DNA from: Comamonas endophytica
GTDB lineage: Bacteria; Pseudomonadota; Gammaproteobacteria; Burkholderiales; Burkholderiaceae_C
Assembly (NCBI RefSeq): GCF_023634805.2
Contig: NZ_CP106881.1
Span: 1,953,501-2,017,500, forward strand
DNA length: 64,000 nt
Direction of reading: 5' to 3'
Each line of letters opens with the position of its first letter. The stretch's first letter is position 1. Below the pieces are notes generated by a model. The model searched no databases, was not told the origin of the DNA, and was given only the letters and a program-made list of their open reading frames with translations. Positions 1 through 64,000 of this stretch are shown here, one piece after another. Position numbers and translations under genes: made by a program.

Positions 1-214
1 TCGTCAGCGCGCAGGTCTCCAGGAAGGCCTCGCCCGCGGGCGTGAGCCGCACCGGGCTGCTGCCGGGCACGACCAGCGCCGTGCCGCTCCAGGCCTCGAG
101 GGCGCGGATGCGCCGCCCGAAGGCCGGATGCGTCACATGCCGCAGCTCGGCCGCGCGCGTGAAGCTGCGCTCCTGGGCCAGCATCAGGAAGTCTTCCAGC
201 CATTTGATCTGCAT
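1..214 (-). CDS. LysR-family transcriptional regulator, N-terminal part (cut by window edge)
   Basis: Only the first 71 codons are inside the window; the rest lies beyond base 1. The reading begins MQIKWLEDFLMLAQERSFTR and continues with AAELRHVTHPAFGRRIRALE, the winged helix-turn-helix of LysR regulators (helix 2 and recognition helix, then a conserved RIRALE/E-L-G-type stretch and LTPAGEAFLE). The gene follows pyrF on the same strand after 14 bases, so it may be co-transcribed with it. The effector domain is not visible, so the target genes cannot be guessed. Confidence 0.85.
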   Translation of the reverse strand, partial: MQIKWLEDFLMLAQERSFTRAAELRHVTHPAFGRRIRALEAWSGTALVVPGSSPVRLTPAGEAFLETCALT

Positions 215-228
215 GGCCGGGTGTCCGG

Positions 229-1065
229 TCAGCGTTGTGCTTCGAGCGCTGCCTGTTGCAGCGTTTCGCGTGTGGCCAGCGCCTGGGCGCGTGCGGCCTC
301 GGCGAAGTCGACGTCCGAAGACGCGTAGAGAATCGCGCGCGAAGAATTGACGATGATGCTGCCATGCGTGCGCAGCCCGGCCTTCACCGTGGCCACGGCA
401 TCGCCGCCCTGGGCACCCACGCCCGGGATCAGCAGCGGCAGCGTAGGGGCGATCTCGCGCACGCGCTCGATCTCGTGCGGGCGCGTGGCGCCGACCACCA
501 GGCCGAGCTGGCCGTTGAGGTTCCAAGGGCCCTGGGCCAGCGCCGCCACATGCTCGAACACCTTGGGCGTGCCGGGCACGTCCGCCAGCGTGCGCGCCTG
601 CAGGTCGTCGCCGCCGGGGTTGGAGGTGCGGCACAGCAGAAAGGCGCCCTTGCCCTCGTACTTCAGGTAGGGCGCCACCGAGTCGAAGCCCATGAACGGC
701 GACAGGGTGACGGCATCGGCGCCATAGCGCTCGAAGGCCTCCTTGGCGTACTGCTCGGCCGTGGAGCCGATGTCGCCGCGCTTGGCGTCGAGAATCACCG
801 GCACATGGGGCGCGACGGCGCGCATGTGGGCCATCAGCCGTTCGAGCTGGTCCTCGGCGCGGTGGGCGGCGAAGTAGGCGATCTGCGGCTTGAAGGAGTT
901 CACCAGATCGGCGGTGGAGTCGACGATGGCGGCGCAGAAATCGTAGATCTTCGAGGCATCGCCTCGCATCGCGGCAGGAAAGCGCTCGGGTTCGGGATCG
1001 AGACCCACACACAGCATGGATTGGTTTTGCGAGCCGGCGTTGCGCAGCATGTCGAGGAAAGTCAT
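229..1065 (-). CDS. pyrF: Orotidine 5'-phosphate decarboxylase (type 2)
   Basis: Last step of de novo UMP synthesis: decarboxylates orotidine monophosphate to UMP in the cytosol. The 278-residue protein has the active-site signature [10 protein letters not shown] at residues 93-102 (catalytic Asp/Lys/Asp), the N-terminal substrate motif [12 protein letters not shown] near residue 19 and the phosphate-binding loop [12 protein letters not shown] near residue 210. The length and motif match the longer 'type 2' branch, not the ~230-residue E. coli type. It lies 354 bases downstream of pgk; a hairpin terminator and repeats separate them, so it probably has its own promoter. Confidence 0.95.
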
Positions 1066-1108
1066 GGGGCGCGATTTTAAGGCACGGGGTCAGGGGAAGG
1101 GCCCATGC

Positions 1109-1134
1109 AAAAAGCCCGTGCGGGGACGGGCTTG
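1109..1134 (-). terminator. Rho-independent terminator downstream of pgk
   Basis: Read on the minus strand this is AAGCCCGT, loop CCCCGC, ACGGGCTT followed by TTT: an 8-bp perfect stem with a short T tail. It lies beyond pgk and the repeat cluster and just upstream of pyrF. Confidence 0.7.
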
Positions 1135-1165
1135 ATGGAAGAGCAAGCACAGGCTACGACCCGAA

Positions 1166-1394
1166 ACCGTTCGCCCTAGGCGGGCCCCCCCGAGGCCGTC
1201 GAAGGGTGAAGGGCCTGTACGCAAGAACCAGCGGGGCCTTCTCGCAGGGCACAGAAAAACTTGTGGGCAGGCCGTCCACCCTTCGACAAGCTCAGGGGGG
1301 CCCGCCTAGGGCGAACGGTTACTACGCAGGGCGAGCGGTCAAACTTCCGTTCGTCCTGAGCCTGCCTGGCCGGCCGCGTCGAAGGATGACGGAC
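1166..1394. repeat. Palindromic extragenic repeat cluster (three copies, all with insertions)
   Basis: The 354-base gap between pgk and pyrF holds three relatives of the repeat CGTTCGTCCTGAGC-CTGTCGAAGG found throughout the window: about 1168-1205 (forward), 1271-1320 (reverse) and 1351-1393 (forward). All three are interrupted by GC-rich inserts of roughly 13-16 bases (for example CTAGGCGGGCCCC in the first two). The first two copies are inverted relative to each other and could fold into a long hairpin. Confidence 0.8.
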
Positions 1395-1419
1395 CGCTGC
1401 TCTGGAAACCGGCGCGCAA

Positions 1420-2613
1420 TCAGCCGTTCGCGCGCTTTTCCAGAATCTCGAACGCCGGAAGCTTCTTCCCCTCCAGCACTTCCAGGAACGCGCCGCCACC
1501 GGTCGAGATATACCCCACCTGGTCTTCGATCCCGTACTTGGCGATCGCCGCCAGCGTGTCGCCGCCGCCGGCGATGCTGAAGGCCGGGGATTGCGCAATC
1601 GCCTGGGCCAGCGTGCGCGTGCCGTTCTCGAAGGCCGCGAACTCGAACACACCGACCGGGCCGTTCCAGACGATGGTACCGGCGGCCTTGAGCTGCCCGG
1701 CCAGGCGGGCCGCGGTCTCGGGGCCGATGTCGAGGATCAGGTCGTCATCGGCCACGTCGGTGGCGGCCTTGATGGTCGCGGGCGCGTCGGCGGCAAAGGT
1801 CTTGGCCACGACGACATCGGTCGGGATCGGCACCTGCGCGCCGCGCGCGGCCATGGCGTCGATCACCGCCCTGGCCTGGGGCACGAGGTCGGGTTCGGCC
1901 AGCGACTTGCCGATCTTCAGACCCGCGGCCAGCATGAAGGTGTTGGCGATGCCGCCGCCGACGATCAATTGGTCCACCTTGTGCGACAACGCTTCGAGGA
2001 TCGTCAGCTTGGTCGAGACCTTGGAGCCGGCCACGATGGCCACCAGCGGCTGCGCGGGCGCGGCCAGGGCTTTTTGCAGCGCGTCGATCTCTGCCGACAG
2101 CAGCGGGCCGGCGCAGGCCACGGGCGCGTACTGGGCGATGCCGTAGGTCGTGCCCTCGGCGCGGTGCGCCGTGCCGAACGCATCGTTGACGAAGATGTCG
2201 CACAGCGCAGCGAGCTTGCGCGCCAGCGCTTCCTGGTTCTTCTTCTCGCCGACGTTGACGCGGCAGTTCTCCAGCAGCACGACCTGGCCGGGCGCGACCT
2301 GCACGCCATCGACCCAGTCGGCCACCACCGGCACGTCGCGGCCCAGCAGCTCCGACAGGCGCTTGGCCACCGGTGCCAGCGAGTCGCCGGGCTGGAACTG
2401 GCCTTCGGTCGGGCGGCCCAGGTGGCTGGTGACCATGACGGCCGCGCCGGCCTCGAGCGCCATTTCGATGCAGGGCACCGAGGCGCGCACGCGCGTGTCT
2501 TCGGTGATGTCACCCGCGTCGTTGAGCGGGACGTTCAGGTCGGCACGGATGAAGACGCGTTGGCCCTGGGCTTTGCCCTGGTCGCACAGGTCGGAGAAGC
2601 GGAGAATGTTCAT
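1420..2613 (-). CDS. pgk: Phosphoglycerate kinase
   Basis: Glycolytic and gluconeogenic enzyme interconverting 1,3-bisphosphoglycerate + ADP and 3-phosphoglycerate + ATP. The 397-residue length is typical. Visible landmarks are the N-terminal [10 protein letters not shown] substrate motif (about 23-32), SHLGRPTEG (about 62-70), NDAFGTAHR (about 142), and the C-terminal nucleotide-site stretch [13 protein letters not shown] followed by STGGGAFLE. The gene stands alone between repeat-containing gaps. A TACAAT -10-like hexamer on the minus strand at 2661-2666 would give a leader of roughly 40 bases. Confidence 0.97.
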
Positions 2614-2693
2614 GGGAGCGGGTGGCCTTGGGGGGCGAGTGGGATTGAAAGAGCGCCGCTATTGTAGGGCGCGCGATTGCTGTCGATTTGGCC

Positions 2694-2815
2694 CGTCATC
2701 CTTCGACAGGCTCAGGACGAACGGTGAGTAACCGCTGCGCTTTCTGCCTGCTATCTGCTTGCTGCCTGCTAGCTCTCTCACACCGTTCGCCCTGAGCTTG
2801 TCGAAGGGCGCTTCG
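2694..2815. repeat. Palindromic extragenic repeat pair
   Basis: Two copies of the window-wide repeat in opposite orientation, at about 2694-2727 (ATCCTTCGACAGGCTCAGG then ACGAACGG) and 2781-2815 (CCGTTCGCCCTGAGC then TTGTCGAAGGGCG). They lie in the gap between azlD and pgk. The stretch between them has a short CTGCTATCTGCTTGCTGCCT tract, a small direct repeat of CTGC(T). Confidence 0.8.
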
Positions 2816-2858
2816 AGGCGCAATTCAGGTTCTTCATGGTGTTACGGCCTACAGCGTC

Positions 2859-3194
2859 CTACCAGCCAAGGCCAATATGCAACGGCAAATAAACCGCCAT
2901 CCCCACGACGATCGTCCCCAGGATCCCCCGCCGCCAGAAGTAATAGGCCGTGGCGCAGACGAAAGCCGGCAGCCGCGCATCCAGCCAGGTGCCGATCAGC
3001 GCCCCCTGGGTGATGACCAGCTCCGGCGCGATCACCGCCGCCAGCGCCGCCAGCGGCGCGTATTTGAGGCCGCGCTTGAGCCAGTGCGGCATCGGCACCT
3101 CGCGCTCGGGAAACATGAAGAAGGCGCGGGTGATCAGCGTGATCGCGCCCAGGCCCAGGCAGTTCAGGGCAAACAGCCACCAGGAATCCATCAT
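2859..3194 (-). CDS. azlD: AzlD-family branched-chain amino acid exporter small subunit
   Basis: A 111-residue membrane protein with about three to four hydrophobic segments (WWLFALNCLGLGAITLITRA near the start; AALAAVIAPELVI; the C-terminal ILGTIVVGMAVYLPLHIGLG). In the AzlCD family the small subunit pairs with AzlC to export branched-chain amino acids. The start ATG lies in the sequence ATGATG and overlaps the azlC stop (ATGA arrangement), so the two are translationally coupled. A second in-frame ATG follows immediately. It is the last gene of the def-fmt cluster. Confidence 0.85.
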   Translation of the reverse strand: MMDSWWLFALNCLGLGAITLITRAFFMFPEREVPMPHWLKRGLKYAPLAALAAVIAPELVITQGALIGTWLDARLPAFVCATAYYFWRRGILGTIVVGMAVYLPLHIGLGW

Positions 3195-4036
3195 GGGCGT
3201 TGCTCCTCTTCCAGCGGCAGCACCGGGTTCCGTTCGCCGCGCGCCGGATCGGGCGCGCGCAGCGTGGCCGGGCCCGCGCGCCACTCGCGCAGCCGGCGCT
3301 CGGTGTTCTCCAGCATCAGGCCCACGGCCACGGCGGCCGCGATCGCCGCCAGGATATTGAGCTTGAGCGGCAGCGCGAACGCCGCCACCGCCACGGCAGC
3401 GGCCACGCCGGTGGCGGCCCAGGTGGTGCGGTCGTTGAGCATGGAATACAGCACGCCCAGCAGCGCCAGCACGCCAGCGAAGCCCAGGCCCCACGACAGC
3501 GGCACCTGGTCGGCAAGGAAGATGCCGGCCACCGAGAACGCCTGCCAGACGCCCCAGTTGGTCGCGGCCGCGCCCCAGAAATAGGGCACCTGCTCGGGGT
3601 TGCGCTCGCCGCCCGTGTAGCGCTTGAAGAACGCGACGAAGATCACGTCGCCGCTGAAATAGCTGATGGCCAGCCGGTGGCGGCGCGGGAGATGGGCGAA
3701 ATACTGGCGCCACATGCTGCTCAGGATCACGAAGCGCAGGTTCACGCAGAAGGCCGTGAACCAGATCACCCACAGCGGCGCGCCGGCGATCATCAGCGGC
3801 AGCACCGCCAGCTGGGCGCTGCCGGCGTAGACCACGAAGGACATGAACAGCGCCATGGACACGGACATGCCGCTCTTGACCATGGCCACGCCCGTGACCA
3901 GCGCCCAGGCGGCAATGCCCAGCGAGACGCCGCTCAGGTCGCGCATGCCCAGGCGGAAGGCCGGCTCGCGCGCCATGCCCAGCGCGCGATGCGCCAGGGC
4001 GCCCACCCGGGTGGGCGTTTGTGCGGGCTGGTTCAT
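3191..4036 (-). CDS. azlC: AzlC-family branched-chain amino acid exporter large subunit
   Basis: A 281-residue inner-membrane permease. Landmarks are [20 protein letters not shown] near residue 27, the AzlC signature region [20 protein letters not shown] (about 65-85), [14 protein letters not shown] and [17 protein letters not shown], with about six hydrophobic stretches. Together with AzlD it should form a proton-driven exporter of branched-chain amino acids. The ATG overlaps the fmt stop codon by the ATGA arrangement, and the stop overlaps the azlD start. The soluble C-terminal tail (EEEQRP end) is charged. Confidence 0.88.
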
Positions 4037-4995
4037 GGCGCGGCTTCGAGCTGCGCGCCGGCGGGCAGCGCAAAGCCACGCAGGAAATCGGCGGCCGCCA
4101 GGCGCTTGCCGCCCGCGCGCTGCAGCTGGCTGAAGCGCATGACACCCTCGCCGCAGGCAACGACCACGCCCTCGGCGTCGGCCGCGAGCACGGTGCCGGG
4201 CGCGGCGTCGCCCACGCGCGGTTCGGGCCGGCCTTCCCAGAACTTGATGGTCTCGCCCTGCCACTGGCTGGCGGCGCCGGGGAAGGGCGTGAAGGCGCGC
4301 ACCCGCCGGTCGATGGCCGCAGCCGTCTGACGCCAGTCGATCCAGCTCTCGGCCTTCTCGATCTTGTGCGCGTAGGTCACGCCCGCGGCGGGCTGGGGCA
4401 TGCGCGGCAGACCGCCGCAGGCGCTCATCTCCAGGGCCTCGACGATCAACCGGCCGCCCAGCGTGGCCAGTTCGTCGTGCAGGCTGGCCGTGGTGTCGGT
4501 GGCGGCAATCGGCAGGCGCTCGACCAGGCACATGTCGCCGGTGTCGAGCCCGGCATCCATCTGCATGATGGTAACGCCGGTCTCGCTGTCGCCGGCCTCG
4601 ATCGCGCGGTGGATGGGCGCGGCGCCGCGCCAGCGCGGCAGCAGGCTGGCGTGGATGTTCAGGCAGCCGCGCGCCGGCGCGTCGAGCACCCATTGCGGCA
4701 GGATCAGGCCATAGGCCGCCACGACCATGACATCGGCCTGCGCGGCGGCGATCGCGGCCTGCGCCTCGGCCGCGTCTTCGGGGTACTTGCCGTCGAGCCG
4801 CAGGCTGCGCGGCTGGCTCACCGCGATGCCGTGCGCCAGCGCGCACTGCTTGACGGGCGAGGCCTGCAGCTTCATGCCGCGGCCCGCGGGGCGGTCGGGC
4901 TGGGTCAGCACCAGGGGCACGCGAAAGCCCGCGTCGAGCAGACGCTGCAGGGCCACGCTGGCGAATTCCGGCGTACCGGCAAAGATGACATTCAT
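4033..4995 (-). CDS. fmt: Methionyl-tRNA formyltransferase
   Basis: Formylates initiator Met-tRNA using 10-formyl-tetrahydrofolate before translation starts. The 320-residue length is normal. The catalytic set is visible: [14 protein letters not shown] gives Asn113 and His115, and [10 protein letters not shown] gives Asp151. The N-terminal fold begins [12 protein letters not shown], and the C-terminal OB-fold-like domain starts around residue 205. It sits 28 bases after the lipoprotein gene, which overlaps def; def and fmt act at opposite ends of the same formyl-methionine cycle, which explains the clustering. Confidence 0.97.
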
Positions 4996-5023
4996 GCAAT
5001 CACAGGGAAAAGGGCGCCGCGGC

Positions 5024-5533
5024 TCAATCGAAAGGGTCGCGGTCGTTGAATACTTCGTCGGTGAACATCACGCGGCGCACCACGCCCGCGGGGTCGATGT
5101 GCACATGGGCCTGGCGCGAGGCCCCATTTTCCCGCAAACGGTAGGTCCAGATGTCGCCTTTGAAGCTGGCCACCCCCTCGACCAGCGCGGGCGGGCCGAA
5201 CTGCTGCAGCACCGTCTCGCGCGTGTCCACCGCATTGCGCAGCCGGTGGAACTGCTCCACGGTCAGCACCTGCTCCACGCGCGCGAGGCGCTGCTGGCCA
5301 TCGAAATCCAGGTGGTGGACGAACTGGCCCGCGGGCTGGCCGCTGTAGAGCAGGCGCTCGCCGCCGCCGGGCAGCGCATAGGACAGGGTGGGCCGGCCCA
5401 TGTCCTGCAGCACCTCGGCGCGCGGGGCGCCGATCTTCTGCCATTCGGCAACGGCACAGCCGGTCAGCCCCAGGGCCAGCATGCCGCAGAACGCCCAGCG
5501 CGCCGACAGGGCCAGCACCGGGCGCAGCGTCAT
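5024..5533 (-). CDS. Putative lipoprotein between def and fmt
   Basis: A 169-residue protein with a signal peptide ending in the lipobox LTGC (Cys26), so probably an outer-membrane-directed lipoprotein. The mature part is soluble, with a repeated GxP-like pattern ([20 protein letters not shown] at about 46-65 and [10 protein letters not shown] near 113) resembling the two-helix/three-strand SmpA/OmlA (BamE-like) fold; this assignment is weak. The ATG overlaps the def stop in the ATGA arrangement, so it is translated with def. No enzymatic motif is visible. Confidence 0.8.
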
Positions 5534-6039
5534 TGACGGTCCTGCTTCTGCTGCTTGAGCAGCTTGGTCTTGATGCGGTTGCGCTTGAGCGGCGACAGGT
5601 ATTCGACGAACACCTTGCCCATCAGATGGTCCATCTCGTGCTGGATGCAGATGGCCAGCAGGCCCTCGGCCTCGATCTCGCGCATCTGGCCCTTGTCGTC
5701 GAGCGCGCGCACCTTGACGGAGGTCGAGCGCTCGACGCCGTCATAGATGCCCGGCACCGACAGGCAGCCTTCGTCGCCGGTCTGCTTCTCGTCGCTGGCC
5801 CAGACGATCTCGGGATTGATCAGCGCCATCGGCTGGTCGCGATCCTCCGAGACGTCGATGACCACCACGCGCTCGTGCACGTCGATCTGCGTGGCCGCCA
5901 GGCCGATGCCCTGGGCGTCATACATGGTTGCGAGCATGTCGGCCACCAGGGCCTGGATGCGCTCATCCACCACGGTGACCGGCTGGGCCACCTTGTGCAG
6001 GCGTGGATCGGGGTAGCAGAGGATGGGAAGAATTGCCAT
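5530..6039 (-). CDS. def: Peptide deformylase
   Basis: Removes the N-formyl group from nascent proteins; a metalloenzyme in the cytosol. All three family motifs are present in the 169-residue protein: GIGLAATQ (44-51), EGCLS (90-94, metal ligand Cys92) and QHEMDHL (133-139, metal ligands His134 and His138 with catalytic Glu135). It is the first gene of the minus-strand def - lipoprotein - fmt - azlC - azlD set and is divergent from the LysM gene across a 156-base gap that should hold both promoters. Confidence 0.97.
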
Positions 6040-6195
6040 GGCAGCCCAAAAAATGATTCGCTATTTTCGCCACTTTTGCGTTCATTCGCTGGGCGGCGCT
6101 CCAATAATCATTGCCTGATCAAGGCCTTGCGCCGAGAATCCTTGATGCTTTGTTACGTGTTGCCATGCTGCGGCCAGACCAGAAGAGGGAGCGAG

Positions 6196-7395
6196 ATGAC
6201 GGCATTTTCCAATGCGCGGAGCTGGAGCGCCGGGGCCCTGCTGCTGGCGGCCCTGCCCGTGCTGCACGCCCAGAACTACCCGGTGACGCCGGTGCAGCGC
6301 GCCACCGCCCAGCAGGTGGCGCAGCAGGGCGTGCCGCTCGGCGAACTGTCTCCCACCGCGCCGGACGAGTACATGGTGCGCCGCGGCGACACGCTCTGGG
6401 GCATTTCCGGCATGTTCCTGCGCCGGCCGTGGCGCTGGCCCGAGCTCTGGGGCATGAACCTCGCATCGATCGCCAACCCGCATCTGATCTACCCGGGCCA
6501 GGTGCTCTACCTCGACAAGAGCAATGGCTACGCCCGGCTGCGCATGGGAGCCAGGGATGGGTCCCAGGGCCTGCCCACGGTGCGCCTGTCGCCGCGCGTG
6601 CGCAGCGAGAGCCTGGCCAACATGGCCCTGCCGACGCTGCCCGCGCACCTGATCGAACCCTTCCTGGTGCAGCCGCTGGTGGTCGATGCGCAGCGGCTGG
6701 CGCAGGCGCCGCGCATCATCGCCACGACTGACGAGCGCGTGATCATGGCCAGCGGCGACCGCGCCTATGTGCGCGGCAGCACCGGCCTGGTGCCGCAGCC
6801 CGATTCGCCCGCAACGCGCGCCTGGCGCGTCTTCCGCGATGTGCGCGAGCTCAAGGATCCGGACAACGGCGAGATCCTCGGCTACGAGGCGCAGTACATG
6901 GGCCAGGCCGAACTGGTCGAGGGCGAGACCCTGGTCAGCGTGCAGGACGCCAAGGGCGAGGTCCGCGAGACCCAGGTGCCGGCGACCATCGACATCACCG
7001 ATGCCAGGAGCGAGATCTATGCCGGCGACCGGCTGTTGCCGGCGCCCGCGCGCAGCTTTTCCAACTATGTGCCGCATGCGCCCGCCGGCGAGGTCGATGC
7101 GCGCGTGGTCTCCCTCTATGGCGACACCGCCATCCGCTTCGCGGCGCAGAACCAGGTCATCGCCATCAACCGTGGCACGCGCGATGCAATGGCCCCAGGC
7201 CAGGTGCTGCAGATCGTGACCCAGGGCGATGTGATCCAGGACAAGACCGATGCCGAGCGCCCGCAGGTGCAGCTGCCGCGCGAGCACAATGGCCTGGCGA
7301 TGGTGTTCCGCAGCTTCGACCGCGTGTCCTACGCGCTGATCCTCGAGGTGCGCCGTCCCGTCGTGGTCGGCGACCATCTGGTGACGCCGCACTGA
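6196..7395 (+). CDS. LysM peptidoglycan-binding domain protein
   Basis: A 399-residue secreted protein. A signal peptide covers about residues 1-25 (SAGALLLAALPVLHA, likely cleavage after HA). One LysM domain follows at about 59-106, beginning YMVRRGDTLWGISGMFL and ending HLIYPGQVLYL. The remaining ~290 residues have no motif I recognise but look like an all-beta periplasmic domain. The chosen ATG is preceded by GGGAGCGAG; an upstream in-frame ATG at 6144 lacks a good ribosome site. It ends 10 bases before dprA, so the two probably form one transcript. Confidence 0.9.
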   Translation: MTAFSNARSWSAGALLLAALPVLHAQNYPVTPVQRATAQQVAQQGVPLGELSPTAPDEYMVRRGDTLWGISGMFLRRPWRWPELWGMNLASIANPHLIYPGQVLYLDKSNGYARLRMGARDGSQGLPTVRLSPRVRSESLANMALPTLPAHLIEPFLVQPLVVDAQRLAQAPRIIATTDERVIMASGDRAYVRGSTGLVPQPDSPATRAWRVFRDVRELKDPDNGEILGYEAQYMGQAELVEGETLVSVQDAKGEVRETQVPATIDITDARSEIYAGDRLLPAPARSFSNYVPHAPAGEVDARVVSLYGDTAIRFAAQNQVIAINRGTRDAMAPGQVLQIVTQGDVIQDKTDAERPQVQLPREHNGLAMVFRSFDRVSYALILEVRRPVVVGDHLVTPH

Positions 7396-7405
7396 TCGGC
7401 CATCC

Positions 7406-8581
7406 ATGCAAGCGCAGGGCCTGGACCGGGACGAGCTGTCGGCCTGGCTCAGGCTGACGCTGGCGCCGGGCATCGGCCGCGCGCTGGCACGCCGCCTGCT
7501 CAGGCATTGCGGCAGCTCGGTGCAGGCGCTGTTCGAGCAATCTCCTGCGGACCTGGGCGCGCTGCTGAACCCCGCGCAACGCGCGGCATTGCTGGCCGTA
7601 TCGCCCGCGCAGCGCGCCGCCATCGACACCTGCTGGCAATGGCTGCAGGCGCCGCCGCCCGGGCTGGCGCATGCGGTCGTCGCCATGGGCGATCCACGCT
7701 ATCCCGCCAGCCTGCTGGCCACCGAGGACCCGCCGCTGCTGCTGTATGTGGCCGGCCCGGCTTCGGCCTTTGCGCCGGGCCAGGCGCTGTTTCCGCAGCA
7801 GCGTGCGCTGGCCATGGTCGGCAGCCGCCACCCCAGCGCGCAGGGCCTGCTCGACGCCGAGCGCCTGGCGCACGAGCTGGGCGCGGCCGGACTGTGCATC
7901 GTCTCGGGCATGGCGCTGGGCATCGATGGCGCGGCGCACGCCGGAGCGCTGCGCGCCGCCCGCGCGCCCGATGCGGGCCCGGCCACCATTGCTGTCTGGG
8001 GTACTGGGCTGGACCAGCCCTATCCGCGCCGGCATGCCGCGCTGGCCCAGCGCATCGTGCGCGCCGGGCTGCTGGTCAGCGAATACCCGCTGGGCACGCC
8101 GCCCCTGGCCGCGCATTTCCCGCAGCGCAACCGCATCATCGCCGGGCTCGCGCAGGGCACGCTGGTCGTGGAGGCGGCGCTGGCCTCGGGCTCGCTGATC
8201 ACCGCGCGGCTGGCCGCGGAGCAGGGGCGCGAGGTGTTCGCCATTCCCGGCTCGATCCACGCGCCGCAGTCGCAGGGCTGCCACGCGCTGCTGCGCCAGG
8301 GCGCCAAGCTGGTCGAGACGGCGCAGGACGTGCTGGAGGAATTGCAGGGCCTGGCACCGCAGCGCCCGGCTCCGGCCAAGGCGCCTGCAGGTCCGCCGGA
8401 AACGGCCGCCGAACGGACGCTGCTGGCGGCGCTGGGGTATGACCCGCTGGGGCTCGACGAACTGGTGGCGCGCACCGGCTGGAGCGCGGCGCAGCTGCAG
8501 GCGGCGCTGCTGGAGCTGGAGCTCGCGGGGCGGGTGGCAAGGCTGGCGGGGGGCGTGTTCCAAAGGATGGAGCGGGGGTGA
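7406..8581 (+). CDS. dprA: DNA-processing protein DprA (Smf)
   Basis: Loads RecA onto incoming single-stranded DNA during natural transformation. The 391-residue protein has the SAM-like N-terminus (about 10-80), then the Rossmann-like DprA domain with AMVGSRHPSAQG, VSGMALGIDGAAHAGAL, GTGLDQPYPRRH, SEYPLGTPP, PQRNRIIAGL and VVEAALASGSLITARLAAEQ, and a C-terminal winged-helix domain (about 332-391). All core motifs are intact, so the gene looks functional; with the type IV pilins further along, the organism may be transformable (inference). Confidence 0.96.
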   Translation: MQAQGLDRDELSAWLRLTLAPGIGRALARRLLRHCGSSVQALFEQSPADLGALLNPAQRAALLAVSPAQRAAIDTCWQWLQAPPPGLAHAVVAMGDPRYPASLLATEDPPLLLYVAGPASAFAPGQALFPQQRALAMVGSRHPSAQGLLDAERLAHELGAAGLCIVSGMALGIDGAAHAGALRAARAPDAGPATIAVWGTGLDQPYPRRHAALAQRIVRAGLLVSEYPLGTPPLAAHFPQRNRIIAGLAQGTLVVEAALASGSLITARLAAEQGREVFAIPGSIHAPQSQGCHALLRQGAKLVETAQDVLEELQGLAPQRPAPAKAPAGPPETAAERTLLAALGYDPLGLDELVARTGWSAAQLQAALLELELAGRVARLAGGVFQRMERG

Positions 8582-8585
8582 TTCT

Positions 8586-8673
8586 GTAGGGCAGGCCGTT
8601 CATCCTTCGACAAGCTCAGGACGAACGGTCTAAAACCGTTCGTGGTGAGCCTGTCGAACCATGAACAGCCTGC
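8586..8673. repeat. Palindromic extragenic repeat, large inverted pair
   Basis: Between the convergent ends of dprA and the DUF1631 gene. Two copies face each other around CTAAA, giving an imperfect palindrome with arms of about 39 bases: the left arm starts GCAGGCCGTTCATCCTTCG and the right arm ends CGAACCATGAACAGCCTGC. It could fold as a large hairpin in either transcript and may serve as a bidirectional terminator. Confidence 0.85.
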
Positions 8674-8729
8674 GCTCAAGATTTGGCCGTAGATCCTTCG
8701 ATGCGCCGCCCATAGCCCGTAGGTGCTCT

Positions 8730-11009
8730 TTAACTCTGCAATCTCTCCGGATTGGCTTCAATCTTCTCCAGCGCATCCCGCGTTGCCCTCAGCGTCACCC
8801 CTTCCGCGTCATGCCACACCAGCAGCCCCGACTGCAGATAGCTGGCCAGCCGCTGCAACGGCATCAGATAGCTCTGCCCGTCCAGCGTGGCAAACAGGTG
8901 CAGCTGGCGCTGGGTGCTGTGCCAGGCATATTGCACCTGCAGGCTGGCGCCGTTGTGGTCCAGCGTGAACCAGCTGCCGGGCTGCAGCGTGCGTGCCCAT
9001 TCGAGCAGGGCCGGGTCGACCGGCTGCGCGCTGTTGCCAAGCACCTGCAGGCCGGCGATTTCCACCCCCAGCAGGATCTCTATGTTGTGCGCCGACAGCG
9101 GCGTGCCCTCCGGCAGGCCGTCGGCGGCCATGAAATCCTCCAGGTGGCTCAGGCGCCGGGCCAGCGCCTCGAGCTCTTCGGGGGCAATGGCTGCGGTCTT
9201 GGCGACGAAGGCCTCGGCCAGGGTATCGGTCAGCCGCTTGAGCTGCTCGGTCTGGGTGCCCGCGGGCATGCCGACCAGCGTCAGGCCGTCGCGCAGGCAC
9301 TGCAGCAACTGGGGCAGGCTGCGGATCAGTTGCGCGCGCTGCTCGCGCGTGGGCTTGGCGCTGCCGGCCCACACCAGGTCGCTGGCGGCCTGCTTGAAGG
9401 CCTGGGTCTGGGCATGGGCCGCGCCCACCCGCACCGCCGACAGCGCCAGCACCTCGGCCCAGTCGCGGAACAGGAAGTTGCGCAACTCGGCGCGCACCGG
9501 CATGTCCTTGAGCAGCCGGCGCAGCTCGATCGTGTACTGGATGGTGAGCGTTTCCTTCTCCTCCATCTGCTGCACCACCGAGATGATCCGCGCCTTGGAC
9601 TGCTCCTGCGTCAGGTACCCGGCCAGGAATTTCTCGAACTCCTCGTGCGCGAGCTGGAACACGCGCTGGCCGGTTTCCGGAAACTGCTCGATGGTCTGCA
9701 CGATGCGGGCGATCTCCGCCTCGAGCTCGCTGCCGCCCATGGTGGCGGCATCGAAGCCCAGCACGCAGGCGCCCATGCGGTCGATGAGCAGGCGCGCCGG
9801 ATGCTGCAGGTTGCTGAAGAACTCGGGCTCGGCCAGCGCCACGCGCAGCACCGGCAGCTGCAGGCGCGCGAACCACACCCGCACCGAAGGCGGAATGCGG
9901 TCCTGCGCCAGGATGCTCTGGAACATCAGCGCCACGATCTCGATGGCCGCGCGGTCGCTGGGCGCCGTCGCCTGCTGCTTCCAGCTGCTGGAGCGCTGGC
10001 GCAGCGCGCGCGCCAGCTGGCCGAGCTCCACGCCCGCGGCCCCGCCAGTGCCCGCGGACAGGTCCGCATGCCACGAGGCCTCGGCCGGCGCCTCCCGGGC
10101 CAGCGCCTGGAGCAGGCCGGGATCGGCCGGCGTGGGGGCACCCGGCACCGGTGCCGGCGCGGCGGCTCCGGGCACGGGCGAACCCGGTGCACTCGCGGCA
10201 CGCGCGCCCGGCGCCAGCAGGTGGCGCAGCTGCTGCACCACCTCCTGGGCGCGGTGGCGCGCGCGCAGCAGCGGATGGGAGGCGGGCGCCTTGGCGGGCA
10301 CCAGGGGCATCGGCTGCGAGGGCTGGGGGGTGTCAGTATTGCGCCGCAGCACCGCCAGCTCGCGCGGCTGGGGCACGCCCTCGTGGTCATAGAGCGCGTG
10401 CAGCGATTCATAGGCGGCCTGCAGCAGCTCGCCGAGCGCCGACTGCAGCGGCGCCGTCACGCCCTGCAGGTCGGAGCGCGGCAGGCCCGAGAGGCGCCAC
10501 TGCTCGACCAGCAGTTCGCAGAAGGTTTCGGGCCGCAGCAGGTCGTCCGCCGCCAGCTCCTGGTGCTGCAGCCACTGGCTGCGCAGGCGCAGCGCCTCGA
10601 AGCTGCTGCCGGCGAGCTCGTCGGCCGCCAGTGCGAGCCGCGCCGCCTGGATCTGGTTTTCTACCGCGTCGTCGCTGAGCAGCTCGAAGGCGTCAGGCAG
10701 CGCAGCACTGGCGCGCATGGACGCGGCGGGCAGGGCCGAAGCTTCCAGCGCGGCTTCCAGCGCGCTGCGGCAGCCCTCGATCCAGTCGGCCTGGTGCGCG
10801 CGCCAGCGCTCGAGCGCCGCGCGGTGGGCCTGCATTTCACGCTGGGTGGCGACCTGGTCGGCAAGGTGCCCGAGAAAGGCATCCATCCGCGCCGCCAGGT
10901 CCGGCAGGGACAGCGCGAGATCCCGCGCCAGCTGCCGGCGCGCCTGGCGCACCAGCCCGGCTGCGGGAACGGCAGCAGGCGTGGCGGGGGAGGGGACGGG
11001 GGAAACCAT
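8730..11009 (-). CDS. DUF1631 family protein
   Basis: A 759-residue, largely alpha-helical cytosolic protein of a family found mainly in beta- and gammaproteobacteria; the biochemical role is unknown. Visible features are an N-terminal helical region, a Pro/Ala-rich low-complexity linker around residues 265-310 (repeated PxxPxPGAPxP), conserved stretches ALMFQSILAQDRIPPSVRVW and RLLIDRMGACVLGFD, and a C-terminal beta-rich part (GSWFTLDHNGASLQVQYAW) that resembles a PilZ-type barrel. The ATG at 11009 follows GGGGGACC and lies 11 bases after secF, so it is the distal gene of the yajC-secDF cluster; a longer in-frame start would invade secF. Confidence 0.88.
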   Translation of the reverse strand: MVSPVPSPATPAAVPAAGLVRQARRQLARDLALSLPDLAARMDAFLGHLADQVATQREMQAHRAALERWRAHQADWIEGCRSALEAALEASALPAASMRASAALPDAFELLSDDAVENQIQAARLALAADELAGSSFEALRLRSQWLQHQELAADDLLRPETFCELLVEQWRLSGLPRSDLQGVTAPLQSALGELLQAAYESLHALYDHEGVPQPRELAVLRRNTDTPQPSQPMPLVPAKAPASHPLLRARHRAQEVVQQLRHLLAPGARAASAPGSPVPGAAAPAPVPGAPTPADPGLLQALAREAPAEASWHADLSAGTGGAAGVELGQLARALRQRSSSWKQQATAPSDRAAIEIVALMFQSILAQDRIPPSVRVWFARLQLPVLRVALAEPEFFSNLQHPARLLIDRMGACVLGFDAATMGGSELEAEIARIVQTIEQFPETGQRVFQLAHEEFEKFLAGYLTQEQSKARIISVVQQMEEKETLTIQYTIELRRLLKDMPVRAELRNFLFRDWAEVLALSAVRVGAAHAQTQAFKQAASDLVWAGSAKPTREQRAQLIRSLPQLLQCLRDGLTLVGMPAGTQTEQLKRLTDTLAEAFVAKTAAIAPEELEALARRLSHLEDFMAADGLPEGTPLSAHNIEILLGVEIAGLQVLGNSAQPVDPALLEWARTLQPGSWFTLDHNGASLQVQYAWHSTQRQLHLFATLDGQSYLMPLQRLASYLQSGLLVWHDAEGVTLRATRDALEKIEANPERLQS

Positions 11010-11020
11010 GGTCCCCCGTT

Positions 11021-11971
11021 TTACACTGCAGCGCCTGCGTTCGGGTCGTTCGCGTCGTGGTCCTTCTTCGGGGATTTCACCAGATCCTCGCGCTTGACGC
11101 CCAGCCACATGGCGATGGCGGCGGCAACGAACACCGAGGAATAGATGCCGAACAGGATGCCGATGGTCAGCGCCAGCGCGAAGTAGTGCAGGCTCGGGCC
11201 ACCGAAGAAGAACATCGCCAGCACCATGGCTTCGGTCGAAGCGTGGGTGATGATGGTCCGGCTCATCGTCGAGGTGATCGCGTGGTCGATGACCTCGGGC
11301 GTGCTGAGCTTGCGGAACTTGCGGAAGGCTTCGCGGATCCGGTCGAAGATCACGACCGACTCATTGACCGAGTAGCCCAGCACCGCCAGCACGCCGGCCA
11401 GCACCGCCAGCGAGAACTCCCACTGGAAGAAGGCGAAGAAGCCCAGGATGATGACGATGTCGTGCAGATTGGCGATGACGGCCGCGACGCCGAACTTCCA
11501 TTCGAAGCGGAAGGCCAGGTAGATCACGATGCCCAGGATCACCATGCCCAGCGCCATCAGCCCGTTGTGCACCAGCTCCTCGCCGACCTGCGGGCCGACG
11601 AACTCGGTGCGCCGCAGCGTGACCTCGGGGTCGGCGGCCTTGAGCGCGGCCAGCACCTGCTCGCTTTGCTGCGCCGAAGTGACGCCCTGCTGCACCGGCA
11701 GGCGGATCATGACGTCGCGCGAAGTGCCGAAGTTCTGCACGATCACCTCGGTGTAGCCCAGCCCCGCGACCGTCTCGCGGACCTTGCCCACGTCGGCGCT
11801 CTGCACATAGGCCACCTCCATCACCGTGCCGCCGGTGAACTCCACCGACAGGTGCAGCCCGCGCGTGAACAGGAAGAACACCGCCAGCACGAAGGTCAGC
11901 AGGGAAATCGCGTTGAGGATCAACGCGTATTTCATGAACGGGATGTCTTTTTTGATGCGGAAGAATTCCAT
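11021..11971 (-). CDS. secF: Protein translocase subunit SecF
   Basis: Inner-membrane RND-type partner of SecD that uses the proton-motive force to help complete protein export through SecYEG. The 316-residue protein has TM1 (YALILNAISLLTFVLAVFF), the conserved LSVEFTGGTVMEV motif of the periplasmic domain, then a block of five TM segments with GYSVNESVVIFDRIRE and SRTIITHAST. The start is decided by a near-perfect Shine-Dalgarno, AAGGAGGAAGAGC, directly before the ATG. It follows secD by 11 bases. Confidence 0.97.
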   Translation of the reverse strand: MEFFRIKKDIPFMKYALILNAISLLTFVLAVFFLFTRGLHLSVEFTGGTVMEVAYVQSADVGKVRETVAGLGYTEVIVQNFGTSRDVMIRLPVQQGVTSAQQSEQVLAALKAADPEVTLRRTEFVGPQVGEELVHNGLMALGMVILGIVIYLAFRFEWKFGVAAVIANLHDIVIILGFFAFFQWEFSLAVLAGVLAVLGYSVNESVVIFDRIREAFRKFRKLSTPEVIDHAITSTMSRTIITHASTEAMVLAMFFFGGPSLHYFALALTIGILFGIYSSVFVAAAIAMWLGVKREDLVKSPKKDHDANDPNAGAAV

Positions 11972-11982
11972 GCTCTTCCTCC

Positions 11983-13875
11983 TTACTTCTTGGTCGCGAC
12001 CGAGCGCATTTCAGTTGCGTCCTCGGGCTTCCAGATCTGACCGATGGAGATTTGCTTGAGCTTCTTGCGGTTGCCGTACCAGAGGTTCACCAGGCCGCGC
12101 GAGACGAACACCGCCGAGAACATGCTGGTCAGGATGCCGATGCAATGCACCACGGCGAAGCCGCGCACCACGCCCGAGCCGAAGGCCAGCAGCGCCAGGC
12201 CGGCGATCAGCGTGGTCACGTTGGAGTCAAGGATGGTGGCCCAGGCATGCTGGTAGCCGGCGTTGATCGCGGCCTGCGGCGAGGCCCCGGCGCGCAGTTC
12301 CTCGCGGATGCGCTCGTTGATCAGCACGTTCGAGTCGATGGCCACGCCGATGGCCAGCGCCATGGCGGCGATGCCGGGCAGCGTCAGGGTGGCCTGCAGC
12401 ATCGACAGGATGGCCAGCAGCAGCAGCACGTTGACCGACAGCGCCACCGTCGAGAAAACGCCGAACATCAGGTAGTAGATGCACATGAACACGGCGATGG
12501 CGACGAAGCCCCAGACCACGGAGTTGATGCCGCGGTCGATGTTGTCGGCGCCCAGGCTCGGGCCGATGGTGTATTCCTCGATGATCTCCATCGGCGCGGC
12601 CAGCGAGCCGGCGCGCAGCAGCAGCGAGGTGTCGTTGGCTTCCATGGTCGTCATGCGGCCCGAGATCTGCACCCGGCCGCCGCTGATCTCGGAGCGGATC
12701 ACCGGCGCGGTCACGACCTCGCCCTTGCCCTTCTCGAACAGCACGATCGCCATGCGCTTGCCGACGTTCTCGCGCGTGATGTCCTTGAAGATGCGCGCGC
12801 CCTTGGCGTCGAGCGTCAGGTTCACCGTCGGCTCCTGCGTCTGGCTGTCGAAGCCCGGCTGGGCGTCGGTCAGGTTCTCGCCCGTGAGCACGACCTGCTT
12901 CTTGACGATCACGGCCTGGCCGCTGCGCTCGAGGTACTTCTCCGAGCCGAAGGGCACCGGGCCCGAGCCCAGCTCGGCGGAGCGCGCCTCGCTGGATTCG
13001 TCGACCATGCGCACTTCCAGCGTGGCCGTGCGGCCCAGGATATCCTTGGCCTTGGCCGTGTCCTGCACGCCGGGCAGCTGCACCACGATGCGGTCCAGGC
13101 CCTGCTGCTGGATCACGGGCTCGGCCACGCCCAGCTCGTTGATCCGGTTGTGCAGCGTCACGATGTTCTGCTTGAGCGCCTGCTCCTGCACCTTGCGCAG
13201 CGCTTCGGGGCGGATCGAGGCGCGCAGGCGGAAGCCCTCGCCGTCGGGCTGGCTGGTGGCCTGCAGGTCGGGGTACTGGTCGGAAATCAGGTTGCGCGCG
13301 GTCGTGAGCGAGGCTTCGTCGCGCAGGCGGATATCGATGTTCTGGCCTTCGCGCGTGACGCCGCCGTGGCGCACGTTGCGGTCGCGCAGGCCGGTGCGCA
13401 GGTCGCCGGTGAAGGACTCGGCCTTCTTCGTCAGCGCCGCCTGCATGTCGACCTGCAGCATGAAGTGCACGCCGCCACGCAGGTCCAGCCCCAGGTACAT
13501 CGGCTTGGCACCGATGGCCGTGAGCCAGTTCGGCGAGCGCGACACCAGGTTCAGCGCGACGATATAGGCCGGGTCGTTGGCATCGGGCACCAGCGCGCGC
13601 TGGATCGCATCCTTGGCCTTGAGCTGCTCGTCGGGGGTGTCGAAGCGCGCGCGCACCGAGTTGCCGTCCAGCGCCAGGGTGTCGGGCACCACGTTGGCCG
13701 CCTTCAGCACCTCCTCCACGCGCTGCAGCACAGCGCTATCCACCTTGACGGTGGCCTTGGCCGAAGACACCTGCACCGCAGGCGCCTCACCGAAAAAATT
13801 GGGCAGGGTGTAGAGCACACCCACCAGCAGCGCGATCACGATGATCGCGTACTTCCAGACCGGATATCGGTTCAT
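11983..13875 (-). CDS. secD: Protein translocase subunit SecD
   Basis: Large RND-family partner of SecF in the Sec auxiliary complex. The 630-residue protein has one N-terminal TM (YAIIVIALLVGVLYTLPNFF), a long periplasmic region containing GLDLRGGVHFMLQVDM and IVVQLPGVQD, and a C-terminal five-TM block with ALAIGVAIDSNVLINERIRE. The ATG encoding MNRYPVWKYA is the family-typical start; an earlier GTG/TTG-type start would add ten unrelated residues. The gene follows yajC after about 90 bases. Confidence 0.97.
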   Translation of the reverse strand: MNRYPVWKYAIIVIALLVGVLYTLPNFFGEAPAVQVSSAKATVKVDSAVLQRVEEVLKAANVVPDTLALDGNSVRARFDTPDEQLKAKDAIQRALVPDANDPAYIVALNLVSRSPNWLTAIGAKPMYLGLDLRGGVHFMLQVDMQAALTKKAESFTGDLRTGLRDRNVRHGGVTREGQNIDIRLRDEASLTTARNLISDQYPDLQATSQPDGEGFRLRASIRPEALRKVQEQALKQNIVTLHNRINELGVAEPVIQQQGLDRIVVQLPGVQDTAKAKDILGRTATLEVRMVDESSEARSAELGSGPVPFGSEKYLERSGQAVIVKKQVVLTGENLTDAQPGFDSQTQEPTVNLTLDAKGARIFKDITRENVGKRMAIVLFEKGKGEVVTAPVIRSEISGGRVQISGRMTTMEANDTSLLLRAGSLAAPMEIIEEYTIGPSLGADNIDRGINSVVWGFVAIAVFMCIYYLMFGVFSTVALSVNVLLLLAILSMLQATLTLPGIAAMALAIGVAIDSNVLINERIREELRAGASPQAAINAGYQHAWATILDSNVTTLIAGLALLAFGSGVVRGFAVVHCIGILTSMFSAVFVSRGLVNLWYGNRKKLKQISIGQIWKPEDATEMRSVATKK

Positions 13876-13967
13876 GATCGCGCTCGTATCTCTCAGAAAG
13901 CACAACGGCTCGGCGTCCTGCCATCAGGCGCCGGGCCAGGGGAAGGCCGAAGCCTTCGAAAGGAAAA

Positions 13968-14303
13968 TTACTTGACCGAGCCCTTGGGCAGCACCTGCGT
14001 CACGGCGCTGCGCTGCATCTGCACTTCCACGCCGGGGGAGATCTCGATCTGCACGAAACCGTCGGACAGGCCCGTGACCTTGCCCAGCAGGCCGCCGGCG
14101 GTGGCGACCTCATCGCCCTTGGCCAGCGCGTCGATCATGGCGCGGTGTTCCTTCTGGCGCTTCATCTGGGGGCGGATCATGACGAAGTACAGCACCACGA
14201 ACATCAGCACCAGCGGCAGCATGCCGGTGAGCGAACCCATCATGCCCGCGCCCTCGGGGGTGGCGGCAGGTGCGGTCTGGGCGATAGCGGAAGAAATAAA
14301 CAC
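13968..14303 (-). CDS. yajC: Preprotein translocase subunit YajC
   Basis: A 111-residue single-span membrane protein that associates with SecDF. The TM segment MLPLVLMFVVLYFVMIRPQM lies near residues 28-47, followed by the conserved KRQKEHRAMIDALAKGDEV and GGLLGKVTGL motifs. The start codon is GTG, not ATG: GTG TTT ATT TCT, preceded at proper distance by GGAG. It heads the yajC-secD-secF-DUF1631 set. The usual upstream neighbours queA and tgt are absent here. Confidence 0.95.
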   Translation of the reverse strand: MFISSAIAQTAPAATPEGAGMMGSLTGMLPLVLMFVVLYFVMIRPQMKRQKEHRAMIDALAKGDEVATAGGLLGKVTGLSDGFVQIEISPGVEVQMQRSAVTQVLPKGSVK

Positions 14304-14466
14304 GGCGAAGACTCCACAGATGGATGGTCAAAGAATTCTCTCCGGGCGCAGTCTGCGCGCCGGATGGGCAACGGAACATTGTATGCGGGTGTTTCTCATC
14401 TGCTTCAGCGCCGACCCGCGGGCGATTGGGTATTTGCCCGGGGCGGGGTGGCCGTAGAACAATGTG

Positions 14467-14491
14467 CCCGCCAGGCTTTGGGCCTGGCGGG
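14467..14491 (-). terminator. Possible hairpin terminator
   Basis: Perfect 9-bp stem CCCGCCAGG / CCTGGCGGG with loop CTTTGGG. It lies downstream of the minus-strand ferredoxin oxidoreductase gene and upstream of yajC. No T run follows on either strand, so termination is uncertain. Confidence 0.5.
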
Positions 14492-14518
14492 CGGAACAAG
14501 TTCCCTGAACGGCGGTGC

Positions 14519-14613
14519 TAGGGCAGGACGTTTACCCTTCGACAGGCTCAAGGCGGATGGTTTGTCATCCGTTCGTCCTGAGCCTGTCGAAGGATGGACG
14601 TCCTGCCCACCAA
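14519..14613. repeat. Palindromic extragenic repeat pair
   Basis: Two inverted copies of the window-wide repeat between yajC and the oxidoreductase gene. The outer ends match as GGGCAGGACGT (14521-14531) and ACGTCCTGCCC (14599-14609), and the inner halves ATCCG/CGGAT face each other around TTTGTC, so the whole element can form one long stem. Confidence 0.85.
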
Positions 14614-14618
14614 ACCCC

Positions 14619-17600
14619 TCAGTGCGTCACCTCGCTGCGCCGCACCACGCTTTCGCCAACCCGCGTGAGAGGCGCCTTCCACGCCTCCATCAGCTGCGCC
14701 CGCTTCTCCCGCGCCGCCTCCAGGTGCCGCTCCTTCACATGCCCGTAGCCACGGATGCCCTCGGGAATGCTGGCGATCTCCACCGCCAGCGCCAGGCGCT
14801 CGGCGCTCAGGCCCTGCAGCAGCGCGTCGATGTCGGCGCGGTATTCCTCGATCAGCGCGCGCTCGGTGCGGCGCTCCGCGGTGTAGCCGAACACGTCGAA
14901 GGGCGTGCCGCGCAGCCCGCGCAGGCGCGCCAGGGTGCCGAAGGCGCGGTGCATCCAGGGACCGAAGGCCTTCTTGCGCAGGTGGCCCTGCGCGTCCTTT
15001 TGCGCCAGCAGCGGCGGCGCGAGGTGGTGCACCAGCTTGAAGTCGCCCTCGAACATCTGGCCCAGCTTCGCCGTGAAGGAGGGGTCGGTGTGCAGCCGCG
15101 CGACCTCGTATTCGTCCTTGTATGCCATTAGCTTGAACAGATAGCGCGCCACCGCCTCGGACAGGCGCGTGCCCTTGCCCAGTGGCTTTTCCGCGGCCTC
15201 GACCTGCGCGACCAGCGCGCGGTAGCGCTCGGCATAGGCCGCGTTCTGGTAGCCGGTGAGGAACTCCACGCGCTTGCCGACGATCTCGGCCAGCGCCGGC
15301 TTCTTGGCGAAGTGGATGACCTGCTTGGCCTGGTACAGCGCCTGCACCGCCGCCAGGTCATGCGCGCAGCGGCGCCCCCACTCGAAGGCCGCCTGGTTGT
15401 TCCCGACCTGCACGCCGTTGAGCTCCATGGAACGCATCAGCGCCGCGTGCGACAGCGGCACCCGGCCCTTCTGCCAGGCGTAGCCCAGCAGCAGCGGGTT
15501 GGCGTAGATGCTGTCGCCCAGCAGCTGCACCGCGGCCTGCTCGGCGTCGAAGCTGCCGACCAGCCCCGGCCCGACCGCGCCCTCGATGGCGCTGGCGCAG
15601 CTGCCCGCGGGGAACTGCCAGTCCGGGTCGTGCACGAAGGCTGCCGTCGGTGTGGCATGGTCATTGAGCGCGACATAGGTGCGCCCGGGCTGCATCACCG
15701 CCAGCGTGGACTTGTGCGCCGCGACGATCGGGTCGCAGCCGATCACCAGGTCGGCCTTGGCGGTATCGACCTTGGTGGTGTAGATGGCCTCGGGGCGCTG
15801 GGCGATCTGGATGTGGCTCCAGGTCGCGCCACCCTTTTGCGCCAGGCCGCCCGCGTCCTGCGTGACGACGCCCTTGCCGTCGAGGTGCGCGGCCATGCCC
15901 AGCAGCGAGCCGATGGTGATGACGCCCGTGCCGCCCACGCCGCCGACCACGATGCCCCAGGCGCTCTCGGCCAGCGGCAGCACCGGCTCAGGCAGCGGCG
16001 GCAGCAGCTCCAGCTGGCCCTTCTTCTCCTTCTTCGGCTTCTTCAAGGTGCCGCCCTCGACGGTGACGAAGCTCGGGCAGAAGCCCTTGAGGCAGGAGAA
16101 GTCCTTGTTGCAGGTGTTCTGGTTGATGCGGCGCTTGCGGCCGAACTCGGTCTCGACGGGCTCGACCGACAGGCAGTTGGATTGCACCGAGCAGTCGCCG
16201 CAGCCCTCGCAGACCAGCTCGTTGATGACCACCGTGCGGTCCGGCGTGGCCATGGTGCCGCGCTTGCGCCGGCGGCGCTTCTCGGTGGCGCAGGTCTGGT
16301 CGTAGATCAGCACCGTGCAGCCGGGCGTTTCGCGCAGCTCGCGCTGGATGCGGTCGAGCTCGTCGCGGTGGAACACCTCGACGCCCGCGGGCAGGTCGTC
16401 GATCAGCTCGGGGTGGCCGCTGCGCGCGGCGCTGCCCTTCACATGGTGCGTGCGGCCCTCGTATTTGCCGGGCTCGTCGGTGACCACCACCAGCTTGGCC
16501 ACGCCCTCGGCGCGCAGGCTGTGCGCGATCTGCGCCACCGAATGGCCCTCGGGGCGCTCGCCGACCTGCTGGCCGCCGGTCATGGCCACGGCGTCGTTGT
16601 AGAGGATCTTGTAGGTGATGTTGACGCCGGCGGCAATGCTCTGGCGGATGGCCAGCAGGCCGCTGTGGAAGTAGGTGCCGTCGCCGAGGTTGGCAAACAC
16701 GTGCGGCTCGGTGGTGAACGCCTGCTGGCCGACCCAGGTCACGCCCTCGCCGCCCATCTGGGTGAAGGTCGAGGTGTTGCGGTCGGGCATCCAGGTGGTC
16801 ATGTAGTGGCAGCCGATGCCGGCCACCGCGCGCGAGCCCTCGGGCACGCGCGTGCTGGTGTTGTGCGGGCAGCCGCTGCAGAACCAGGGCTGGCGCTCGC
16901 CGGTGTCCTGCGCCGCCGTGGCCAGCGCCCGCTCGCGCGCCTCGATGACGGCCAGGCGCTGGTCCATGCGCGCGACGATGTCGGCCGGCACGCCCAGCTT
17001 CTTCAGCCGCTTGGCGATGGCCTTGGCGATGATCGCCGGCGTGAGGTCGGCCTTGGCGCGCAGCAGCCAGTTCTGGCTGGGGTTGGGCTGGCTCCATTCG
17101 CCGCCCGAGGCATCGCCCTCGCCCTCGTCGAACTTGCCCAGCACGTTCGGGCGCACGTCGCTGCGCCAGTTGTAGAGCTCTTCCTTGATCTGGTATTCGA
17201 TGACCTGGCGCTTTTCCTCGACGACCAGGATTTCCTGCAGGCCGCGCGCGAACTCGCGCGTGATGGTGGCCTCGAGCGGCCAGACCACGTTGACCTTGTG
17301 CACGCGGATGCCGAGCTGGCGGCAGACGTCGTCTTCCAGGCCCAGGTCGACCAGCGCCTGGCGCATGTCGTTGTAGGCCTTGCCGCTGGCGATCAGGCCG
17401 AAGCGATCGCTCGGCCCCTCGACCACGTTGTGGTTCAGGCGGTTGGCGCGCACATAGGCCAGCGCCGCGTACCACTTGTAGTCCATGAGCCGCGCTTCCT
17501 GCTCGAGCGGCGGGTCGGGCCAGCGGATGTGCAGGCCGCCGGGCGGCATGGCGAAGTCCTCCGGGAGCACGATCTTCACGCGATCCGGGTCGATGGAGAT

Positions 17601-18266
17601 GCTGGACGAGGACTCGACCACCTCCTGGATGGTCTTCACGCCCGACCACAGGCCCGAGAAGCGGCTCATGGCGATGCCGTGCAGCCCCATGTCCAGGATG
17701 TCCTGCACGCTGCTGGGGAAGAACACCGGCGTGCTGCAGGCCTTGAAGATGTGGTCGCTCTGGTGCGCGGCGGTGCTGCTCTTGCTGATGTGGTCGTCGC
17801 CGGCGATGGCCAGCACGCCGCCATGGCGCGCCGTGCCCGCCATGTTCGCGTGCTTGAACACGTCGGAGCAGCGGTCCACGCCCGGACCCTTGCCGTACCA
17901 GATGCCGAACACGCCGTCGAACTTCTTCGTGTCGGGATAGAGGTCGAGCTGCTGCGTGCCCCAGACCGCGGTCGCGGCCAGCTCCTCGTTGACTCCGGGC
18001 TGGAACACGATGTCGTGCTGCGCCAGGTGCTTCTTCGCGGCCCACAGCGACTGGTCGTAGGTGCCCAGAGGCGAGCCGCGGTAGCCGCTGATGAAACCCG
18101 CGGTGCGCAGCCCTGCGGCGGCATCGCGCTGCTGCTGCAGCATCGGCAGGCGCACCAGCGCCTGCACTCCGCTCATGAAGGCGCGGCCTTCGGCCAGCGC
18201 GTATTTGTCGTCGAGGGTGACGGTTTCCAGTGCACGCCGCAGGTGCTCGGGCAGGGGGGCATTCAT
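14619..18266 (-). CDS. Indolepyruvate:ferredoxin oxidoreductase, fused alpha/beta type
   Basis: Oxidatively decarboxylates aryl pyruvates (or other 2-oxo acids) to acyl-CoA, passing electrons to ferredoxin. The 1215-residue protein fuses what are two subunits in archaea. In order: a pyrimidine-binding domain (GFISGYRGSPLGTYDQSLW at about 50), a thiamine-diphosphate domain with GDGTYFHSG and NDAVAMTGGQ (about 520-570), an iron-sulfur-type cysteine cluster with CEGCGDCSVQSNC and further Cys (about 685-715), a gamma domain beginning GGVGGTGVITIGSLLGMAA (about 775) and a C-terminal DUF6537-like domain. The Lrp/AsnC gene is divergent across about 155 bases and is the likely regulator. Confidence 0.93.
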   Translation of the reverse strand: MNAPLPEHLRRALETVTLDDKYALAEGRAFMSGVQALVRLPMLQQQRDAAAGLRTAGFISGYRGSPLGTYDQSLWAAKKHLAQHDIVFQPGVNEELAATAVWGTQQLDLYPDTKKFDGVFGIWYGKGPGVDRCSDVFKHANMAGTARHGGVLAIAGDDHISKSSTAAHQSDHIFKACSTPVFFPSSVQDILDMGLHGIAMSRFSGLWSGVKTIQEVVESSSSISIDPDRVKIVLPEDFAMPPGGLHIRWPDPPLEQEARLMDYKWYAALAYVRANRLNHNVVEGPSDRFGLIASGKAYNDMRQALVDLGLEDDVCRQLGIRVHKVNVVWPLEATITREFARGLQEILVVEEKRQVIEYQIKEELYNWRSDVRPNVLGKFDEGEGDASGGEWSQPNPSQNWLLRAKADLTPAIIAKAIAKRLKKLGVPADIVARMDQRLAVIEARERALATAAQDTGERQPWFCSGCPHNTSTRVPEGSRAVAGIGCHYMTTWMPDRNTSTFTQMGGEGVTWVGQQAFTTEPHVFANLGDGTYFHSGLLAIRQSIAAGVNITYKILYNDAVAMTGGQQVGERPEGHSVAQIAHSLRAEGVAKLVVVTDEPGKYEGRTHHVKGSAARSGHPELIDDLPAGVEVFHRDELDRIQRELRETPGCTVLIYDQTCATEKRRRRKRGTMATPDRTVVINELVCEGCGDCSVQSNCLSVEPVETEFGRKRRINQNTCNKDFSCLKGFCPSFVTVEGGTLKKPKKEKKGQLELLPPLPEPVLPLAESAWGIVVGGVGGTGVITIGSLLGMAAHLDGKGVVTQDAGGLAQKGGATWSHIQIAQRPEAIYTTKVDTAKADLVIGCDPIVAAHKSTLAVMQPGRTYVALNDHATPTAAFVHDPDWQFPAGSCASAIEGAVGPGLVGSFDAEQAAVQLLGDSIYANPLLLGYAWQKGRVPLSHAALMRSMELNGVQVGNNQAAFEWGRRCAHDLAAVQALYQAKQVIHFAKKPALAEIVGKRVEFLTGYQNAAYAERYRALVAQVEAAEKPLGKGTRLSEAVARYLFKLMAYKDEYEVARLHTDPSFTAKLGQMFEGDFKLVHHLAPPLLAQKDAQGHLRKKAFGPWMHRAFGTLARLRGLRGTPFDVFGYTAERRTERALIEEYRADIDALLQGLSAERLALAVEIASIPEGIRGYGHVKERHLEAAREKRAQLMEAWKAPLTRVGESVVRRSEVTH

Positions 18267-18421
18267 CGTCTTGTCTCCATCGGTGTGGAATGAGTGCCTT
18301 CGGGCATCTCGTTATGGCTCTTATGAAAAGCCAGTGTATGCCTGAGCCGCGGATAAGTGGTTGCGTTGTTTGCGCCGTTTTGGCTATTCTTGGAAAGATC
18401 CTTGCTCTCGATGGGGTGATT

Positions 18422-18916
18422 TTGAACAATCTGGACAAATTCGACGTGGCCATCCTCGCGCAGCTCCAGGCGGATGCGCGCCTGACCAATGCCGAGCTCG
18501 CGCAGCGCGTGGGCCTGTCGGCCGCGCCCTGCTGGCGCCGCGTGCGCGCGCTCGAGGAGGCGGGATACATCAAGGGCTACCACGCCGAGATCGACCGCCA
18601 CAAGATCGGCCTGGGCGTGCTGGCCTTCGTGCGCCTCGACGTGGTGCGCACCTCGGGGCCGCTGACGCTCGAGACCGAGGAGGCGATACGCAAGATCCCC
18701 GAGGTGGTGTCCTGCCACTACATCAGCGGCTCGGGCACCTTCGAGCTGCAGGTCGTGACGCGCGACCTCGACAGCTTCGCGCAGTTCGCGCGCAACGTGC
18801 TGTTGAACCTGCCCAACGTCAAGGACGTGCAGACCAGCTTCTCGCTGGGAGAGATCAAGGCCAGCGCGGCGCTGCCGCTGGCGCATCTGCTGCGCCAGGG
18901 CGCGGGAAGCTACTAA
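18422..18916 (+). CDS. Lrp/AsnC-family transcriptional regulator
   Basis: About 164 residues: an N-terminal helix-turn-helix (LDKFDVAILAQLQADARLTN then AELAQRVGLSAAPCWRRVR) and a C-terminal RAM/effector domain (GLGVLAFVRLDVVR, VVSCHYISGSGTFELQVVTR, VKDVQTSFSLGEIK). Such regulators sense amino acids and often control a neighbouring gene; here that is the divergent indolepyruvate oxidoreductase. No ATG precedes the conserved region. The start is either TTG at 18422 (GGGGTG lies just upstream) or GTG at 18416; I prefer TTG. The MFS gene begins immediately after its stop codon. Confidence 0.88.
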   Translation: MNNLDKFDVAILAQLQADARLTNAELAQRVGLSAAPCWRRVRALEEAGYIKGYHAEIDRHKIGLGVLAFVRLDVVRTSGPLTLETEEAIRKIPEVVSCHYISGSGTFELQVVTRDLDSFAQFARNVLLNLPNVKDVQTSFSLGEIKASAALPLAHLLRQGAGSY

Positions 18917-20734
18917 ATGAAACGCCGGCCGGCTGGCAGGATGCCGGATTTGGTCGCAGAATCACGGCACATGCCAGAAGAGATACCGACCCCACTGCCC
19001 CCCGTCCCGCAACCGCAGCCCGGCCACGCCGGCGGGCCTCCTGCCGGTCCCCCGGCGGGTGCACGCGCCGGAGCGCTGCTGGAGGACCCCTCGGGCATGG
19101 CGCATGCCGACCGCGCCAGCGCCCAGGCCGCGGCCGGGCAGGCGGCGCAGACGAAGGCGGCGCAGACGGTCTGGGCGCCGCTCACGCAGCCCACCTTCCG
19201 CATGCTGTGGCTGATCTGGGTGGCGGCCAACACCTGCATGTGGATGAACGACGTGGCCGCCGCCTGGCTCATGACCTCGTTGACCACCTCGCCGGTGCTG
19301 GTGGCGCTGGTGCAGTCGGCCTCGACGCTGCCGGTGTTCCTGCTGGGCCTGCCCAGCGGCGCGCTGGCCGACATCCTCGACCGGCGACGCTATTTCATCG
19401 TCACCCAGTTCTGGGTCGCGGCGGTGGCCGTGGTGCTGTGCCTGGTGGTGCTGTCGGGGTACATGACACCCTATCTGCTGCTGGCGCTCACCTTTGCCAA
19501 CGGCATCGGGCTGGCCATGCGCTGGCCGGTGTTCTCGGCGCTGATCCCCGAGCTGGTGTCCAAGCCGCAACTGCCTTCGGCCATGGCACTGAACGCGGTG
19601 GCGATGAACGCCTCGCGCATCATCGGCCCGCTGGTCGCCGGCGCGATCATCGCCAGCCTGGGCAGCGCCTGGGTGTTCGTGCTCAATGCCACGCTGTCGG
19701 TCATCTCGGGCATGGTGCTGATCCGCTGGAAGCGCCAGCACACTGACAGCCCGCTGGGCCGCGAGCGCCTGCCCAGCGCGATGCGCGTGGGCGTGCAGTT
19801 CGTGCGCGAGTCGCCGCGCATGCGCGCCGTGCTGCTGCGCACGGTGTGCTTCTTCTTCCAGTCCACGGCCATCATGGCGCTGATGCCGCTGGTGGCGCAG
19901 CGCCTGCACGTGGGCGACGAGGGCGGCGCCAACACCTTCACGCTGCTGCTGGCCTCGATGGGCGCGGGCGCGATCATCGGCGCGACGCTGCTGCCGCGGC
20001 TGCGCCAGGCGCTGCCGCGCGAGAAGCTGATCATCACCGGCGTCAGCGTGCAGGCGCTGGCGACCATCACCGTGGCGCTGGCGCCGCACCTGGCGGTGGC
20101 CGTTGCGGCCATGCTGCTGGCCGGCATGGCGCTGATCTCCACCGCCAACACGCTGGGCGTGGCGGCGCAGATGTCGCTGCCCAACTGGGTGCGCGCGCGC
20201 GGCATGTCGATCTACCAGATGTCGATCATGGGCGGCACGGCGCTGGGCGCGGCGCTGTGGGGCCAGGTGGCGTCGATCACCACGGTCTCGACCAGCCTGA
20301 TCGTCGCCGCCGTCAGCGGCGTGGTCGCCATGGGGCTGGTGCAGCGCCTGTCGACCGACCGGCAGATCGAGGAGGATCTGAGCCCCTCGCAGGCCATGAA
20401 GGCGCCCGAGGCGACGATGGCGCCCGAGGCCGGGCGCGTGGTGGTGACCATCGAATACATCATCCAGCCATCGCGCACGCAGGAATTCCGCCAGCTGATG
20501 CAGGAAAGCCGCCGCAGCCGCATGCGCCAGGGCGCGCGCGGCTGGAGCCTGCTGCACAGCATGAGCCAGCCCGAGCGCTTCGTCGAGCAGATCATCGACG
20601 AATCATGGACCGAGCACCTGCGCCGCTTCGACCGCGTGACGGCCTACGACGTCTCGCTGCGCGACCGCAAGCTGGCCTTCCACGTGGGCGAGGGGCCGCC
20701 GCGGGTGACGCGTTACTTCGCCGAGACGCCCTGA
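18917..20734 (+). CDS. MFS exporter with C-terminal ABM-like domain
   Basis: A 605-residue protein. Residues 1-80 form a Pro/Ala-rich, probably disordered extension; the transporter starts at VWAPLTQPTFRMLWLIWVAA and contains twelve predicted spans in the MFS_3 (EntS-like) pattern, with GLPSGALADILDRRRYF as the loop 2-3 motif. After residue about 500 comes a soluble domain (VVVTIEYIIQPSRTQEFRQL, GARGWSLLHSMSQPERFVEQ) resembling antibiotic-biosynthesis-monooxygenase folds, a known accessory of this MFS branch. The ATG abuts the regulator's TAA, preceded by GGGAAG; a shorter start at 18971 is possible. Substrate unknown. Confidence 0.85.
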   Translation: MKRRPAGRMPDLVAESRHMPEEIPTPLPPVPQPQPGHAGGPPAGPPAGARAGALLEDPSGMAHADRASAQAAAGQAAQTKAAQTVWAPLTQPTFRMLWLIWVAANTCMWMNDVAAAWLMTSLTTSPVLVALVQSASTLPVFLLGLPSGALADILDRRRYFIVTQFWVAAVAVVLCLVVLSGYMTPYLLLALTFANGIGLAMRWPVFSALIPELVSKPQLPSAMALNAVAMNASRIIGPLVAGAIIASLGSAWVFVLNATLSVISGMVLIRWKRQHTDSPLGRERLPSAMRVGVQFVRESPRMRAVLLRTVCFFFQSTAIMALMPLVAQRLHVGDEGGANTFTLLLASMGAGAIIGATLLPRLRQALPREKLIITGVSVQALATITVALAPHLAVAVAAMLLAGMALISTANTLGVAAQMSLPNWVRARGMSIYQMSIMGGTALGAALWGQVASITTVSTSLIVAAVSGVVAMGLVQRLSTDRQIEEDLSPSQAMKAPEATMAPEAGRVVVTIEYIIQPSRTQEFRQLMQESRRSRMRQGARGWSLLHSMSQPERFVEQIIDESWTEHLRRFDRVTAYDVSLRDRKLAFHVGEGPPRVTRYFAETP

Positions 20735-20763
20735 GGGCGGGGGGCGTCAAGTACTGCGCCCTG

Positions 20764-20846
20764 AAACGCCCTTCGACAGGCTGCCCTGCGCCACGCTCAG
20801 GGCGAACGGGGTTATCCGTTCGTCCTGAGCTTGTCGAAGGATGACG
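20764..20846. repeat. Palindromic extragenic repeat pair, one copy with 15-base insert
   Basis: Two inverted copies between the convergent MFS and mltA genes. The first, about 20766-20808, has a 15-base insert (complement GTGGCGCAGGGCAGC) between the TGAGC and CTGTCGAAGG halves; the second, about 20815-20844, is uninterrupted. Confidence 0.85.
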
Positions 20847-20888
20847 GGCCAATCGACACAAAACGGCCCTGGAATCCGCAGCCCGCAG

Positions 20889-22064
20889 CTAGCGCCCCGT
20901 CCCCGGCGTCAAATGCCTCGGCCAGAAGGCCCACAGCCGCAGGTTTTGCTTCAGCCGCCCGGCGATCTCCCCGGCCTCCGCGCCCCACCCCGTGAAGTAA
21001 TCGGCGCGCACCGCGCCCAGGATGGCGCTGCCCGTGTCCTGCGCGAACACCATGCGGTTGAGCGCGACGGTGGGGCCGGGGGTCCACATCCAGACCGGGG
21101 TGCCATAGGGAATGCTCTGGCGGTCCACGGCGATCGAGCGGCCCGGGGTCAGCGGCACGCCTAAAGCGCCCCTGGGGCCGAATTCCGCATCCAGGCCTTC
21201 GAGCGGCTCCTCGCGGAAGAACACATAGCGCGGATTGCTCCACAGCATCTCGTTGACGCGCCCCGGGTTGGCCGCGATCCAGGCGCTGATGCCGGGCCAG
21301 GTGGCGTCGCGCACCAGGCCCTGGTCGAGCAGCCAGCGGCCCACGCTCTTGTACGGATGGTCGTTGGTGCCGGCAAAGGCCACACGCACCTGGCGCACCT
21401 GCCCGTTGGCCTCGGTCAGGCGCAGCCGGCCCGAGCCCTGGATGTGCAGGATCAGCGCATCGACCGGATCGCGCAGCCAGGCGATGGCGCGGCCGGCCAG
21501 CGCCGCCTGGGCTTCGGGCAGGGTGTCGATCTGCTGGCGCGTGTACCAGGGCTTGCGCGCGCCGAAGCCCGCAGGCAGACGGTACAGCGGCACGTTGTAG
21601 CCGTTGCCCGGCAGGCGCGCCGCATCGAGCTGGGGTTCGTAGTAGGCGGTCAGCAGCCCGTCGGCGTTGCCGTCGCCGGCCTCGACGCGGTAGGGCTGGA
21701 ACTTGGCCTGCATCCAGGCGCGCTGCTCCTCGCCGGTGGCGATGCTCAGGCGGCGCACCTCGCTGCACAGGCCGGCAAAGGCCGGCGTCGGGCGCTCGCA
21801 GTTCTTGAGCCAGGCATTCCAGGCCTCGTGCAGCGCATCGCTCTCGAAGCCCGGCAGATCGCTCCATGCCACGGGCAGCCAGCGGCTCTTGGGAAACGCG
21901 ACCGGCGCACCGGTGACGGTGGGCGCGGCGGCGGGAATGCCGGGAGCGGGCCGCAGCTCCGGAATGGGCGAGGAATCGACGGTGGCAACCGGTCGGGTGG
22001 AACACGCGGCAAGCGTTCCTACAATCAACGCCATTGACGCAAGGCGCAGGAGGTTGAGATTCAT
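20889..22064 (-). CDS. mltA: Membrane-bound lytic murein transglycosylase A
   Basis: Cleaves the beta-1,4 bond between MurNAc and GlcNAc in peptidoglycan from the inner face of the outer membrane. The 391-residue protein has a lipoprotein signal with lipobox LAAC (Cys21), the MltA barrel domain (ADGLLTAYYEPQLDAARLPG region, residues ~120-290) and a C-terminal 3D domain with IAVDRQSIPYGTPVWMWTPG and FAQDTGSAILGAVRADYFTG that supplies the catalytic Asp. The ATG at 22064 is selected because it yields a clean signal peptide. Its start codon overlaps, on the other strand, the start of the small membrane-protein gene. Confidence 0.95.
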   Translation of the reverse strand: MNLNLLRLASMALIVGTLAACSTRPVATVDSSPIPELRPAPGIPAAAPTVTGAPVAFPKSRWLPVAWSDLPGFESDALHEAWNAWLKNCERPTPAFAGLCSEVRRLSIATGEEQRAWMQAKFQPYRVEAGDGNADGLLTAYYEPQLDAARLPGNGYNVPLYRLPAGFGARKPWYTRQQIDTLPEAQAALAGRAIAWLRDPVDALILHIQGSGRLRLTEANGQVRQVRVAFAGTNDHPYKSVGRWLLDQGLVRDATWPGISAWIAANPGRVNEMLWSNPRYVFFREEPLEGLDAEFGPRGALGVPLTPGRSIAVDRQSIPYGTPVWMWTPGPTVALNRMVFAQDTGSAILGAVRADYFTGWGAEAGEIAGRLKQNLRLWAFWPRHLTPGTGR

Positions 22065-22200
22065 GGGGCTGATTTTGCTTGAAGCGCTGCTGGCATTGGT
22101 GGTTTTGATCGCGATTGTCTGGTGGACCATGTTTTCCGGGCGCCGGCGCGGGGAACTTCCCCCGCAATCCGAGGATGAAAAAGGCCCGCCGCACCTCTGA
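22063..22200 (+). CDS. Small single-span membrane protein, 45 residues
   Basis: Begins MGLILLEALLALVVLIAIVW and continues WTMFSGRRRGELPPQ with a charged C-terminus ending GPPHL: one hydrophobic span (about residues 3-23) followed by a basic RRR cluster, so probably N-out/C-in. Support for its being real is a consensus Shine-Dalgarno, AGGAGGT, at 22048-22054, nine bases before the ATG. The ATG shares the four bases CATG with the mltA start on the opposite strand. No function can be assigned. Confidence 0.65.
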   Translation: MGLILLEALLALVVLIAIVWWTMFSGRRRGELPPQSEDEKGPPHL

Positions 22201-22333
22201 TCGGAGGGCGTCTCTTGTGGTGCCTGTCCTACGGAGGCAGGGATGCGCGCCTGCTACGCTGGCCCCCATCATTTACGCCCTGGGCAGCCTGTTCACCGGC
22301 AAGCGGCCCGAATCATTTCAATAAGGAGTTCCT

Positions 22334-22996
22334 ATGCGCAAAAATATCCTGGTGGCCACGACCGCAGCAGTTCTGTTGATCACCGGCTGCGCCAATACCG
22401 GCGGCATGGGCGGCATGACCGACACCCAGCGCCGCACCGCGACCGGCGCGGGCGTGGGCGCGCTGGCGGGCGCCGTGCTGGGCTCGGCCACCGGCGGCAA
22501 GGCCGGCACGGGCGCACTGGTCGGCGCGGGCGTGGGTGCCCTGGGCACCTACATCTGGTCGAACAACATGGAAAAGCAAAAGCGCGAAATGGAAGCCGCG
22601 ACGCAGGGCACGGGCATCGCCGTGTCGCAGACCGCCGACAACCAGCTCAAGCTCGACATCCCCAGCGACATCTCCTTCGACACCGGCCGCGCGGACATCA
22701 AGAGCAATTTCGCTCCCGTGCTCGACCGCTTCGCCGATGGCCTGCGCAACAACGTGAACACCGATGTGCGCATCGTCGGCCACACCGACAGCACCGGCAC
22801 CGACGCCATCAACAACCCGCTGTCGCTGCAGCGCGCCAACAGCACGCGCAACTACCTGACCTCGCGCGGCGTGGGCGGCACCCGCATCCAGACCGACGGC
22901 CGCGGCTCCTACGAGCCCATTGCCTCGAACAACACCAATGAAGGCCGCGCGCGCAACCGCCGCGTGGAAATCTACGTCGGCGAGCGCCAGCGCTAA
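22334..22996 (+). CDS. OmpA-family outer-membrane lipoprotein with glycine zipper
   Basis: A 220-residue protein with lipobox ITGC (Cys19), a Gly/Ala-rich glycine-zipper region (TGAGVGALAGAVLGSATGGK, residues ~37-75, likely membrane-embedded), and a C-terminal OmpA domain (about 108-216) with the peptidoglycan-binding pattern GHTDSTGTD, LSLQRANSTRNYL and NEGRARNRRVEIY. It should tether the outer membrane to the wall. It has a strong ribosome site (AAGGAG, seven bases before the ATG) and a strong terminator right after it, so it is a single-gene unit. Confidence 0.95.
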   Translation: MRKNILVATTAAVLLITGCANTGGMGGMTDTQRRTATGAGVGALAGAVLGSATGGKAGTGALVGAGVGALGTYIWSNNMEKQKREMEAATQGTGIAVSQTADNQLKLDIPSDISFDTGRADIKSNFAPVLDRFADGLRNNVNTDVRIVGHTDSTGTDAINNPLSLQRANSTRNYLTSRGVGGTRIQTDGRGSYEPIASNNTNEGRARNRRVEIYVGERQR

Positions 22997-23038
22997 GCCC
23001 AGGCTGTGAGCCGAGGCGCCATCCCCGGTTCATGTAAG

Positions 23039-23062
23039 AGGCCCCGCGAGGGGCCTTTTTTT
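23039..23062 (+). terminator. Rho-independent terminator of the OmpA-family gene
   Basis: AGGCCCC, loop GCGA, GGGGCCT followed by a run of eight T (stem extended by flanking A/T). A textbook terminator 42 bases after the stop codon. Confidence 0.93.
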
Positions 23063-23082
23063 TGGCTCTCGACGGGGTTCAG

Positions 23083-23232
23083 GGATGCTCAGGACGAACC
23101 GGGTAAGGGGCAGAGCTGGCAAAAAACCGTTCGTCCTGAGCTTGTCGAAGGATGGACGGCCCATTCTCTAGATAGAGGCGGGGCCGTCCATGGTTCGACG
23201 GGCCCGCCCAGGGAGGCTCACCACGAACGGGG
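23083..23232. repeat. Palindromic extragenic repeat cluster
   Basis: Contains a partial copy near 23083-23101 (GGATGCTCAGGACGAAC), a full copy at about 23129-23160 and an inverted copy at about 23186-23231 carrying a 14-base GC-rich insert (GGGCCCGCCCAGGG) between its halves. The cluster fills the gap between the OmpA-family gene and the convergent response-regulator gene. Confidence 0.8.
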
Positions 23233-23256
23233 GGAAGAGAGGCAGGGCTAACGGTT

Positions 23257-23889
23257 TCACCCGTCGTGCCGCAACAGATTCGCCAGCTCGACCGCCGATT
23301 TGACCTGCATCTTGTCGAACACCCTCGACCGGTGCACCTCGACCGTGCGCACGCTGATATCGAGCTGGTCGGCAATCAGCTTGTTGGGAATGCCCTCGAC
23401 CACCAGCCGCATCACGTCGCGCTCGCGCTCCGTGAGGTCCGTCAGCCGGGTCTGCAGTGCGTCGCGCTCGCGCATGCGCGCGATGTGCTGGTCGGAAACG
23501 GCCAGCGCCTGCATGATGCGGTCGACCAGGGCATTGTCGGAAAAGGGCTTCTCGCAGAAATCGAAGGCGCCGCGCTTGACGGTGTCGACGGCGGTGGGCA
23601 CGTCGGCGTGGCCCGTCAGGAAGATCACCGGCATGGCCGCGAGCTTCTCCTCGGCCAGCAACTGGTTGAACAGTGCCAGCCCGCTCATGCCGGACATGCG
23701 CATGTCCAGCAGCAGGCAGCTGGGATGGCGCGCCGGCAGCGACTGCGCCTGCAGCATGGCCAGGAAGGATTCGGCGCTGTCGAAGGACTCGCTGAGCAGG
23801 CGGCGCGAGCGCAGCAGCCAGGCCAGGGCCTCGCGCACATCGGCGTCGTCATCCACGATGTAGACGGTGGCGTTTTGTACGGGTTCCAT
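23257..23889 (-). CDS. FixJ/NarL-type response regulator
   Basis: A 210-residue two-domain regulator: receiver domain (TVYIVDDDADVREALAWLL; phospho-acceptor Asp62 in LLLDMRMSGMSG; VIFLTGHADVPTAVDTVKRG; Lys in CEKPFSDNAL) and a LuxR-type DNA-binding helix-turn-helix (about 148-205: LTERERDVMRLVVEGIPNKL then IADQLDISVRTVEVHRSRV). It starts four bases after the histidine-kinase stop codon, so the two form a pair. In the family this pair resembles DctS/DctR of Rhodobacter, which control C4-dicarboxylate uptake; that role is inference, as no dct transporter is in the window. Confidence 0.93.
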   Translation of the reverse strand: MEPVQNATVYIVDDDADVREALAWLLRSRRLLSESFDSAESFLAMLQAQSLPARHPSCLLLDMRMSGMSGLALFNQLLAEEKLAAMPVIFLTGHADVPTAVDTVKRGAFDFCEKPFSDNALVDRIMQALAVSDQHIARMRERDALQTRLTDLTERERDVMRLVVEGIPNKLIADQLDISVRTVEVHRSRVFDKMQVKSAVELANLLRHDG

Positions 23890-23893
23890 GGGG

Positions 23894-26014
23894 TCAATTC
23901 TGCGGTGGAACGGGCAGGGTGAAATCAAATACCGTACCACGCGGCAGGTTGGGGCTGTGGCGCAACGTCCCTCCATGCTGCTCGATCACCGTGCGGCACA
24001 GGCTCAGCCCCAGGCCCATGCCTTCCTCGCGCGTGGTGAAGAAGGGCGTGAACAGCTGCTCGGCGACGCTTTCGTCGATGCCGCTGCCGCAGTCGATCAC
24101 GGAGAATTCCAGCCAGCTGGCATGCGCGCTGGTCGTGGTGTGGCGCACCCGCAGCGTGAGCTCGCGCGGTTGCGTGTCCACGCCTTCCATGGCCTGGGTG
24201 CCGTTGCGCGCGAGGTTGAGCAGCACCTGCTCAATCATCGTCGGGTCGCACAGCACCGGCGGCAGGTCGTTGTCGATCTGGGTGATGACGCGCACGCCGA
24301 GCTTGCGCGCCTGCATGCGCACCAGCGGCAGCACCGCGTCGATCAGCTCGCTGGCATGCACCAGCTCGCGCGACTGGTCGCGCCGGCGCACGAAGTCGCG
24401 CACGCTCTTGATCACCCGGCCCGCGCGCTCGGCCTGGTTGGCGATGCGCTGCATCGCGGTGCGCAGGTCCTGCAGCTGCTGGCGCAGCGCGCCCGGGCCG
24501 TCGTTGACCGGATCGTGCTGGGCCAGCATGTTGAGCGAGCCCGCGGCGTAGCTGGCGATGGTCATCAGCGGCTGCGTCATCTCGTGGCTCAGCAGCGAGG
24601 CCATCTCGCCGACGGTGGCCAGCCGCGCCGTGGCCTGCAGCCGCTCCTGCGAGGCACGCGACAGCTCCTCCATGCGGCGCTGCTGGCTGATGTCGAGGAA
24701 CGCGCTCATCCAGCCGGTGTGCCGGCCCTGGGCGCTGATCAGCGGGGCCTCGAAGATCAGCACCGGAAAGCGCGTGCCGTCCTTGCGCATGAACACCGAC
24801 TCGTAGCCCTCGCGCGATGGCGGCGCCTTGCCGGCCAGGCGCTTGAGCTGGCGCTGGTGGTACTCCTGCGACAGCTCGGGCGGCCAGTAGGGCGCGAAAT
24901 TCAGCCCCAGCAGCTCCTCGGAGGTGAAGCCCACCATCTCGCAGAACGCCGGGTTGACGTAGCTGATGCGGCCCTTGAGGTCGCGCGCACGCAGGCCGGT
25001 GATCAGCGAGTCCTCCATCGCCTTGCGGAAGGCCAGCGCCTCGCCCAGGTCGCGCTCGGCGCGCAGGCGCCGACGGTTGTCGCGCACCAGGATCACCAGC
25101 ACCGTGCCCAGCGCGATCGACATGGTCGTGACCAGCGCCGTCAGCACGTTGGGAAACACGCTGGGCGCGCGGTGCCAGTGGTCCAGGCGCAGCACCAGCA
25201 TGTTGCCCGGCAGGTCGAGGATCTGCTGCGCGGTGAAGACGCGCGTGCCGCGCCAGGCCGCGCCGACCAGCGCCAGCCGCGTGCCGTCGGGTTCGGTGAA
25301 CGAGACCTCCTGGCTATGTGACAGGTTCTTGCTCACCTGGTTGACCAGGATGCTCTGCAGCGAATAGGTGGCGACGATGAAGCCGTCGTAGCGGCCGTTG
25401 TGCGCCAGCGGCAGGCAGACCTCCATCATCTCCGAGCCCATGCCTTCGCTGAGCAGCTGGAAATAGCTGGCGGAGTAGGCCGGGCCGTTGATGCGCCGCG
25501 CGTTGGCGCAGGTCAGCTGCGCATGCGACTGGCTGTCGTCGCGCTGGCCGTCCTCCCATTGCATGGGCCGGTAGGGCGTTTCGGCATACGACTGCAGCCG
25601 CACGCGCGCGTCGCGCCATTCGATGCGCAGGATCTCGCGGCGCACCTGCAGCACCTCGGCGGCGCGCGCGCGCCACTCCAGCGGGTCGTCGATCTGGCTG
25701 CTCAGCGCCTGCAGGTCCTGCAGGTTGCGGTTGAGCGCGGTGCGGATGTCGGCCACGGCATTGGCCGCGTCGCGCTCGAGCCGGTCCTGCACCTGCACCG
25801 CCTCGTAGCGGCCGGCCAGCCAGACCAGCGTGATCAGCATGCTCACGACCAGCAGCACCAGCACGGTCCACAGCGACCAGCGGCGCCAGGCGCTGCGCCA
25901 GCGGCGCCAGGGCCAGCGCTGCGCCGCGGGTTCGTGGCCCGCCAGGGTGCTGTCGGGAAAACCCATGGTGTCGGCCGCGGAGGCCGCGCCGGGGGAGGAT
26001 CCAAGGAAGCTCAT
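23894..26014 (-). CDS. PAS-containing sensor histidine kinase (DctS-like)
   Basis: A 706-residue inner-membrane kinase. TM1 lies at about 47-67, a periplasmic sensor region at 68-288, TM2 at about 289-310, a PAS domain at about 333-445 (ISYVNPAFCEMVGFTSEELL), the phospho-acceptor in LLSHEMTQPLMTIASYAAGS (His477), and a catalytic domain with LNLARNGTQAMEG (N box), DCGSGIDE (G1), FTPFFTTREEGMGLGLSLC (F/G2). The layout matches DctS/DctB-type carboxylate sensors. It follows the nitrilase gene by ten bases, so it probably shares the yhdP transcript. Confidence 0.93.
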   Translation of the reverse strand: MSFLGSSPGAASAADTMGFPDSTLAGHEPAAQRWPWRRWRSAWRRWSLWTVLVLLVVSMLITLVWLAGRYEAVQVQDRLERDAANAVADIRTALNRNLQDLQALSSQIDDPLEWRARAAEVLQVRREILRIEWRDARVRLQSYAETPYRPMQWEDGQRDDSQSHAQLTCANARRINGPAYSASYFQLLSEGMGSEMMEVCLPLAHNGRYDGFIVATYSLQSILVNQVSKNLSHSQEVSFTEPDGTRLALVGAAWRGTRVFTAQQILDLPGNMLVLRLDHWHRAPSVFPNVLTALVTTMSIALGTVLVILVRDNRRRLRAERDLGEALAFRKAMEDSLITGLRARDLKGRISYVNPAFCEMVGFTSEELLGLNFAPYWPPELSQEYHQRQLKRLAGKAPPSREGYESVFMRKDGTRFPVLIFEAPLISAQGRHTGWMSAFLDISQQRRMEELSRASQERLQATARLATVGEMASLLSHEMTQPLMTIASYAAGSLNMLAQHDPVNDGPGALRQQLQDLRTAMQRIANQAERAGRVIKSVRDFVRRRDQSRELVHASELIDAVLPLVRMQARKLGVRVITQIDNDLPPVLCDPTMIEQVLLNLARNGTQAMEGVDTQPRELTLRVRHTTTSAHASWLEFSVIDCGSGIDESVAEQLFTPFFTTREEGMGLGLSLCRTVIEQHGGTLRHSPNLPRGTVFDFTLPVPPQN

Positions 26015-26024
26015 CGTCTATGCG

Positions 26025-26840
26025 TCACAGGATGCGGTGCTGCAGCGCGGGCAGCTGCGCGCGCACCTGCGCCAGGCGCCCGCGCTCGAGTTCGCCCAGC
26101 ACCAGGCCCGGGCCTTGATCGCGCACGCCCAGCACCTGGCCCCAGGGGTCGACCAGCATGCTGTGGCCCCAGGTATGGCGCCCGTTGGGGTGCCGGCCGC
26201 CCTGCGCGGGCGCCAGCACATAGGCCTGGTTCTCGATGGCGCGGGCGCGCAGCAGCACTTCCCAGTGCGCCTCGCCCGTCGTGTGGGTGAAGGCGCTGGG
26301 CACCAGCAGCAGGTCGCAGCCCTGCTGCGCATGCGCGCGGTACAGCTCGGGAAAGCGCAGGTCGTAGCAGATGCTCAGCCCCAGGCGCCAGGACGTGCCG
26401 CTGCGGTCGGTCATGTCCACATGCACCGGCGCCTGGCCGGCCGCGATCACCTGCGCCTCGTCGTAACGCTCGCGGCCGTTGTCGTAGCGGAACAGGTGGA
26501 TCTTGTCGTAGCGCGTGACGCATTCGCCCGCGGGCGAGAACACCAGCGTGGCGTTGCGCACGTGCTGCGCATCCCCGGCTTCGAGGGGCAGCGTGCCGCC
26601 GACGATCCACAGGCCCAATTCGCGCGCGGATTGCGCCAGGAACTCCTGGATCGGGCCGCGGCCGATGGCTTCCATGTAGCCGAGCTTGTCGGTGTCGCGC
26701 AGGCCCATGGCGCAGAAGTATTCGGGCAGGGCGGCAAGCTCCGCGCCCGCGCCCTGCGCCTGCCGCAGCAGCTCCCGCGCGGCGGCGAGGTTCTGCGCCA
26801 CGTCGGGCGTGGACACCATCTGCAGGGCGGCGACTTTCAT
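26025..26840 (-). CDS. Carbon-nitrogen hydrolase (Nit/deaminated-glutathione amidase type)
   Basis: A 271-residue nitrilase-superfamily enzyme with the complete catalytic triad: Glu40 (AALPEYF), Lys113 (RYDKIHLFRYD) and Cys158 (GLSICYDLRFPELYR). The Nit2/NitB-like motifs suggest hydrolysis of omega-amides such as deaminated glutathione, a metabolite-repair activity; the exact substrate is inferred from family resemblance. Its ATG overlaps the yhdP stop codon (ATGA), and the kinase gene follows after ten bases. Confidence 0.9.
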   Translation of the reverse strand: MKVAALQMVSTPDVAQNLAAARELLRQAQGAGAELAALPEYFCAMGLRDTDKLGYMEAIGRGPIQEFLAQSARELGLWIVGGTLPLEAGDAQHVRNATLVFSPAGECVTRYDKIHLFRYDNGRERYDEAQVIAAGQAPVHVDMTDRSGTSWRLGLSICYDLRFPELYRAHAQQGCDLLLVPSAFTHTTGEAHWEVLLRARAIENQAYVLAPAQGGRHPNGRHTWGHSMLVDPWGQVLGVRDQGPGLVLGELERGRLAQVRAQLPALQHRIL

Positions 26841-29800
26841 GGCTTGTCTCCTGGGTCGGTGGCCGCGCCTGCTGCACGCAGCCGGGATGTGCCGGGAATG
26901 GCGTTGACCTGGGGGTCGGTCCAGGAGCCGTCGATGCGGAACTCCTTGGTGGTGGCCGCGATCAGCGGCCCGCGCAGCAGCATCTGCGCCAGGAAGGTGC
27001 CCACGCCCACGACCGGGTTGATGGCCGTGGCCACCAGCGAGGCGGTGCCGGCGTTGATCTCGGGCACCACCACGACATGCAGGTTCTGCGTCTCATGGTG
27101 CATATCGGCCTCGCCCTCCATCAGCACCGCGGCGTTGACGCCCTTCATCTGCAGGTTGTTGGTGCGCGCGATGCCCTGCGCGATCTGCACGTCGCCGCGC
27201 ACGAAGTCGAAGCTGAAGCCCTTGCTGAAGACATCGCGGAAGTCCAGCGTCAGGCGCCGCGGCAGCGCCTGCAGGCTCAGCACGCCCAGCAGCTTGGCCA
27301 GGCCGGGCTCGGCCTGCAGGAACTGGCCCGAGGCCATGTCCAGGTGCATCTGGCCGTTGAGCGTGTGGTAGTCGGGCGCCAGCGGCGAGCCGCGCCAGGC
27401 CATCTCGCCGTCGAGCCGGCCGCGCCCGTTGCTTATGACGCCGGGCATGGAAAGGCGCGTCAGCAGCGCGCCCGCGTCGCCGATCTCCAGCGCGAAGCGC
27501 AGCGCCGTGCGCGGCCGCGCCGGCACGCCCGGCTGCAGCGACCAGCTGCCGGTGGCATGCAGCCGCGCCTCGGGGGCGGTGATGTTGAACTGCGTCAGCT
27601 GCCATTCGCGCCGCGCGGGGTCGGCGGGGCTTTCGCGGTTGCGTGCCTGGACCTCGAAGCGTCCCATGGGCCGGCCGAACAGCTCCAGCGCCTCGACCGC
27701 GATGTCCAGCGCCGGCAGGCTGCGCGGCTGCTGGCTCAGCAGCGGCTCGGCATCGCTGCTGGCCGCGCCTTCCGGTATCGACAGCCGCGCGAGCCGCGCA
27801 TAGACCTGGCCCGCGGGATCGGCCGGATGGCCTTCGCGGTACTCGATGAAGCCGCTGAGCTCCTGCGCATCGACCTTTGCCGTCCACAGCCCGCCGTGGC
27901 GCGTGCCGCTGGCGCTGAGCGCATGCAGCGTGCGGCCGCCGGCGCTCAGGCTCCTGGCGCTGAGGCTGGCGGTGTCGGGCAGATAGGATTGCAGCGCGGC
28001 CTGCGCTTCGGCGTCCGTGGCCACCGGGGCCGCCGCATCGTCCGGCCGCATGCGCTGCAGCGCCTGCTGCCAGGCGCCGGTATCGATGTCGGCCAGCGCC
28101 ACCTGGGCATGCACGCCGCGCGCGGGCAGCGCCAGCGGCGGCACCGGGCTGCCGACGGCCAGCGCGCCGCGCAGCACCTTGTCCGCCTCGCGCAGGTAGC
28201 GCACGCTGGCGACATCGCCCCACTGCAGCGCGATTTCATCCTGCAGCGCCGGCAGCTCGCCGCCACTGGCAGGCACCAGCGCCGAAGCCGCCACCGTGTG
28301 CGCGAAGCGCAGCGGCAGCGCCTGCGCCGCGGGCTTGCCCAGCGGGCGCGGCAGGTCCAGTGCCAGGCCCTGCAGGTTGCTGGTGACGATGACTTCGGGC
28401 GTGCCGCGGCGCAGGCCCAGGTCCAGCGCATATTCCGCCTGCCCCTGCGCCACCTGCGCGATGCTTGCCAGCACGCCCAGCTCCGCCGCTTCGCGCAGCC
28501 CTTCGGCGCTGGCCGTGCCGCTGGCATGCAGCGCCAGGGGCGATTGCGTCGCGGGCGCCGAGTCGGGCAGCAGCTGCAGGCCGCCATCGAAGCGCACCGG
28601 CCCGCCCAGCGCCTGGGCCTGCAGGCCGGAGACGGAAAAACCGGTGTCCGAGAACTGCACGCTGCCGCGCATCTGGCTCAGCAGCGGCACCTCGGGCATC
28701 AGCCGCAGGCTGTTGCCGGCCAGCGCCACGCTGCCCTGCACCTTCGACTGCTCCAGATGGTCGATGGGCAGGTCCAGCCGCAGCTGCAGCTGCGCCGCGC
28801 CGCTGGCCTGGGCGTTGTCCATCACATGCTCGGTGAATCCGGCCACCGGCGAGCCGGCCACGAAGCCCAGCATCTCGGCCAGCTCGCCGCGGCCCTGCGC
28901 CTGTACGTCGACGCGGGTGTGGGCCAGATCGGGAATGCGCGCCTGGATCTGCTGCAGCTGCAGCCGCGGGTGGCCGGCGACGCGCGCCTGGGCATCGCGC
29001 ACGGCCATCGAGGCGCGGTCGAACACCAGCGTGCCGGACAGCCCGGTCAGCGCCGGCCAGGGCTTGGCTTGCGCCGACTGCACCGAGGCCGGCACATAGT
29101 CATAGGTCACGTCATGCAGATCGGCGGCAATGTGGAATTCGCCCGTGCCCGGCTCCTTGAATGGCAGCTTGTCCAGGTCGCCCTCGACCTTGAAGCGCAC
29201 CCGGCTGGCACGCCCGCTCTGCACGCTGTCGCGCACGTAGTGGCGCGCGCTGGCGGGGATCTCCAGCGGGAGGTAGCGGTGCACGCGGCTGCCGTCGGCG
29301 TTGCGCAGCGTGCCGCTGAGCGCCAGCACGCCGGGAAAGCGCGCCCCCGGTTCCCGGCCCGTGTACCAGCGGGCCTCGGCCTCGCCTTCGGTGTCGGCGT
29401 TGCCGAAGCGCAGCCCGCGCGCCTGGACTTCGATCTGCTCGCCCTGCAACTGCCAGTGCAGCGCCGTGCTCAGATGGTTCAGCGGCAGCGCCGGCTGCTC
29501 GAACACCCCGGGAAAATGCAGCCTGCCCCCGGCCATGCCGAGCTGCGCCGAGCCGCCCGACTGGTCGAGCGTGAACTGCGCCTGCAGGCCCTCGACGCCG
29601 GGAACACCCGCGCCCGCGGCCGCGGGCTGCGGCGCCAGCGCCAGGTCCTTGATCTCGCCGCTGACCTGGTACTGCAGCGGCTTGGCCATCGGCCCGCGCC
29701 AGCTCGCCTGCAGCGCCTTCACCTGGCCGCGCGGCGCCAGCGCCAGCAGCTGGCGCCGCGCCGCGTCCTCCAGCGGCAGGCGGCTGGCCAGCTGCGCGGC

Positions 29801-30931
29801 AATGGCCAGATCGAGTTGCTCGAAGCGCAACTCGCCCTGTTCGCCCAGTGGCCCGAGTTCGGCCGCGGCGGCGTCGGCCCGGCTGTGGCGCAGCGTGAAC
29901 TGGCCCGCGGGCCAGCGCAGGCCGTCGCCGGTCTCGAAGCCCAGCGACTGGCCGTGCAGCGCAAAGCCGCCGGGCAGCCGCTCCAGGCTCAGCCGGCCGT
30001 GCAGCGCGCGCAGCGCCAGCGGCGCCAGGTCGGCTCGCAATCGGGTCTCCACCTGGTCCAGCAGCAGGTCGGTGGTGAGCTTCGCGACCTGGCCGCGCTG
30101 CAGGTCGATCCAGGCGCGCAGCGCGCCGCGGCCCTGGGAGACGCTTGCGCCCTGCAGATCGATGTACTGGCCGAGCCGCGCCACGTCGAGCTGCGTGAAG
30201 TCGGCATAGGCCTGCCCGCTCCAGTGGCGCCAGTTGCCCTCGTGGGTGGACAGCAGCGGCTCGCGCAGCCGCGCCATCAGCTTGAAGCGCGCGCCCCAGT
30301 CGCTGTCGGGCGTGGCATCGAGCCGCAGATGGTGGCGCCAGCCGCGGTTGCGCACCACCAGATCGACATCGCGCAGCGCCAGCGGCGGCGCCTGGCGCAG
30401 CTCGTCGGTCCACTGCAGCGCGCCGCCGCGGATGGCGATCTCGTTCTGGGAAAACAGCCAGTCGGCGGCGGGACTGTCGCTTTCGCCGGCATCGGGCAGC
30501 GCCAGGCCGGCGATCCACAGCCGGCCCGCCGCATCGCGCCGCGCCTCGAGCCGGGGGGCATCGATGTACAGCTGCTCCACGCCCAGGCGCAGCAGCGAGC
30601 GCGGGGACACCGCCGCCACCACGCGCGGCAGCGACAGCGCCATGCGGCCCTGCGCGTCGAGCAGGGCCACCTGGCCCAGCTCGATGACCGGCATCAGCCC
30701 GTCGCTGCGCGCCGTCAGGCTGCCGATGCGCACCGGTATCCCCAGGGTCTGCGCGGCCAGGGTTTCAAGCTGCGGACGGTACTCGCCGATTTTCGGCACA
30801 ATGACCCAATGGAGCACCCCCCACACGGTGGCCAGCAGCAGCCAGAAGGCCAGCAGCAATCCCAGTGACCACCGCGCAACGCGCGCCATCCAGTGGATGA
30901 GGCGTGAGGGGTGCGGTTGAGGTTCGATCAT
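26837..30931 (-). CDS. YhdP-family (AsmA/TamB-like) envelope protein
   Basis: About 1364 residues: a single N-terminal TM (SLGLLLAFWLLLATVWGVLH) and a very long periplasmic region built of repeating beta-strand units ending in an AsmA-like C-terminus (GRLDGEMAWRGSPLAPDYHT, LNGQMHLDMASGQFLQAEPG, AKLLGVLSLQALPRRLTLDF). In E. coli YhdP, TamB and YdbH bridge the two membranes and carry phospholipids to the outer membrane. I place the start at the ATG (MIEPQPHPSRLI); a TTG at 30946 would add five residues. The gene is divergent from glnE across about 90 bases and overlaps the nitrilase start. Confidence 0.92.
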   Translation of the reverse strand: MIEPQPHPSRLIHWMARVARWSLGLLLAFWLLLATVWGVLHWVIVPKIGEYRPQLETLAAQTLGIPVRIGSLTARSDGLMPVIELGQVALLDAQGRMALSLPRVVAAVSPRSLLRLGVEQLYIDAPRLEARRDAAGRLWIAGLALPDAGESDSPAADWLFSQNEIAIRGGALQWTDELRQAPPLALRDVDLVVRNRGWRHHLRLDATPDSDWGARFKLMARLREPLLSTHEGNWRHWSGQAYADFTQLDVARLGQYIDLQGASVSQGRGALRAWIDLQRGQVAKLTTDLLLDQVETRLRADLAPLALRALHGRLSLERLPGGFALHGQSLGFETGDGLRWPAGQFTLRHSRADAAAAELGPLGEQGELRFEQLDLAIAAQLASRLPLEDAARRQLLALAPRGQVKALQASWRGPMAKPLQYQVSGEIKDLALAPQPAAAGAGVPGVEGLQAQFTLDQSGGSAQLGMAGGRLHFPGVFEQPALPLNHLSTALHWQLQGEQIEVQARGLRFGNADTEGEAEARWYTGREPGARFPGVLALSGTLRNADGSRVHRYLPLEIPASARHYVRDSVQSGRASRVRFKVEGDLDKLPFKEPGTGEFHIAADLHDVTYDYVPASVQSAQAKPWPALTGLSGTLVFDRASMAVRDAQARVAGHPRLQLQQIQARIPDLAHTRVDVQAQGRGELAEMLGFVAGSPVAGFTEHVMDNAQASGAAQLQLRLDLPIDHLEQSKVQGSVALAGNSLRLMPEVPLLSQMRGSVQFSDTGFSVSGLQAQALGGPVRFDGGLQLLPDSAPATQSPLALHASGTASAEGLREAAELGVLASIAQVAQGQAEYALDLGLRRGTPEVIVTSNLQGLALDLPRPLGKPAAQALPLRFAHTVAASALVPASGGELPALQDEIALQWGDVASVRYLREADKVLRGALAVGSPVPPLALPARGVHAQVALADIDTGAWQQALQRMRPDDAAAPVATDAEAQAALQSYLPDTASLSARSLSAGGRTLHALSASGTRHGGLWTAKVDAQELSGFIEYREGHPADPAGQVYARLARLSIPEGAASSDAEPLLSQQPRSLPALDIAVEALELFGRPMGRFEVQARNRESPADPARREWQLTQFNITAPEARLHATGSWSLQPGVPARPRTALRFALEIGDAGALLTRLSMPGVISNGRGRLDGEMAWRGSPLAPDYHTLNGQMHLDMASGQFLQAEPGLAKLLGVLSLQALPRRLTLDFRDVFSKGFSFDFVRGDVQIAQGIARTNNLQMKGVNAAVLMEGEADMHHETQNLHVVVVPEINAGTASLVATAINPVVGVGTFLAQMLLRGPLIAATTKEFRIDGSWTDPQVNAIPGTSRLRAAGAATDPGDKP

Positions 30932-31022
30932 TGGTGGGCAGGTCAATGCCGGGAATTATCACCCGCGGTCGCCAAGTGCGGCGTCGGTTGGCACCCCGTC
31001 CGCCGCTATTCCTGTATTGCGC

Positions 31023-33818
31023 ATGCAGACCGTAGACTATTCTCCTTCCCAGCCGGCTCCCGAAGCCGTTTCGCGCCTGGCGCACTCGCGCTTTTACCAA
31101 CGCTTACATCGGCGCTACGAAGCGGAGCTGGCGTTGTTTCCCGCGGGCGTGCCGTCGCGCGCCGGCATGGAACAGGCGCTCGATGCGCTGAGCCGCCAGG
31201 GGATGGATCCGGGCGCGGCGCTGCGCGTGCTGCGCCAGCTGGTCATGGAGCGGCTGATGCAGCTCGATTGCGCGCAGCAGGCGCCGCTGGCGGTGGTCAC
31301 GCAGACCGTGACCTGGCTGGCCGAAGTGGCGCTGGACCGCGCCTGCATCCAGGCGCGCAGGGAACTGGACGAGCGCCACGGCGCGCCCACCGGCCCCGAG
31401 GGCCAGCCGGTGCCGCTGTGGATCGTCGGCATGGGCAAGTTCGGCGCGCGCGAGCTCAACGTGTCCAGCGACATCGACCTGATCTATGTCTATGAGCACG
31501 AGGGCGAGACCACCGGCCAGCCCGACGGGCGCGGACGCATCTCCAACCATGAATACTTCACCCGCGCGGTCAAGATCATCTATGGGCTGATCGGCGAGGT
31601 CACCGAGCATGGCTTCGTGTTCCGCGTCGACCTGGCGCTGCGGCCCAACGGCAATTCCGGCCCGCCGGCGGTGTCGCTGGCCGCGCTCGAGGACTACCTG
31701 CAGACCCAGGGCCGCGAATGGGAGCGCTTCGCCTGGCTCAAGAGCCGCGTGGTGGCGCCGCGCGAGGCGGTGCGCGCGCCCGAGGTCCAGGGGCTGCGCG
31801 CCGTGATCCTGCCCTTCGTCTTTCGCCGCTATCTCGACTACAGCGTGTTCGACGCGCTGCGCTCGCTGCACCGCCAGATCCGCGAGCACGCGGCCAAGCG
31901 CAGCGCCGGGCACCCGGGCCGCGCCAACGACGTCAAGCTCTCGCGCGGCGGCATCCGCGAGATCGAATTCACGGTGCAGCTGCTGCAGGTGGTGCGCGGC
32001 GGGCAGTTTCCCGAGCTGCGCTGCCGGCCCACGCTGGAGGCGCTGCAGCGGCTGTCGCGCGCCGGGCTGATGTCTGACGAAACGGCCGCGGCGCTGGCCC
32101 AGGCCTATACCTTCCTGCGCCAGGTCGAGCACCGCATCCAGTACCTCGACGACCAGCAGACCCATGTGCTGCCCACGCGCGACGACGACCTGCTGTGGAT
32201 CGCCCAGACCATGGGCTACCCCGACTGCAGCCCCTTCCTGCACCAGCTCGATGCCCACCGCGAGCTCGTGGCCGAGGAATTCGACACCCTGCTCGGCGGC
32301 AACGCGCCCCGGTGCAGCAGCGGCCAGTGCAACGGCCCGCGCGCGCTCACCGTGGCTTCTCCGCAGGAGGTCGACGACCTGATCGCGCAGATGCCGGCCC
32401 GCATGGCGGCACGCGTGGCCGAGTGGCGCGACCACCCGCGCCTGACCAGCCTGCGCGACGAAACCCGCGCGCGGCTGTTCCGCCTGGTGCAGCGCACCTC
32501 GCAGTGGGTGGCCGACGGCAGCGTCGGCGAGGAAGCGGCGGTGCGCCTGATCAACTGGCTCGAGCCGCTGATGCGCCGCGAGAGCTACCTGGCGCTGCTG
32601 CTCGAGCGGCCCGCGGTGCACGAGCGCCTGCTGCACCTGCTGGGCGCGGCGCGCTGGCCGGCGCGCTACCTGCTGCAGCATCCGGGCGTCATCGACGAGC
32701 TGGCCGGCGATGCGCTGCTGACCGACCGCTTCGTCGCCGCCGACTTCGAGCGCGAGCTGGCGCTGCGCCTGGCTTCGCTGCAGACCACCGGCGAGGACGA
32801 CGACGAAACCCTGCTGAACCTGCTGCGCCGCGCCCACCACGCGGAGATCTTCCGCACCCTGGCGCGCGACGTCGAGGGCCGGATCAGCGTCGAGCAGGTG
32901 GCCGACGACCTGAGCGCGCTGGCCGACAGCGTGCTGCGCGTCACCGTGCAATGGTGCTGGGAGCGCCTCAAGGGCCGCCACCGCGAGCAGCCGGAATTCG
33001 GCATCATCGGCTACGGCAAGCTCGGCGGCAAGGAGCTGGGCTATGGCAGCGACCTGGACATCGTGTTCGTGTTCGATGACGACGACGAGCGCGCCCCCGA
33101 GGTCTACGCCGCGCTGGTGCGCAAGCTGATCAACTGGCTCACGGTGAAGACCGGCGAGGGCGACCTGTTCGAGATCGACACCGCGCTGCGCCCCAACGGC
33201 AGCTCGGGCCTGCTGGTCACGAGCTTCGATGCCTATGCCAAATACCAGCAGCAGCGCGGCAGCAACACCGCCTGGACCTGGGAACACCAAGCCATGACGC
33301 GCGCGCGCTTCGTGCTCGGCAGCGCCATGCTGCGCGCGCGTTTCGACGCCGTGCGCGAGGCGGTCATTTCGGCGCCGCGCAACTCCGAGCTGCTGCGCGC
33401 CGAGATCGTCGCCATGCGCGCGCGCCTGCGCGCCGCGCACCCGGCGCGCGGCGAGCTGTTCGACGTCAAGCACAGCCCGGGCGGCATGGTGGACGTGGAA
33501 TTCGCGGTGCAGTACCTGGTGCTGCTGTGCTCGGGCGAGCATCCGCAGCTGATGTGCAACGCCGGCAATATCGCGCTGCTGCGGCATGCGGAGCAATGCG
33601 GCCTGCTGCCCGAGGGGGTGGGCCAGGCCGCGGCCGATGCCTACCGCGCGCTGCGCCGCATCCAGCACAACGCGCGGCTGGACGAGGCCAGCGGCAAGAT
33701 CGATGCGCTCAAGGCCGCGCCCCACCGCGATGCGGTACTGGCGCTGTGGCGCGCGGTTTTCGGGGTGCCCGGCGCCGTCGAACCCTGCCCGACCCCGGGG
33801 CTGAGCGCGCATATTTGA
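31023..33818 (+). CDS. glnE: Bifunctional glutamine synthetase adenylyltransferase/deadenylylase
   Basis: Adds and removes AMP on glutamine synthetase in response to PII status, controlling nitrogen assimilation. The 931-residue protein has two nucleotidyltransferase domains. The N-terminal deadenylylase has VGMGKFGARELNVSSDIDLI (Asp150, Asp152) and the C-terminal adenylylase has GYGKLGGKELGYGSDLDIVF (residues ~662-681). HDVKxxxGGIxxIEF motifs follow each (DVKLSRGGIREIEF, DVKHSPGGMVDVEF). ATG at 31023 is chosen over a TTG two codons upstream. Confidence 0.97.
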   Translation: MQTVDYSPSQPAPEAVSRLAHSRFYQRLHRRYEAELALFPAGVPSRAGMEQALDALSRQGMDPGAALRVLRQLVMERLMQLDCAQQAPLAVVTQTVTWLAEVALDRACIQARRELDERHGAPTGPEGQPVPLWIVGMGKFGARELNVSSDIDLIYVYEHEGETTGQPDGRGRISNHEYFTRAVKIIYGLIGEVTEHGFVFRVDLALRPNGNSGPPAVSLAALEDYLQTQGREWERFAWLKSRVVAPREAVRAPEVQGLRAVILPFVFRRYLDYSVFDALRSLHRQIREHAAKRSAGHPGRANDVKLSRGGIREIEFTVQLLQVVRGGQFPELRCRPTLEALQRLSRAGLMSDETAAALAQAYTFLRQVEHRIQYLDDQQTHVLPTRDDDLLWIAQTMGYPDCSPFLHQLDAHRELVAEEFDTLLGGNAPRCSSGQCNGPRALTVASPQEVDDLIAQMPARMAARVAEWRDHPRLTSLRDETRARLFRLVQRTSQWVADGSVGEEAAVRLINWLEPLMRRESYLALLLERPAVHERLLHLLGAARWPARYLLQHPGVIDELAGDALLTDRFVAADFERELALRLASLQTTGEDDDETLLNLLRRAHHAEIFRTLARDVEGRISVEQVADDLSALADSVLRVTVQWCWERLKGRHREQPEFGIIGYGKLGGKELGYGSDLDIVFVFDDDDERAPEVYAALVRKLINWLTVKTGEGDLFEIDTALRPNGSSGLLVTSFDAYAKYQQQRGSNTAWTWEHQAMTRARFVLGSAMLRARFDAVREAVISAPRNSELLRAEIVAMRARLRAAHPARGELFDVKHSPGGMVDVEFAVQYLVLLCSGEHPQLMCNAGNIALLRHAEQCGLLPEGVGQAAADAYRALRRIQHNARLDEASGKIDALKAAPHRDAVLALWRAVFGVPGAVEPCPTPGLSAHI

Positions 33819-33841
33819 AAACAAACGTTAGAAATTCAACA

Positions 33842-33906
33842 AATGCCTTGGGGGCGCTACGCCTTCCAGGGCTCCGGACCCGGGGGGATTCCGCTCGCAA
33901 GGCATT
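33842..33906. repeat. Inverted repeat downstream of glnE
   Basis: AATGCCTTG (33842-33850) and CAAGGCATT (33898-33906) are perfect 9-base arms enclosing 47 bases, 24 bases after the glnE stop. It may be a structured 3' end of the glnE transcript. It has no T tail, so I do not call it a terminator. Confidence 0.5.
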
Positions 33907-34069
33907 GAAACGCGAGAGGTGGGCAGGCGGGCGAAGGAGCGCACGATTGTTGGCGGCAGCAAGCAGTTGCTTACATTTTGGGAATGCACAGCCTTGGACT
34001 TTGCCTCAGACTGATCCTCAATCCATGCACTTGTCCGGGTCAATGCCCGAAAGCCATGAACCGTTTACT

Positions 34070-34162
34070 GTTGCGAAGCCTTTGTTGGACGCGATCCATA
34101 TCGACCCCCTGAAGCGCTTCTCCTCCCTCCCTCTCTTTATTCGTTTCGGGATGCTTCGCAAC
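34070..34162 (+). ncRNA. Candidate small RNA with CU-rich loop (prediction)
   Basis: The 406-base gap between glnE and the GST gene has no convincing gene. Within it, GTTGCGAAGC (34070-34079) and GCTTCGCAAC (34153-34162) are perfect 10-base inverted arms, the second followed directly by TTTTTT. The enclosed stretch contains CTCCTCCCTCCC (34120-34131), an anti-Shine-Dalgarno-like run typical of small RNAs that block ribosome sites. I cannot identify a promoter. A 49-codon open frame (34024-34177) overlaps it without a ribosome site and is a competing explanation. Confidence 0.35.
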
Positions 34163-34177
34163 TTTTTTATGCCATGA

Positions 34178-34206
34178 GAAATGGCCACCGCAAGGTGGCC
34201 ATTTTT
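34178..34206 (+). terminator. Rho-independent terminator (possibly bidirectional)
   Basis: AAATGGCCACC, loop GCAA, GGTGGCCATTT continuing into a T-rich tail (ATTTTTCTT). It faces transcripts coming from glnE or the candidate small RNA; read on the minus strand it sits 20 bases beyond the GST stop codon and could serve that gene too. Confidence 0.88.
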
Positions 34207-34224
34207 CTTGCCTTTGCGGTGCTT

Positions 34225-34842
34225 TCAGCCGGGCATGGTGTCCTTGAAGCTGGGCCGCTGGGCCAGCTTGTCCGAAAGCCGCGCCAGGTTCGGGTGGTCC
34301 TCGCGCCAGGTCAGCTGCGGAAAGCGGAAGGCCAGCCAGCCCAGCGCGCAGCCCGTGGCGATGTCGGCCAGCGACATGTGGATGCCACAGCAAAAGGGCT
34401 TTTCGCCCAGGGCCTTGGACATGGCCTGCAGGCCGGCCTCGACCTTGCCCATCTGGCGCCCGATCCAGGCCTGGCTGCGCTCGCCCTCGCCGCGCCCGGG
34501 CCAGGTGGCCTCCAGCCGCGCCAGCACGGCCGCGTCGAGCACGCCATCGGCCAGCGCCTCCCAGGTCTTGACGTCGGCGCGCTCGCGCCCGCTCGGGGGC
34601 AGCAGCTTGCCCACGGGCGACAGCGTGTCCAGGTATTCGACGATCACGCGCGAATCGTACAGCGGCGTTTCATGGCCCTCGATCATCAGGCGCGGTACCT
34701 TGCCCAGCGGGTTGGCCGCGCCGACGCTGGCATCGGCGGCCCAGACGTCCTCGGTCTCGAACTGGTAATCGAGTTTCTTTTCCGCCATCACGATGCGAAC
34801 CTTGCGCACGTAGGGGCTGGTGGTGCTGCCGATCAATTTCAT
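34225..34842 (-). CDS. Glutathione S-transferase family protein
   Basis: A 205-residue cytosolic protein with an N-terminal thioredoxin-like domain (MKLIGSTTSPYVRKVRIVMA, then GKVPRLMIEG with the cis-Pro and YDSRVIVEYLD for gamma-glutamyl binding) and an alpha-helical C-terminal domain (about 85-205; ADIATGCALGWLAFRF). Ser9-Pro10 region likely provides the thiol-activating residue. The substrate is unknown. It is divergent from purB, about 100 bases away. The ATG is the only start that preserves the beta-alpha-beta fold. Confidence 0.9.
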   Translation of the reverse strand: MKLIGSTTSPYVRKVRIVMAEKKLDYQFETEDVWAADASVGAANPLGKVPRLMIEGHETPLYDSRVIVEYLDTLSPVGKLLPPSGRERADVKTWEALADGVLDAAVLARLEATWPGRGEGERSQAWIGRQMGKVEAGLQAMSKALGEKPFCCGIHMSLADIATGCALGWLAFRFPQLTWREDHPNLARLSDKLAQRPSFKDTMPG

Positions 34843-34844
34843 AG

Positions 34845-36326
<1,482 letters not shown>

Positions 36327-36387
36327 GTGACCTGATCCGGAGCATAGGCCCGAGAAGGGTAAGCTCCGAGTTCCACCATCGACATGC

Positions 36388-36534
36388 CCGTCCATCCTTC
36401 GACAGGCTCAGGACGAACGGTTGGGAAAACGCCCCGCGCGCGCTCCCTTCATTCGCCAAGCAAACGGTCAGGAAAGCCTCGCGCTTCCCCGCCGTTCGCC
36501 CTGAGCCTGCCTCAGCGGCCCCGTCGAAGGGCGT
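36388..36534. repeat. Palindromic extragenic repeat pair, one copy with 14-base insert
   Basis: In the 268-base gap between purB and the yaeQ-like gene. A reverse copy at about 36390-36422 and a forward copy at about 36493-36533; the latter has CCTCAGCGGCCCCG inserted between its CCTG and TCGAAGG parts. Confidence 0.8.
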
Positions 36535-36594
36535 TTCAGGGCAGAGCCTTCTTTTGATCCAAGCTGGATCATTTCTTTTTTCTGCCCCGCCCGC

Positions 36595-37155
36595 ATGGCC
36601 CTCAAATCCACCATCTTCAAGGCAAATCTGCAGATTGCCGACATCGACCACGGCTACTACGCCGACCATGCGCTGACGCTGGCCCGCCACCCGAGCGAGA
36701 CCGACGAGCGCATGATGGTGCGCCTGGTCGCGCTGGCGCTCAACGCGCATCAGCTCAACGACCTGTGCCATGGCGACGCGACGCTGGGCTTCGGCGCCGG
36801 CCTGTCCGACCCAGAGGACCCCGATGTCTCGCTGACCGACTTCACCGGCCGCAAGCGCCTGTGGATCGAGGTCGGCCAGCCCGAGGACAAGCCCATTGCC
36901 AAGGCCTGCAGCAAGTCGGACCAGGTGCTGCTCTATCCGTTCGCCTATTCGGCCGACGTGTGGTGGCGCGGCATGGAAAGCAAGCTCAGCCGCCTGCCCA
37001 AGCTCGAAGTCTGGCGCCTGCCCTCCGAAGCCGGCCCCGAGCTGGCCCAGCTGGCCGAGCGCAGCATGCAGCTGCAGGCGACGATCCAGGAAGGCGGCAT
37101 CACGCTCAGCAGCAAGCTCGGCAGCGTGGTGGTGGAGCCGATCCGCTGGAAGTGA
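36595..37155 (+). CDS. YaeQ family protein
   Basis: A 186-residue cytosolic protein of the YaeQ family, which has a PD-(D/E)XK nuclease-like fold; its cellular role is not established. The start MALKSTIFKANLQIADIDHG and the motifs ERMMVRLVALALNA, LWIEVGQPEDKPIAKACSKS (the Glu and Lys belong to the nuclease-like core) and QATIQEGGITLSS are all family-typical and the length is complete. It stands between a repeat cluster and the convergent DUF3717/DUF1289 gene, ten bases from that gene's stop. Confidence 0.92.
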   Translation: MALKSTIFKANLQIADIDHGYYADHALTLARHPSETDERMMVRLVALALNAHQLNDLCHGDATLGFGAGLSDPEDPDVSLTDFTGRKRLWIEVGQPEDKPIAKACSKSDQVLLYPFAYSADVWWRGMESKLSRLPKLEVWRLPSEAGPELAQLAERSMQLQATIQEGGITLSSKLGSVVVEPIRWK

Positions 37156-37165
37156 TCCGGCCGCC

Positions 37166-37591
37166 TCAGCCGCCGTTGCCCGAGCGGTTCTCCGCCGCGC
37201 GCTCGGAATAGCGGTTGAAACGCCAGGCATTGTTCTCGAGCATGATGCGCCGCCAGACGGCGCGCTTTCTCACCGGATCGAACTCCGGCCACCGCTGCAC
37301 TTCCTCGAAGCTGCGCCCGCAGCCCTTGCACAGGTCGTCGCCCTGGCTGGTCGAGCAGATGGCGATGCAGGGCGTGTCGGGCGTAGTGTCGTACCAGGCG
37401 AGCCAGGCGGCCAGCGCATGCGCGGGGACCTCGCCCGCGTCGATCTCGCTGGCATGGGCGTAGATCATCAGCGCGTAGACATCGGCCAGCGCCCGGGCTT
37501 CGGGTGCCAGCAGCACGCCGTCGGGCGAGGGCTTCTTGCGGCGCCAGTAGTTGATGGCTGCCTCGATGTCGGTGATGTGGATGCCTGCCAT
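37166..37591 (-). CDS. DUF3717 / DUF1289 domain protein
   Basis: A 141-residue protein with two parts. Residues 4-70 match DUF3717 (HITDIEAAINYWRRKKPSPD, ARALADVYALMIYAHASEI). Residues 74-100 match DUF1289, a small cysteine motif: Cys75-x3-Cys79-x8-Cys88-x2-Cys91 (CIAICSTSQGDDLCKGCGRS), which could bind zinc. Both domains are of unknown function. The ATG gives the family-typical start MAGIHITDIE; no ribosome site is apparent. It is divergent from the riboswitch-terC unit. Confidence 0.85.
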   Translation of the reverse strand: MAGIHITDIEAAINYWRRKKPSPDGVLLAPEARALADVYALMIYAHASEIDAGEVPAHALAAWLAWYDTTPDTPCIAICSTSQGDDLCKGCGRSFEEVQRWPEFDPVRKRAVWRRIMLENNAWRFNRYSERAAENRSGNGG

Positions 37592-37732
37592 GGGAGGTGC
37601 GAACAATGCGGCCCCGGATGATAGCGCCGCCCCGCTGGCGCAATGCCGCTGTGGCTTTAGGCAATGTGGTCGGCCGGCAAAAAAAACGGTTTTATGCCGA
37701 AAACATTGCCAAATGTGTTTAAATCGCGAGCT

Positions 37733-37885
37733 TCGAAGGGGAGTAGCTCTCATGCGATGTCCGGCGGCGCCGGCAAATCGCTGTGCGTCGAGGTCGTCAA
37801 TACGAAGCGCAAGCTTCCGGCCTCCCGGGTTCCGTGCAATACGGGGCCGAGCAAGACCTTTGAGAGACCGGTGTCATGGTCTGTC
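37733..37885 (+). promoter_or_regulatory. yybP-ykoY manganese riboswitch
   Basis: The 5' leader of the TerC gene carries the family's conserved pieces: GAAGGGGAGTAGCT at 37735-37748 (the GGGGAGUAGC L1 motif), GTCGTCAATACGAAG at 37793-37807 and GAGAGACCGGTGTCATGG at 37862-37879 (the GAGACC L3-type motif). In this family the two loops dock and bind Mn2+, turning on manganese exporters and TerC/MntP-type genes. The exact ends are estimated. Confidence 0.85.
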
Positions 37886-37972
37886 AAAGCATTTCCCTTC
37901 GGCCCGGCTTCCAGCCTGCGGCTGCCGCAGGGAGATGCTTGAGAGTCCATACACCCGCTTCCAACCGATGCG

Positions 37973-38010
37973 CAGGCGCCTTTGACACCTTCCGGTGCCT
38001 GCTGCTTTTT
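37973..38010 (+). terminator. Terminator in the riboswitch expression platform
   Basis: CAGGCGCC (37973-37980) pairs with GGTGCCTG (37994-38001, one G-U pair), followed after CTGC by TTTTT, ending 22 bases before the terC ATG. Its position between the riboswitch and the gene suggests control by transcription termination/antitermination. Confidence 0.7.
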
Positions 38011-38032
38011 GGCATTCGACAAAGAGGTTTTT

Positions 38033-38764
38033 ATGGATTTGGACTTCCTCACGCATACGCCCTTCTGGATAGCATTGGGGCAGATCATCATCATCGACAT
38101 CCTGCTCGGTGGTGACAACGCGGTGGTGATCGCACTGGCCTGCCGCAAGCTGCCGCCGGAGCAGCGCCGCAAGGGCATCATCTGGGGCACGGCGGGTGCC
38201 ATCATCCTGCGCGTGATCCTGATCGCGTTCGCCATGACGCTGCTGGCCCTGCCGTTCCTGAAGTTCGTCGGCGCGCTGCTGCTGGTCTGGATCGGCGTCA
38301 AGCTGATTGCTCCGGACGAAGAAGGCCACGACAACATCCAGGGCAGCGACAAGCTGTTTGCCGCGATCAAGACCATCATCGTTGCCGACCTGGTGATGAG
38401 CGTGGACAACGTGATCGCCATCGCCGGCGCCGCGCAGAGCTCTGGCGAACACCAGCTGCTGCTGGTCGTGCTGGGCCTGCTGATCTCGATCCCGATCATC
38501 GTCTGGGGCTCGCAGCTGGTCATCAAGCTGATGGAGCGCTTCCCGATCATCATCGTCATCGGCGGCATGCTCCTGGGCTGGATCGCGGGCGGCATGCTGG
38601 TGTCCGACCCGGTCTTCGCCAACACCGAGAAGTGGCTGTGGATGCCCAAGCTGGAGCAGACCACCGCCCTGAAATATGGTGCGCAGATCTTCGGTGCACT
38701 GCTGGTGCTGGCGATCGGCAAGTTCATTGCCTCGCGCCGTCCCAAGCCCGCGGCCCACGTATAA
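38033..38764 (+). CDS. TerC-family membrane protein (likely manganese export)
   Basis: A 243-residue inner-membrane protein with about seven spans. The family motifs include IIIIDILLGGDNAVVIALAC near residue 19 and the pseudo-symmetric VADLVMSVDNVIAIAGAAQS near residue 118; the DN pairs in both are the likely metal-binding residues. TerC/Alx-type proteins export Mn2+ or help load metalloproteins. The Mn2+ riboswitch upstream supports manganese homeostasis. The ATG follows AAAGAGGTTTTT. The final RRPKPAAHV is cytosolic. Confidence 0.93.
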   Translation: MDLDFLTHTPFWIALGQIIIIDILLGGDNAVVIALACRKLPPEQRRKGIIWGTAGAIILRVILIAFAMTLLALPFLKFVGALLLVWIGVKLIAPDEEGHDNIQGSDKLFAAIKTIIVADLVMSVDNVIAIAGAAQSSGEHQLLLVVLGLLISIPIIVWGSQLVIKLMERFPIIIVIGGMLLGWIAGGMLVSDPVFANTEKWLWMPKLEQTTALKYGAQIFGALLVLAIGKFIASRRPKPAAHV

Positions 38765-38812
38765 GCCGGCAGAGCTTGCGGCGCATGCCGGCGCAGGCCT
38801 TCCTGCTTGCCG

Positions 38813-38840
38813 AGGCAGGCCCTTCGGGCCTGCCTTTTTC
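38813..38840 (+). terminator. Rho-independent terminator of terC
   Basis: AGGCAGGCCC, loop TTC, GGGCCTGCCT then TTTT: a ten-base perfect stem 48 bases after the terC stop. Confidence 0.9.
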
Positions 38841-38866
38841 ATTGGCGCAGCCTCATCGGAGATCTC

Positions 38867-39325
38867 TTGAACCGTCCCACCTTCATTGTCTATGTGGATG
38901 ACGCGGAGCATGCCTCGCCGCTGCTCGCGTCCCTGGCCACCTCTTTCGAAGCCACCGGCCCGCGCTGGCTGCTGGTCGCCTGCGCACCGCGCGTGACCCA
39001 CCGCGCCAGCAAGTGGGCCAGCCACCGGACCCGGGAAAACTGGCGCAACCAGTGGGCCGACAAGCTGTTCGCCCAGCTTGCGCCGAGCCTGCAGTGCGCC
39101 AATGCACCGGCACCCGCCGATGTGACCCAGCTGCTCGCGCGCCAGCCCCTGCCCGAGCTGCTGGCCGAACTGCAGCAGGCCTACGGCCAGGTCCAGGTCG
39201 TCGACGCGCGCCGCCCCAAGCGCGAGGCGCCCGCGCCGCAGCAGCAACAACGCTGGGGCCCCTCGGGCCTCATTGCCGGCATGGGCAGCCTGTTGGCGTG
39301 GATGATGGAAGAGGCCATGGTCTGA
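38867..39325 (+). CDS. Conserved-looking protein of unknown function, 152 residues
   Basis: I do not recognise the family. It begins at a TTG codon: there is no ATG, but CGGAGATCTC provides a good ribosome site directly before TTG AAC CGT CCC. The N-terminal half looks like an alpha/beta fold (TFIVYVDDAEHASPLLASLA, GPRWLLVACAPRVTHRASKW), and the C-terminal half has a basic linker with a Gln run (QQQQ, near 131) and ends in a short hydrophobic helix (GSLLAWMMEEAMV) that could contact the membrane. Codon use is like its neighbours, so it is very probably a real gene. Confidence 0.8.
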   Translation: MNRPTFIVYVDDAEHASPLLASLATSFEATGPRWLLVACAPRVTHRASKWASHRTRENWRNQWADKLFAQLAPSLQCANAPAPADVTQLLARQPLPELLAELQQAYGQVQVVDARRPKREAPAPQQQQRWGPSGLIAGMGSLLAWMMEEAMV

Positions 39326-39414
39326 GGGTCCGGGCAGGCCCATGCGGGCGCAATCGACGCCCGGCTGGGTCCGCCCTCTCGGTTACTGCCGTTCCCCGCT
39401 GCTATGCTGCCCCC

Positions 39415-39762
39415 ATGAAACTCCTGCTTCAATGGTTCCTCTATGCGGCCGCGCTGCTGCTGGTGGCGGCGATCTATCCCGGCGTGCAGATCAGCGGTTT
39501 CGGCTCGGCGCTGATCGCGGCGCTGGTCATCGGCCTGCTCAACGCCGTGGTGCGGCCGGTGCTGGTCGTGCTGACCCTGCCCGTGACGCTGCTCACGCTT
39601 GGCCTGTTCCTGTTCGTCGTCAATGCGCTGATGTTCTGGGCCGCGGCCAGCGTGCTCCAGGGCATACAGGTCAACGGCTTCGGCGCGGCCTTCCTGGGCT
39701 CGCTGATCTACTCGGCGCTGGGCCTAATCATCGATTCGGCGCTGCGCCGCCTGTTCCCGTAG
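39415..39762 (+). CDS. Holin-like / DUF360 (YvlD) family membrane protein
   Basis: A 115-residue integral membrane protein with four hydrophobic spans (LLLQWFLYAAALLLVAAIYP, ALIAALVIGLLNAVVRPVLV, LPVTLLTLGLFLFVVNALMF, AFLGSLIYSALGLIIDSAL). The GLLNAVVRPVL and TLGLFLFVVNALMF motifs are the signature of the Phage_holin_4_2/YvlD family, which is common in chromosomes and is not evidence of a prophage. Its last 39 bases overlap the end of the convergent M48 protease gene. Confidence 0.88.
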   Translation: MKLLLQWFLYAAALLLVAAIYPGVQISGFGSALIAALVIGLLNAVVRPVLVVLTLPVTLLTLGLFLFVVNALMFWAAASVLQGIQVNGFGAAFLGSLIYSALGLIIDSALRRLFP

Positions 39763-41274
39763 CAGCTCTTCGGTCGCGCGCAGCCGCGTGTCGATGATCG
39801 AGGCCTCGAAGTGGTCGTTCTGCGCGCTGCTCTTGCGCGCCAGTTCCTGGCCCGCGCGGAAGCGGTCCACCGCCGCCGCATAGTCGTAATGCGCCGCCTG
39901 GGCCTCGCCCTCGGCGCGCAGCGCGCGCAGCGGCTGTCCCTGCGCCTGCCATAGCTGCGCCAGCAGCTGCCAGGCCGCCGCGTCGCGCGGATACAGCGTG
40001 ACCCAGGTCTGCAGCGGCTGGGCCATGCCCTGGGCCTGCCCCAGGCGCAGCAGGGTCTGCGTGCGCAGCATCAGCACCGGCCTGGAGGGCTTGCCGGCCT
40101 TGTCCTCGGCCTGCGCCAGCGGTGCCAGCGCATCCAGCGCCGCCTGCGGCTGCCCCGCGGCCAGCTCCAGCTCGGCCGCCAGCAGCGCCGCCTGGCGCAG
40201 CCCTGCGGCATCGCTGCCCAGAGCCTCCAGCAGCGCCGGCATTCCGGCGCGCGCCGGGCCCCAGTCCTGCAGCTGCATGTGCGCCAGCACCGCCGCATAC
40301 AGCGCCGCCACGCGCTGGCCCTGCGCCTTCTCGGCAAATCCCCCGGAGTCGGGCAGGCGCGCCCATTGGCGCAGTACGTCGACACCGGGCCGCGACAGCA
40401 CGCGCGCGCGCGCCGCCATCATCAGGTGCTCGAGCGAAGGCGTGGGCTGCGCCGAAGACTGCCCCGCGGGGATGCGCGACTGCATGTCGGCAATACGCTC
40501 GCTGGTCAGCGGGTGGCTGCGCAGATAGGGCCAGCTGCCGTTATCGTTGAGCCGGTTGGCCTGCTGCAGCCGGTCGAACATGCCAACCGCCCCCTGGGGC
40601 GCGAAGCCCGCGGGCGCCATCAGGCCATAGCCCAGGCGGTCGGCTTCGCGCTCCATGTCGCGCGAGAAATTGAGCTGGTTCTGCGCCGTCAGCGCCTGCC
40701 CGCCGATCATCAGCGCCTGCCCGGCATTGGGGCTCTTGGCCGCGGCCAGCGCGCCCAGGATCATCGAGGCCATCATCAGCGGCGTATGCCGGCTCTGCTG
40801 GGAAATCATGCGTGCGATATGCCGCTGGCTCACGTGGCTGAGCTCGTGCGCCAGTACCGAGGCCAGCTCGTCGCGCGTGCCGACCACGCCCACCAGCCCC
40901 AGGTGCACGCCGAAGTAGCCGCCGGGCAGGGCGAACGCATTGACCGAGCGGTCGCGCCCCAGCAGGATCTGCCAGGCGAAGCGCTCGTCCAGCTCGGGCG
41001 AAAGCTCCCCACGCGCGCGCGCCGCGGCCAGCAGCGGCTTCCAGATGCCCTCGATATATTCCTGCAGCGGCGCATCCTCGAGATAGTCGGGATCGCGGTA
41101 CAGCGAGCGGATGATGCGGTCGCCCATGCGCCGCTCGTCGCTGGTGGTGATGGACGCGCCATCGCCCAGCGTCGGCAACTGCAGCTGGGCCGCGACCGGA
41201 GGAGGAGTCAGGGCCGCGCAGGCCAGCGCCGCCGCAAGCAGCGCGCTCAAAGGGTTTCGTCGCAAGGAAGGCAT
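39724..41274 (-). CDS. M48-family metalloprotease with TPR-like C-terminus (BepA-like)
   Basis: A 516-residue exported zinc protease. The signal peptide (LSALLAAALACAALTPPPVA) ends near residue 29; the catalytic motif HELSH is at 143-147, and the third zinc ligand lies in MEREADRLGYGLM. The C-terminal half is rich in Ala/Leu helical repeats, as in BepA/YfgC, which quality-controls outer-membrane protein (LptD) assembly. ATG at 41274 gives the signal peptide; a longer in-frame GTG/TTG start would precede it with unrelated residues. The 3' end overlaps the holin-like gene by 39 bases. Confidence 0.93.
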   Translation of the reverse strand: MPSLRRNPLSALLAAALACAALTPPPVAAQLQLPTLGDGASITTSDERRMGDRIIRSLYRDPDYLEDAPLQEYIEGIWKPLLAAARARGELSPELDERFAWQILLGRDRSVNAFALPGGYFGVHLGLVGVVGTRDELASVLAHELSHVSQRHIARMISQQSRHTPLMMASMILGALAAAKSPNAGQALMIGGQALTAQNQLNFSRDMEREADRLGYGLMAPAGFAPQGAVGMFDRLQQANRLNDNGSWPYLRSHPLTSERIADMQSRIPAGQSSAQPTPSLEHLMMAARARVLSRPGVDVLRQWARLPDSGGFAEKAQGQRVAALYAAVLAHMQLQDWGPARAGMPALLEALGSDAAGLRQAALLAAELELAAGQPQAALDALAPLAQAEDKAGKPSRPVLMLRTQTLLRLGQAQGMAQPLQTWVTLYPRDAAAWQLLAQLWQAQGQPLRALRAEGEAQAAHYDYAAAVDRFRAGQELARKSSAQNDHFEASIIDTRLRATEELLREQAAQRRIDD

Positions 41275-41398
41275 ATTGGCAACCCGGGAAACAACGCCGG
41301 CCGGGCCGGCGCCGGCAGTGGCACATCCCACTATGATGCCCTGATTGCTTCAACGTTCCGTCGGACACCCGCGTTGCGCTGTGCCCGTCCTCACCACC

Positions 41399-41878
41399 AT
41401 GATCTCTCCGCTCACCCATTTCGACGCCCAGGGCCAGGCCCACATGGTCGACGTCGCCGCCAAGCCCGCCACCCACCGCGTCGCCATCGCCGAGGGCCGC
41501 ATCGAGATGCTGCCGGCCACGCTGGCGCTGATCGCCTCGGGCAATTCCAAAAAAGGCGATGTGCTGGGGGTCGCCCGGATCGCGGGCATCATGGCCGCGA
41601 AAAAGACCAGCGAGCTGATTCCGCTATGCCATCCGCTGGCGTTGACGCGCGTGGCCGTGGAGTTCGAATTGCTGCAAGCCGGCAACGCCGTCGCGTGCCG
41701 CGCCACGGTGGAAACCGTGGGTCCGACGGGCGTGGAGATGGAAGCGCTGACGGCCGTACAGGTGGCATTGCTGACGATCTACGATATGTGCAAGGCCGTG
41801 GATCGGGGGATGACGATCAATGGGGTGCGGGTGCTGGAGAAGCATGGGGGGAAGTCGGGGAGCTGGCAGGTGGGGTGA
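41399..41878 (+). CDS. moaC: Cyclic pyranopterin monophosphate synthase
   Basis: Second step of molybdenum-cofactor synthesis, converting the 3',8-cyclo-GTP product of MoaA to cyclic pyranopterin monophosphate. The 159-residue length is usual. Motifs: [35 protein letters not shown] (~residues 56-76, active-site Lys and His), [20 protein letters not shown] and [20 protein letters not shown] (Asp and Lys of the active site). It is divergent from the M48 gene, with no other moa gene nearby. Confidence 0.96.
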
Positions 41879-41963
41879 GGCATAGGTTTTCAGTTCTTCT
41901 TGAAATTTTCTACGCTGCGAGGGGGCTAGCTAGGCAGGCCCATATCCTCTATCACTGTTTGTC

Positions 41964-41991
41964 CTGAGCTTGTCGAAGGATGAACGGCCAG
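41964..41991. repeat. Single palindromic extragenic repeat
   Basis: One copy of the repeat (TGTCCTGAGCTTGTCGAAGG, then ATGAACGGCC) between moaC and the convergent pilin gene. The rest of this 128-base gap shows nothing else. Confidence 0.75.
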
Positions 41992-42006
41992 TACTTGAGT
42001 TGGATT

Positions 42007-42555
42007 TCAAGGTACAACATACCGGCAGTTTGCTGGTAGATATTTGAGCGCTGCCGCATTGGCAATACCACAACCCCACACGATGGGCTGTGATAAACGC
42101 ATGGGAGCGGCAGGAAATGCGGAATCGGTCACGCCACCACTGCCAGGCGTCAGCAAAAGAGGCGCGCCCAGTGCCGAGCCTACGTTTGCCGCATAGGTAA
42201 TCGCGATTTGCCCGTCCTCCATTGCAGGAGTTGCCAGAACAGGAATTGCAGCAATGGTGATCGACGCCACATTGGAGCCAGCAGCATATTCGTAGGCATA
42301 CGATGTCTGGCCTGAGCTTGCGGCGGTCGTGGATGCGGTGCCGCCATAGCTGGCAACACCCGTTGTGCCGACAGTAGAAAATATGTCTTCGACAGCGACC
42401 TTGGCGGCGGCTGCCAGATTCAATCCTTCAATGACCCGGGCGCGGATTGTGTAATCCTGATAGGCGGGCAATGCCATGGCTGTCAAGACACCAAGGATTG
42501 CGACGACAAGGATTATTTCGATCAGGGTAAAACCTTGCTGGAGAACGCACTTCAT
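42007..42555 (-). CDS. Type IV major-pilin-like protein (second pilin)
   Basis: A 182-residue prepilin with the class III leader MKCVLQQG, cleaved before Phe by PilD, then FTLIEIILVVAILGVLTAMA with Glu5 present, and a C-terminal disulfide loop (WGCGIANAAALKYLPANCRY). Ser/Thr/Gly-rich stretches in the globular head suggest surface exposure. The gene has its own ribosome site (AGGAGC) and lies downstream of another pilin gene, separated by a terminator. The region is clearly AT-richer than its surroundings. Confidence 0.9.
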   Translation of the reverse strand: MKCVLQQGFTLIEIILVVAILGVLTAMALPAYQDYTIRARVIEGLNLAAAAKVAVEDIFSTVGTTGVASYGGTASTTAASSGQTSYAYEYAAGSNVASITIAAIPVLATPAMEDGQIAITYAANVGSALGAPLLLTPGSGGVTDSAFPAAPMRLSQPIVWGCGIANAAALKYLPANCRYVVP

Positions 42556-42637
42556 TGAAAGCTCCTAAAGCAAGTCCCTAAGGATAGACGAAAATATCAA
42601 AAACTGAATTTTAGATTTTCTGGAATTTCCAATAAAG

Positions 42638-42661
42638 ATCAAGGCCCAAAAGGGCCTTGAT
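42638..42661 (-). terminator. Hairpin terminator between the two pilin genes
   Basis: ATCAAGGCCC, loop of four A (TTTT on the minus strand), GGGCCTTGAT: a perfect 10-bp stem followed on the minus strand by CTTTATT. It lies 73 bases after the upstream pilin's stop. A second perfect palindrome, TATAGTTT-TC-AAACTATA at 42673-42690, sits just before it. Confidence 0.8.
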
Positions 42662-42734
42662 AAATGCATGAGATATAGTTTTCAAACTATAGGTAATTCA
42701 TTTGGTATTACTTCAAATTTGAAAACCCACATCA

Positions 42735-43289
42735 TTATGTGCCTGCGGTGGCGCGGCAAGTAGCTGGGAGGAATTTAGGCGCAATACCGTTGGTAGCCGT
42801 AGGGCCACACAACCAAGTACCAATGCTGCTACCGATGGCCGGTGGAGTGCATGCTGCAAAAGTGGTAGCAGAAGGGTCAGCGCAAGGAGCAAAACGAATC
42901 TGACCGCCAGTGGTATTGTCGGCCTTGTTGGCGATGCCTTGCGACGTCACTGTCACGACAGCATTGCCATTGACGGGCGGGTTAGCCAGTTCAGTGGTCG
43001 TCACAGAAAGAACAAATCTGCTAGCGGCATCTGCTGCAGTGGCGCTTGCAGTCGTATTTCTTTCGCATCCCCAGCCGTTGGCTGCAATGGTCGCGCCAGT
43101 CCGTCCTGCTTGGAATGTTTCAGTAATCGTAGTACGGCAGTTGGAACCTTGCATGATCACTTCCGACACCTGCGCACGCTTGGAATAATCCTGATACGCC
43201 GGCAACGCCACAGCCGCCAAAATACCAATGATCGCCACGACGATCATCAGCTCGATCAAGGTAAAACCTTGCTGCATATTGCGCTTCAT
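42735..43289 (-). CDS. Type IV pilin (PilA-like)
   Basis: A 184-residue prepilin with leader MKRNMQQG, then [20 protein letters not shown], the canonical hydrophobic helix with Glu5, [20 protein letters not shown], and several Cys including the C-terminal disulfide loop ([20 protein letters not shown]). It probably forms the main pilus subunit for twitching, attachment or DNA uptake. A sigma-54 promoter lies upstream (43326-43341) and AGGAGC precedes the ATG. Confidence 0.92.
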
Positions 43290-43325
43290 AGAAAGCTCCT
43301 GAGGAAAAATTAGGTGACCCACATT

Positions 43326-43341
43326 AGCAATTGTTGTGCCA
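43326..43341 (-). promoter_or_regulatory. Sigma-54 (RpoN) promoter of the pilin gene
   Basis: On the minus strand: TGGCAC-AACAA-TTGCT, a full match to the -24/-12 consensus, located about 37 bases upstream of the pilin start codon. pilA genes are commonly transcribed from RpoN promoters under PilR control. No pilSR genes are inside this window. Confidence 0.85.
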
Positions 43342-43495
43342 TGACCATCTTGACGGAGCAACCCCTCGCTCATGCAAAATCTGGTTGCAATCGTCGCGAG
43401 ATTGAAATATTTCATGACAAGTTTGCCAAGCTTGTCTGACAAAGTTGTCAGAAGCTCTGCAGCAATCGCCAAACCTGTCACAAGCTAGAGCTCAG

Positions 43496-44086
43496 CTAGA
43501 CCGGCAAAAGCAGAAACTGCAGCCGGCTCCCCGCCACCTCGATCCGGTCCTCATGCCGCAGTACCTGCGCCTCGGTCCCCACGCCCTGGCCGTTCAGGCG
43601 CAGGCTGCCTTCCGGCCCCTCGACACGCGCCAGCGTGAAGCCCGTGGCGCTGCGTGTGATCGACGCCACGGCCACGCCCGGCTTGCCCAGCGTGGTCACC
43701 GGTTTGACCAACGCCACTTCGCGCGTCATCTGACCCTCGAGCCGCAGGCAGGCCGGCTGCGCAGCCGATGCGGCGGCGCCCCATGCCTCGTATTCCTCGG
43801 GCGTGAGTTCCACGCGCAGCTGGTATTGGCCCACCTGCAGCACGTCGCCGTGGTGCAGGTCCTGGTGCGTGACGCGCTGCCGGTTGACGAAGGTGCCATT
43901 GGTGCTCTGCAGGTCCTCGACGCTCACGCGGCCATTGTCGCAATGCAGCAGCGCGTGCTCGCCGCTCACGGCGAGATTGCTGATCACGATGTCGTTGTAC
44001 GGACGGCGCCCGAGCGTGGTGCGCTCCTTGGTCAGCTCGACTTCCTTGATGATGGCGCCATCAATTGAAATGACCAGACGGGGCAT
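43496..44086 (-). CDS. FHA domain protein
   Basis: A 196-residue protein. Residues ~20-95 form a forkhead-associated domain (TTLGRRPYNDIVISNLAVSG, EHALLHCDNGRVSVEDLQST, NGTFVNRQRV), which binds phosphothreonine. The C-terminal half (EGQMTREVALVKPVTTLGKP onward) looks like a second, degenerate FHA-type repeat. A good ribosome site (AGGAG) precedes the ATG. It follows the PP2C phosphatase gene by 75 bases, implying a Ser/Thr phosphorylation switch, though no kinase gene is in the window. Confidence 0.92.
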   Translation of the reverse strand: MPRLVISIDGAIIKEVELTKERTTLGRRPYNDIVISNLAVSGEHALLHCDNGRVSVEDLQSTNGTFVNRQRVTHQDLHHGDVLQVGQYQLRVELTPEEYEAWGAAASAAQPACLRLEGQMTREVALVKPVTTLGKPGVAVASITRSATGFTLARVEGPEGSLRLNGQGVGTEAQVLRHEDRIEVAGSRLQFLLLPV

Positions 44087-44161
44087 GCACGGACTCCTGC
44101 GGATGATGTATCGGCGCTATCGCGCGAGCGTGAGTTTAGCCGCAAGGAATGGAGCGTGCCA

Positions 44162-44983
44162 TCAGCCTTCGCAGATGTCGGGCGCGGGCTCGACGGCCAC
44201 CAGGATGACGCTGATGTTGTCGTTGCCGCCCATGGCATTGGCCTGGGCGATCAGCTGGTCGGCCTGCAGGCTCAGCGGCTGGGGCAGGGCCAGCAGCGCG
44301 GCGATCTCGTGCGCTTCCAGCATGTCGCTGAGGCCGTCGGAGCACAGCAGCACCCGGTCGCCGGCTTCGAGCGGCTCCTCGTGCAGCGTGGGCTGGGCGC
44401 GCGCGGCGACGCCCAGCGCGCGCGTGATCAGATGGCCCTGTCCGGACCGGGCCGCGGCTTCGGCGGTGAGCAGGCCGGCGTCCATCTGCTCCTGCAGCCA
44501 GGAATGGTCGCGGGTGAGCTGGCGCAGCGTTCCGCGGCGCCACAGATAGGCGCGCGAATCGCCCAGGTGCGCCACCACCAGCCGGTCCTGCGTGAAGACG
44601 GCGGCCACCACCGTGGTGCCCATGCCGGTGCATTCGGCATGGCGGTCCGCATGCGCAAGCACGGCGGCGTTGGACTTGTGCACGCAGTGCTCGAGCGCCC
44701 GGTGCACGGCCGCCATGCGCGCCGGCAGGGTCTGCGGCGGCAGCTGCATGGCGCTGTGCTGCAGGCACTGCACGATGCATTGCACCGCCAGGGCGCTCGC
44801 CACCTCGCCGGCCCGGTAGCCGCCCATGCCGTCGGCCAGCACCGCCACGGACCAGTCGCCGCAGGCCCCGGCATGCACCGCATCCTCATTGTTGGCGCGC
44901 ACCAGGCCGGGGTCGGTGCGCTGCACGCAAGCGTAGCGCCACTGGGGGGCAGGCAGGGGAGATCGGCGGAAACTCAGAAGCAC
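44162..44983 (-). CDS. PP2C-family Ser/Thr protein phosphatase
   Basis: About 273 residues. All metal-dependent-phosphatase motifs are visible: VRANNEDA, VAVLADGMGGYRAGEVASAL, HLGDSRAYLWRRGTLRQLTR DH, CSDGLSDML and GGNDNISVILVAV. It should dephosphorylate Ser/Thr residues, with the downstream FHA protein as a likely partner. The start is uncertain: I propose GTG at 44983 (VLLSFRRSPLP), because the in-frame ATG at 45124 and GTG at 45169 would add over 45 unrelated residues and the latter overlaps the sucCD terminator. No clear ribosome site supports any. Confidence 0.85.
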   Translation of the reverse strand: MLLSFRRSPLPAPQWRYACVQRTDPGLVRANNEDAVHAGACGDWSVAVLADGMGGYRAGEVASALAVQCIVQCLQHSAMQLPPQTLPARMAAVHRALEHCVHKSNAAVLAHADRHAECTGMGTTVVAAVFTQDRLVVAHLGDSRAYLWRRGTLRQLTRDHSWLQEQMDAGLLTAEAAARSGQGHLITRALGVAARAQPTLHEEPLEAGDRVLLCSDGLSDMLEAHEIAALLALPQPLSLQADQLIAQANAMGGNDNISVILVAVEPAPDICEG

Positions 44984-45127
44984 GGCAGGGTAGGCAGGGT
45001 AGGGCGATGCGCAAGCGCGCAAGGCAAATTGTCCGGGGGATGGGATGGCCCTGCAGTCTGTATGCGGCAGCGCATCGCAGCATGAGAGCGTAACGCATCT
45101 TGCGCTGTAGGTATCTGCCGCCATGCG

Positions 45128-45187
45128 GGCGCAAAAAAAGGATGGCGCCTGCGCGCCGTTGCAGCGCACGAAGCATCCATCCTTGGG
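45128..45187 (-). terminator. Rho-independent terminator of sucCD
   Basis: On the minus strand GGATGG ... CCATCC is followed by seven T (45128-45134). The 45-base interior contains a second GC-rich stem (GTGCGC / GCGCGC). It begins about 55 bases after the sucD stop. Confidence 0.65.
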
Positions 45188-45241
45188 TTTCCCGGGCTCG
45201 CCATGCGGCGCGGCCCGGGAGAGGGCGTCAGCCGCCGTGGA

Positions 45242-46135
45242 TCAGATCAGGCCCTTGAGCAGACGCGCCATTTCCGACGGGTTGCGGGTGATCGTGAAGC
45301 CGCACTCTTCCATGATGGCGAGCTTGGCATCGGCCGTGTCGGCGCCGCCGGAGATCAGCGCGCCGGCGTGGCCCATGCGCTTGCCCGGAGGCGCGGTGAC
45401 GCCAGCGATGAAGCCGACGATGGGCTTCTTCATGTTGGCCTTGCACCACTGTGCGGCTTCGGCTTCGTCGGGGCCGCCGATTTCGCCGATCATGATCACG
45501 GCGTCGGTGTCCGGGTCATCGTTGAACGCCTTCATCACGTCGATGTGCTTCAGGCCGTTGATCGGGTCGCCACCGATGCCGACGGCCGACGACTGGCCGA
45601 TGCCCAGTTCGGTCAGCTGGGCCACGGCTTCATAGGTCAGCGTGCCGGAGCGCGAGACCACGCCGATGCGGCCCTTCTTGTGGATGTGGCCGGGCATGAT
45701 GCCGATCTTGATCTCGTCGGGCGTGATCAGGCCGGGGCAGTTGGGGCCCAGCAGCAGGGTCTTCTTGCCGCCGGCGGCTTCCTTGGCCTTCATGCGGTTG
45801 CGCACTTCCAGCATGTCACGGACGGGAATGCCTTCGGTGATGCAGATCGCCATGTCCAGGTCGGCTTCGACGGCTTCCCAGATCGCGGCGGCAGCGCCTG
45901 CGGGCGGCACGTAGATCACCGACACGGTGGCGCCGGTCTGCTGGGCGGCTTCCTTGACCGAACCGTAGATGGGGATGTTGAAGATCGACTCGCCGGCCTT
46001 CTTCGGGTTCACGCCCGCGACGAAGCAGTTCTTGCCGTTCGCGTATTCCTGGCACTTCTCGGTGTGGAACTGGCCCGTCTTGCCGGTGATGCCCTGGGTG
46101 ATGACTTTGGTGTCTTTGTTGATATAGATCGACAT
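45242..46135 (-). CDS. sucD: Succinyl-CoA synthetase alpha subunit
   Basis: TCA-cycle enzyme making succinate and ATP/GTP from succinyl-CoA with SucC. The 297-residue protein has the CoA-binding fold (ITGKTGQFHTEKCQEYANGK), YVPPAGAAAAIWEA, NCPGLITPDEIKIGIMPGHI and the phosphohistidine region (GKRMGHAGALISGGADTADA, active His near 248). It starts 20 bases after sucC with ribosome site GGAGAG, so the two form one operon. Confidence 0.97.
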   Translation of the reverse strand: MSIYINKDTKVITQGITGKTGQFHTEKCQEYANGKNCFVAGVNPKKAGESIFNIPIYGSVKEAAQQTGATVSVIYVPPAGAAAAIWEAVEADLDMAICITEGIPVRDMLEVRNRMKAKEAAGGKKTLLLGPNCPGLITPDEIKIGIMPGHIHKKGRIGVVSRSGTLTYEAVAQLTELGIGQSSAVGIGGDPINGLKHIDVMKAFNDDPDTDAVIMIGEIGGPDEAEAAQWCKANMKKPIVGFIAGVTAPPGKRMGHAGALISGGADTADAKLAIMEECGFTITRNPSEMARLLKGLI

Positions 46136-46155
46136 GTTGCTCTCTCCAGGGTCTG

Positions 46156-47316
<1,161 letters not shown>

Positions 47317-47509
47317 GAGCTGTCTCTCTCTCAGGAATGGTGGTTCACCCGGTCGCCATAATGTTGTCTGGCCGCGGGCATGGGACATGGCAGCCCGGAA
47401 ATGTATCATGCTGCGATGCACCATCCCCGGTGTAAAACTACTAACCCATATACTGGCTTTTGAGCTGCGCGTGTAGCAAAGGGCCGGGAACGATTGCAGG
47501 AGTTTTTCC

Positions 47510-48442
47510 ATGTCCAAAGTGTTCATCGACGGCGAAGCCGGTACCACGGGCCTGCAGATCCGCGAGCGGCTGCAGTCCATGCCTGCGATCGAGCTGGTCA
47601 GCATTGCACCCGAACTGCGCAAGGATGCGGCTGCCAAGCGCGCACTGATCGAGGGCGTGGACCTGGTCATCCTGTGCCTGCACGACGACGCGGCGCGCGA
47701 GACCGTGGCCGTGGTCGATGCCATCACTGCCGAGACCGGCCGCAGCATCAAGATCATCGATGCCTCCACCGCCCACCGCACCGCGCCGGGCTGGGTCTAT
47801 GGCTTTCCCGAACTCGCCGAGGGCCAGCTTGAAGCCGTCAAGGGCGCGTCGCGCGTGTCCAACCCCGGCTGCTATGCGACCGGCGCGATCGCGCTGCTGC
47901 GCCCGCTGGTCGACGCCGGCCTGCTGCCCGCCGACTTCGCCGTCAGCCTGCCCTCGGTGTCGGGCTACACCGGCGGCGGCCGCCCGATGATCGAAGCCTA
48001 CGAGGCCGGCACCGCCGCGCCCTTCGAAGCCTATGCGCTGGGCCTGGCGCACAAGCACATCGCCGAGATCCAGCGCTACACCGGCCTCACGCGCCGTCCG
48101 CTGTTCATGCCGGCGGTGGGCAACTTCCCCCAGGGCATGCTGGTACAGCTGCCGCTGCACCTCGACCTGCTGCCCGGCGCCCCGAAGGCCGCCGACCTGC
48201 ACGACGCGCTGGCCAGCCACTACGCGCGCACCGCCACGCCCGAGCAATGGGTTTCGGTGCTGCCGCCGACCGAAGACGGCAAGATGGCCGCCGACACGCT
48301 GGCCAACACCAACAAGCTCGAGCTGCGCGTGTTCGCCAACGAGCAATACCGCCATGCGGTGCTGATGGCGCGGCTGGACAATCTGGGCAAGGGCGCGAGC
48401 GGGGCGGCGGTGCAGAATCTGCAGTTGATGCTTGGAGTTTGA
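47510..48442 (+). CDS. argC: N-acetyl-gamma-glutamyl-phosphate reductase (short type)
   Basis: Third step of arginine biosynthesis, reducing N-acetylglutamyl phosphate with NADPH. The 310-residue protein belongs to the shorter AGPR branch: N-terminal [20 protein letters not shown] (dinucleotide loop), DASTAHR, catalytic Cys121 in [23 protein letters not shown], and C-terminal catalytic His in [11 protein letters not shown] good ribosome site (GCAGGAG) precedes the ATG. No other arg genes are adjacent. Confidence 0.95.
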
Positions 48443-48475
48443 GGCGCGCGGCCAATCAGGCGCGGAGGGTTTTTA

Positions 48476-48496
48476 TCCGTTCGCCCTGAGCTGAGG
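48476..48496. repeat. Degenerate remnant of the extragenic repeat
   Basis: CCGTTCGCCCTGAGC (48478-48492) followed by a sequence that no longer matches, so this copy has lost its second half. It sits between the convergent argC and recX genes. Confidence 0.6.
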
Positions 48497-48522
48497 ACTG
48501 GATGTGGGTGGGCAAGAGGGCT

Positions 48523-48984
48523 TCAGCCCGATGCCTCCTCCGGCGCCTGCCCCCCCACTACCTTGCGCACGACCTCGCCCGAAAAACCGCGGCTCGCCAG
48601 AAAACGCATCTGCTTGAGTTTTTCCTGCGGCGTTTCGGCCGGGGCGCCGAAGCGCTGGCGCCAGATCGCATGCGCGCGCTGCCATTCGGTGGCGCGCAGT
48701 TCCAGCGTGGCGGCGCGCACGGTGTCGTCGTCCAGGCCCTTGCTGCGCATTTCCTGGACCACGCGCGCCGTGCCCAGCCTGCTGCCGCGGCGGTAGGCCA
48801 CGGACTGGGCGACGCGTTCGGGGTTGATGAAATCCTTGGATTCGAGTTCGTCCAGCACGGCCGCCAGGTCCTCGCCTTCGGCGACATGGCTGGCGAGCTT
48901 GCGTTCGAGTTCGAGCCTTGAATGCTCGCGCTGTGCCAGCAGGCGCAGCGCGCGGCCCTTGAGGGAGAGGGTGGAAAAAACCAT
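48523..48984 (-). CDS. recX: RecX regulatory protein
   Basis: A 153-residue RecA modulator that limits RecA filament growth. It has the three-helix RecX repeats (ALRLLAQREHSRLELERKLA; LAAVLDELESKDFINPERVA; SRLGTARVVQEMRSKGLDDD). It follows recA by about 60 bases on the same strand; the gap contains an unusually strong hairpin (49002-49037) that should reduce read-through, so RecX would be made at lower level than RecA. Confidence 0.92.
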   Translation of the reverse strand: MVFSTLSLKGRALRLLAQREHSRLELERKLASHVAEGEDLAAVLDELESKDFINPERVAQSVAYRRGSRLGTARVVQEMRSKGLDDDTVRAATLELRATEWQRAHAIWRQRFGAPAETPQEKLKQMRFLASRGFSGEVVRKVVGGQAPEEASG

Positions 48985-49001
48985 GTGAGTGCAAAAGCAA
49001 A

Positions 49002-49037
49002 ACGGCCCTGCCGCGCAGAGCTGCGCGGCAGGGCCGT
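49002..49037 (-). terminator. Strong hairpin between recA and recX
   Basis: ACGGCCCTGCCGCGCAG, two-base loop, CTGCGCGGCAGGGCCGT: a perfect 17-bp stem starting 6 bases after the recA stop on the minus strand. The following TTTGCTTTTGC is a weak T tail. It probably works as a partial terminator and 3' stabiliser of recA mRNA. Confidence 0.85.
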
Positions 49038-49043
49038 CAGTGC

Positions 49044-50198
49044 TTATTCGCCTGCGGGTTCAGCGCTTGCCGCAGCCGCCTTGTCGGCCTTCTCGGCTTT
49101 TTCCGCGGCCTTGTCGGCCTTGGCAGGCTTGCCAGCGGCCGGGGCGGGCGTGGCGCCGGCCAGCAGCGAGACGCCCAGGCTTTCGCGCACGCGGTTCTCG
49201 ATCTCGAACGCCAGGTCCGGGTTCTCGCGCAGGAATTCACGCGCGTTGTCGCGGCCCTGGCCGATCTTCTCGCCGCGGTAGGCGTACCAGGCGCCCGACT
49301 TGTCGAGGATCTTGGCTTCGACGCCCATGTCGATGATCTCGCCTTCGCGCGAGATGCCCTCGCCGAACAGGATGTCGAACTCGGCGGTCTTGAACGGCGG
49401 GCTGACCTTGTTCTTGACCACCTTGACGCGGGTTTCGTTGCCGATGGCGTTGTCGCCCTTCTTGATCGTGCCGGTGCGGCGGATGTCCAGGCGCACGGAG
49501 GCGTAGAACTTCAGCGCATTGCCGCCGGTGGTGGTTTCGGGCGAGCCGAACATGACACCGATCTTCATGCGGATCTGGTTGATGAAGATGACCATGCAGT
49601 TGGTCTTCTTGATCGTCGCGGTCAGCTTGCGCAGCGCCTGGCTCATCAGTCGGGCCTGCAGGCCGGGCAGCGCGTCGCCCATCTCGCCCTCGATTTCGGC
49701 CTTGGGCGTGAGCGCCGCCACCGAGTCGACGACGATCAGGTCCACGGCGCCCGAGCGCACCAGGCTGTCGACGATCTCGAGCGCCTGCTCGCCGGTGTCG
49801 GGCTGGCTGATCAGCAGGTCGGACAGCTGCACGCCCAGTTTCTGGGCGTATTGCACGTCCAGCGCGTGCTCGGCGTCGACGAACGCGCACTGGCCGCCCT
49901 GTTTCTGCATCTCGGCAATGACCTGCAGCGTGAGCGTGGTCTTGCCCGAGGATTCAGGGCCGTAGATCTCGACCACGCGGCCGCGCGGCAGGCCGCCGAC
50001 GCCCAGTGCGATGTCCAGGCCCAGCGAGCCGGTGGACACGACCTGGATGTCTTCGATGACTTCGCCTTCGCCCAGGCGCATGATGGTGCCCTTGCCGAAC
50101 TGCTTTTCGATCTGGGCCAGCGCAGCCTGCAGTGCCTTGGCCTTTTCGGTGTTGGCAGCGGCGGCGGGGTTGTTGCCCTTGACAGTGGTGACGTCCAT
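49044..50198 (-). CDS. recA: Recombinase RecA
   Basis: DNA-strand exchange ATPase and LexA coprotease. The 384-residue protein has Walker A GPESSGKT (80-87), Walker [30 protein letters not shown] and [20 protein letters not shown]. The C-terminal tail is longer than in E. coli and rich in Lys/Ala ([20 protein letters not shown]), a weakly repetitive stretch. AGGAG precedes the ATG. A LexA-box-like sequence lies 60-75 bases upstream. Confidence 0.98.
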
Positions 50199-50257
50199 GA
50201 AAACTCCTAGAAAGCAATGATTTTGGATAGCACCGACGGTCTGTGCATACTGCCAGG

Positions 50258-50273
50258 CTGGATGCTTGAACAG
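50258..50273 (-). promoter_or_regulatory. Probable LexA (SOS) box upstream of recA
   Basis: On the minus strand CTGT-TCAAGCAT-CCAG, matching CTGT-N8-ACAG except for one base in the second half, and located 60-75 bases before the recA ATG. The same strand offers a possible -35 (CTGTTC, inside the box) and a weak -10 (GTATGC) 17 bases later, so LexA would occlude the promoter. Confidence 0.55.
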
Positions 50274-50337
50274 TAGTTTATGAGGGTTGTGTTTGCGTGT
50301 ATAGATGATTTTTAGTCAGTTTGCCTGACAATTTGCC

Positions 50338-50862
50338 ATGGCTTCTTTTCCTCCTTCCATACCTTCGGCAGTCATGCCTTCGGACTATTCCGATGCCTGG
50401 CGCCAGATCCATCTGGGCCGGCTGCTCGGGCATTCGATGCGGCGTTTCGATGCGCGCGTCATGCAGTTGATGGCGCATGCGGTCGAGGTGCCGCTGGCGC
50501 TGTCCAACCTCGCGGCACGCGACCAGGTCAGCGCCGCGCATATCCACATCACGCGCCATCTGTCGCTGGGCGGCGACCGGTTGACGGACCTGGCCGAGCG
50601 CGCGGGCATGAGCAAGCAGGCCATGGCCGATCTGGTCGAGCAGTGCCTGGCCTGGGGGCTGGTCACGCGCGAGCCCGATGCGCGCGACCGGCGCACGCGC
50701 TGGATACGCTTCACGCCCACAGGGCTGGGCTGGCTGCAGGCCTTCGAGGCCGCCGTGGCCCAGGCCGAGGCCGAATTCCGCGCCGAAGTCGGGGACGACG
50801 TGGCGACCGTGGTGGCGCTGGGGCTCGAGGCTTATTCGGCCAGCAGCGGCAAGCCGGCATGA
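50338..50862 (+). CDS. MarR-family transcriptional regulator
   Basis: A 174-residue winged-helix regulator. The DNA-binding part runs about 75-130: SLGGDRLTDLAERAGMSKQA then MADLVEQCLAWGLVTREPDA and RDRRTRWIRFTPTGLGWLQA, the typical recognition helix, and wing with the D-x-R-x-R pattern. The N- and C-terminal helices would form the dimer. It is divergent from recA and about 150 bases before a two-component pair; no obvious target adjoins it. The start at 50338 lacks a clear ribosome site; M13 is an alternative. Confidence 0.88.
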   Translation: MASFPPSIPSAVMPSDYSDAWRQIHLGRLLGHSMRRFDARVMQLMAHAVEVPLALSNLAARDQVSAAHIHITRHLSLGGDRLTDLAERAGMSKQAMADLVEQCLAWGLVTREPDARDRRTRWIRFTPTGLGWLQAFEAAVAQAEAEFRAEVGDDVATVVALGLEAYSASSGKPA

Positions 50863-51016
50863 AGTAGCCCCCAGTTCGCCCACCGCGTCTTGCCTTGGGG
50901 CGGCCTGGCGGCAAAACAGCGCGAAAACCCCAGGTCGTGCCTTGGCATCCCTCTCTAGAATGGACCAAACATCCGGCGCTCGTGCACCGCCGCGCTTCAC
51001 CGAGGGACCCATCCGC

Positions 51017-51691
51017 ATGCGCATCTTGATTGCCGAAGACGACCAGGTCTTTGCCGATGGCCTGCTGCGCAGCCTGCGCGGTTCGGGCGCGGTCGTCAGC
51101 CATGTGGCCAGCGGCAGCGAGGCCGAATCGGTGCTGATGACCTGCAGCGAGTTCGACCTGCTGATCCTCGACCTGGGCCTGCCGAAGATGCATGGCCTGG
51201 AAGTGCTGCGCCGGCTGCGCGGGCGCGGCGACGGCCTGCCGGTGCTGATACTCACCGCAGCCGACAGCGTCGAGGAGCGCGTCAAGGGGCTGGATTTCGG
51301 CGCCGACGACTACATGGCCAAGCCCTTCAGCCTGCAGGAACTCGAAGCGCGCGTGCGCGCGCTGACGCGCCGCGGCATGGGCGGCGCGAGCAGCACCATC
51401 AGGCATGGGCCGCTGGTCTATGACCAATCGGGGCGCGTGGCGACGATCGACGGCAGGATGGTGGAGCTGTCGGCGCGCGAACTGGGCCTGCTGGAGGTGC
51501 TGCTGCAGCGCGCCGGCCGCCTGGTCAGCAAGGACCAGCTGGTCGAGCGCCTGTGCGAGTGGGGCGAGGAGCTGAGCAACAACGCGATCGAGGTCTATAT
51601 CCATCGGCTGCGCAAGAAGATCGAGCACGGGCCGATACGGATCGCGACGGTCAGGGGGCTGGGGTACTGCCTGGAGAAAATCCGCGATTGA
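51017..51691 (+). CDS. OmpR-type response regulator (TctD-like)
   Basis: A 224-residue regulator with a receiver domain (MRILIAEDDQVFADGLLRSL; phospho-acceptor Asp52 in LLILDLGLPKMHG; Lys in YMAKPFSLQE) and an OmpR winged-helix domain (about 128-222; VELSARELGLLEVLLQRAGR, SNNAIEVYIHRLRKKI, TVRGLGYCL). It pairs with the histidine kinase 109 bases downstream. With a Bug-family receptor nearby, it resembles the TctD/TctE pair that controls tricarboxylate uptake; this is inference. Confidence 0.92.
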   Translation: MRILIAEDDQVFADGLLRSLRGSGAVVSHVASGSEAESVLMTCSEFDLLILDLGLPKMHGLEVLRRLRGRGDGLPVLILTAADSVEERVKGLDFGADDYMAKPFSLQELEARVRALTRRGMGGASSTIRHGPLVYDQSGRVATIDGRMVELSARELGLLEVLLQRAGRLVSKDQLVERLCEWGEELSNNAIEVYIHRLRKKIEHGPIRIATVRGLGYCLEKIRD

Positions 51692-51715
51692 CTCTGACAA
51701 ACAACCGCCCTGAAA

Positions 51716-51744
51716 TGCCCTTCGACAAGCCCAGGGCGAACGGT
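51716..51744. repeat. Extragenic repeat inside a two-component operon
   Basis: A reverse copy of the repeat (CCCTTCGACAAGCCCAGGGC then GAACGG) in the 109-base gap between the response-regulator and kinase genes. It is one of the few single copies and the only one lying between genes that appear co-transcribed. Confidence 0.75.
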
Positions 51745-51800
51745 AGAGGGGTTGCTGGTCGTGCGCCCAAAACAAGGGAGGAAGGCTCCTGGCGAAACCC

Positions 51801-53240
51801 ATGAAACTCTTCCAGCGCGAACAATATTCCCTGTTCGGCGGCATTCTCGACTGGATGCTGACGCCCTTGCTGCTGCTGTGGCCCGTGAGCCTGGGATTGA
51901 CCTGGCTGGTGGCACAGGGGCTGGCCAACCAGCCCTATGACCGGGCGCTGGAATACGACGCGCGCCTGCTGGCGCGGCAGGTGCAGCAGGGCCAGCTGCC
52001 ATCGGGCCCGGAGCACCCGCTGCGCACCGGCGCCAAGGACACCATCCATTACCAGGTGCTGGACCCGCAGGGCCGGCTGCTGGCGGGCCAGCCGGCCCTG
52101 CCGCGGCCGCCATGGACCGATGCCGAGCGGCGCGATGGCGCAGTGCAGCTGCATGACGCGGAGCTGCATGGCGTGGACCTGCGGCTGGCGGCGGTCTGGG
52201 TGCCGCTGGCGGGGCCGGACCAGCCGCTGGCGCTGGTGCAGGTGGCCGAGACCCGCGACCAGCGCAACGCGCTGGCGGGCGAAATCATCCGCGGCGTGAT
52301 GCTGCCGCAATTCGTCGTGCTGCCGCTGGCGGTGATGCTGGTGTGGATGGCGCTGGCGCGCGGCATCACGCCGCTGCACCGGCTGGAGGAGCGCATCCGT
52401 GCGCGCAAGCCAGACGATCTGTCGCCGCTCAATTTCCAGGAGGTGCCGCTGGAAGTCGCGCCGCTGGTCAATGCCGTCGACGACCTGCTGTGCCGGCTCA
52501 ATGAATCGCTGGCCACGCAAAAGCGTTTCCTGGCCGATGCCGCGCACCAGCTCAAGACGCCGCTGGCGGGCCTGCGCATGCAGGCCGACCTGGCGCAGCG
52601 CGAGGGCACGAGCACGCAGGAGCTCAAGCGCTCGCTGCAGCAGATCGGGCACGCCAGCATGCGCGCCAGCCACACCGTCAACCAGCTGCTGGCATTGGCG
52701 CGCGTCGAAGGCACGGGCACGGCGCTGGCCAAGCAGCGCTGCGACCTGGCGCGGCTGGTGATCGACGTGGTGCGCGATTCGGTACCGCGCGCGCTCGAGC
52801 GCCATGTGGACCTGGGCTATGACGGCGCCGAGCCTGGCGCTCCCGGAGTCTGGATGGAGGGCAACCCGACGCTGCTGACCGAGCTGGTGCGCAACCTGGT
52901 CGACAACGCCATCAACTACATGCCTTCGACACCCGAGCAGCCCGGTGTGGTCACGGTGCGGCTGTCGGCCGACAGCCGCGCGCGGACGCTGCTGCTGCAG
53001 GTCGAGGACACCGGGCCGGGCGTGCCCGAGGCCGAGCGGGCACTGGTGTTCCAGCCTTTCTACCGCGCGCTGGGCACGCCGGTCGACGGCTCGGGCCTGG
53101 GCCTGCCTATCGTGCAGGAGATCGCGCGCCAGCATGGCGCCCAGGTCACGCTCGAGCCGGCACGCCCTGGGCAGATGCCGCCGGGCGCGCGCTTCAGCGT
53201 GCGTTTCGCGGGGCTCCAGGTGCCGCCTGCGTCGAGCTGA
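51801..53240 (+). CDS. Sensor histidine kinase (TctE/QseC-like)
   Basis: A 479-residue kinase: TM1 at about 18-40, a short periplasmic sensor region with a 2CSK_N-like character (about 45-160), TM2 at about 165-187, HAMP-like linker, phospho-acceptor His249 in FLADAAHQLKTPLAGLRMQA, and a catalytic domain with LVRNLVDNAINYMP (N box), VEDTGPGVPEAERALVFQPF (G1/F) and GSGLGLPIVQEIA (G2). It is the partner of the upstream OmpR-type regulator. Its last 47 bases overlap the convergent LysR gene. Confidence 0.92.
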   Translation: MKLFQREQYSLFGGILDWMLTPLLLLWPVSLGLTWLVAQGLANQPYDRALEYDARLLARQVQQGQLPSGPEHPLRTGAKDTIHYQVLDPQGRLLAGQPALPRPPWTDAERRDGAVQLHDAELHGVDLRLAAVWVPLAGPDQPLALVQVAETRDQRNALAGEIIRGVMLPQFVVLPLAVMLVWMALARGITPLHRLEERIRARKPDDLSPLNFQEVPLEVAPLVNAVDDLLCRLNESLATQKRFLADAAHQLKTPLAGLRMQADLAQREGTSTQELKRSLQQIGHASMRASHTVNQLLALARVEGTGTALAKQRCDLARLVIDVVRDSVPRALERHVDLGYDGAEPGAPGVWMEGNPTLLTELVRNLVDNAINYMPSTPEQPGVVTVRLSADSRARTLLLQVEDTGPGVPEAERALVFQPFYRALGTPVDGSGLGLPIVQEIARQHGAQVTLEPARPGQMPPGARFSVRFAGLQVPPASS

Positions 53241-54213
53241 ATCGACCCAGGCCGGGCGGTGCGGACTGCGCGGCGGCAGCCAGCGCCGCCTGGCTGGCGG
53301 CAAGCATTTCGGCGCTCGATTGCGCGGCCGATTCCAGCAGCCAGTCGCGCAGCGAGACCAGCGCGCCATGGTGGGCGCGGCCCTCGGGGTAGAGGAACCA
53401 GTAGCCGAGGTGGCTGGTGTAGCCGGGCAGGGGCTCGGTGACCATGCCCGAGGCAATCTCGTCCTGCACCAGGCAGCGCGGCACCAGCGCCACGCCCATG
53501 CCGGCCATCACCGCGCGGATGATGCTCTGGAACTGGTCGAACTGCGGGCCGTCGAGGGCGCGCATGCCTTCCACGCCATGCGCCTGGCTCCATTGCGCCC
53601 AGGCGTCGGGAATGGTCACATGGCGCAGCCGGGTGCAGGCGATCAGGTCTTTGGGCTTGCGCAATTCGAGCGCACCAGGGCTGCCCCTGGGCGGAGCGAT
53701 CAGCGCCACCTGCTGTCCCACCAGATAGTGCGCGCGCGCGCCGGGCCAGTGGCCGTCGCCGAACAGGATCGAGCAGTCGAGCGTGGGACTCTCGAAATCA
53801 TAGCCATGCACATAGGGCACGAAATGCAGCGTGACCTGCGGCTCGCGCTGCTGGAACTGCGGCAGCCGCGGAATCAGCCACTTCGCACCAAAAGTGGGCA
53901 GCACCGACAGGTAGAGCGCACCGCTGCGGTCATCGCTGGTGATCAGCTCCAGCGTCGCCGCCTCGAGTTGCGACAGCAGCGCGCGCACCGCGCGTTCGTA
54001 GCGCTCGCCGGCGGGGGTCAGCGTCAGGCGCTTTCGGTTGCGCTCGAACAGCGTCACGCCGACCCATTTCTCCAGCTCCTGCACCTGCTTGCTGACGGCG
54101 CTTTGCGTCAGGTGCAGCGCCTCTGCCGCGCGCGACACACCCCCGAAACGCACCACGGTGGAGAAAGCCCGCAACAGGTGCACGGGAGGGTTGAGGCGAC
54201 GCAAACTGGACAT
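53194..54213 (-). CDS. LysR-family regulator (GcvA-like)
   Basis: A 339-residue regulator. The N-terminal winged helix-turn-helix reads LRAFSTVVRFGGVSRAAEAL, HLTQSAVSKQVQELEKWVGV, TLFERNRKRLTLTPAGERY; the effector-binding domain follows (about 95-300), with DCSILFGDGHWP and MGVALVPRCLVQDEIASGMV. It is divergent from the Bug receptor gene across an AT-rich gap of about 140 bases, which is where such regulators act, so it probably controls the receptor. The ATG at 54213 is preferred over a TTG at 54222. A Ser/Ala-rich C-terminal tail extends beyond the usual end. Confidence 0.9.
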   Translation of the reverse strand: MSSLRRLNPPVHLLRAFSTVVRFGGVSRAAEALHLTQSAVSKQVQELEKWVGVTLFERNRKRLTLTPAGERYERAVRALLSQLEAATLELITSDDRSGALYLSVLPTFGAKWLIPRLPQFQQREPQVTLHFVPYVHGYDFESPTLDCSILFGDGHWPGARAHYLVGQQVALIAPPRGSPGALELRKPKDLIACTRLRHVTIPDAWAQWSQAHGVEGMRALDGPQFDQFQSIIRAVMAGMGVALVPRCLVQDEIASGMVTEPLPGYTSHLGYWFLYPEGRAHHGALVSLRDWLLESAAQSSAEMLAASQAALAAAAQSAPPGLGRFSSTQAAPGAPRNAR

Positions 54214-54351
54214 GGCGTTCAATCACGGAGGTGGTGCAAGGATGCTTGAAAAGCTTCAATATATTCCGATTTGGAATAATAACAGGCACAGGTATTGCTT
54301 TGTCCCTGTACCGAATTCCGTTAATCTTTCTGTTCGAAAAGGAAAAAACAC

Positions 54352-55317
54352 ATGCAACGTCGTCATTTCATTGCCTCCCTTGCCGCTACAACTGTCGTTC
54401 CTGGAATGTCTTTTGCGCAGGACAATAGCCGGCCCCTGCGCATCGTCGTGCCTTTTCCTCCGGGCGGCTCGACCGACATGGTCGTGCGCAACCTGCAGGA
54501 CGTGCTCGGCCGCCTGCTGAACCAGCCCGTGGTCATCGAGAACCGCGCCGGTGCCGGCGGCTCGATCGGCATGTCCGAAGTGGCGCGCGCCACCGACAAC
54601 CTGACGCTGGGCGTGGCCACGCTGTCGACCCATGGCGTGAACCCCGCCGTGCTGAACAAGCTGCCCTATGACGCGCTCAAGGACTTCGTCGGCGTGACCG
54701 AGATGGTCAAGGCGCCGGGCGTGATCGTGGTCAACCCCACGGCCCTGCCGGTCAAGAACATGGCCGAACTGGTCGCCTACCTGAAGGCCAATCCCGGCAA
54801 GGTCAGCTACGCGACGCCCGGCAACGGCACCATCGGCCACATGTGGGGCGAGCTGTTCAAGCGCGCCACCGGCACCGACATGCTGCATATTCCCTACCGC
54901 GGCGCCGGCCCGGCCATCAATGATGTGCTGGGTGGCCAGGTGCCCGTGTATTTCGACCAGGTGGCCTCGTCGCTGCCGCAGATCAAGTCCGGCAAGGTGC
55001 GCGCCATTGCCGTGAGCTGGCCCCAGCGCCTGGACGTGCTCCCCGATGTGCCGACCTATGCCGAGCTGGGCTACAAGGACATCAACGATCCCTCGTGGTT
55101 CGGTCTGGTGGCACCCAAGTCGATGCCCGCGGCCCAGGTCGCACGCATCCAGAAGGCCGTGGCCGACGCACTCAAGGAAGATGTGGTCAAGCAGCGCATG
55201 GCGGCCCAGGGCCTGTACCCCACGGGCACTTCGACCGCTGCCTTCAGCAAGCAGATCGAGACCGAGATCGCCAAGATGAAGCAGGTCGCCGCCTACGCCA
55301 AGATCCAACTCGACTGA
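54352..55317 (+). CDS. Bug-family (TctC-type) periplasmic solute-binding protein
   Basis: A 321-residue periplasmic receptor. The N-terminus MQRRHFIASLAATTVVPGMS has a twin-arginine-like RR pair and a signal cleaved near FAQ. The mature protein starts DNSRPLRIVVPFPPGGSTDM and has VIENRAGAGGSIG, KVSYATPGNGTIGHM and HIPYRGAGPAINDVLGGQVP, the ligand-loop motifs of the Bug/TTT family, which binds carboxylates and related molecules. No TctAB membrane genes adjoin, as is usual for the many orphan Bug receptors of Burkholderiales. Confidence 0.93.
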   Translation: MQRRHFIASLAATTVVPGMSFAQDNSRPLRIVVPFPPGGSTDMVVRNLQDVLGRLLNQPVVIENRAGAGGSIGMSEVARATDNLTLGVATLSTHGVNPAVLNKLPYDALKDFVGVTEMVKAPGVIVVNPTALPVKNMAELVAYLKANPGKVSYATPGNGTIGHMWGELFKRATGTDMLHIPYRGAGPAINDVLGGQVPVYFDQVASSLPQIKSGKVRAIAVSWPQRLDVLPDVPTYAELGYKDINDPSWFGLVAPKSMPAAQVARIQKAVADALKEDVVKQRMAAQGLYPTGTSTAAFSKQIETEIAKMKQVAAYAKIQLD

Positions 55318-55340
55318 ACCTCCTAACTTCCAGTCTGCCT

Positions 55341-56270
55341 ATGCATCCCGTATTGCAATTGATCAGCCAACGTTTCCAGCATGCCCAGCCAGGAGTGGCG
55401 GGCGTGGCCCATGCGCCCGCGCCGGCGCAGATGGTGACCAGCATTCCCGGCACCAGTGCCGTGGTGCTGGACTCGCCGCACAGCGGCACCTGGTATCCCG
55501 AGGATTTCGGCTCGTGCCTGCCGCTGGCCACCCTGCGCCAGGCCGAGGACACGCATGTCGAGAAGATCTACGCGTTTGCACCGGCGCTGGGCGTGAGCTG
55601 GATCGAGGCGCATTTCCCGCGCATCTATCTGGACGCCAATCGCGACACCACGGAAGTGGACTGCGGCATGATCGACGGCGAATGGCCGCTGCCGGTCACC
55701 GAGGACCAGGTGGTGCTGCAGAAGGTGCGGCTGGGCAAGGGGCTGATCTGGAAGTTCACCGATGCCGGCGTGCCGATCTACGATCGCGCGCTGACGGTGG
55801 ACGAACTGCTGGCGCGCATCGAGCGCTGCTGGAAGCCCTACCACGCGGCCGTGGCCAAGGCGATCGATGCGGCGCACGCGCGCCATGGCTACAGCATCCA
55901 TATCAACTGCCATTCGATGCCGGCGGTGGCCGCCAGCCATGCCACGCTGCATCCGGGCCTGGCGCATGCGGATTTCGTCATCGGCGACCGCGACGGCACG
56001 ACGGCCGACCCGCGCCTGTCGCAGCGCATCTGCGACTTCCTGCGGGCGCGCGGCTACAGCGTCGACTACAACCACCCCTACAAGGGCGTGGAGCTGGTGC
56101 GCCGCTACGGCAACCCGGCGGACAACCGCCACAGCATCCAGATCGAGATCAACCGCAAGATCTATATGGACGAGCAGACGCTGGAGCTGGATCAGGCGGG
56201 GTATCTGCGGCTGACGAAGGATCTGCAGGCGCTGGTGGAGGACTTGATGGCTTTCGATCCGCGCGCCTGA
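55341..56270 (+). CDS. N-formylglutamate amidohydrolase family protein
   Basis: A 309-residue metal-dependent amidohydrolase (FGase family). Motifs: VVLDSPHSGTWYPEDF (metal-binding His near 47), YLDANRDTTEVDC, the metal motif HINCHSMP near 195, IGDRDGTTADPRLSQRICDF and VDYNHPYKGVELVRRYG. The family releases formate from N-formylglutamate, the last step of one histidine-degradation route; no other hut genes are here, so the real substrate is open. It starts 23 bases after the Bug receptor gene, so they are probably co-transcribed, and the receptor may import its substrate. Confidence 0.87.
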   Translation: MHPVLQLISQRFQHAQPGVAGVAHAPAPAQMVTSIPGTSAVVLDSPHSGTWYPEDFGSCLPLATLRQAEDTHVEKIYAFAPALGVSWIEAHFPRIYLDANRDTTEVDCGMIDGEWPLPVTEDQVVLQKVRLGKGLIWKFTDAGVPIYDRALTVDELLARIERCWKPYHAAVAKAIDAAHARHGYSIHINCHSMPAVAASHATLHPGLAHADFVIGDRDGTTADPRLSQRICDFLRARGYSVDYNHPYKGVELVRRYGNPADNRHSIQIEINRKIYMDEQTLELDQAGYLRLTKDLQALVEDLMAFDPRA

Positions 56271-56289
56271 GCGATTCTGTCGCGAATGC

Positions 56290-56318
56290 AAAACGGCCCG
56301 GGTTTCCGGGCCGTTTTT
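56290..56318 (+). terminator. Rho-independent terminator
   Basis: AAAACGGCCCGG, loop GTTT, CCGGGCCGTTTT and a further T: a 12-bp perfect stem, 20 bases after the amidohydrolase stop. Confidence 0.93.
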
Positions 56319-56366
56319 GTTTCAAGATTCGGGTGCTAAGAGGGTCAGAGGTCCTTTTCGACGTGG

Positions 56367-56466
56367 GGCCGTCCATGCTTCGACAGGCTCAGCACGAACG
56401 GATAAATCGATACGCCTCGCCGCCAATCCCCGTTCGCCCTGAGCCTGTCGAAGGGTGGACGGCCCC
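56367..56466. repeat. Palindromic extragenic repeat pair
   Basis: Inverted copies at about 56367-56402 and 56428-56464 with GGGGCCGTCCA outside on both sides, in the gap between the amidohydrolase terminator and the convergent SPOR gene. Confidence 0.85.
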
Positions 56467-56492
56467 ACCTCAAGAGGAACCCTGACCCTCTC

Positions 56493-57212
56493 CTAAGCAC
56501 CACATCCCCGCAACGCCTTCCCCCCGAACGCCGGCAGCGCCTCCACCTGCGCCCGCAGCGAAGGGGTGGCCGCAGGCAGGCGTAGGATGAAACCATGCCG
56601 GTCAGGCCGCTCCTGCACCACGCGGGCGCTGCGCACGCCCTGGCGCACCAGCTGGGTCAGCTCGCGCGTGGCGGCCTCCTCGCTGCTGAAGCGGCCCAGC
56701 GACAGGCCGGGCTCGAGCGCTCCGCCCGCGCGGTCATGGTCGAGCTTGCGCGCCACCAGTTCGGCACGCTTCTTCTCCAGCGCCTGGCTGTCGGCAAACT
56801 TGCCCATGTAGACCATCCAGCGGCCCGGCTGGGTGATCGGCGCCAGGTTCCAGCTGCCCTCGGGCACTTGCAACAGCAGTGCGCGGCGCAGCGTGTCCGC
56901 GGCGTTGTCGTCGTAGATGCCGGCCTGCAGGCATTGCGTTGGCCCCACTGGCGCCTGCACCTCGGCCGGCGGCGGTTCGGCGGATACAGTGGGTTCGGCA
57001 GCCACTGCGGGCGCTGGAGTGGCGGCAGCCACTGTCTCTGCCGTGCTCGCCGGTGGCAGCAATTGCAGCGCCTCGGGCTGCAGTTGCTGGCGCAGCCGCT
57101 CGGGCTCGCTGTGCTGCGTGGGCGCCCAGCCCAGGCTGGCCAGCGCGCCCTGGCTCCAGGCGAAATAGCCGGCATTGGCCAGCAGCAGGATCAACAGGGC
57201 AATGCGCAGCAT
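56493..57212 (-). CDS. SPOR-domain protein
   Basis: A 239-residue membrane-anchored periplasmic protein: an N-terminal TM (LRIALLILLLANAGYFAWSQ), a Pro/Ala-rich linker (about 45-90; AAATPAPAVAAEPTVSAEPP) and a C-terminal SPOR domain (about 135-215; GRWMVYMGKFADSQALEKKR, LSLGRFSSEEAATRELTQLV) that binds denuded peptidoglycan at division sites. It begins 12 bases after birA on the same strand, so it is the distal gene of the SET-birA-SPOR unit. Confidence 0.88.
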   Translation of the reverse strand: MLRIALLILLLANAGYFAWSQGALASLGWAPTQHSEPERLRQQLQPEALQLLPPASTAETVAAATPAPAVAAEPTVSAEPPPAEVQAPVGPTQCLQAGIYDDNAADTLRRALLLQVPEGSWNLAPITQPGRWMVYMGKFADSQALEKKRAELVARKLDHDRAGGALEPGLSLGRFSSEEAATRELTQLVRQGVRSARVVQERPDRHGFILRLPAATPSLRAQVEALPAFGGKALRGCGA

Positions 57213-57224
57213 GGAGTCTTTCTG

Positions 57225-58046
57225 TTAGGAGATGGGCTCGGCCTGGGGCCGCACGCTGATGTCCGAGCTGGTCACGGCGCGCAGGCCCCCGGGGGTCTGC
57301 ACGCGCAGCGCGCCATCGGGGCCCACGCCCTGGGCCAGGCCGCTCAGGCCGTCGCTCAGGTTGACGATGCGGCCCTGCAGCAGGTCGCGCTCGGCAAAGC
57401 GCGCACGCACGGGCGCGAAGCCGTGCTGCTCGAAAGCCAGCAGGGCCTGCACCAGCGGTGGCACGATGCGACCCAGCGCCGTGGGCGCATCCAGTGCCGG
57501 ATCGATGTCGCGCAGGCCCGCCGGCGTGGTGGACAGGCCCTCGCCCGCGGGCGCGCGCACGTTCAGGCCCACGCCGATGACGACATAGCGCGACGGGCCG
57601 CCGGGGCCGACGCCGCTGGCGGTTTCAATCAGGATGCCGCCGAGCTTGCGGTCGCCTTCGAGCCAGAGGTCGTTGGGCCACTTCAGGCCCAGGCGCGCGC
57701 GGTCCTCGCCAGCGGCGGGCAGCTGCGGCTGCAGGCTCTGCGCCAGGCTCACGCCGACGGCCAGCGACAATCCAGACCAGTCGGCCGGCGACATCGGCAG
57801 GCCGAGCGAAAAGGTCAGCGAATCGCCGATGCCGCTGACCCACTGGCGGCCCAGCCGCCCGCGGCCCGCGGTCTGGTGCTCGGTGACCAGCAGGATCGGT
57901 TCGCAGCGGCCCGTGCGCGCGCGGCGCATCAGCTCGGTATTGGTGGAATCGACCTCGGGCAGGATCTCGACCGTGAAGCCTTCGAGCAGCGGGCTGACGG
58001 CCTGCCACAGGGCTTCGGCAGGCCAGCGAATAGGAGTCAGGCTCAT
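57225..58046 (-). CDS. birA: Biotin-[acetyl-CoA-carboxylase] ligase
   Basis: Attaches biotin to the carboxyl-carrier protein through a biotinyl-AMP intermediate. The 273-residue protein has the ligase core with DSTNTELM (~34), GRGRLGRQW (61-69, ATP/biotin loop) and LKWPNDLW (~121), plus a C-terminal SH3-like domain. The N-terminal helix-turn-helix of E. coli BirA is missing, so this is a class I enzyme without repressor function. Its ATG overlaps the SET gene stop codon (ATGA), so they are translated together. Confidence 0.95.
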   Translation of the reverse strand: MSLTPIRWPAEALWQAVSPLLEGFTVEILPEVDSTNTELMRRARTGRCEPILLVTEHQTAGRGRLGRQWVSGIGDSLTFSLGLPMSPADWSGLSLAVGVSLAQSLQPQLPAAGEDRARLGLKWPNDLWLEGDRKLGGILIETASGVGPGGPSRYVVIGVGLNVRAPAGEGLSTTPAGLRDIDPALDAPTALGRIVPPLVQALLAFEQHGFAPVRARFAERDLLQGRIVNLSDGLSGLAQGVGPDGALRVQTPGGLRAVTSSDISVRPQAEPIS

Positions 58047-58549
58047 GCCTTGTCCCCGGGCATCGGCGGGCGCCAGCCGCGCTTGGGCGCCAGCAGCGTG
58101 CCGCGGCAGTTGGCCGCGCCGCAGTAGCAGGGGTACTCGGCCTTGAGCTTGGCCGTGTAGCGCTCCTCGAGCATCAGGCCGTAGTCGTAGTTCAGTTCCT
58201 CGCCCGCGGCGATGTTGCGCAGCGCGGTGATGAAGATGCGGCCGTCCCGCTCGTCGGCATAGCAGTTGGGGTTGCAGCTGTGGTTGATCCAGCGCGAGGA
58301 ATTGCCGCCGAAGTTGGCGTCGATCACGCGGTCTTCATCGACGTGGAAGTAGAAGGTGTGGTTGGGCTGCAGCGGATCGTGCGGGTGGCGGTCCTGGGCC
58401 TGCTGCCAGGAAATGATTTCACCCGTGTATTCGATGAGGACTTCGCCCTCGGCAATATCCTGCACGGCAAAGACCCCCTTGCCATGTACGCCGGAGCGCC
58501 GGGTCTGGATGCGGCGCGCGGCCGGCGAAGTGGACTGGGTGCGGGGCAT
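58043..58549 (-). CDS. SET-domain protein-lysine methyltransferase
   Basis: A complete 168-residue SET protein. Residues ~10-125 hold the SET core: RRSGVHGKGVFAVQDIAEGE, YTGEIISW, NFGGNSSRWINHSCNPNCYA (NHSCNPN at 89-95, binding S-adenosylmethionine and forming the pseudoknot) and ELNYDYGLM (Tyr near 121-123). A post-SET zinc motif follows: Cys141-x-Cys143-x4-Cys148, with Cys92 as likely fourth ligand. This is the eukaryotic-type layout for methylating lysine side chains; the substrate is unknown. It shares its control region with topB and is translationally coupled to birA. A TACAAT -10 lies at 58614-58619 on the minus strand. Confidence 0.93.
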   Translation of the reverse strand: MPRTQSTSPAARRIQTRRSGVHGKGVFAVQDIAEGEVLIEYTGEIISWQQAQDRHPHDPLQPNHTFYFHVDEDRVIDANFGGNSSRWINHSCNPNCYADERDGRIFITALRNIAAGEELNYDYGLMLEERYTAKLKAEYPCYCGAANCRGTLLAPKRGWRPPMPGDKA

Positions 58550-58569
58550 TGGAATCTCTGATACTTTGA

Positions 58570-58606
58570 ATATGCACACATGCGCGTGCGTGCGCGTACA
58601 CGCGTG
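58570..58606. promoter_or_regulatory. 37-bp perfect alternating purine/pyrimidine tract (Z-DNA-prone)
   Basis: Every base alternates purine/pyrimidine from A58570 to G58606, rich in CG, CA and TG steps (segments such as TGCGCGTGCGTGCGCG). Such tracts flip to left-handed Z-DNA under negative supercoiling. It lies 21 bases before the SET ATG, in the position of the SET transcript's first bases, and 57 bases before topB. Confidence 0.85.
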
Positions 58607-58621
58607 AGAACGGATTGTAGG

Positions 58622-58643
58622 AGCGCCGGCCCGGGCCGGCGCT
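58622..58643. promoter_or_regulatory. 22-bp perfect GC palindrome in the SET/topB control region
   Basis: The half-site AGCGCCGGCCC is followed immediately by its exact reverse complement, with no loop. It spans the -35 side of the putative SET promoter and ends 20 bases before the topB ATG. It could be an operator for a dimeric regulator or a cruciform. Confidence 0.8.
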
Positions 58644-58663
58644 TGAATTGACGAGAACACACA

Positions 58664-61588
58664 ATGACAAAAACACTGGTGATTGCCGAGAAGCCTTCCG
58701 TGGCGCAGGACATTGTCCGTGCGCTGACCCCGGTCGTGGGGAAGTTCGAGAAGCACGAGGACCATTTCGAGAACGACACCCATCTGGTGACCAGCGCCGT
58801 CGGCCATCTGGTGGAAATCCAGGCGCCCGAGCAGTTCGACGTCAAGCGCGGCAAGTGGAGCTTTGCCAATCTGCCGGTCATTCCGCCCTTCTTCGACCTG
58901 AAACCCGTCGACAAGACCAAGAGCCGCCTGAACGCCGTGGTGCGGCTGGCCAAGCGCAAGGACGTCACGCGCCTGGTCAACGCCTGCGACGCGGGCCGCG
59001 AGGGCGAGCTGATCTTCCGTCTGATCGAGCAGTACGCAGGCGGCGCCAAGCCGCTGGCCAAGCCGGTGCAGCGCCTGTGGCTGCAGTCGATGACGCCGCA
59101 GGCCATCCGCGCGGGCTTCGAGAGCCTGCGCAGCGACGAGCAGATGCAGGGCCTGGCGGACGCCGCGCGCAGCCGCTCCGAGGCCGACTGGCTGGTCGGC
59201 ATCAACGGCACGCGCGCCATGACGGCCTTCAATTCGCGCGATGGCGGCTTCTTCCTGACCACCGTCGGCCGGGTCCAGACCCCGACGCTGTCGGTGGTGG
59301 TCGAGCGCGAGGAGAAGATCCGCAAGTTCGTCAGCCGTGACTACTGGGAAATCCACGGCACCTTCGGCGCGCAGGCCGGCGAGTACCTGGGCAAGTGGTT
59401 CAACCCGCAATGGAAGAAAAGCGAAGACGTTGAGCTGCGCGCCGACCGCGTCTGGAGCCTGGCCGAAGCCCAGGCCATCGCCCAGGCGGCGCGCGGCAAG
59501 CCCGCCGTGGTGACCGAGGAAAGCAAGCCCACGACCCAGGCCTCGCCGCTGCTGTTCGACCTGACCAGCCTGCAGCGCGAGGCCAACGGCAAGTTCGGCT
59601 TCTCGGCCAAGACCACGCTGTCCATCGCCCAGAGCCTGTACGAGCGCCACAAGGCGTTGACCTATCCGCGTACCGATTCGCGCGCGCTGCCCGAGGACTA
59701 CCTGCCCGTCGCCCAGCAGACCTTCGAGATGCTCGCCAAGAGCGGCCTGCGCCACCTCGAGCCCTTTGCACAGCAGGCGCTGAAGAACAACTACGTGCGC
59801 CCGAGCAAGCGCATCTTCGACAACGCCAAGGTGTCGGACCACTTCGCCATCATCCCCACCACGCAGGCGCCGAGCGGCCTGAGCGAGGCCGAGCAAAAGC
59901 TCTATGACCTCGTGGTGCGCCGCTTCATGGCGGTGTTCTTCCCGAGCGCCGAGCACCAGGTGACGACGCGCATCAGCCGCGTCGAGACCCACCACTTCAA
60001 GACCGAGGGCAAGGTGCTGGTCAAGCCGGGCTGGCTGGCGATCTACGGCAAGGAAGCCGCGCACGAGGTCGAGGACGCCAAGGAAGGCGACAAGGGCCAG
60101 AACCTGGTGCCCGTGCAGCCCGGCGAGCAGCCGCTGGCGCGCGCTGTCGAGCCCAAGGGCCTGAAGACCAAGCCGCCGGCGCGCTACTCCGAAGCCACGC
60201 TGCTGGGCGCGATGGAAAGCGCCGGCAAGCAGGTCGAGGACGAGGAACTGCGCTCGGCGATGCAGGAAAAGGGCCTGGGCACGCCCGCGACGCGCGCCGC
60301 CATCATCGAAGGGCTGCTGACCGAGAAATACATCATGCGCGAGGGCCGGGAGCTGATTCCCACGGCCAAGGCCTTCCAGCTGATGACGCTGCTGCGCGGC
60401 CTGGGCGTCGAGGAGCTGTCGCGCGCCGACCTGACGGGGGAGTGGGAGTACAAGCTCTCGCAGATGGAAAAGGGCCAGCTCTCGCGCGAGGCTTTCATGC
60501 AGGAAATCGCGTCCATGACCGAGCGCCTGGTCAAGAAGGCCAAGGAATACGACCGCGACACCATTCCCGGCGACTACGCGACGCTCCAGACCCCCTGTCC
60601 CAATTGTTCAGGCGTGGTCAAGGAAAACTACCGCCGCTACGCCTGCACGGGTGCCGACGGCAAGAGCAGCGGCTGCGGCTTCTCGTTCACCAAATCGCCG
60701 GCCGGGCGCACCTTCGAGACGCACGAGGCCGAAGCCCTGCTGCGCGATCGGCGCATCGGCCCGCTCGAGGGCTTCCGTTCCAAGGCCGGCTGGCCCTTCG
60801 TGGCCGAAGTCGCCATCGTGCGCGACGAGGAGAACGACAACTACAAGCTCGAGTTCGACTTCGGCGACGACGCGAATGCCGAGGACACGGGCGAGATCGT
60901 CGATTTCTCGGCCCAGCAGCCGCTCGGCCCCTGCCCCAAGTGCGGCGCGCCGGTATTCCAGCATGGCAGCAACTATGTCTGCTCCAGGGCGGTGCCCACG
61001 CCCGCCCATCCCGTGCCCAGCTGCGACTTCAAGAGCGGCCAGATCATCCTGCAGCAGCCCATCGAGCGCGAGCAGATGGCCAAGCTGCTGGCCACCGGCA
61101 AGACCGACCTGCTGGAGAAGTTCGTCTCCAACCGCACGCGCCGCGCGTTCAAGGCCTTCCTGGTCTGGGACGCCGCGGAGGGCAAGGTGAATTTCGAGTT
61201 CGAGAAGCGCGATTCGAAATTCCCGGCGCGTAAGACCGCGGGTGCGCCGGCGAAAAAGGCGCCGGCCGCGAAGAAGACGGCGGCCAGGAAGGTGCCCGCT
61301 GCCAAGACGGCGGTGGCCAAGGCCGCGTCCGCGGCCGTGCCCAAGGCGCCGCGCAAGGTCGCCTCCAATCTGACGCCCAGCCCCGCGCTGGCCGCGGTGA
61401 TCGGCGACGGGCAGGTCGCGCGCACTGAGGTCATCAAGAAGATCTGGGACTACGTGAAGGCCAACAACCTGCAGGACGCGAGCAACAAGCGTGCGATCAA
61501 TGCCGATGCCCGGCTGAAGCCGGTGTTCGGCAAGGACCAGATCACGATGTTCGAGCTGGCCGGCATCGTCGGCAAGCATCTCGCCTGA
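58664..61588 (+). CDS. topB: DNA topoisomerase III with H1-like linker and SWIB domain
   Basis: Type IA topoisomerase that decatenates DNA. The 974-residue protein has a Toprim domain (MTKTLVIAEKPSVAQDIVRA ... DAGREGELI), the catalytic Tyr in LTYPRTDSRALPEDY, and zinc-ribbon-like repeats (CPNCSGVVKENYRRYACTGA; CPKCGAPVFQHGSNYVC). After residue ~850 comes a Lys/Ala/Pro-rich tract like histone H1 tails (KKAPAAKKTAARK, KAPRKVA), then a C-terminal SWIB domain (about 901-974: VIKKIWDYVKANNLQD, ADARLKPVFGKDQITMFELA). E. coli TopB lacks the SWIB part. The gene is divergent from the SET gene. Confidence 0.96.
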   Translation: MTKTLVIAEKPSVAQDIVRALTPVVGKFEKHEDHFENDTHLVTSAVGHLVEIQAPEQFDVKRGKWSFANLPVIPPFFDLKPVDKTKSRLNAVVRLAKRKDVTRLVNACDAGREGELIFRLIEQYAGGAKPLAKPVQRLWLQSMTPQAIRAGFESLRSDEQMQGLADAARSRSEADWLVGINGTRAMTAFNSRDGGFFLTTVGRVQTPTLSVVVEREEKIRKFVSRDYWEIHGTFGAQAGEYLGKWFNPQWKKSEDVELRADRVWSLAEAQAIAQAARGKPAVVTEESKPTTQASPLLFDLTSLQREANGKFGFSAKTTLSIAQSLYERHKALTYPRTDSRALPEDYLPVAQQTFEMLAKSGLRHLEPFAQQALKNNYVRPSKRIFDNAKVSDHFAIIPTTQAPSGLSEAEQKLYDLVVRRFMAVFFPSAEHQVTTRISRVETHHFKTEGKVLVKPGWLAIYGKEAAHEVEDAKEGDKGQNLVPVQPGEQPLARAVEPKGLKTKPPARYSEATLLGAMESAGKQVEDEELRSAMQEKGLGTPATRAAIIEGLLTEKYIMREGRELIPTAKAFQLMTLLRGLGVEELSRADLTGEWEYKLSQMEKGQLSREAFMQEIASMTERLVKKAKEYDRDTIPGDYATLQTPCPNCSGVVKENYRRYACTGADGKSSGCGFSFTKSPAGRTFETHEAEALLRDRRIGPLEGFRSKAGWPFVAEVAIVRDEENDNYKLEFDFGDDANAEDTGEIVDFSAQQPLGPCPKCGAPVFQHGSNYVCSRAVPTPAHPVPSCDFKSGQIILQQPIEREQMAKLLATGKTDLLEKFVSNRTRRAFKAFLVWDAAEGKVNFEFEKRDSKFPARKTAGAPAKKAPAAKKTAARKVPAAKTAVAKAASAAVPKAPRKVASNLTPSPALAAVIGDGQVARTEVIKKIWDYVKANNLQDASNKRAINADARLKPVFGKDQITMFELAGIVGKHLA

Positions 61589-61646
61589 CAAGGCGGTTGT
61601 CATCTGAGGTACACACGGCGCGGCGCCCGATGCGCTACGCTGTGGC

Positions 61647-62420
61647 ATGGCCTCCACTCAACTGCTTTCGCCCGGCACCGCGCTGCCGGACCGTGTGCTG
61701 CGCCTCGAGGGCAGCAGCAATTTCCGCGACCTTGGCGGCTACGGCACCGCCGACGGGCGCCGCCTGCAGTGGCGGCGCATCTTCCGCTCGGACCATCTGG
61801 CGGGGCTGTCGGCGGCCGATCTGCAGACGCTGGCCGATCTGAAGATCGCCCACAGCGTCGACTTCCGCGGCGCCAACGAATGCACGGTGCAGGGCTATGC
61901 CTGGCCGCAGTTCACGCGCCATGCGTTCATGGTCGAGCCGACGGTGGTGCAGCGCACCCAGTCGCTGCTGGCGGCCGGGCACCGGCTCACGGCCGCCGAT
62001 ACCGTGGGGCTGATGCAGGAAACCTACCTGAGCTTCGTGCGCGACAACGCCGACCGCTTCGCGCGGCTGTTCCAGCTGCTGCTGCGCAGCGAGGCGCCGC
62101 TGGTGTTCCACTGCACCGCGGGCAAGGACCGCACCGGCTGGGCCGCGGCGCTGATCCTGCATGCCCTGGGAGTGCCCCGCGAGCAGATCATGGAAGACTA
62201 TCTGCTGACCAACGCGCACTACCGGCGGCCCGTCGCCGCGGGGGCAGGGCGCCTGCCCGAGGAGGTGCTGGAGGTGTTGTGGCGCGTGCAGGCGCCGTTT
62301 CTCGACTGCGCGTTCGACCTCGTCGAGCGCGAGCATGGGGGGATGGATCGGTATCTGGCGGAGGTGTTGGGGATGGACCGCGCGGCGCGTGCGGAGCTGG
62401 CTCGGCGCTATCTCGAATAG
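61647..62420 (+). CDS. Tyrosine-protein phosphatase (Y_phosphatase3 type)
   Basis: A 257-residue dual-specificity-like phosphatase. The P-loop HCTAGKDRTG lies at 155-164 (nucleophile Cys156, Arg162). The family N-terminus SSNFRDLGGYGTADGRRLQW and RIFRSDHL are present. The Lys and Asp inside the loop are typical of the LipA/Mycobacterium PtpB branch, which also acts on phosphoinositides. No ribosome site is visible before the ATG. It follows topB by 58 bases on the same strand. Confidence 0.92.
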   Translation: MASTQLLSPGTALPDRVLRLEGSSNFRDLGGYGTADGRRLQWRRIFRSDHLAGLSAADLQTLADLKIAHSVDFRGANECTVQGYAWPQFTRHAFMVEPTVVQRTQSLLAAGHRLTAADTVGLMQETYLSFVRDNADRFARLFQLLLRSEAPLVFHCTAGKDRTGWAAALILHALGVPREQIMEDYLLTNAHYRRPVAAGAGRLPEEVLEVLWRVQAPFLDCAFDLVEREHGGMDRYLAEVLGMDRAARAELARRYLE

Positions 62421-62489
62421 ACGGGGCACATCCGGTTACCTGGCTCCTTGCGCGACCGGTAGCATCGAAGCTTGTTTACGGGAGTCCTT

Positions 62490-62639
62490 ATGAAGATTTG
62501 CATGCAGGTTTTTGCGGCCGTGGCGCTGGTGGCGGGGCTGGCGGGCTGTGCGGGGGGAAACGCCGTGCAAGGCGGCAGCAGTGGCAGCGGGGTGACGGTG
62601 TTTGGCGAAGTCGATGTCGGGGTAGGGCGGGTGCGATGA
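62490..62639 (+). CDS. Very small lipoprotein, 49 residues
   Basis: Starts MKICMQVFAAVALVAGLAGC: basic start, hydrophobic core and lipobox LAGC (Cys20), followed by a short 29-residue mature part rich in Gly and Ser (GGNAVQGGSSGSG) ending VTVFGEVDVGVGRVR. GGGAG lies seven bases before the ATG. The end resembles a single porin-like beta strand. I do not recognise the family. It is too short to be caught by length filters but has a full set of gene signals. Confidence 0.75.
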   Translation: MKICMQVFAAVALVAGLAGCAGGNAVQGGSSGSGVTVFGEVDVGVGRVR

Positions 62640-62666
62640 ATTTTCCTTTGCGGACCCTTGGCCCCT

Positions 62667-62785
62667 TACACCCTTCGACAGGCTCAGGGCGAACGGGTTA
62701 AAACCCTCAGCGCTCATTTCAACACCCTGCTCGCAGCGGCTGTTTATTGACCGTTCGTCCTGAGCCTGTCGAAGGATGGACGGCC
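62667..62785. repeat. Palindromic extragenic repeat pair
   Basis: Inverted copies at about 62667-62699 (CCCTTCGACAGGCTCAGGGC then GAACGG) and 62751-62783 (CCGTTCGTCCTGAGC, CTGTCGAAGG), in the gap between the small lipoprotein and the convergent putP gene. Confidence 0.85.
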
Positions 62786-62804
62786 CCGCGACAGATTGAG
62801 CATT

Positions 62805-64000
62805 TCATATCCCTGCCGCATTGGCTGCCGCATCTTCACGCACCCCTGGTCCCCCAAGCCCCCCGATCTCCCGATCCACTTCCTCGTGGATCTCCAACTG
62901 CCTCGCCGAAGGCGGCTTGCCCAGCAGGCTCACCACCACGATGGCCAGCGTGGCAAGCAGGAAGCCCGGCACCATTTCGTAGAGCTTGAACCACTGGTAG
63001 TGCTGCCACACCAGCACCGTGGCCGCGCCGACCACCATGCCGGCCAGCGCGCCGTTGCGGGTCATGCGGGGCCAGACCAGGCTCAGGAGGACCAGGGGAC
63101 CAAAGGCGGCGCCGAAGCCGGCCCAGGCGTAGCTGACCATGCTCAGCACGCGGCTGTCCGGGTCGCGGGCAATGAGAATGGCGACCACGGTAACGGCGAG
63201 GACCATGGCGCGGCCGAACCAGACCAGTTCGCGCTGGCCCGCGTCGCGGCGCAGGAAGGCCTTGTACAGGTCCTGCGTCAGCGCGCTGGAGCAGACCAGC
63301 AGCTGGCATGACAGCGTGCTCATGATCGCGGCCAGGACCGCCGCCAGCAGGATGCCGCCGATCCAGGGGTTGAACAGCAGCTTGGCGACTTCGAGGAACA
63401 CGGTTTCGGCGTTGCCGGCCACGCCCGCGGCCAGCTCGGGGCGCTGGCCGAAATAGGAGATGCCGAACAGGCCCACGGCCACCGCGCCGCCCAGGCACAG
63501 CACCATCCAGGTCATGCCGATGCGCCGCGCGGTGGGGATCGTCCGCGCCGACTGGGCGGCCATGAAGCGCACCAGGATGTGCGGCTGGCCGAAATAGCCC
63601 AGCCCCCAGGCCAGCAGCGAGACGATGGCGATGGTGTCGAGCGAGGCCAGCATGTCGAAGGCGCCCGGCCGCGCGGCATCGATGGCGGCGCTGCTGGCGG
63701 CCACGCCGCCGTCGGCGTGGATGACCATCAGCGGCGCAAGGATCAGCGCGGTGATCATCAGCGAGGCCTGCAGGGTGTCGGTCCAGCTCACGGCCAGGAA
63801 GCCGCCGATGAACACATAGGCCATGGTGGCGAAGGCGCCGACCCACAGCGCAAGGCGGTAATCCATGCCGAACATGCTCTCGAACAGCCGCGCGCCCGCC
63901 ACCACGCCCGAGGCGCAGTAGATGGTGAAGAACACCAGGATGACCAGCGCCGTGACGATGCGCAGCAGGTGGCTGCGGTCCTCGAAGCGGTTGGTGAAGT
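62805..64000 (-). CDS. putP: Sodium/proline symporter (N-terminus beyond window)
   Basis: Inner-membrane SSS-family transporter importing proline with Na+. The C-terminal about 398 residues are visible and follow E. coli PutP closely: NRFEDRSHLLRI at the window edge, then ASGVVAGARLFESMFG, FIGGFLAVSWTDTLQASLMI, LLAWGLGYFGQPHILVRFMA, AIMSTLSCQLLVCSSALTQD and YAWAGFGAAFGPLVLLSLVW. The start lies beyond base 64000. The C-terminal tail after GKPPSARQ is charged and unlike that of E. coli. Confidence 0.95.
   Translation of the reverse strand, partial: FTNRFEDRSHLLRIVTALVILVFFTIYCASGVVAGARLFESMFGMDYRLALWVGAFATMAYVFIGGFLAVSWTDTLQASLMITALILAPLMVIHADGGVAASSAAIDAARPGAFDMLASLDTIAIVSLLAWGLGYFGQPHILVRFMAAQSARTIPTARRIGMTWMVLCLGGAVAVGLFGISYFGQRPELAAGVAGNAETVFLEVAKLLFNPWIGGILLAAVLAAIMSTLSCQLLVCSSALTQDLYKAFLRRDAGQRELVWFGRAMVLAVTVVAILIARDPDSRVLSMVSYAWAGFGAAFGPLVLLSLVWPRMTRNGALAGMVVGAATVLVWQHYQWFKLYEMVPGFLLATLAIVVVSLLGKPPSARQLEIHEEVDREIGGLGGPGVREDAAANAAGI

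What the first reader, a model, noticed from the sequence alone, without database searches (positions are those of the whole stretch)
58570..58643. Z-DNA-prone tract and perfect palindrome in the SET/topB intergenic region
58570-58606 is a 37-bp run of perfect purine/pyrimidine alternation rich in CG and CA/TG, and 58622-58643 is a 22-bp perfect palindrome. Between them, TACAAT (minus strand, 58614-58619) would start the SET transcript right at the edge of the Z tract. Placing a supercoil-sensitive element at the promoter of a topoisomerase gene suggests a topological feedback sensor.
Basis: partly seen in the sequence, partly recalled or inferred. Interest (0 to 1): 0.75.

Follow-up and report, generated by a model that had tools for sequence, protein, structure and literature searches.

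The report
Conserved Z-DNA-prone tract at topB promoters
Between two facing promoters in front of what appears to be the cell's only type IA topoisomerase gene lies a stretch of strictly alternating purines and pyrimidines, and in most relatives evolution has kept the alternation while letting the letters change, as expected if the DNA's ability to flip into the left-handed Z form is what matters there.

Summary
The tract is real: 58570-58606 is a perfect 37-bp purine/pyrimidine (RY) alternation. It is the only (RY)12 match in the 4.49-Mb genome; the next run in the window is 16 bp.

It is conserved. A blind search of 150 family genomes gave 55 sites with 28+ bp of alternation; 39 lie directly upstream of SET, facing topB or tlpA-topB. 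Of 141 SET-upstream regions, 126 carry a run of 12+ bp.

Selection acts on alternation, not sequence: tract ts/tv 2.69 against 0.61 in flanks (p=8e-27), 60 of 75 indels even. RNA folding adds nothing beyond alternation.

The tract fills the interval between two facing -10 boxes and persists at topB in 3 of 6 testable SET-less genomes. The type IA core domain occurs once in 124 of 150 genomes; no match passes the topA cut-off in 39 of 40.

Best reading: a torsion-responsive, Z-prone element shared by both promoters. Z formation, transcriptional effect and sign are untested. The palindrome is not conserved.

The parts
58570..58606 (.). 37-bp perfect purine/pyrimidine alternation, the conserved Z-DNA-prone tract
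   Evidence: Read directly; only (RY)12 match in the genome; conserved in family; selection on alternation.
58559..58567 (+). Extended -10 of topB: TG (58559-58560), A, TACTTT (58562-58567)
   Evidence: TAnnnT box left of the tract in 119 of 126 loci, chance 0.45; TG before it in 64 of 111. TSS expected near 58574, inside the tract (inference).
58614..58619 (-). -10 of SET, TACAAT on the minus strand
   Evidence: TAnnnT box right of the tract in 117 of 126 loci (TACAAT 105, TAGAAT 7, TATACT 2), chance 0.28. TSS expected near 58605-58607 (inference). No -35 clearly above chance: 15 of 111 with 4+ of 6 matches, 11.8% in shuffles.
58622..58643 (.). 22-bp perfect palindrome; probably a hairpin in the topB leader, not part of the conserved element
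   Evidence: fold z -3.4 for the window leader (L108), but z < -2 in only 15 of the 75 leaders folded, with unlike sequences.
58043..58549 (-). SET-domain protein gene (168 aa)
   Evidence: PF00856, E=2.4e-25; best-matching solved structures are histone-lysine methyltransferases.
58664..61588 (+). topB: topoisomerase III-type type IA enzyme, 974 aa, with a Lys/Ala-rich tail and C-terminal SWIB domain
   Evidence: PF01131, PF13342, PF02201; NF011313 and TIGR01056 over cut-off; only PF01131 match in the genome.

Best explanation
The tract is a structural cis-element shared by two facing promoters. The topB promoter (extended -10 on the left edge, reading right) and the SET promoter (TACAAT on the right edge, reading left) start transcription at opposite ends of the tract, so it is the first part of both transcripts. 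SHOWN: where the tract exists, alternation is bounded by the two conserved -10-like boxes; it is kept in most of the family; selection acts against transversions and odd-length indels while the base sequence drifts. INFERRED: the boxes are active promoters, and RY alternation matters because it allows a B-to-Z flip. Negative torsion (global, or left behind by the two RNA polymerases leaving in opposite directions) flips the tract; a 24-37 bp Z segment would absorb roughly 5-7 turns and hinder escape or re-initiation at both promoters. Expression of the only type IA topoisomerase in most of these bacteria would thus be coupled to local torsion. The sign is not settled: a simple Z block would switch topB off at high negative supercoiling, opposite to the E. 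coli topA logic, so it may act as a burst limiter or torsion buffer rather than a thermostat.
For: Only (RY)12 match in the genome. 39 of 55 sites with 28+ bp of alternation found blind in 150 family genomes lie directly upstream of SET, while 7 of 242 genomes of the order outside the family have any such site. Run of 12+ bp in 126 of 141 SET-upstream regions, median 24. 51 pairs chosen by topB similarity: tract ts/tv 194/72 vs 623/1023 in flanks and 625/783 at topB third codon positions; indels 60 even, 15 odd; control segments in topB coding show no effect (63/94). Alternation 0.90-1.00 at 12-31 nt from the right box and 0.91-1.00 at 13-30 nt from the left box, 0.20-0.67 beyond the right box (111 loci already chosen for a run of 12+ and both boxes). 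RNA energy no better than RY-preserving permutations. Tract of 17, 21 and 17 bp kept at topB in 3 of 6 testable SET-less genomes. Computed onset near sigma -0.0385 in a 5-kb domain (Table 1 energies of PMC3024258). Tracts with more A+T are longer, rho 0.39, n=111, not phylogeny-corrected. One PF01131 match in 124 of 150 genomes.
Against: No direct evidence of Z-DNA or of any supercoiling response. Onset is not special: runs at 40398 and 51347 reach it slightly earlier (-0.0375) and one at 53728 about as early (-0.0395). Within the alternation, CG and TA steps are fewer and TG steps more numerous than in RY-preserving permutations (z -3.4, -2.6, +4.5); fewer CG is not what maximal Z propensity predicts. 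The tract is strand-asymmetric, G/T-rich on the topB strand, which Z-DNA does not predict. 15 of 141 regions lack a 12+ run. Among SET-less genomes one has only interrupted alternation (longest run 11) and two of one genus have none. Loss is not significantly linked to a second type IA enzyme (4 of 15 vs 20 of 126, p=0.29). The window shows no consensus promoter, and SET promoters show no -35 clearly above chance.
Confidence: 0.55

Rival explanations
1. Promoter-proximal pausing element. RNA polymerase pauses at G(-10) Y(-1) G(+1) (consensus recalled, from no call); a G-rich RY alternation offers this at every second base in both directions, so the tract would slow both polymerases just after initiation and set promoter occupancy, without Z-DNA.
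For: The tract is the inferred initial transcribed region of both genes. The motif is enriched on the topB strand, z=+3.3 against RY-preserving permutation, and the topB strand is G/T-rich.
Against: The motif is depleted on the SET strand (z=-4.5), so it cannot explain symmetric alternation. Near-strict avoidance of RR and YY steps exceeds what pausing needs.
Confidence: 0.17
2. Binding site for a protein that reads RY alternation or a short repeated motif (for example a nucleoid protein or a topoisomerase).
For: The core GCACACATGCGCGTGCGCG recurs in several Acidovorax/Comamonas-type loci.
Against: Sequence differs widely between clades while alternation persists; exact runs reach 63 bp and vary in length; tract divergence (17%) is close to that of flanks (19.5%).
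Confidence: 0.12
3. RNA element: the tract forms a hairpin in one or both leaders (or a duplex between the overlapping leaders) that controls translation or stability.
For: RY alternation is self-complementary, so folding energy is far below that of fully shuffled sequence (mean z -3.3 and -2.7); some interrupted tracts look like tandem hairpins by eye (printout).
Against: With alternation held fixed, the energy is ordinary (mean z -0.23 and -0.36; 6 of 111 below -2 on each strand). A hairpin would tolerate G-C to C-G swaps, but transversions are what is depleted. No Rfam match reaches its gathering score in 58300-58900.
Confidence: 0.1
4. Mutational product: a dinucleotide-type microsatellite, or a hotspot created by facing promoters, with no function.
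For: Indels of 2 and 4 bp dominate. Several of the 16 non-SET alternations are simple repeats by eye. Repeat coverage of the tracts is not low (0.62 against 0.78 in the 16 others).
Against: Transversions are depleted about 2.6-fold relative to flanks, although transitions are not. The tract is not one repeat unit, persists over what must be more than a hundred genera (126 of 141 loci from 119 genera), and is absent at the SET paralogues that could be read.
Confidence: 0.06

Closest known systems
Supercoiling-sensitive topoisomerase promoters (E. coli topA and gyrA/gyrB; mycobacterial topoI)
   Same: Topoisomerase gene with a promoter architecture that could respond to torsion. PMC4770202 (abstract and outline seen) reports autoregulation of mycobacterial topoI; PMC6639932 (section 7 read) summarises topA induction by negative supercoiling and gyrase induction by relaxation.
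   Different: PMC4770202's abstract points to sub-optimal -35/-10 spacing and upstream transcription; no long RY alternation is mentioned in the parts I saw. Here the gene is topB-type, and the promoter faces a second promoter across the tract.
Z-DNA-forming elements near eukaryotic start sites (c-myc, mouse TSS survey)
   Same: Z-prone sequence at transcription starts (PMC3024258, passages seen).
   Different: Bacterial; kept in most of a family at one locus; bounded by two facing -10-like boxes; selection on alternation measured.
Overlapping divergent promoters of the mycobacterial gyrase operon (Unniraman and Nagaraja 1999)
   Same: Overlapping promoter pair at a topoisomerase gene, proposed to give a supercoiling response (architecture recalled; only the citation was seen, in PMC6639932).
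   Different: Gyrase, not a type IA enzyme; no RY tract recalled.
Genome surveys of RY patterns in prokaryotes (PMC4060949)
   Same: Same pattern class (RY12 and similar), said to be suppressed in beta-proteobacteria (passages and section 3.6 read). It also cites an earlier survey that found RY patterns over-represented in beta-proteobacteria under a simpler null model.
   Different: The authors found no strong association with a class of genes in the genomes they examined in detail; here there is a single-locus association.

Membership tests
Z-DNA-forming regulatory element | Long RY alternation rich in CG and CA/TG | tested here: met
   37 bp in the window; 126 of 141 regions with a run of 12+; 73% GC in 111 tracts.
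Z-DNA-forming regulatory element | Predicted B-Z transition at physiological superhelicity, easier than elsewhere | tested here: inconclusive
   Onset about -0.0385, but two short GC-rich runs in the same window flip slightly earlier.
Z-DNA-forming regulatory element | Z form present in cells and altering transcription | not testable with these tools
   Needs probing and reporters.
Supercoiling-homeostatic topoisomerase promoter | Drives a topoisomerase that sets negative supercoiling | tested here: inconclusive
   Type IA enzyme, the only PF01131 match in the genome; that it relaxes the chromosome in vivo is inferred, not tested.
Supercoiling-homeostatic topoisomerase promoter | Promoter activity changes with supercoiling | not testable with these tools
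   No expression data.
Structured RNA leader / riboswitch | Known family match, or folding beyond composition | tested here: not met
   Two Rfam hits far below gathering score; mean z -0.23 and -0.36 with alternation fixed.
Coding sequence (N-terminal extension of SET) | Indels in multiples of three | tested here: not met
   15 of 75 tract indels are multiples of three; 2 and 4 dominate.
Sequence-specific operator | Conserved base sequence across the family | tested here: not met
   Alternation is conserved, letters are not.
Simple microsatellite | One short unit in tandem, neutral substitution pattern | tested here: not met
   Neutral pattern rejected: ts/tv 2.69 vs 0.61. Repeat content alone is not decisive: coverage 0.62 vs 0.78 in the 16 other alternations.

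The most novel reading that the evidence does not exclude
A bacterial 'flipon': a cis-element kept across most of a family whose only conserved property is RY alternation, held by selection because a B-to-Z flip between two facing promoters senses torsion and gates expression of the cell's sole type IA topoisomerase, in bacteria that have dispensed with canonical topA.
Probability: 0.42. Interest if true: 0.92.

Novelty: new variant of a known kind. Interest (0 to 1): 0.8.

Why it matters
Whether Z-DNA has a physiological job in bacteria is, to my knowledge, an old open question. Here evolution appears to have run the control: letters change, alternation stays, at one locus, in most of a family. 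One reporter experiment (alternation kept with changed letters, versus alternation broken with the same composition) would test it directly. The same data indicate that this family largely lacks canonical topA and has one topB-type enzyme, although a review states that topoisomerase I is found in all bacteria (PMC7140829, passages seen), so how these cells control negative supercoiling is itself open.

Tried and rejected
Palindrome as a conserved operator: rejected; nearest other genomic matches have 3 mismatches, relatives have unlike inverted repeats or none, and the window holds a second 22-bp palindrome at 52958-52979. RNA structure, coding extension and simple repeat: see rivals and membership rows. 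Full sigma-70 promoter or terminator by consensus: none found in 58400-58800. Tract belonging to SET: not favoured; of 8 SET paralogues fetched, 6 could be read and have runs of 8-11 bp (2 gave no SET hit), and the 22 SETs of other families in the order (L295-L316) have runs of 6-12 bp, 1 of 22 reaching 12, while topB keeps 17, 21 and 17 bp in 3 of 6 testable SET-less genomes. Loss of the tract explained by a second type IA topoisomerase: suggested by 3 of 6 genomes with two PF01131 matches among 40, not significant in the large sample (4 of 15 vs 20 of 126, p=0.29). Unusually low B-Z threshold: not supported. Plasmid search with 57900-59400: 42 records matched, and the 20 listed match only in topoisomerase genes. 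Searches of the held open-access library listed no paper that, by title and start of abstract, concerns an RY tract at topB or absence of topA in this family; subscription journals are mostly not held.

Known limits: one search used a wrong reading frame for SET and was redone. The RR-start pattern misses even-length runs that begin after YY and end before RR, so counts are lower bounds. One search used 51 of 56 pairs (5 had no run of 16+ in either member); its 'rest' includes about 60 nt of topB. One search's shuffles keep the tract's own dinucleotides, which makes that control conservative; 107 of 141 regions beat all 100 shuffles by segment score. One search is a simplified single-run model; the supercoil constant and junction twist are recalled, and the dinucleotide energies and 5 kcal per junction come from PMC3024258.

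Full report
OBSERVATION. Window 58570-58606 is a perfect 37-bp purine/pyrimidine alternation. The next longest run in the 64-kb window is 16 bp. The pattern (RY)12 matches nowhere else in the 4.49-Mb genome. At the window's alternating-step frequency of 0.545, about 1e-5 runs of this length are expected per window. The palindrome 58622-58643 is also real, but another of the same length exists at 52958-52979.

NEIGHBOURS. Left, on the minus strand, is a 168-aa SET-domain protein (58043-58549). Right, on the plus strand, is a 974-aa topoisomerase III-type enzyme with Toprim_Crpt repeats, a Lys/Ala-rich tail and a C-terminal SWIB domain. Beyond SET lies a biotin protein ligase-like gene.

CONSERVATION. 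Eighty topB relatives in named genomes showed alternations of differing length and sequence at the same place: run of 12+ bp in 75 of 79 scorable, 24+ in 58 of 79. To avoid bias I searched 150 whole family genomes for any R+(RY)14 stretch, wherever it lay: 49 genomes matched, at 55 distinct sites (62 rows, 7 of them the same site on the other strand). All 55 were fetched. 39 lie directly upstream of SET, with topB on the other side in 33 and a TlpA-like gene followed by topB in 6; 16 lie elsewhere. One of the 39, L114, has only a partial SET match. The same pattern in 250 genomes of the order matched 7 of the 242 outside the family. SET was found in 141 of 150 family genomes, and I read one SET-upstream region per genome (39 already fetched, 102): longest run median 24, 12+ in 126 of 141, 24+ in 73, against a mean of 9.5 in dinucleotide shuffles; 15 of 141 have no run of 12, one of them cut by a contig end.

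WHAT IS SELECTED. I took 56 disjoint pairs by topB similarity; in 51 at least one member had a run of 16+. Within that member's tract, differences were 194 transitions and 72 transversions; in the rest of the aligned stretch 623 and 1023; at topB third codon positions 625 and 783. Overall divergence was 17%, 19.5% and 27.6%. Tract indels were even in 60 of 75 cases; elsewhere in 193 of 462 (tallied's list, tested). The same procedure on the best alternating segment inside topB coding gave 63/94, no effect. So letters drift but alternation is kept. RNA folding does not explain it: with R and Y positions fixed, 111 tracts have mean z -0.23 and -0.36 on the two strands. A reading frame does not explain it either: 15 of 75 indels are multiples of three.

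PROMOTER GEOMETRY. In 117 of 126 loci a minus-strand -10-like box (TACAAT 105, TAGAAT 7, TATACT 2, three others once each) follows the tract, 6-13 bp away in 114 of 117; in 119 of 126 a plus-strand TAnnnT precedes it (chance 0.28 and 0.45). In the 111 loci with both boxes, alternation is 0.90-1.00 at 12-31 nt from the right box and 0.20-0.67 beyond it (these loci were chosen for having a run of 12+). The two boxes are 36-90 bp apart, median 48. The topB box has TG before it in 64 of 111 and a -35 with 4+ of 6 matches in 39 of 111 (15% in shuffles); the SET box has one in 15 of 111 (12% in shuffles). The tract is therefore probably the shared initial transcribed region of two facing promoters. 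This rests on conservation; no start sites were mapped.

WHICH GENE IT FOLLOWS. In 9 of 150 genomes SET was not found. Of these, 6 could be tested (2 lacked the topB start, 1 was cut by a contig end but shows a 19-bp run). Three keep a tract in front of topB (17, 21 and 17 bp; two of these genomes are of one genus), one has only interrupted alternation (longest run 11), and two of one genus have none. SET paralogues that could be read (6 of 8) have runs of 8-11 bp, and 22 SETs of other families in the order have runs of 6-12 bp. Where a TlpA-like gene intervenes, the tract sits between SET and tlpA-topB. This suggests, without proving, that it goes with the topB transcription unit.

SOLE TYPE IA ENZYME. 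The type IA core domain (PF01131) occurs once in the own genome and once in 124 of 150 family genomes; 24 have two or more and 2 have none, probably through assembly gaps (tally mine). The topA model TIGR01051 passes its cut-off in 1 of 40 family genomes, and in 10 of 14 control genomes. So topB-type enzymes appear to stand in for topA here, although PMC7140829 states that topo I is found in all bacteria (passages seen).

MECHANISM. RY alternation is the sequence requirement of Z-DNA. With the energies of PMC3024258 Table 1 in a simplified model, the window tract begins to flip near sigma -0.0385 in a 5-kb domain. Two short GC-rich runs in the window flip at -0.0375, so length (twist absorbed) rather than onset distinguishes the tract. 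Tracts with more A+T are longer (rho 0.39, n=111), as expected if weaker alternation needs more length, but without phylogenetic correction. Against Z alone: CG steps are slightly depleted and TG enriched, and the topB strand is G/T-rich with more pause-like motifs than expected, the SET strand with fewer. I hold the torsion/Z reading at 0.55, pausing at 0.17, a protein reader at 0.12, an RNA element at 0.10 and a mutational product at 0.06.

KNOWN WORK. Supercoiling-responsive topoisomerase promoters are well known (PMC4770202 abstract; PMC6639932 section 7), and Z-prone sites near eukaryotic starts are known (PMC3024258 passages). A genome survey found RY patterns suppressed in beta-proteobacteria and no strong association with a gene class in the genomes examined in detail, and cites an earlier survey with the opposite finding for beta-proteobacteria (PMC4060949). 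I found no description of this element in the held library. I therefore file it as a new variant of a known kind: it may work like a supercoiling-responsive topoisomerase promoter, but membership cannot be claimed without expression data.

Noticed in passing
window 58664-61588 and family genomes: The family largely lacks canonical topA; the type IA core domain occurs once in 124 of 150 genomes and the topA model passes its cut-off in 1 of 40.
   Followed up: partly
window 58043-58549 and 58664-61588: A SET methyltransferase-like protein is divergently paired with a topoisomerase that has a Lys/Ala-rich, histone H1-like tail and a SWIB domain; the tail may be the SET substrate (speculation).
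   Followed up: no
L122, L123, L127, L136, L138, L149, L066, L254-L256: A TlpA-like thioredoxin-fold gene sits between the tract (or its lost site) and topB in some genera.
   Followed up: partly
tract in 111 loci: Strand asymmetry: G/T-rich on the topB strand, pause-like motif up on the topB strand and down on the SET strand; unexplained.
   Followed up: partly
window 52958-52979: A second perfect 22-bp palindrome.
   Followed up: no
L146 and L153 (G023 contig C9): The same RY-rich block occurs twice in a 5-kb contig, with no SET or topB match nearby.
   Followed up: no
L001, L032: Records titled Pantoea sp. and Singulisphaera sp. carry topB and tract like those of this family; titles probably wrong or bins contaminated.
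   Followed up: no
G098 (L180) and G050: No PF01131 match in these two draft genomes; L180's contig ends just inside topB and G050 has only a topB fragment at a contig start, so probably assembly gaps.
   Followed up: partly
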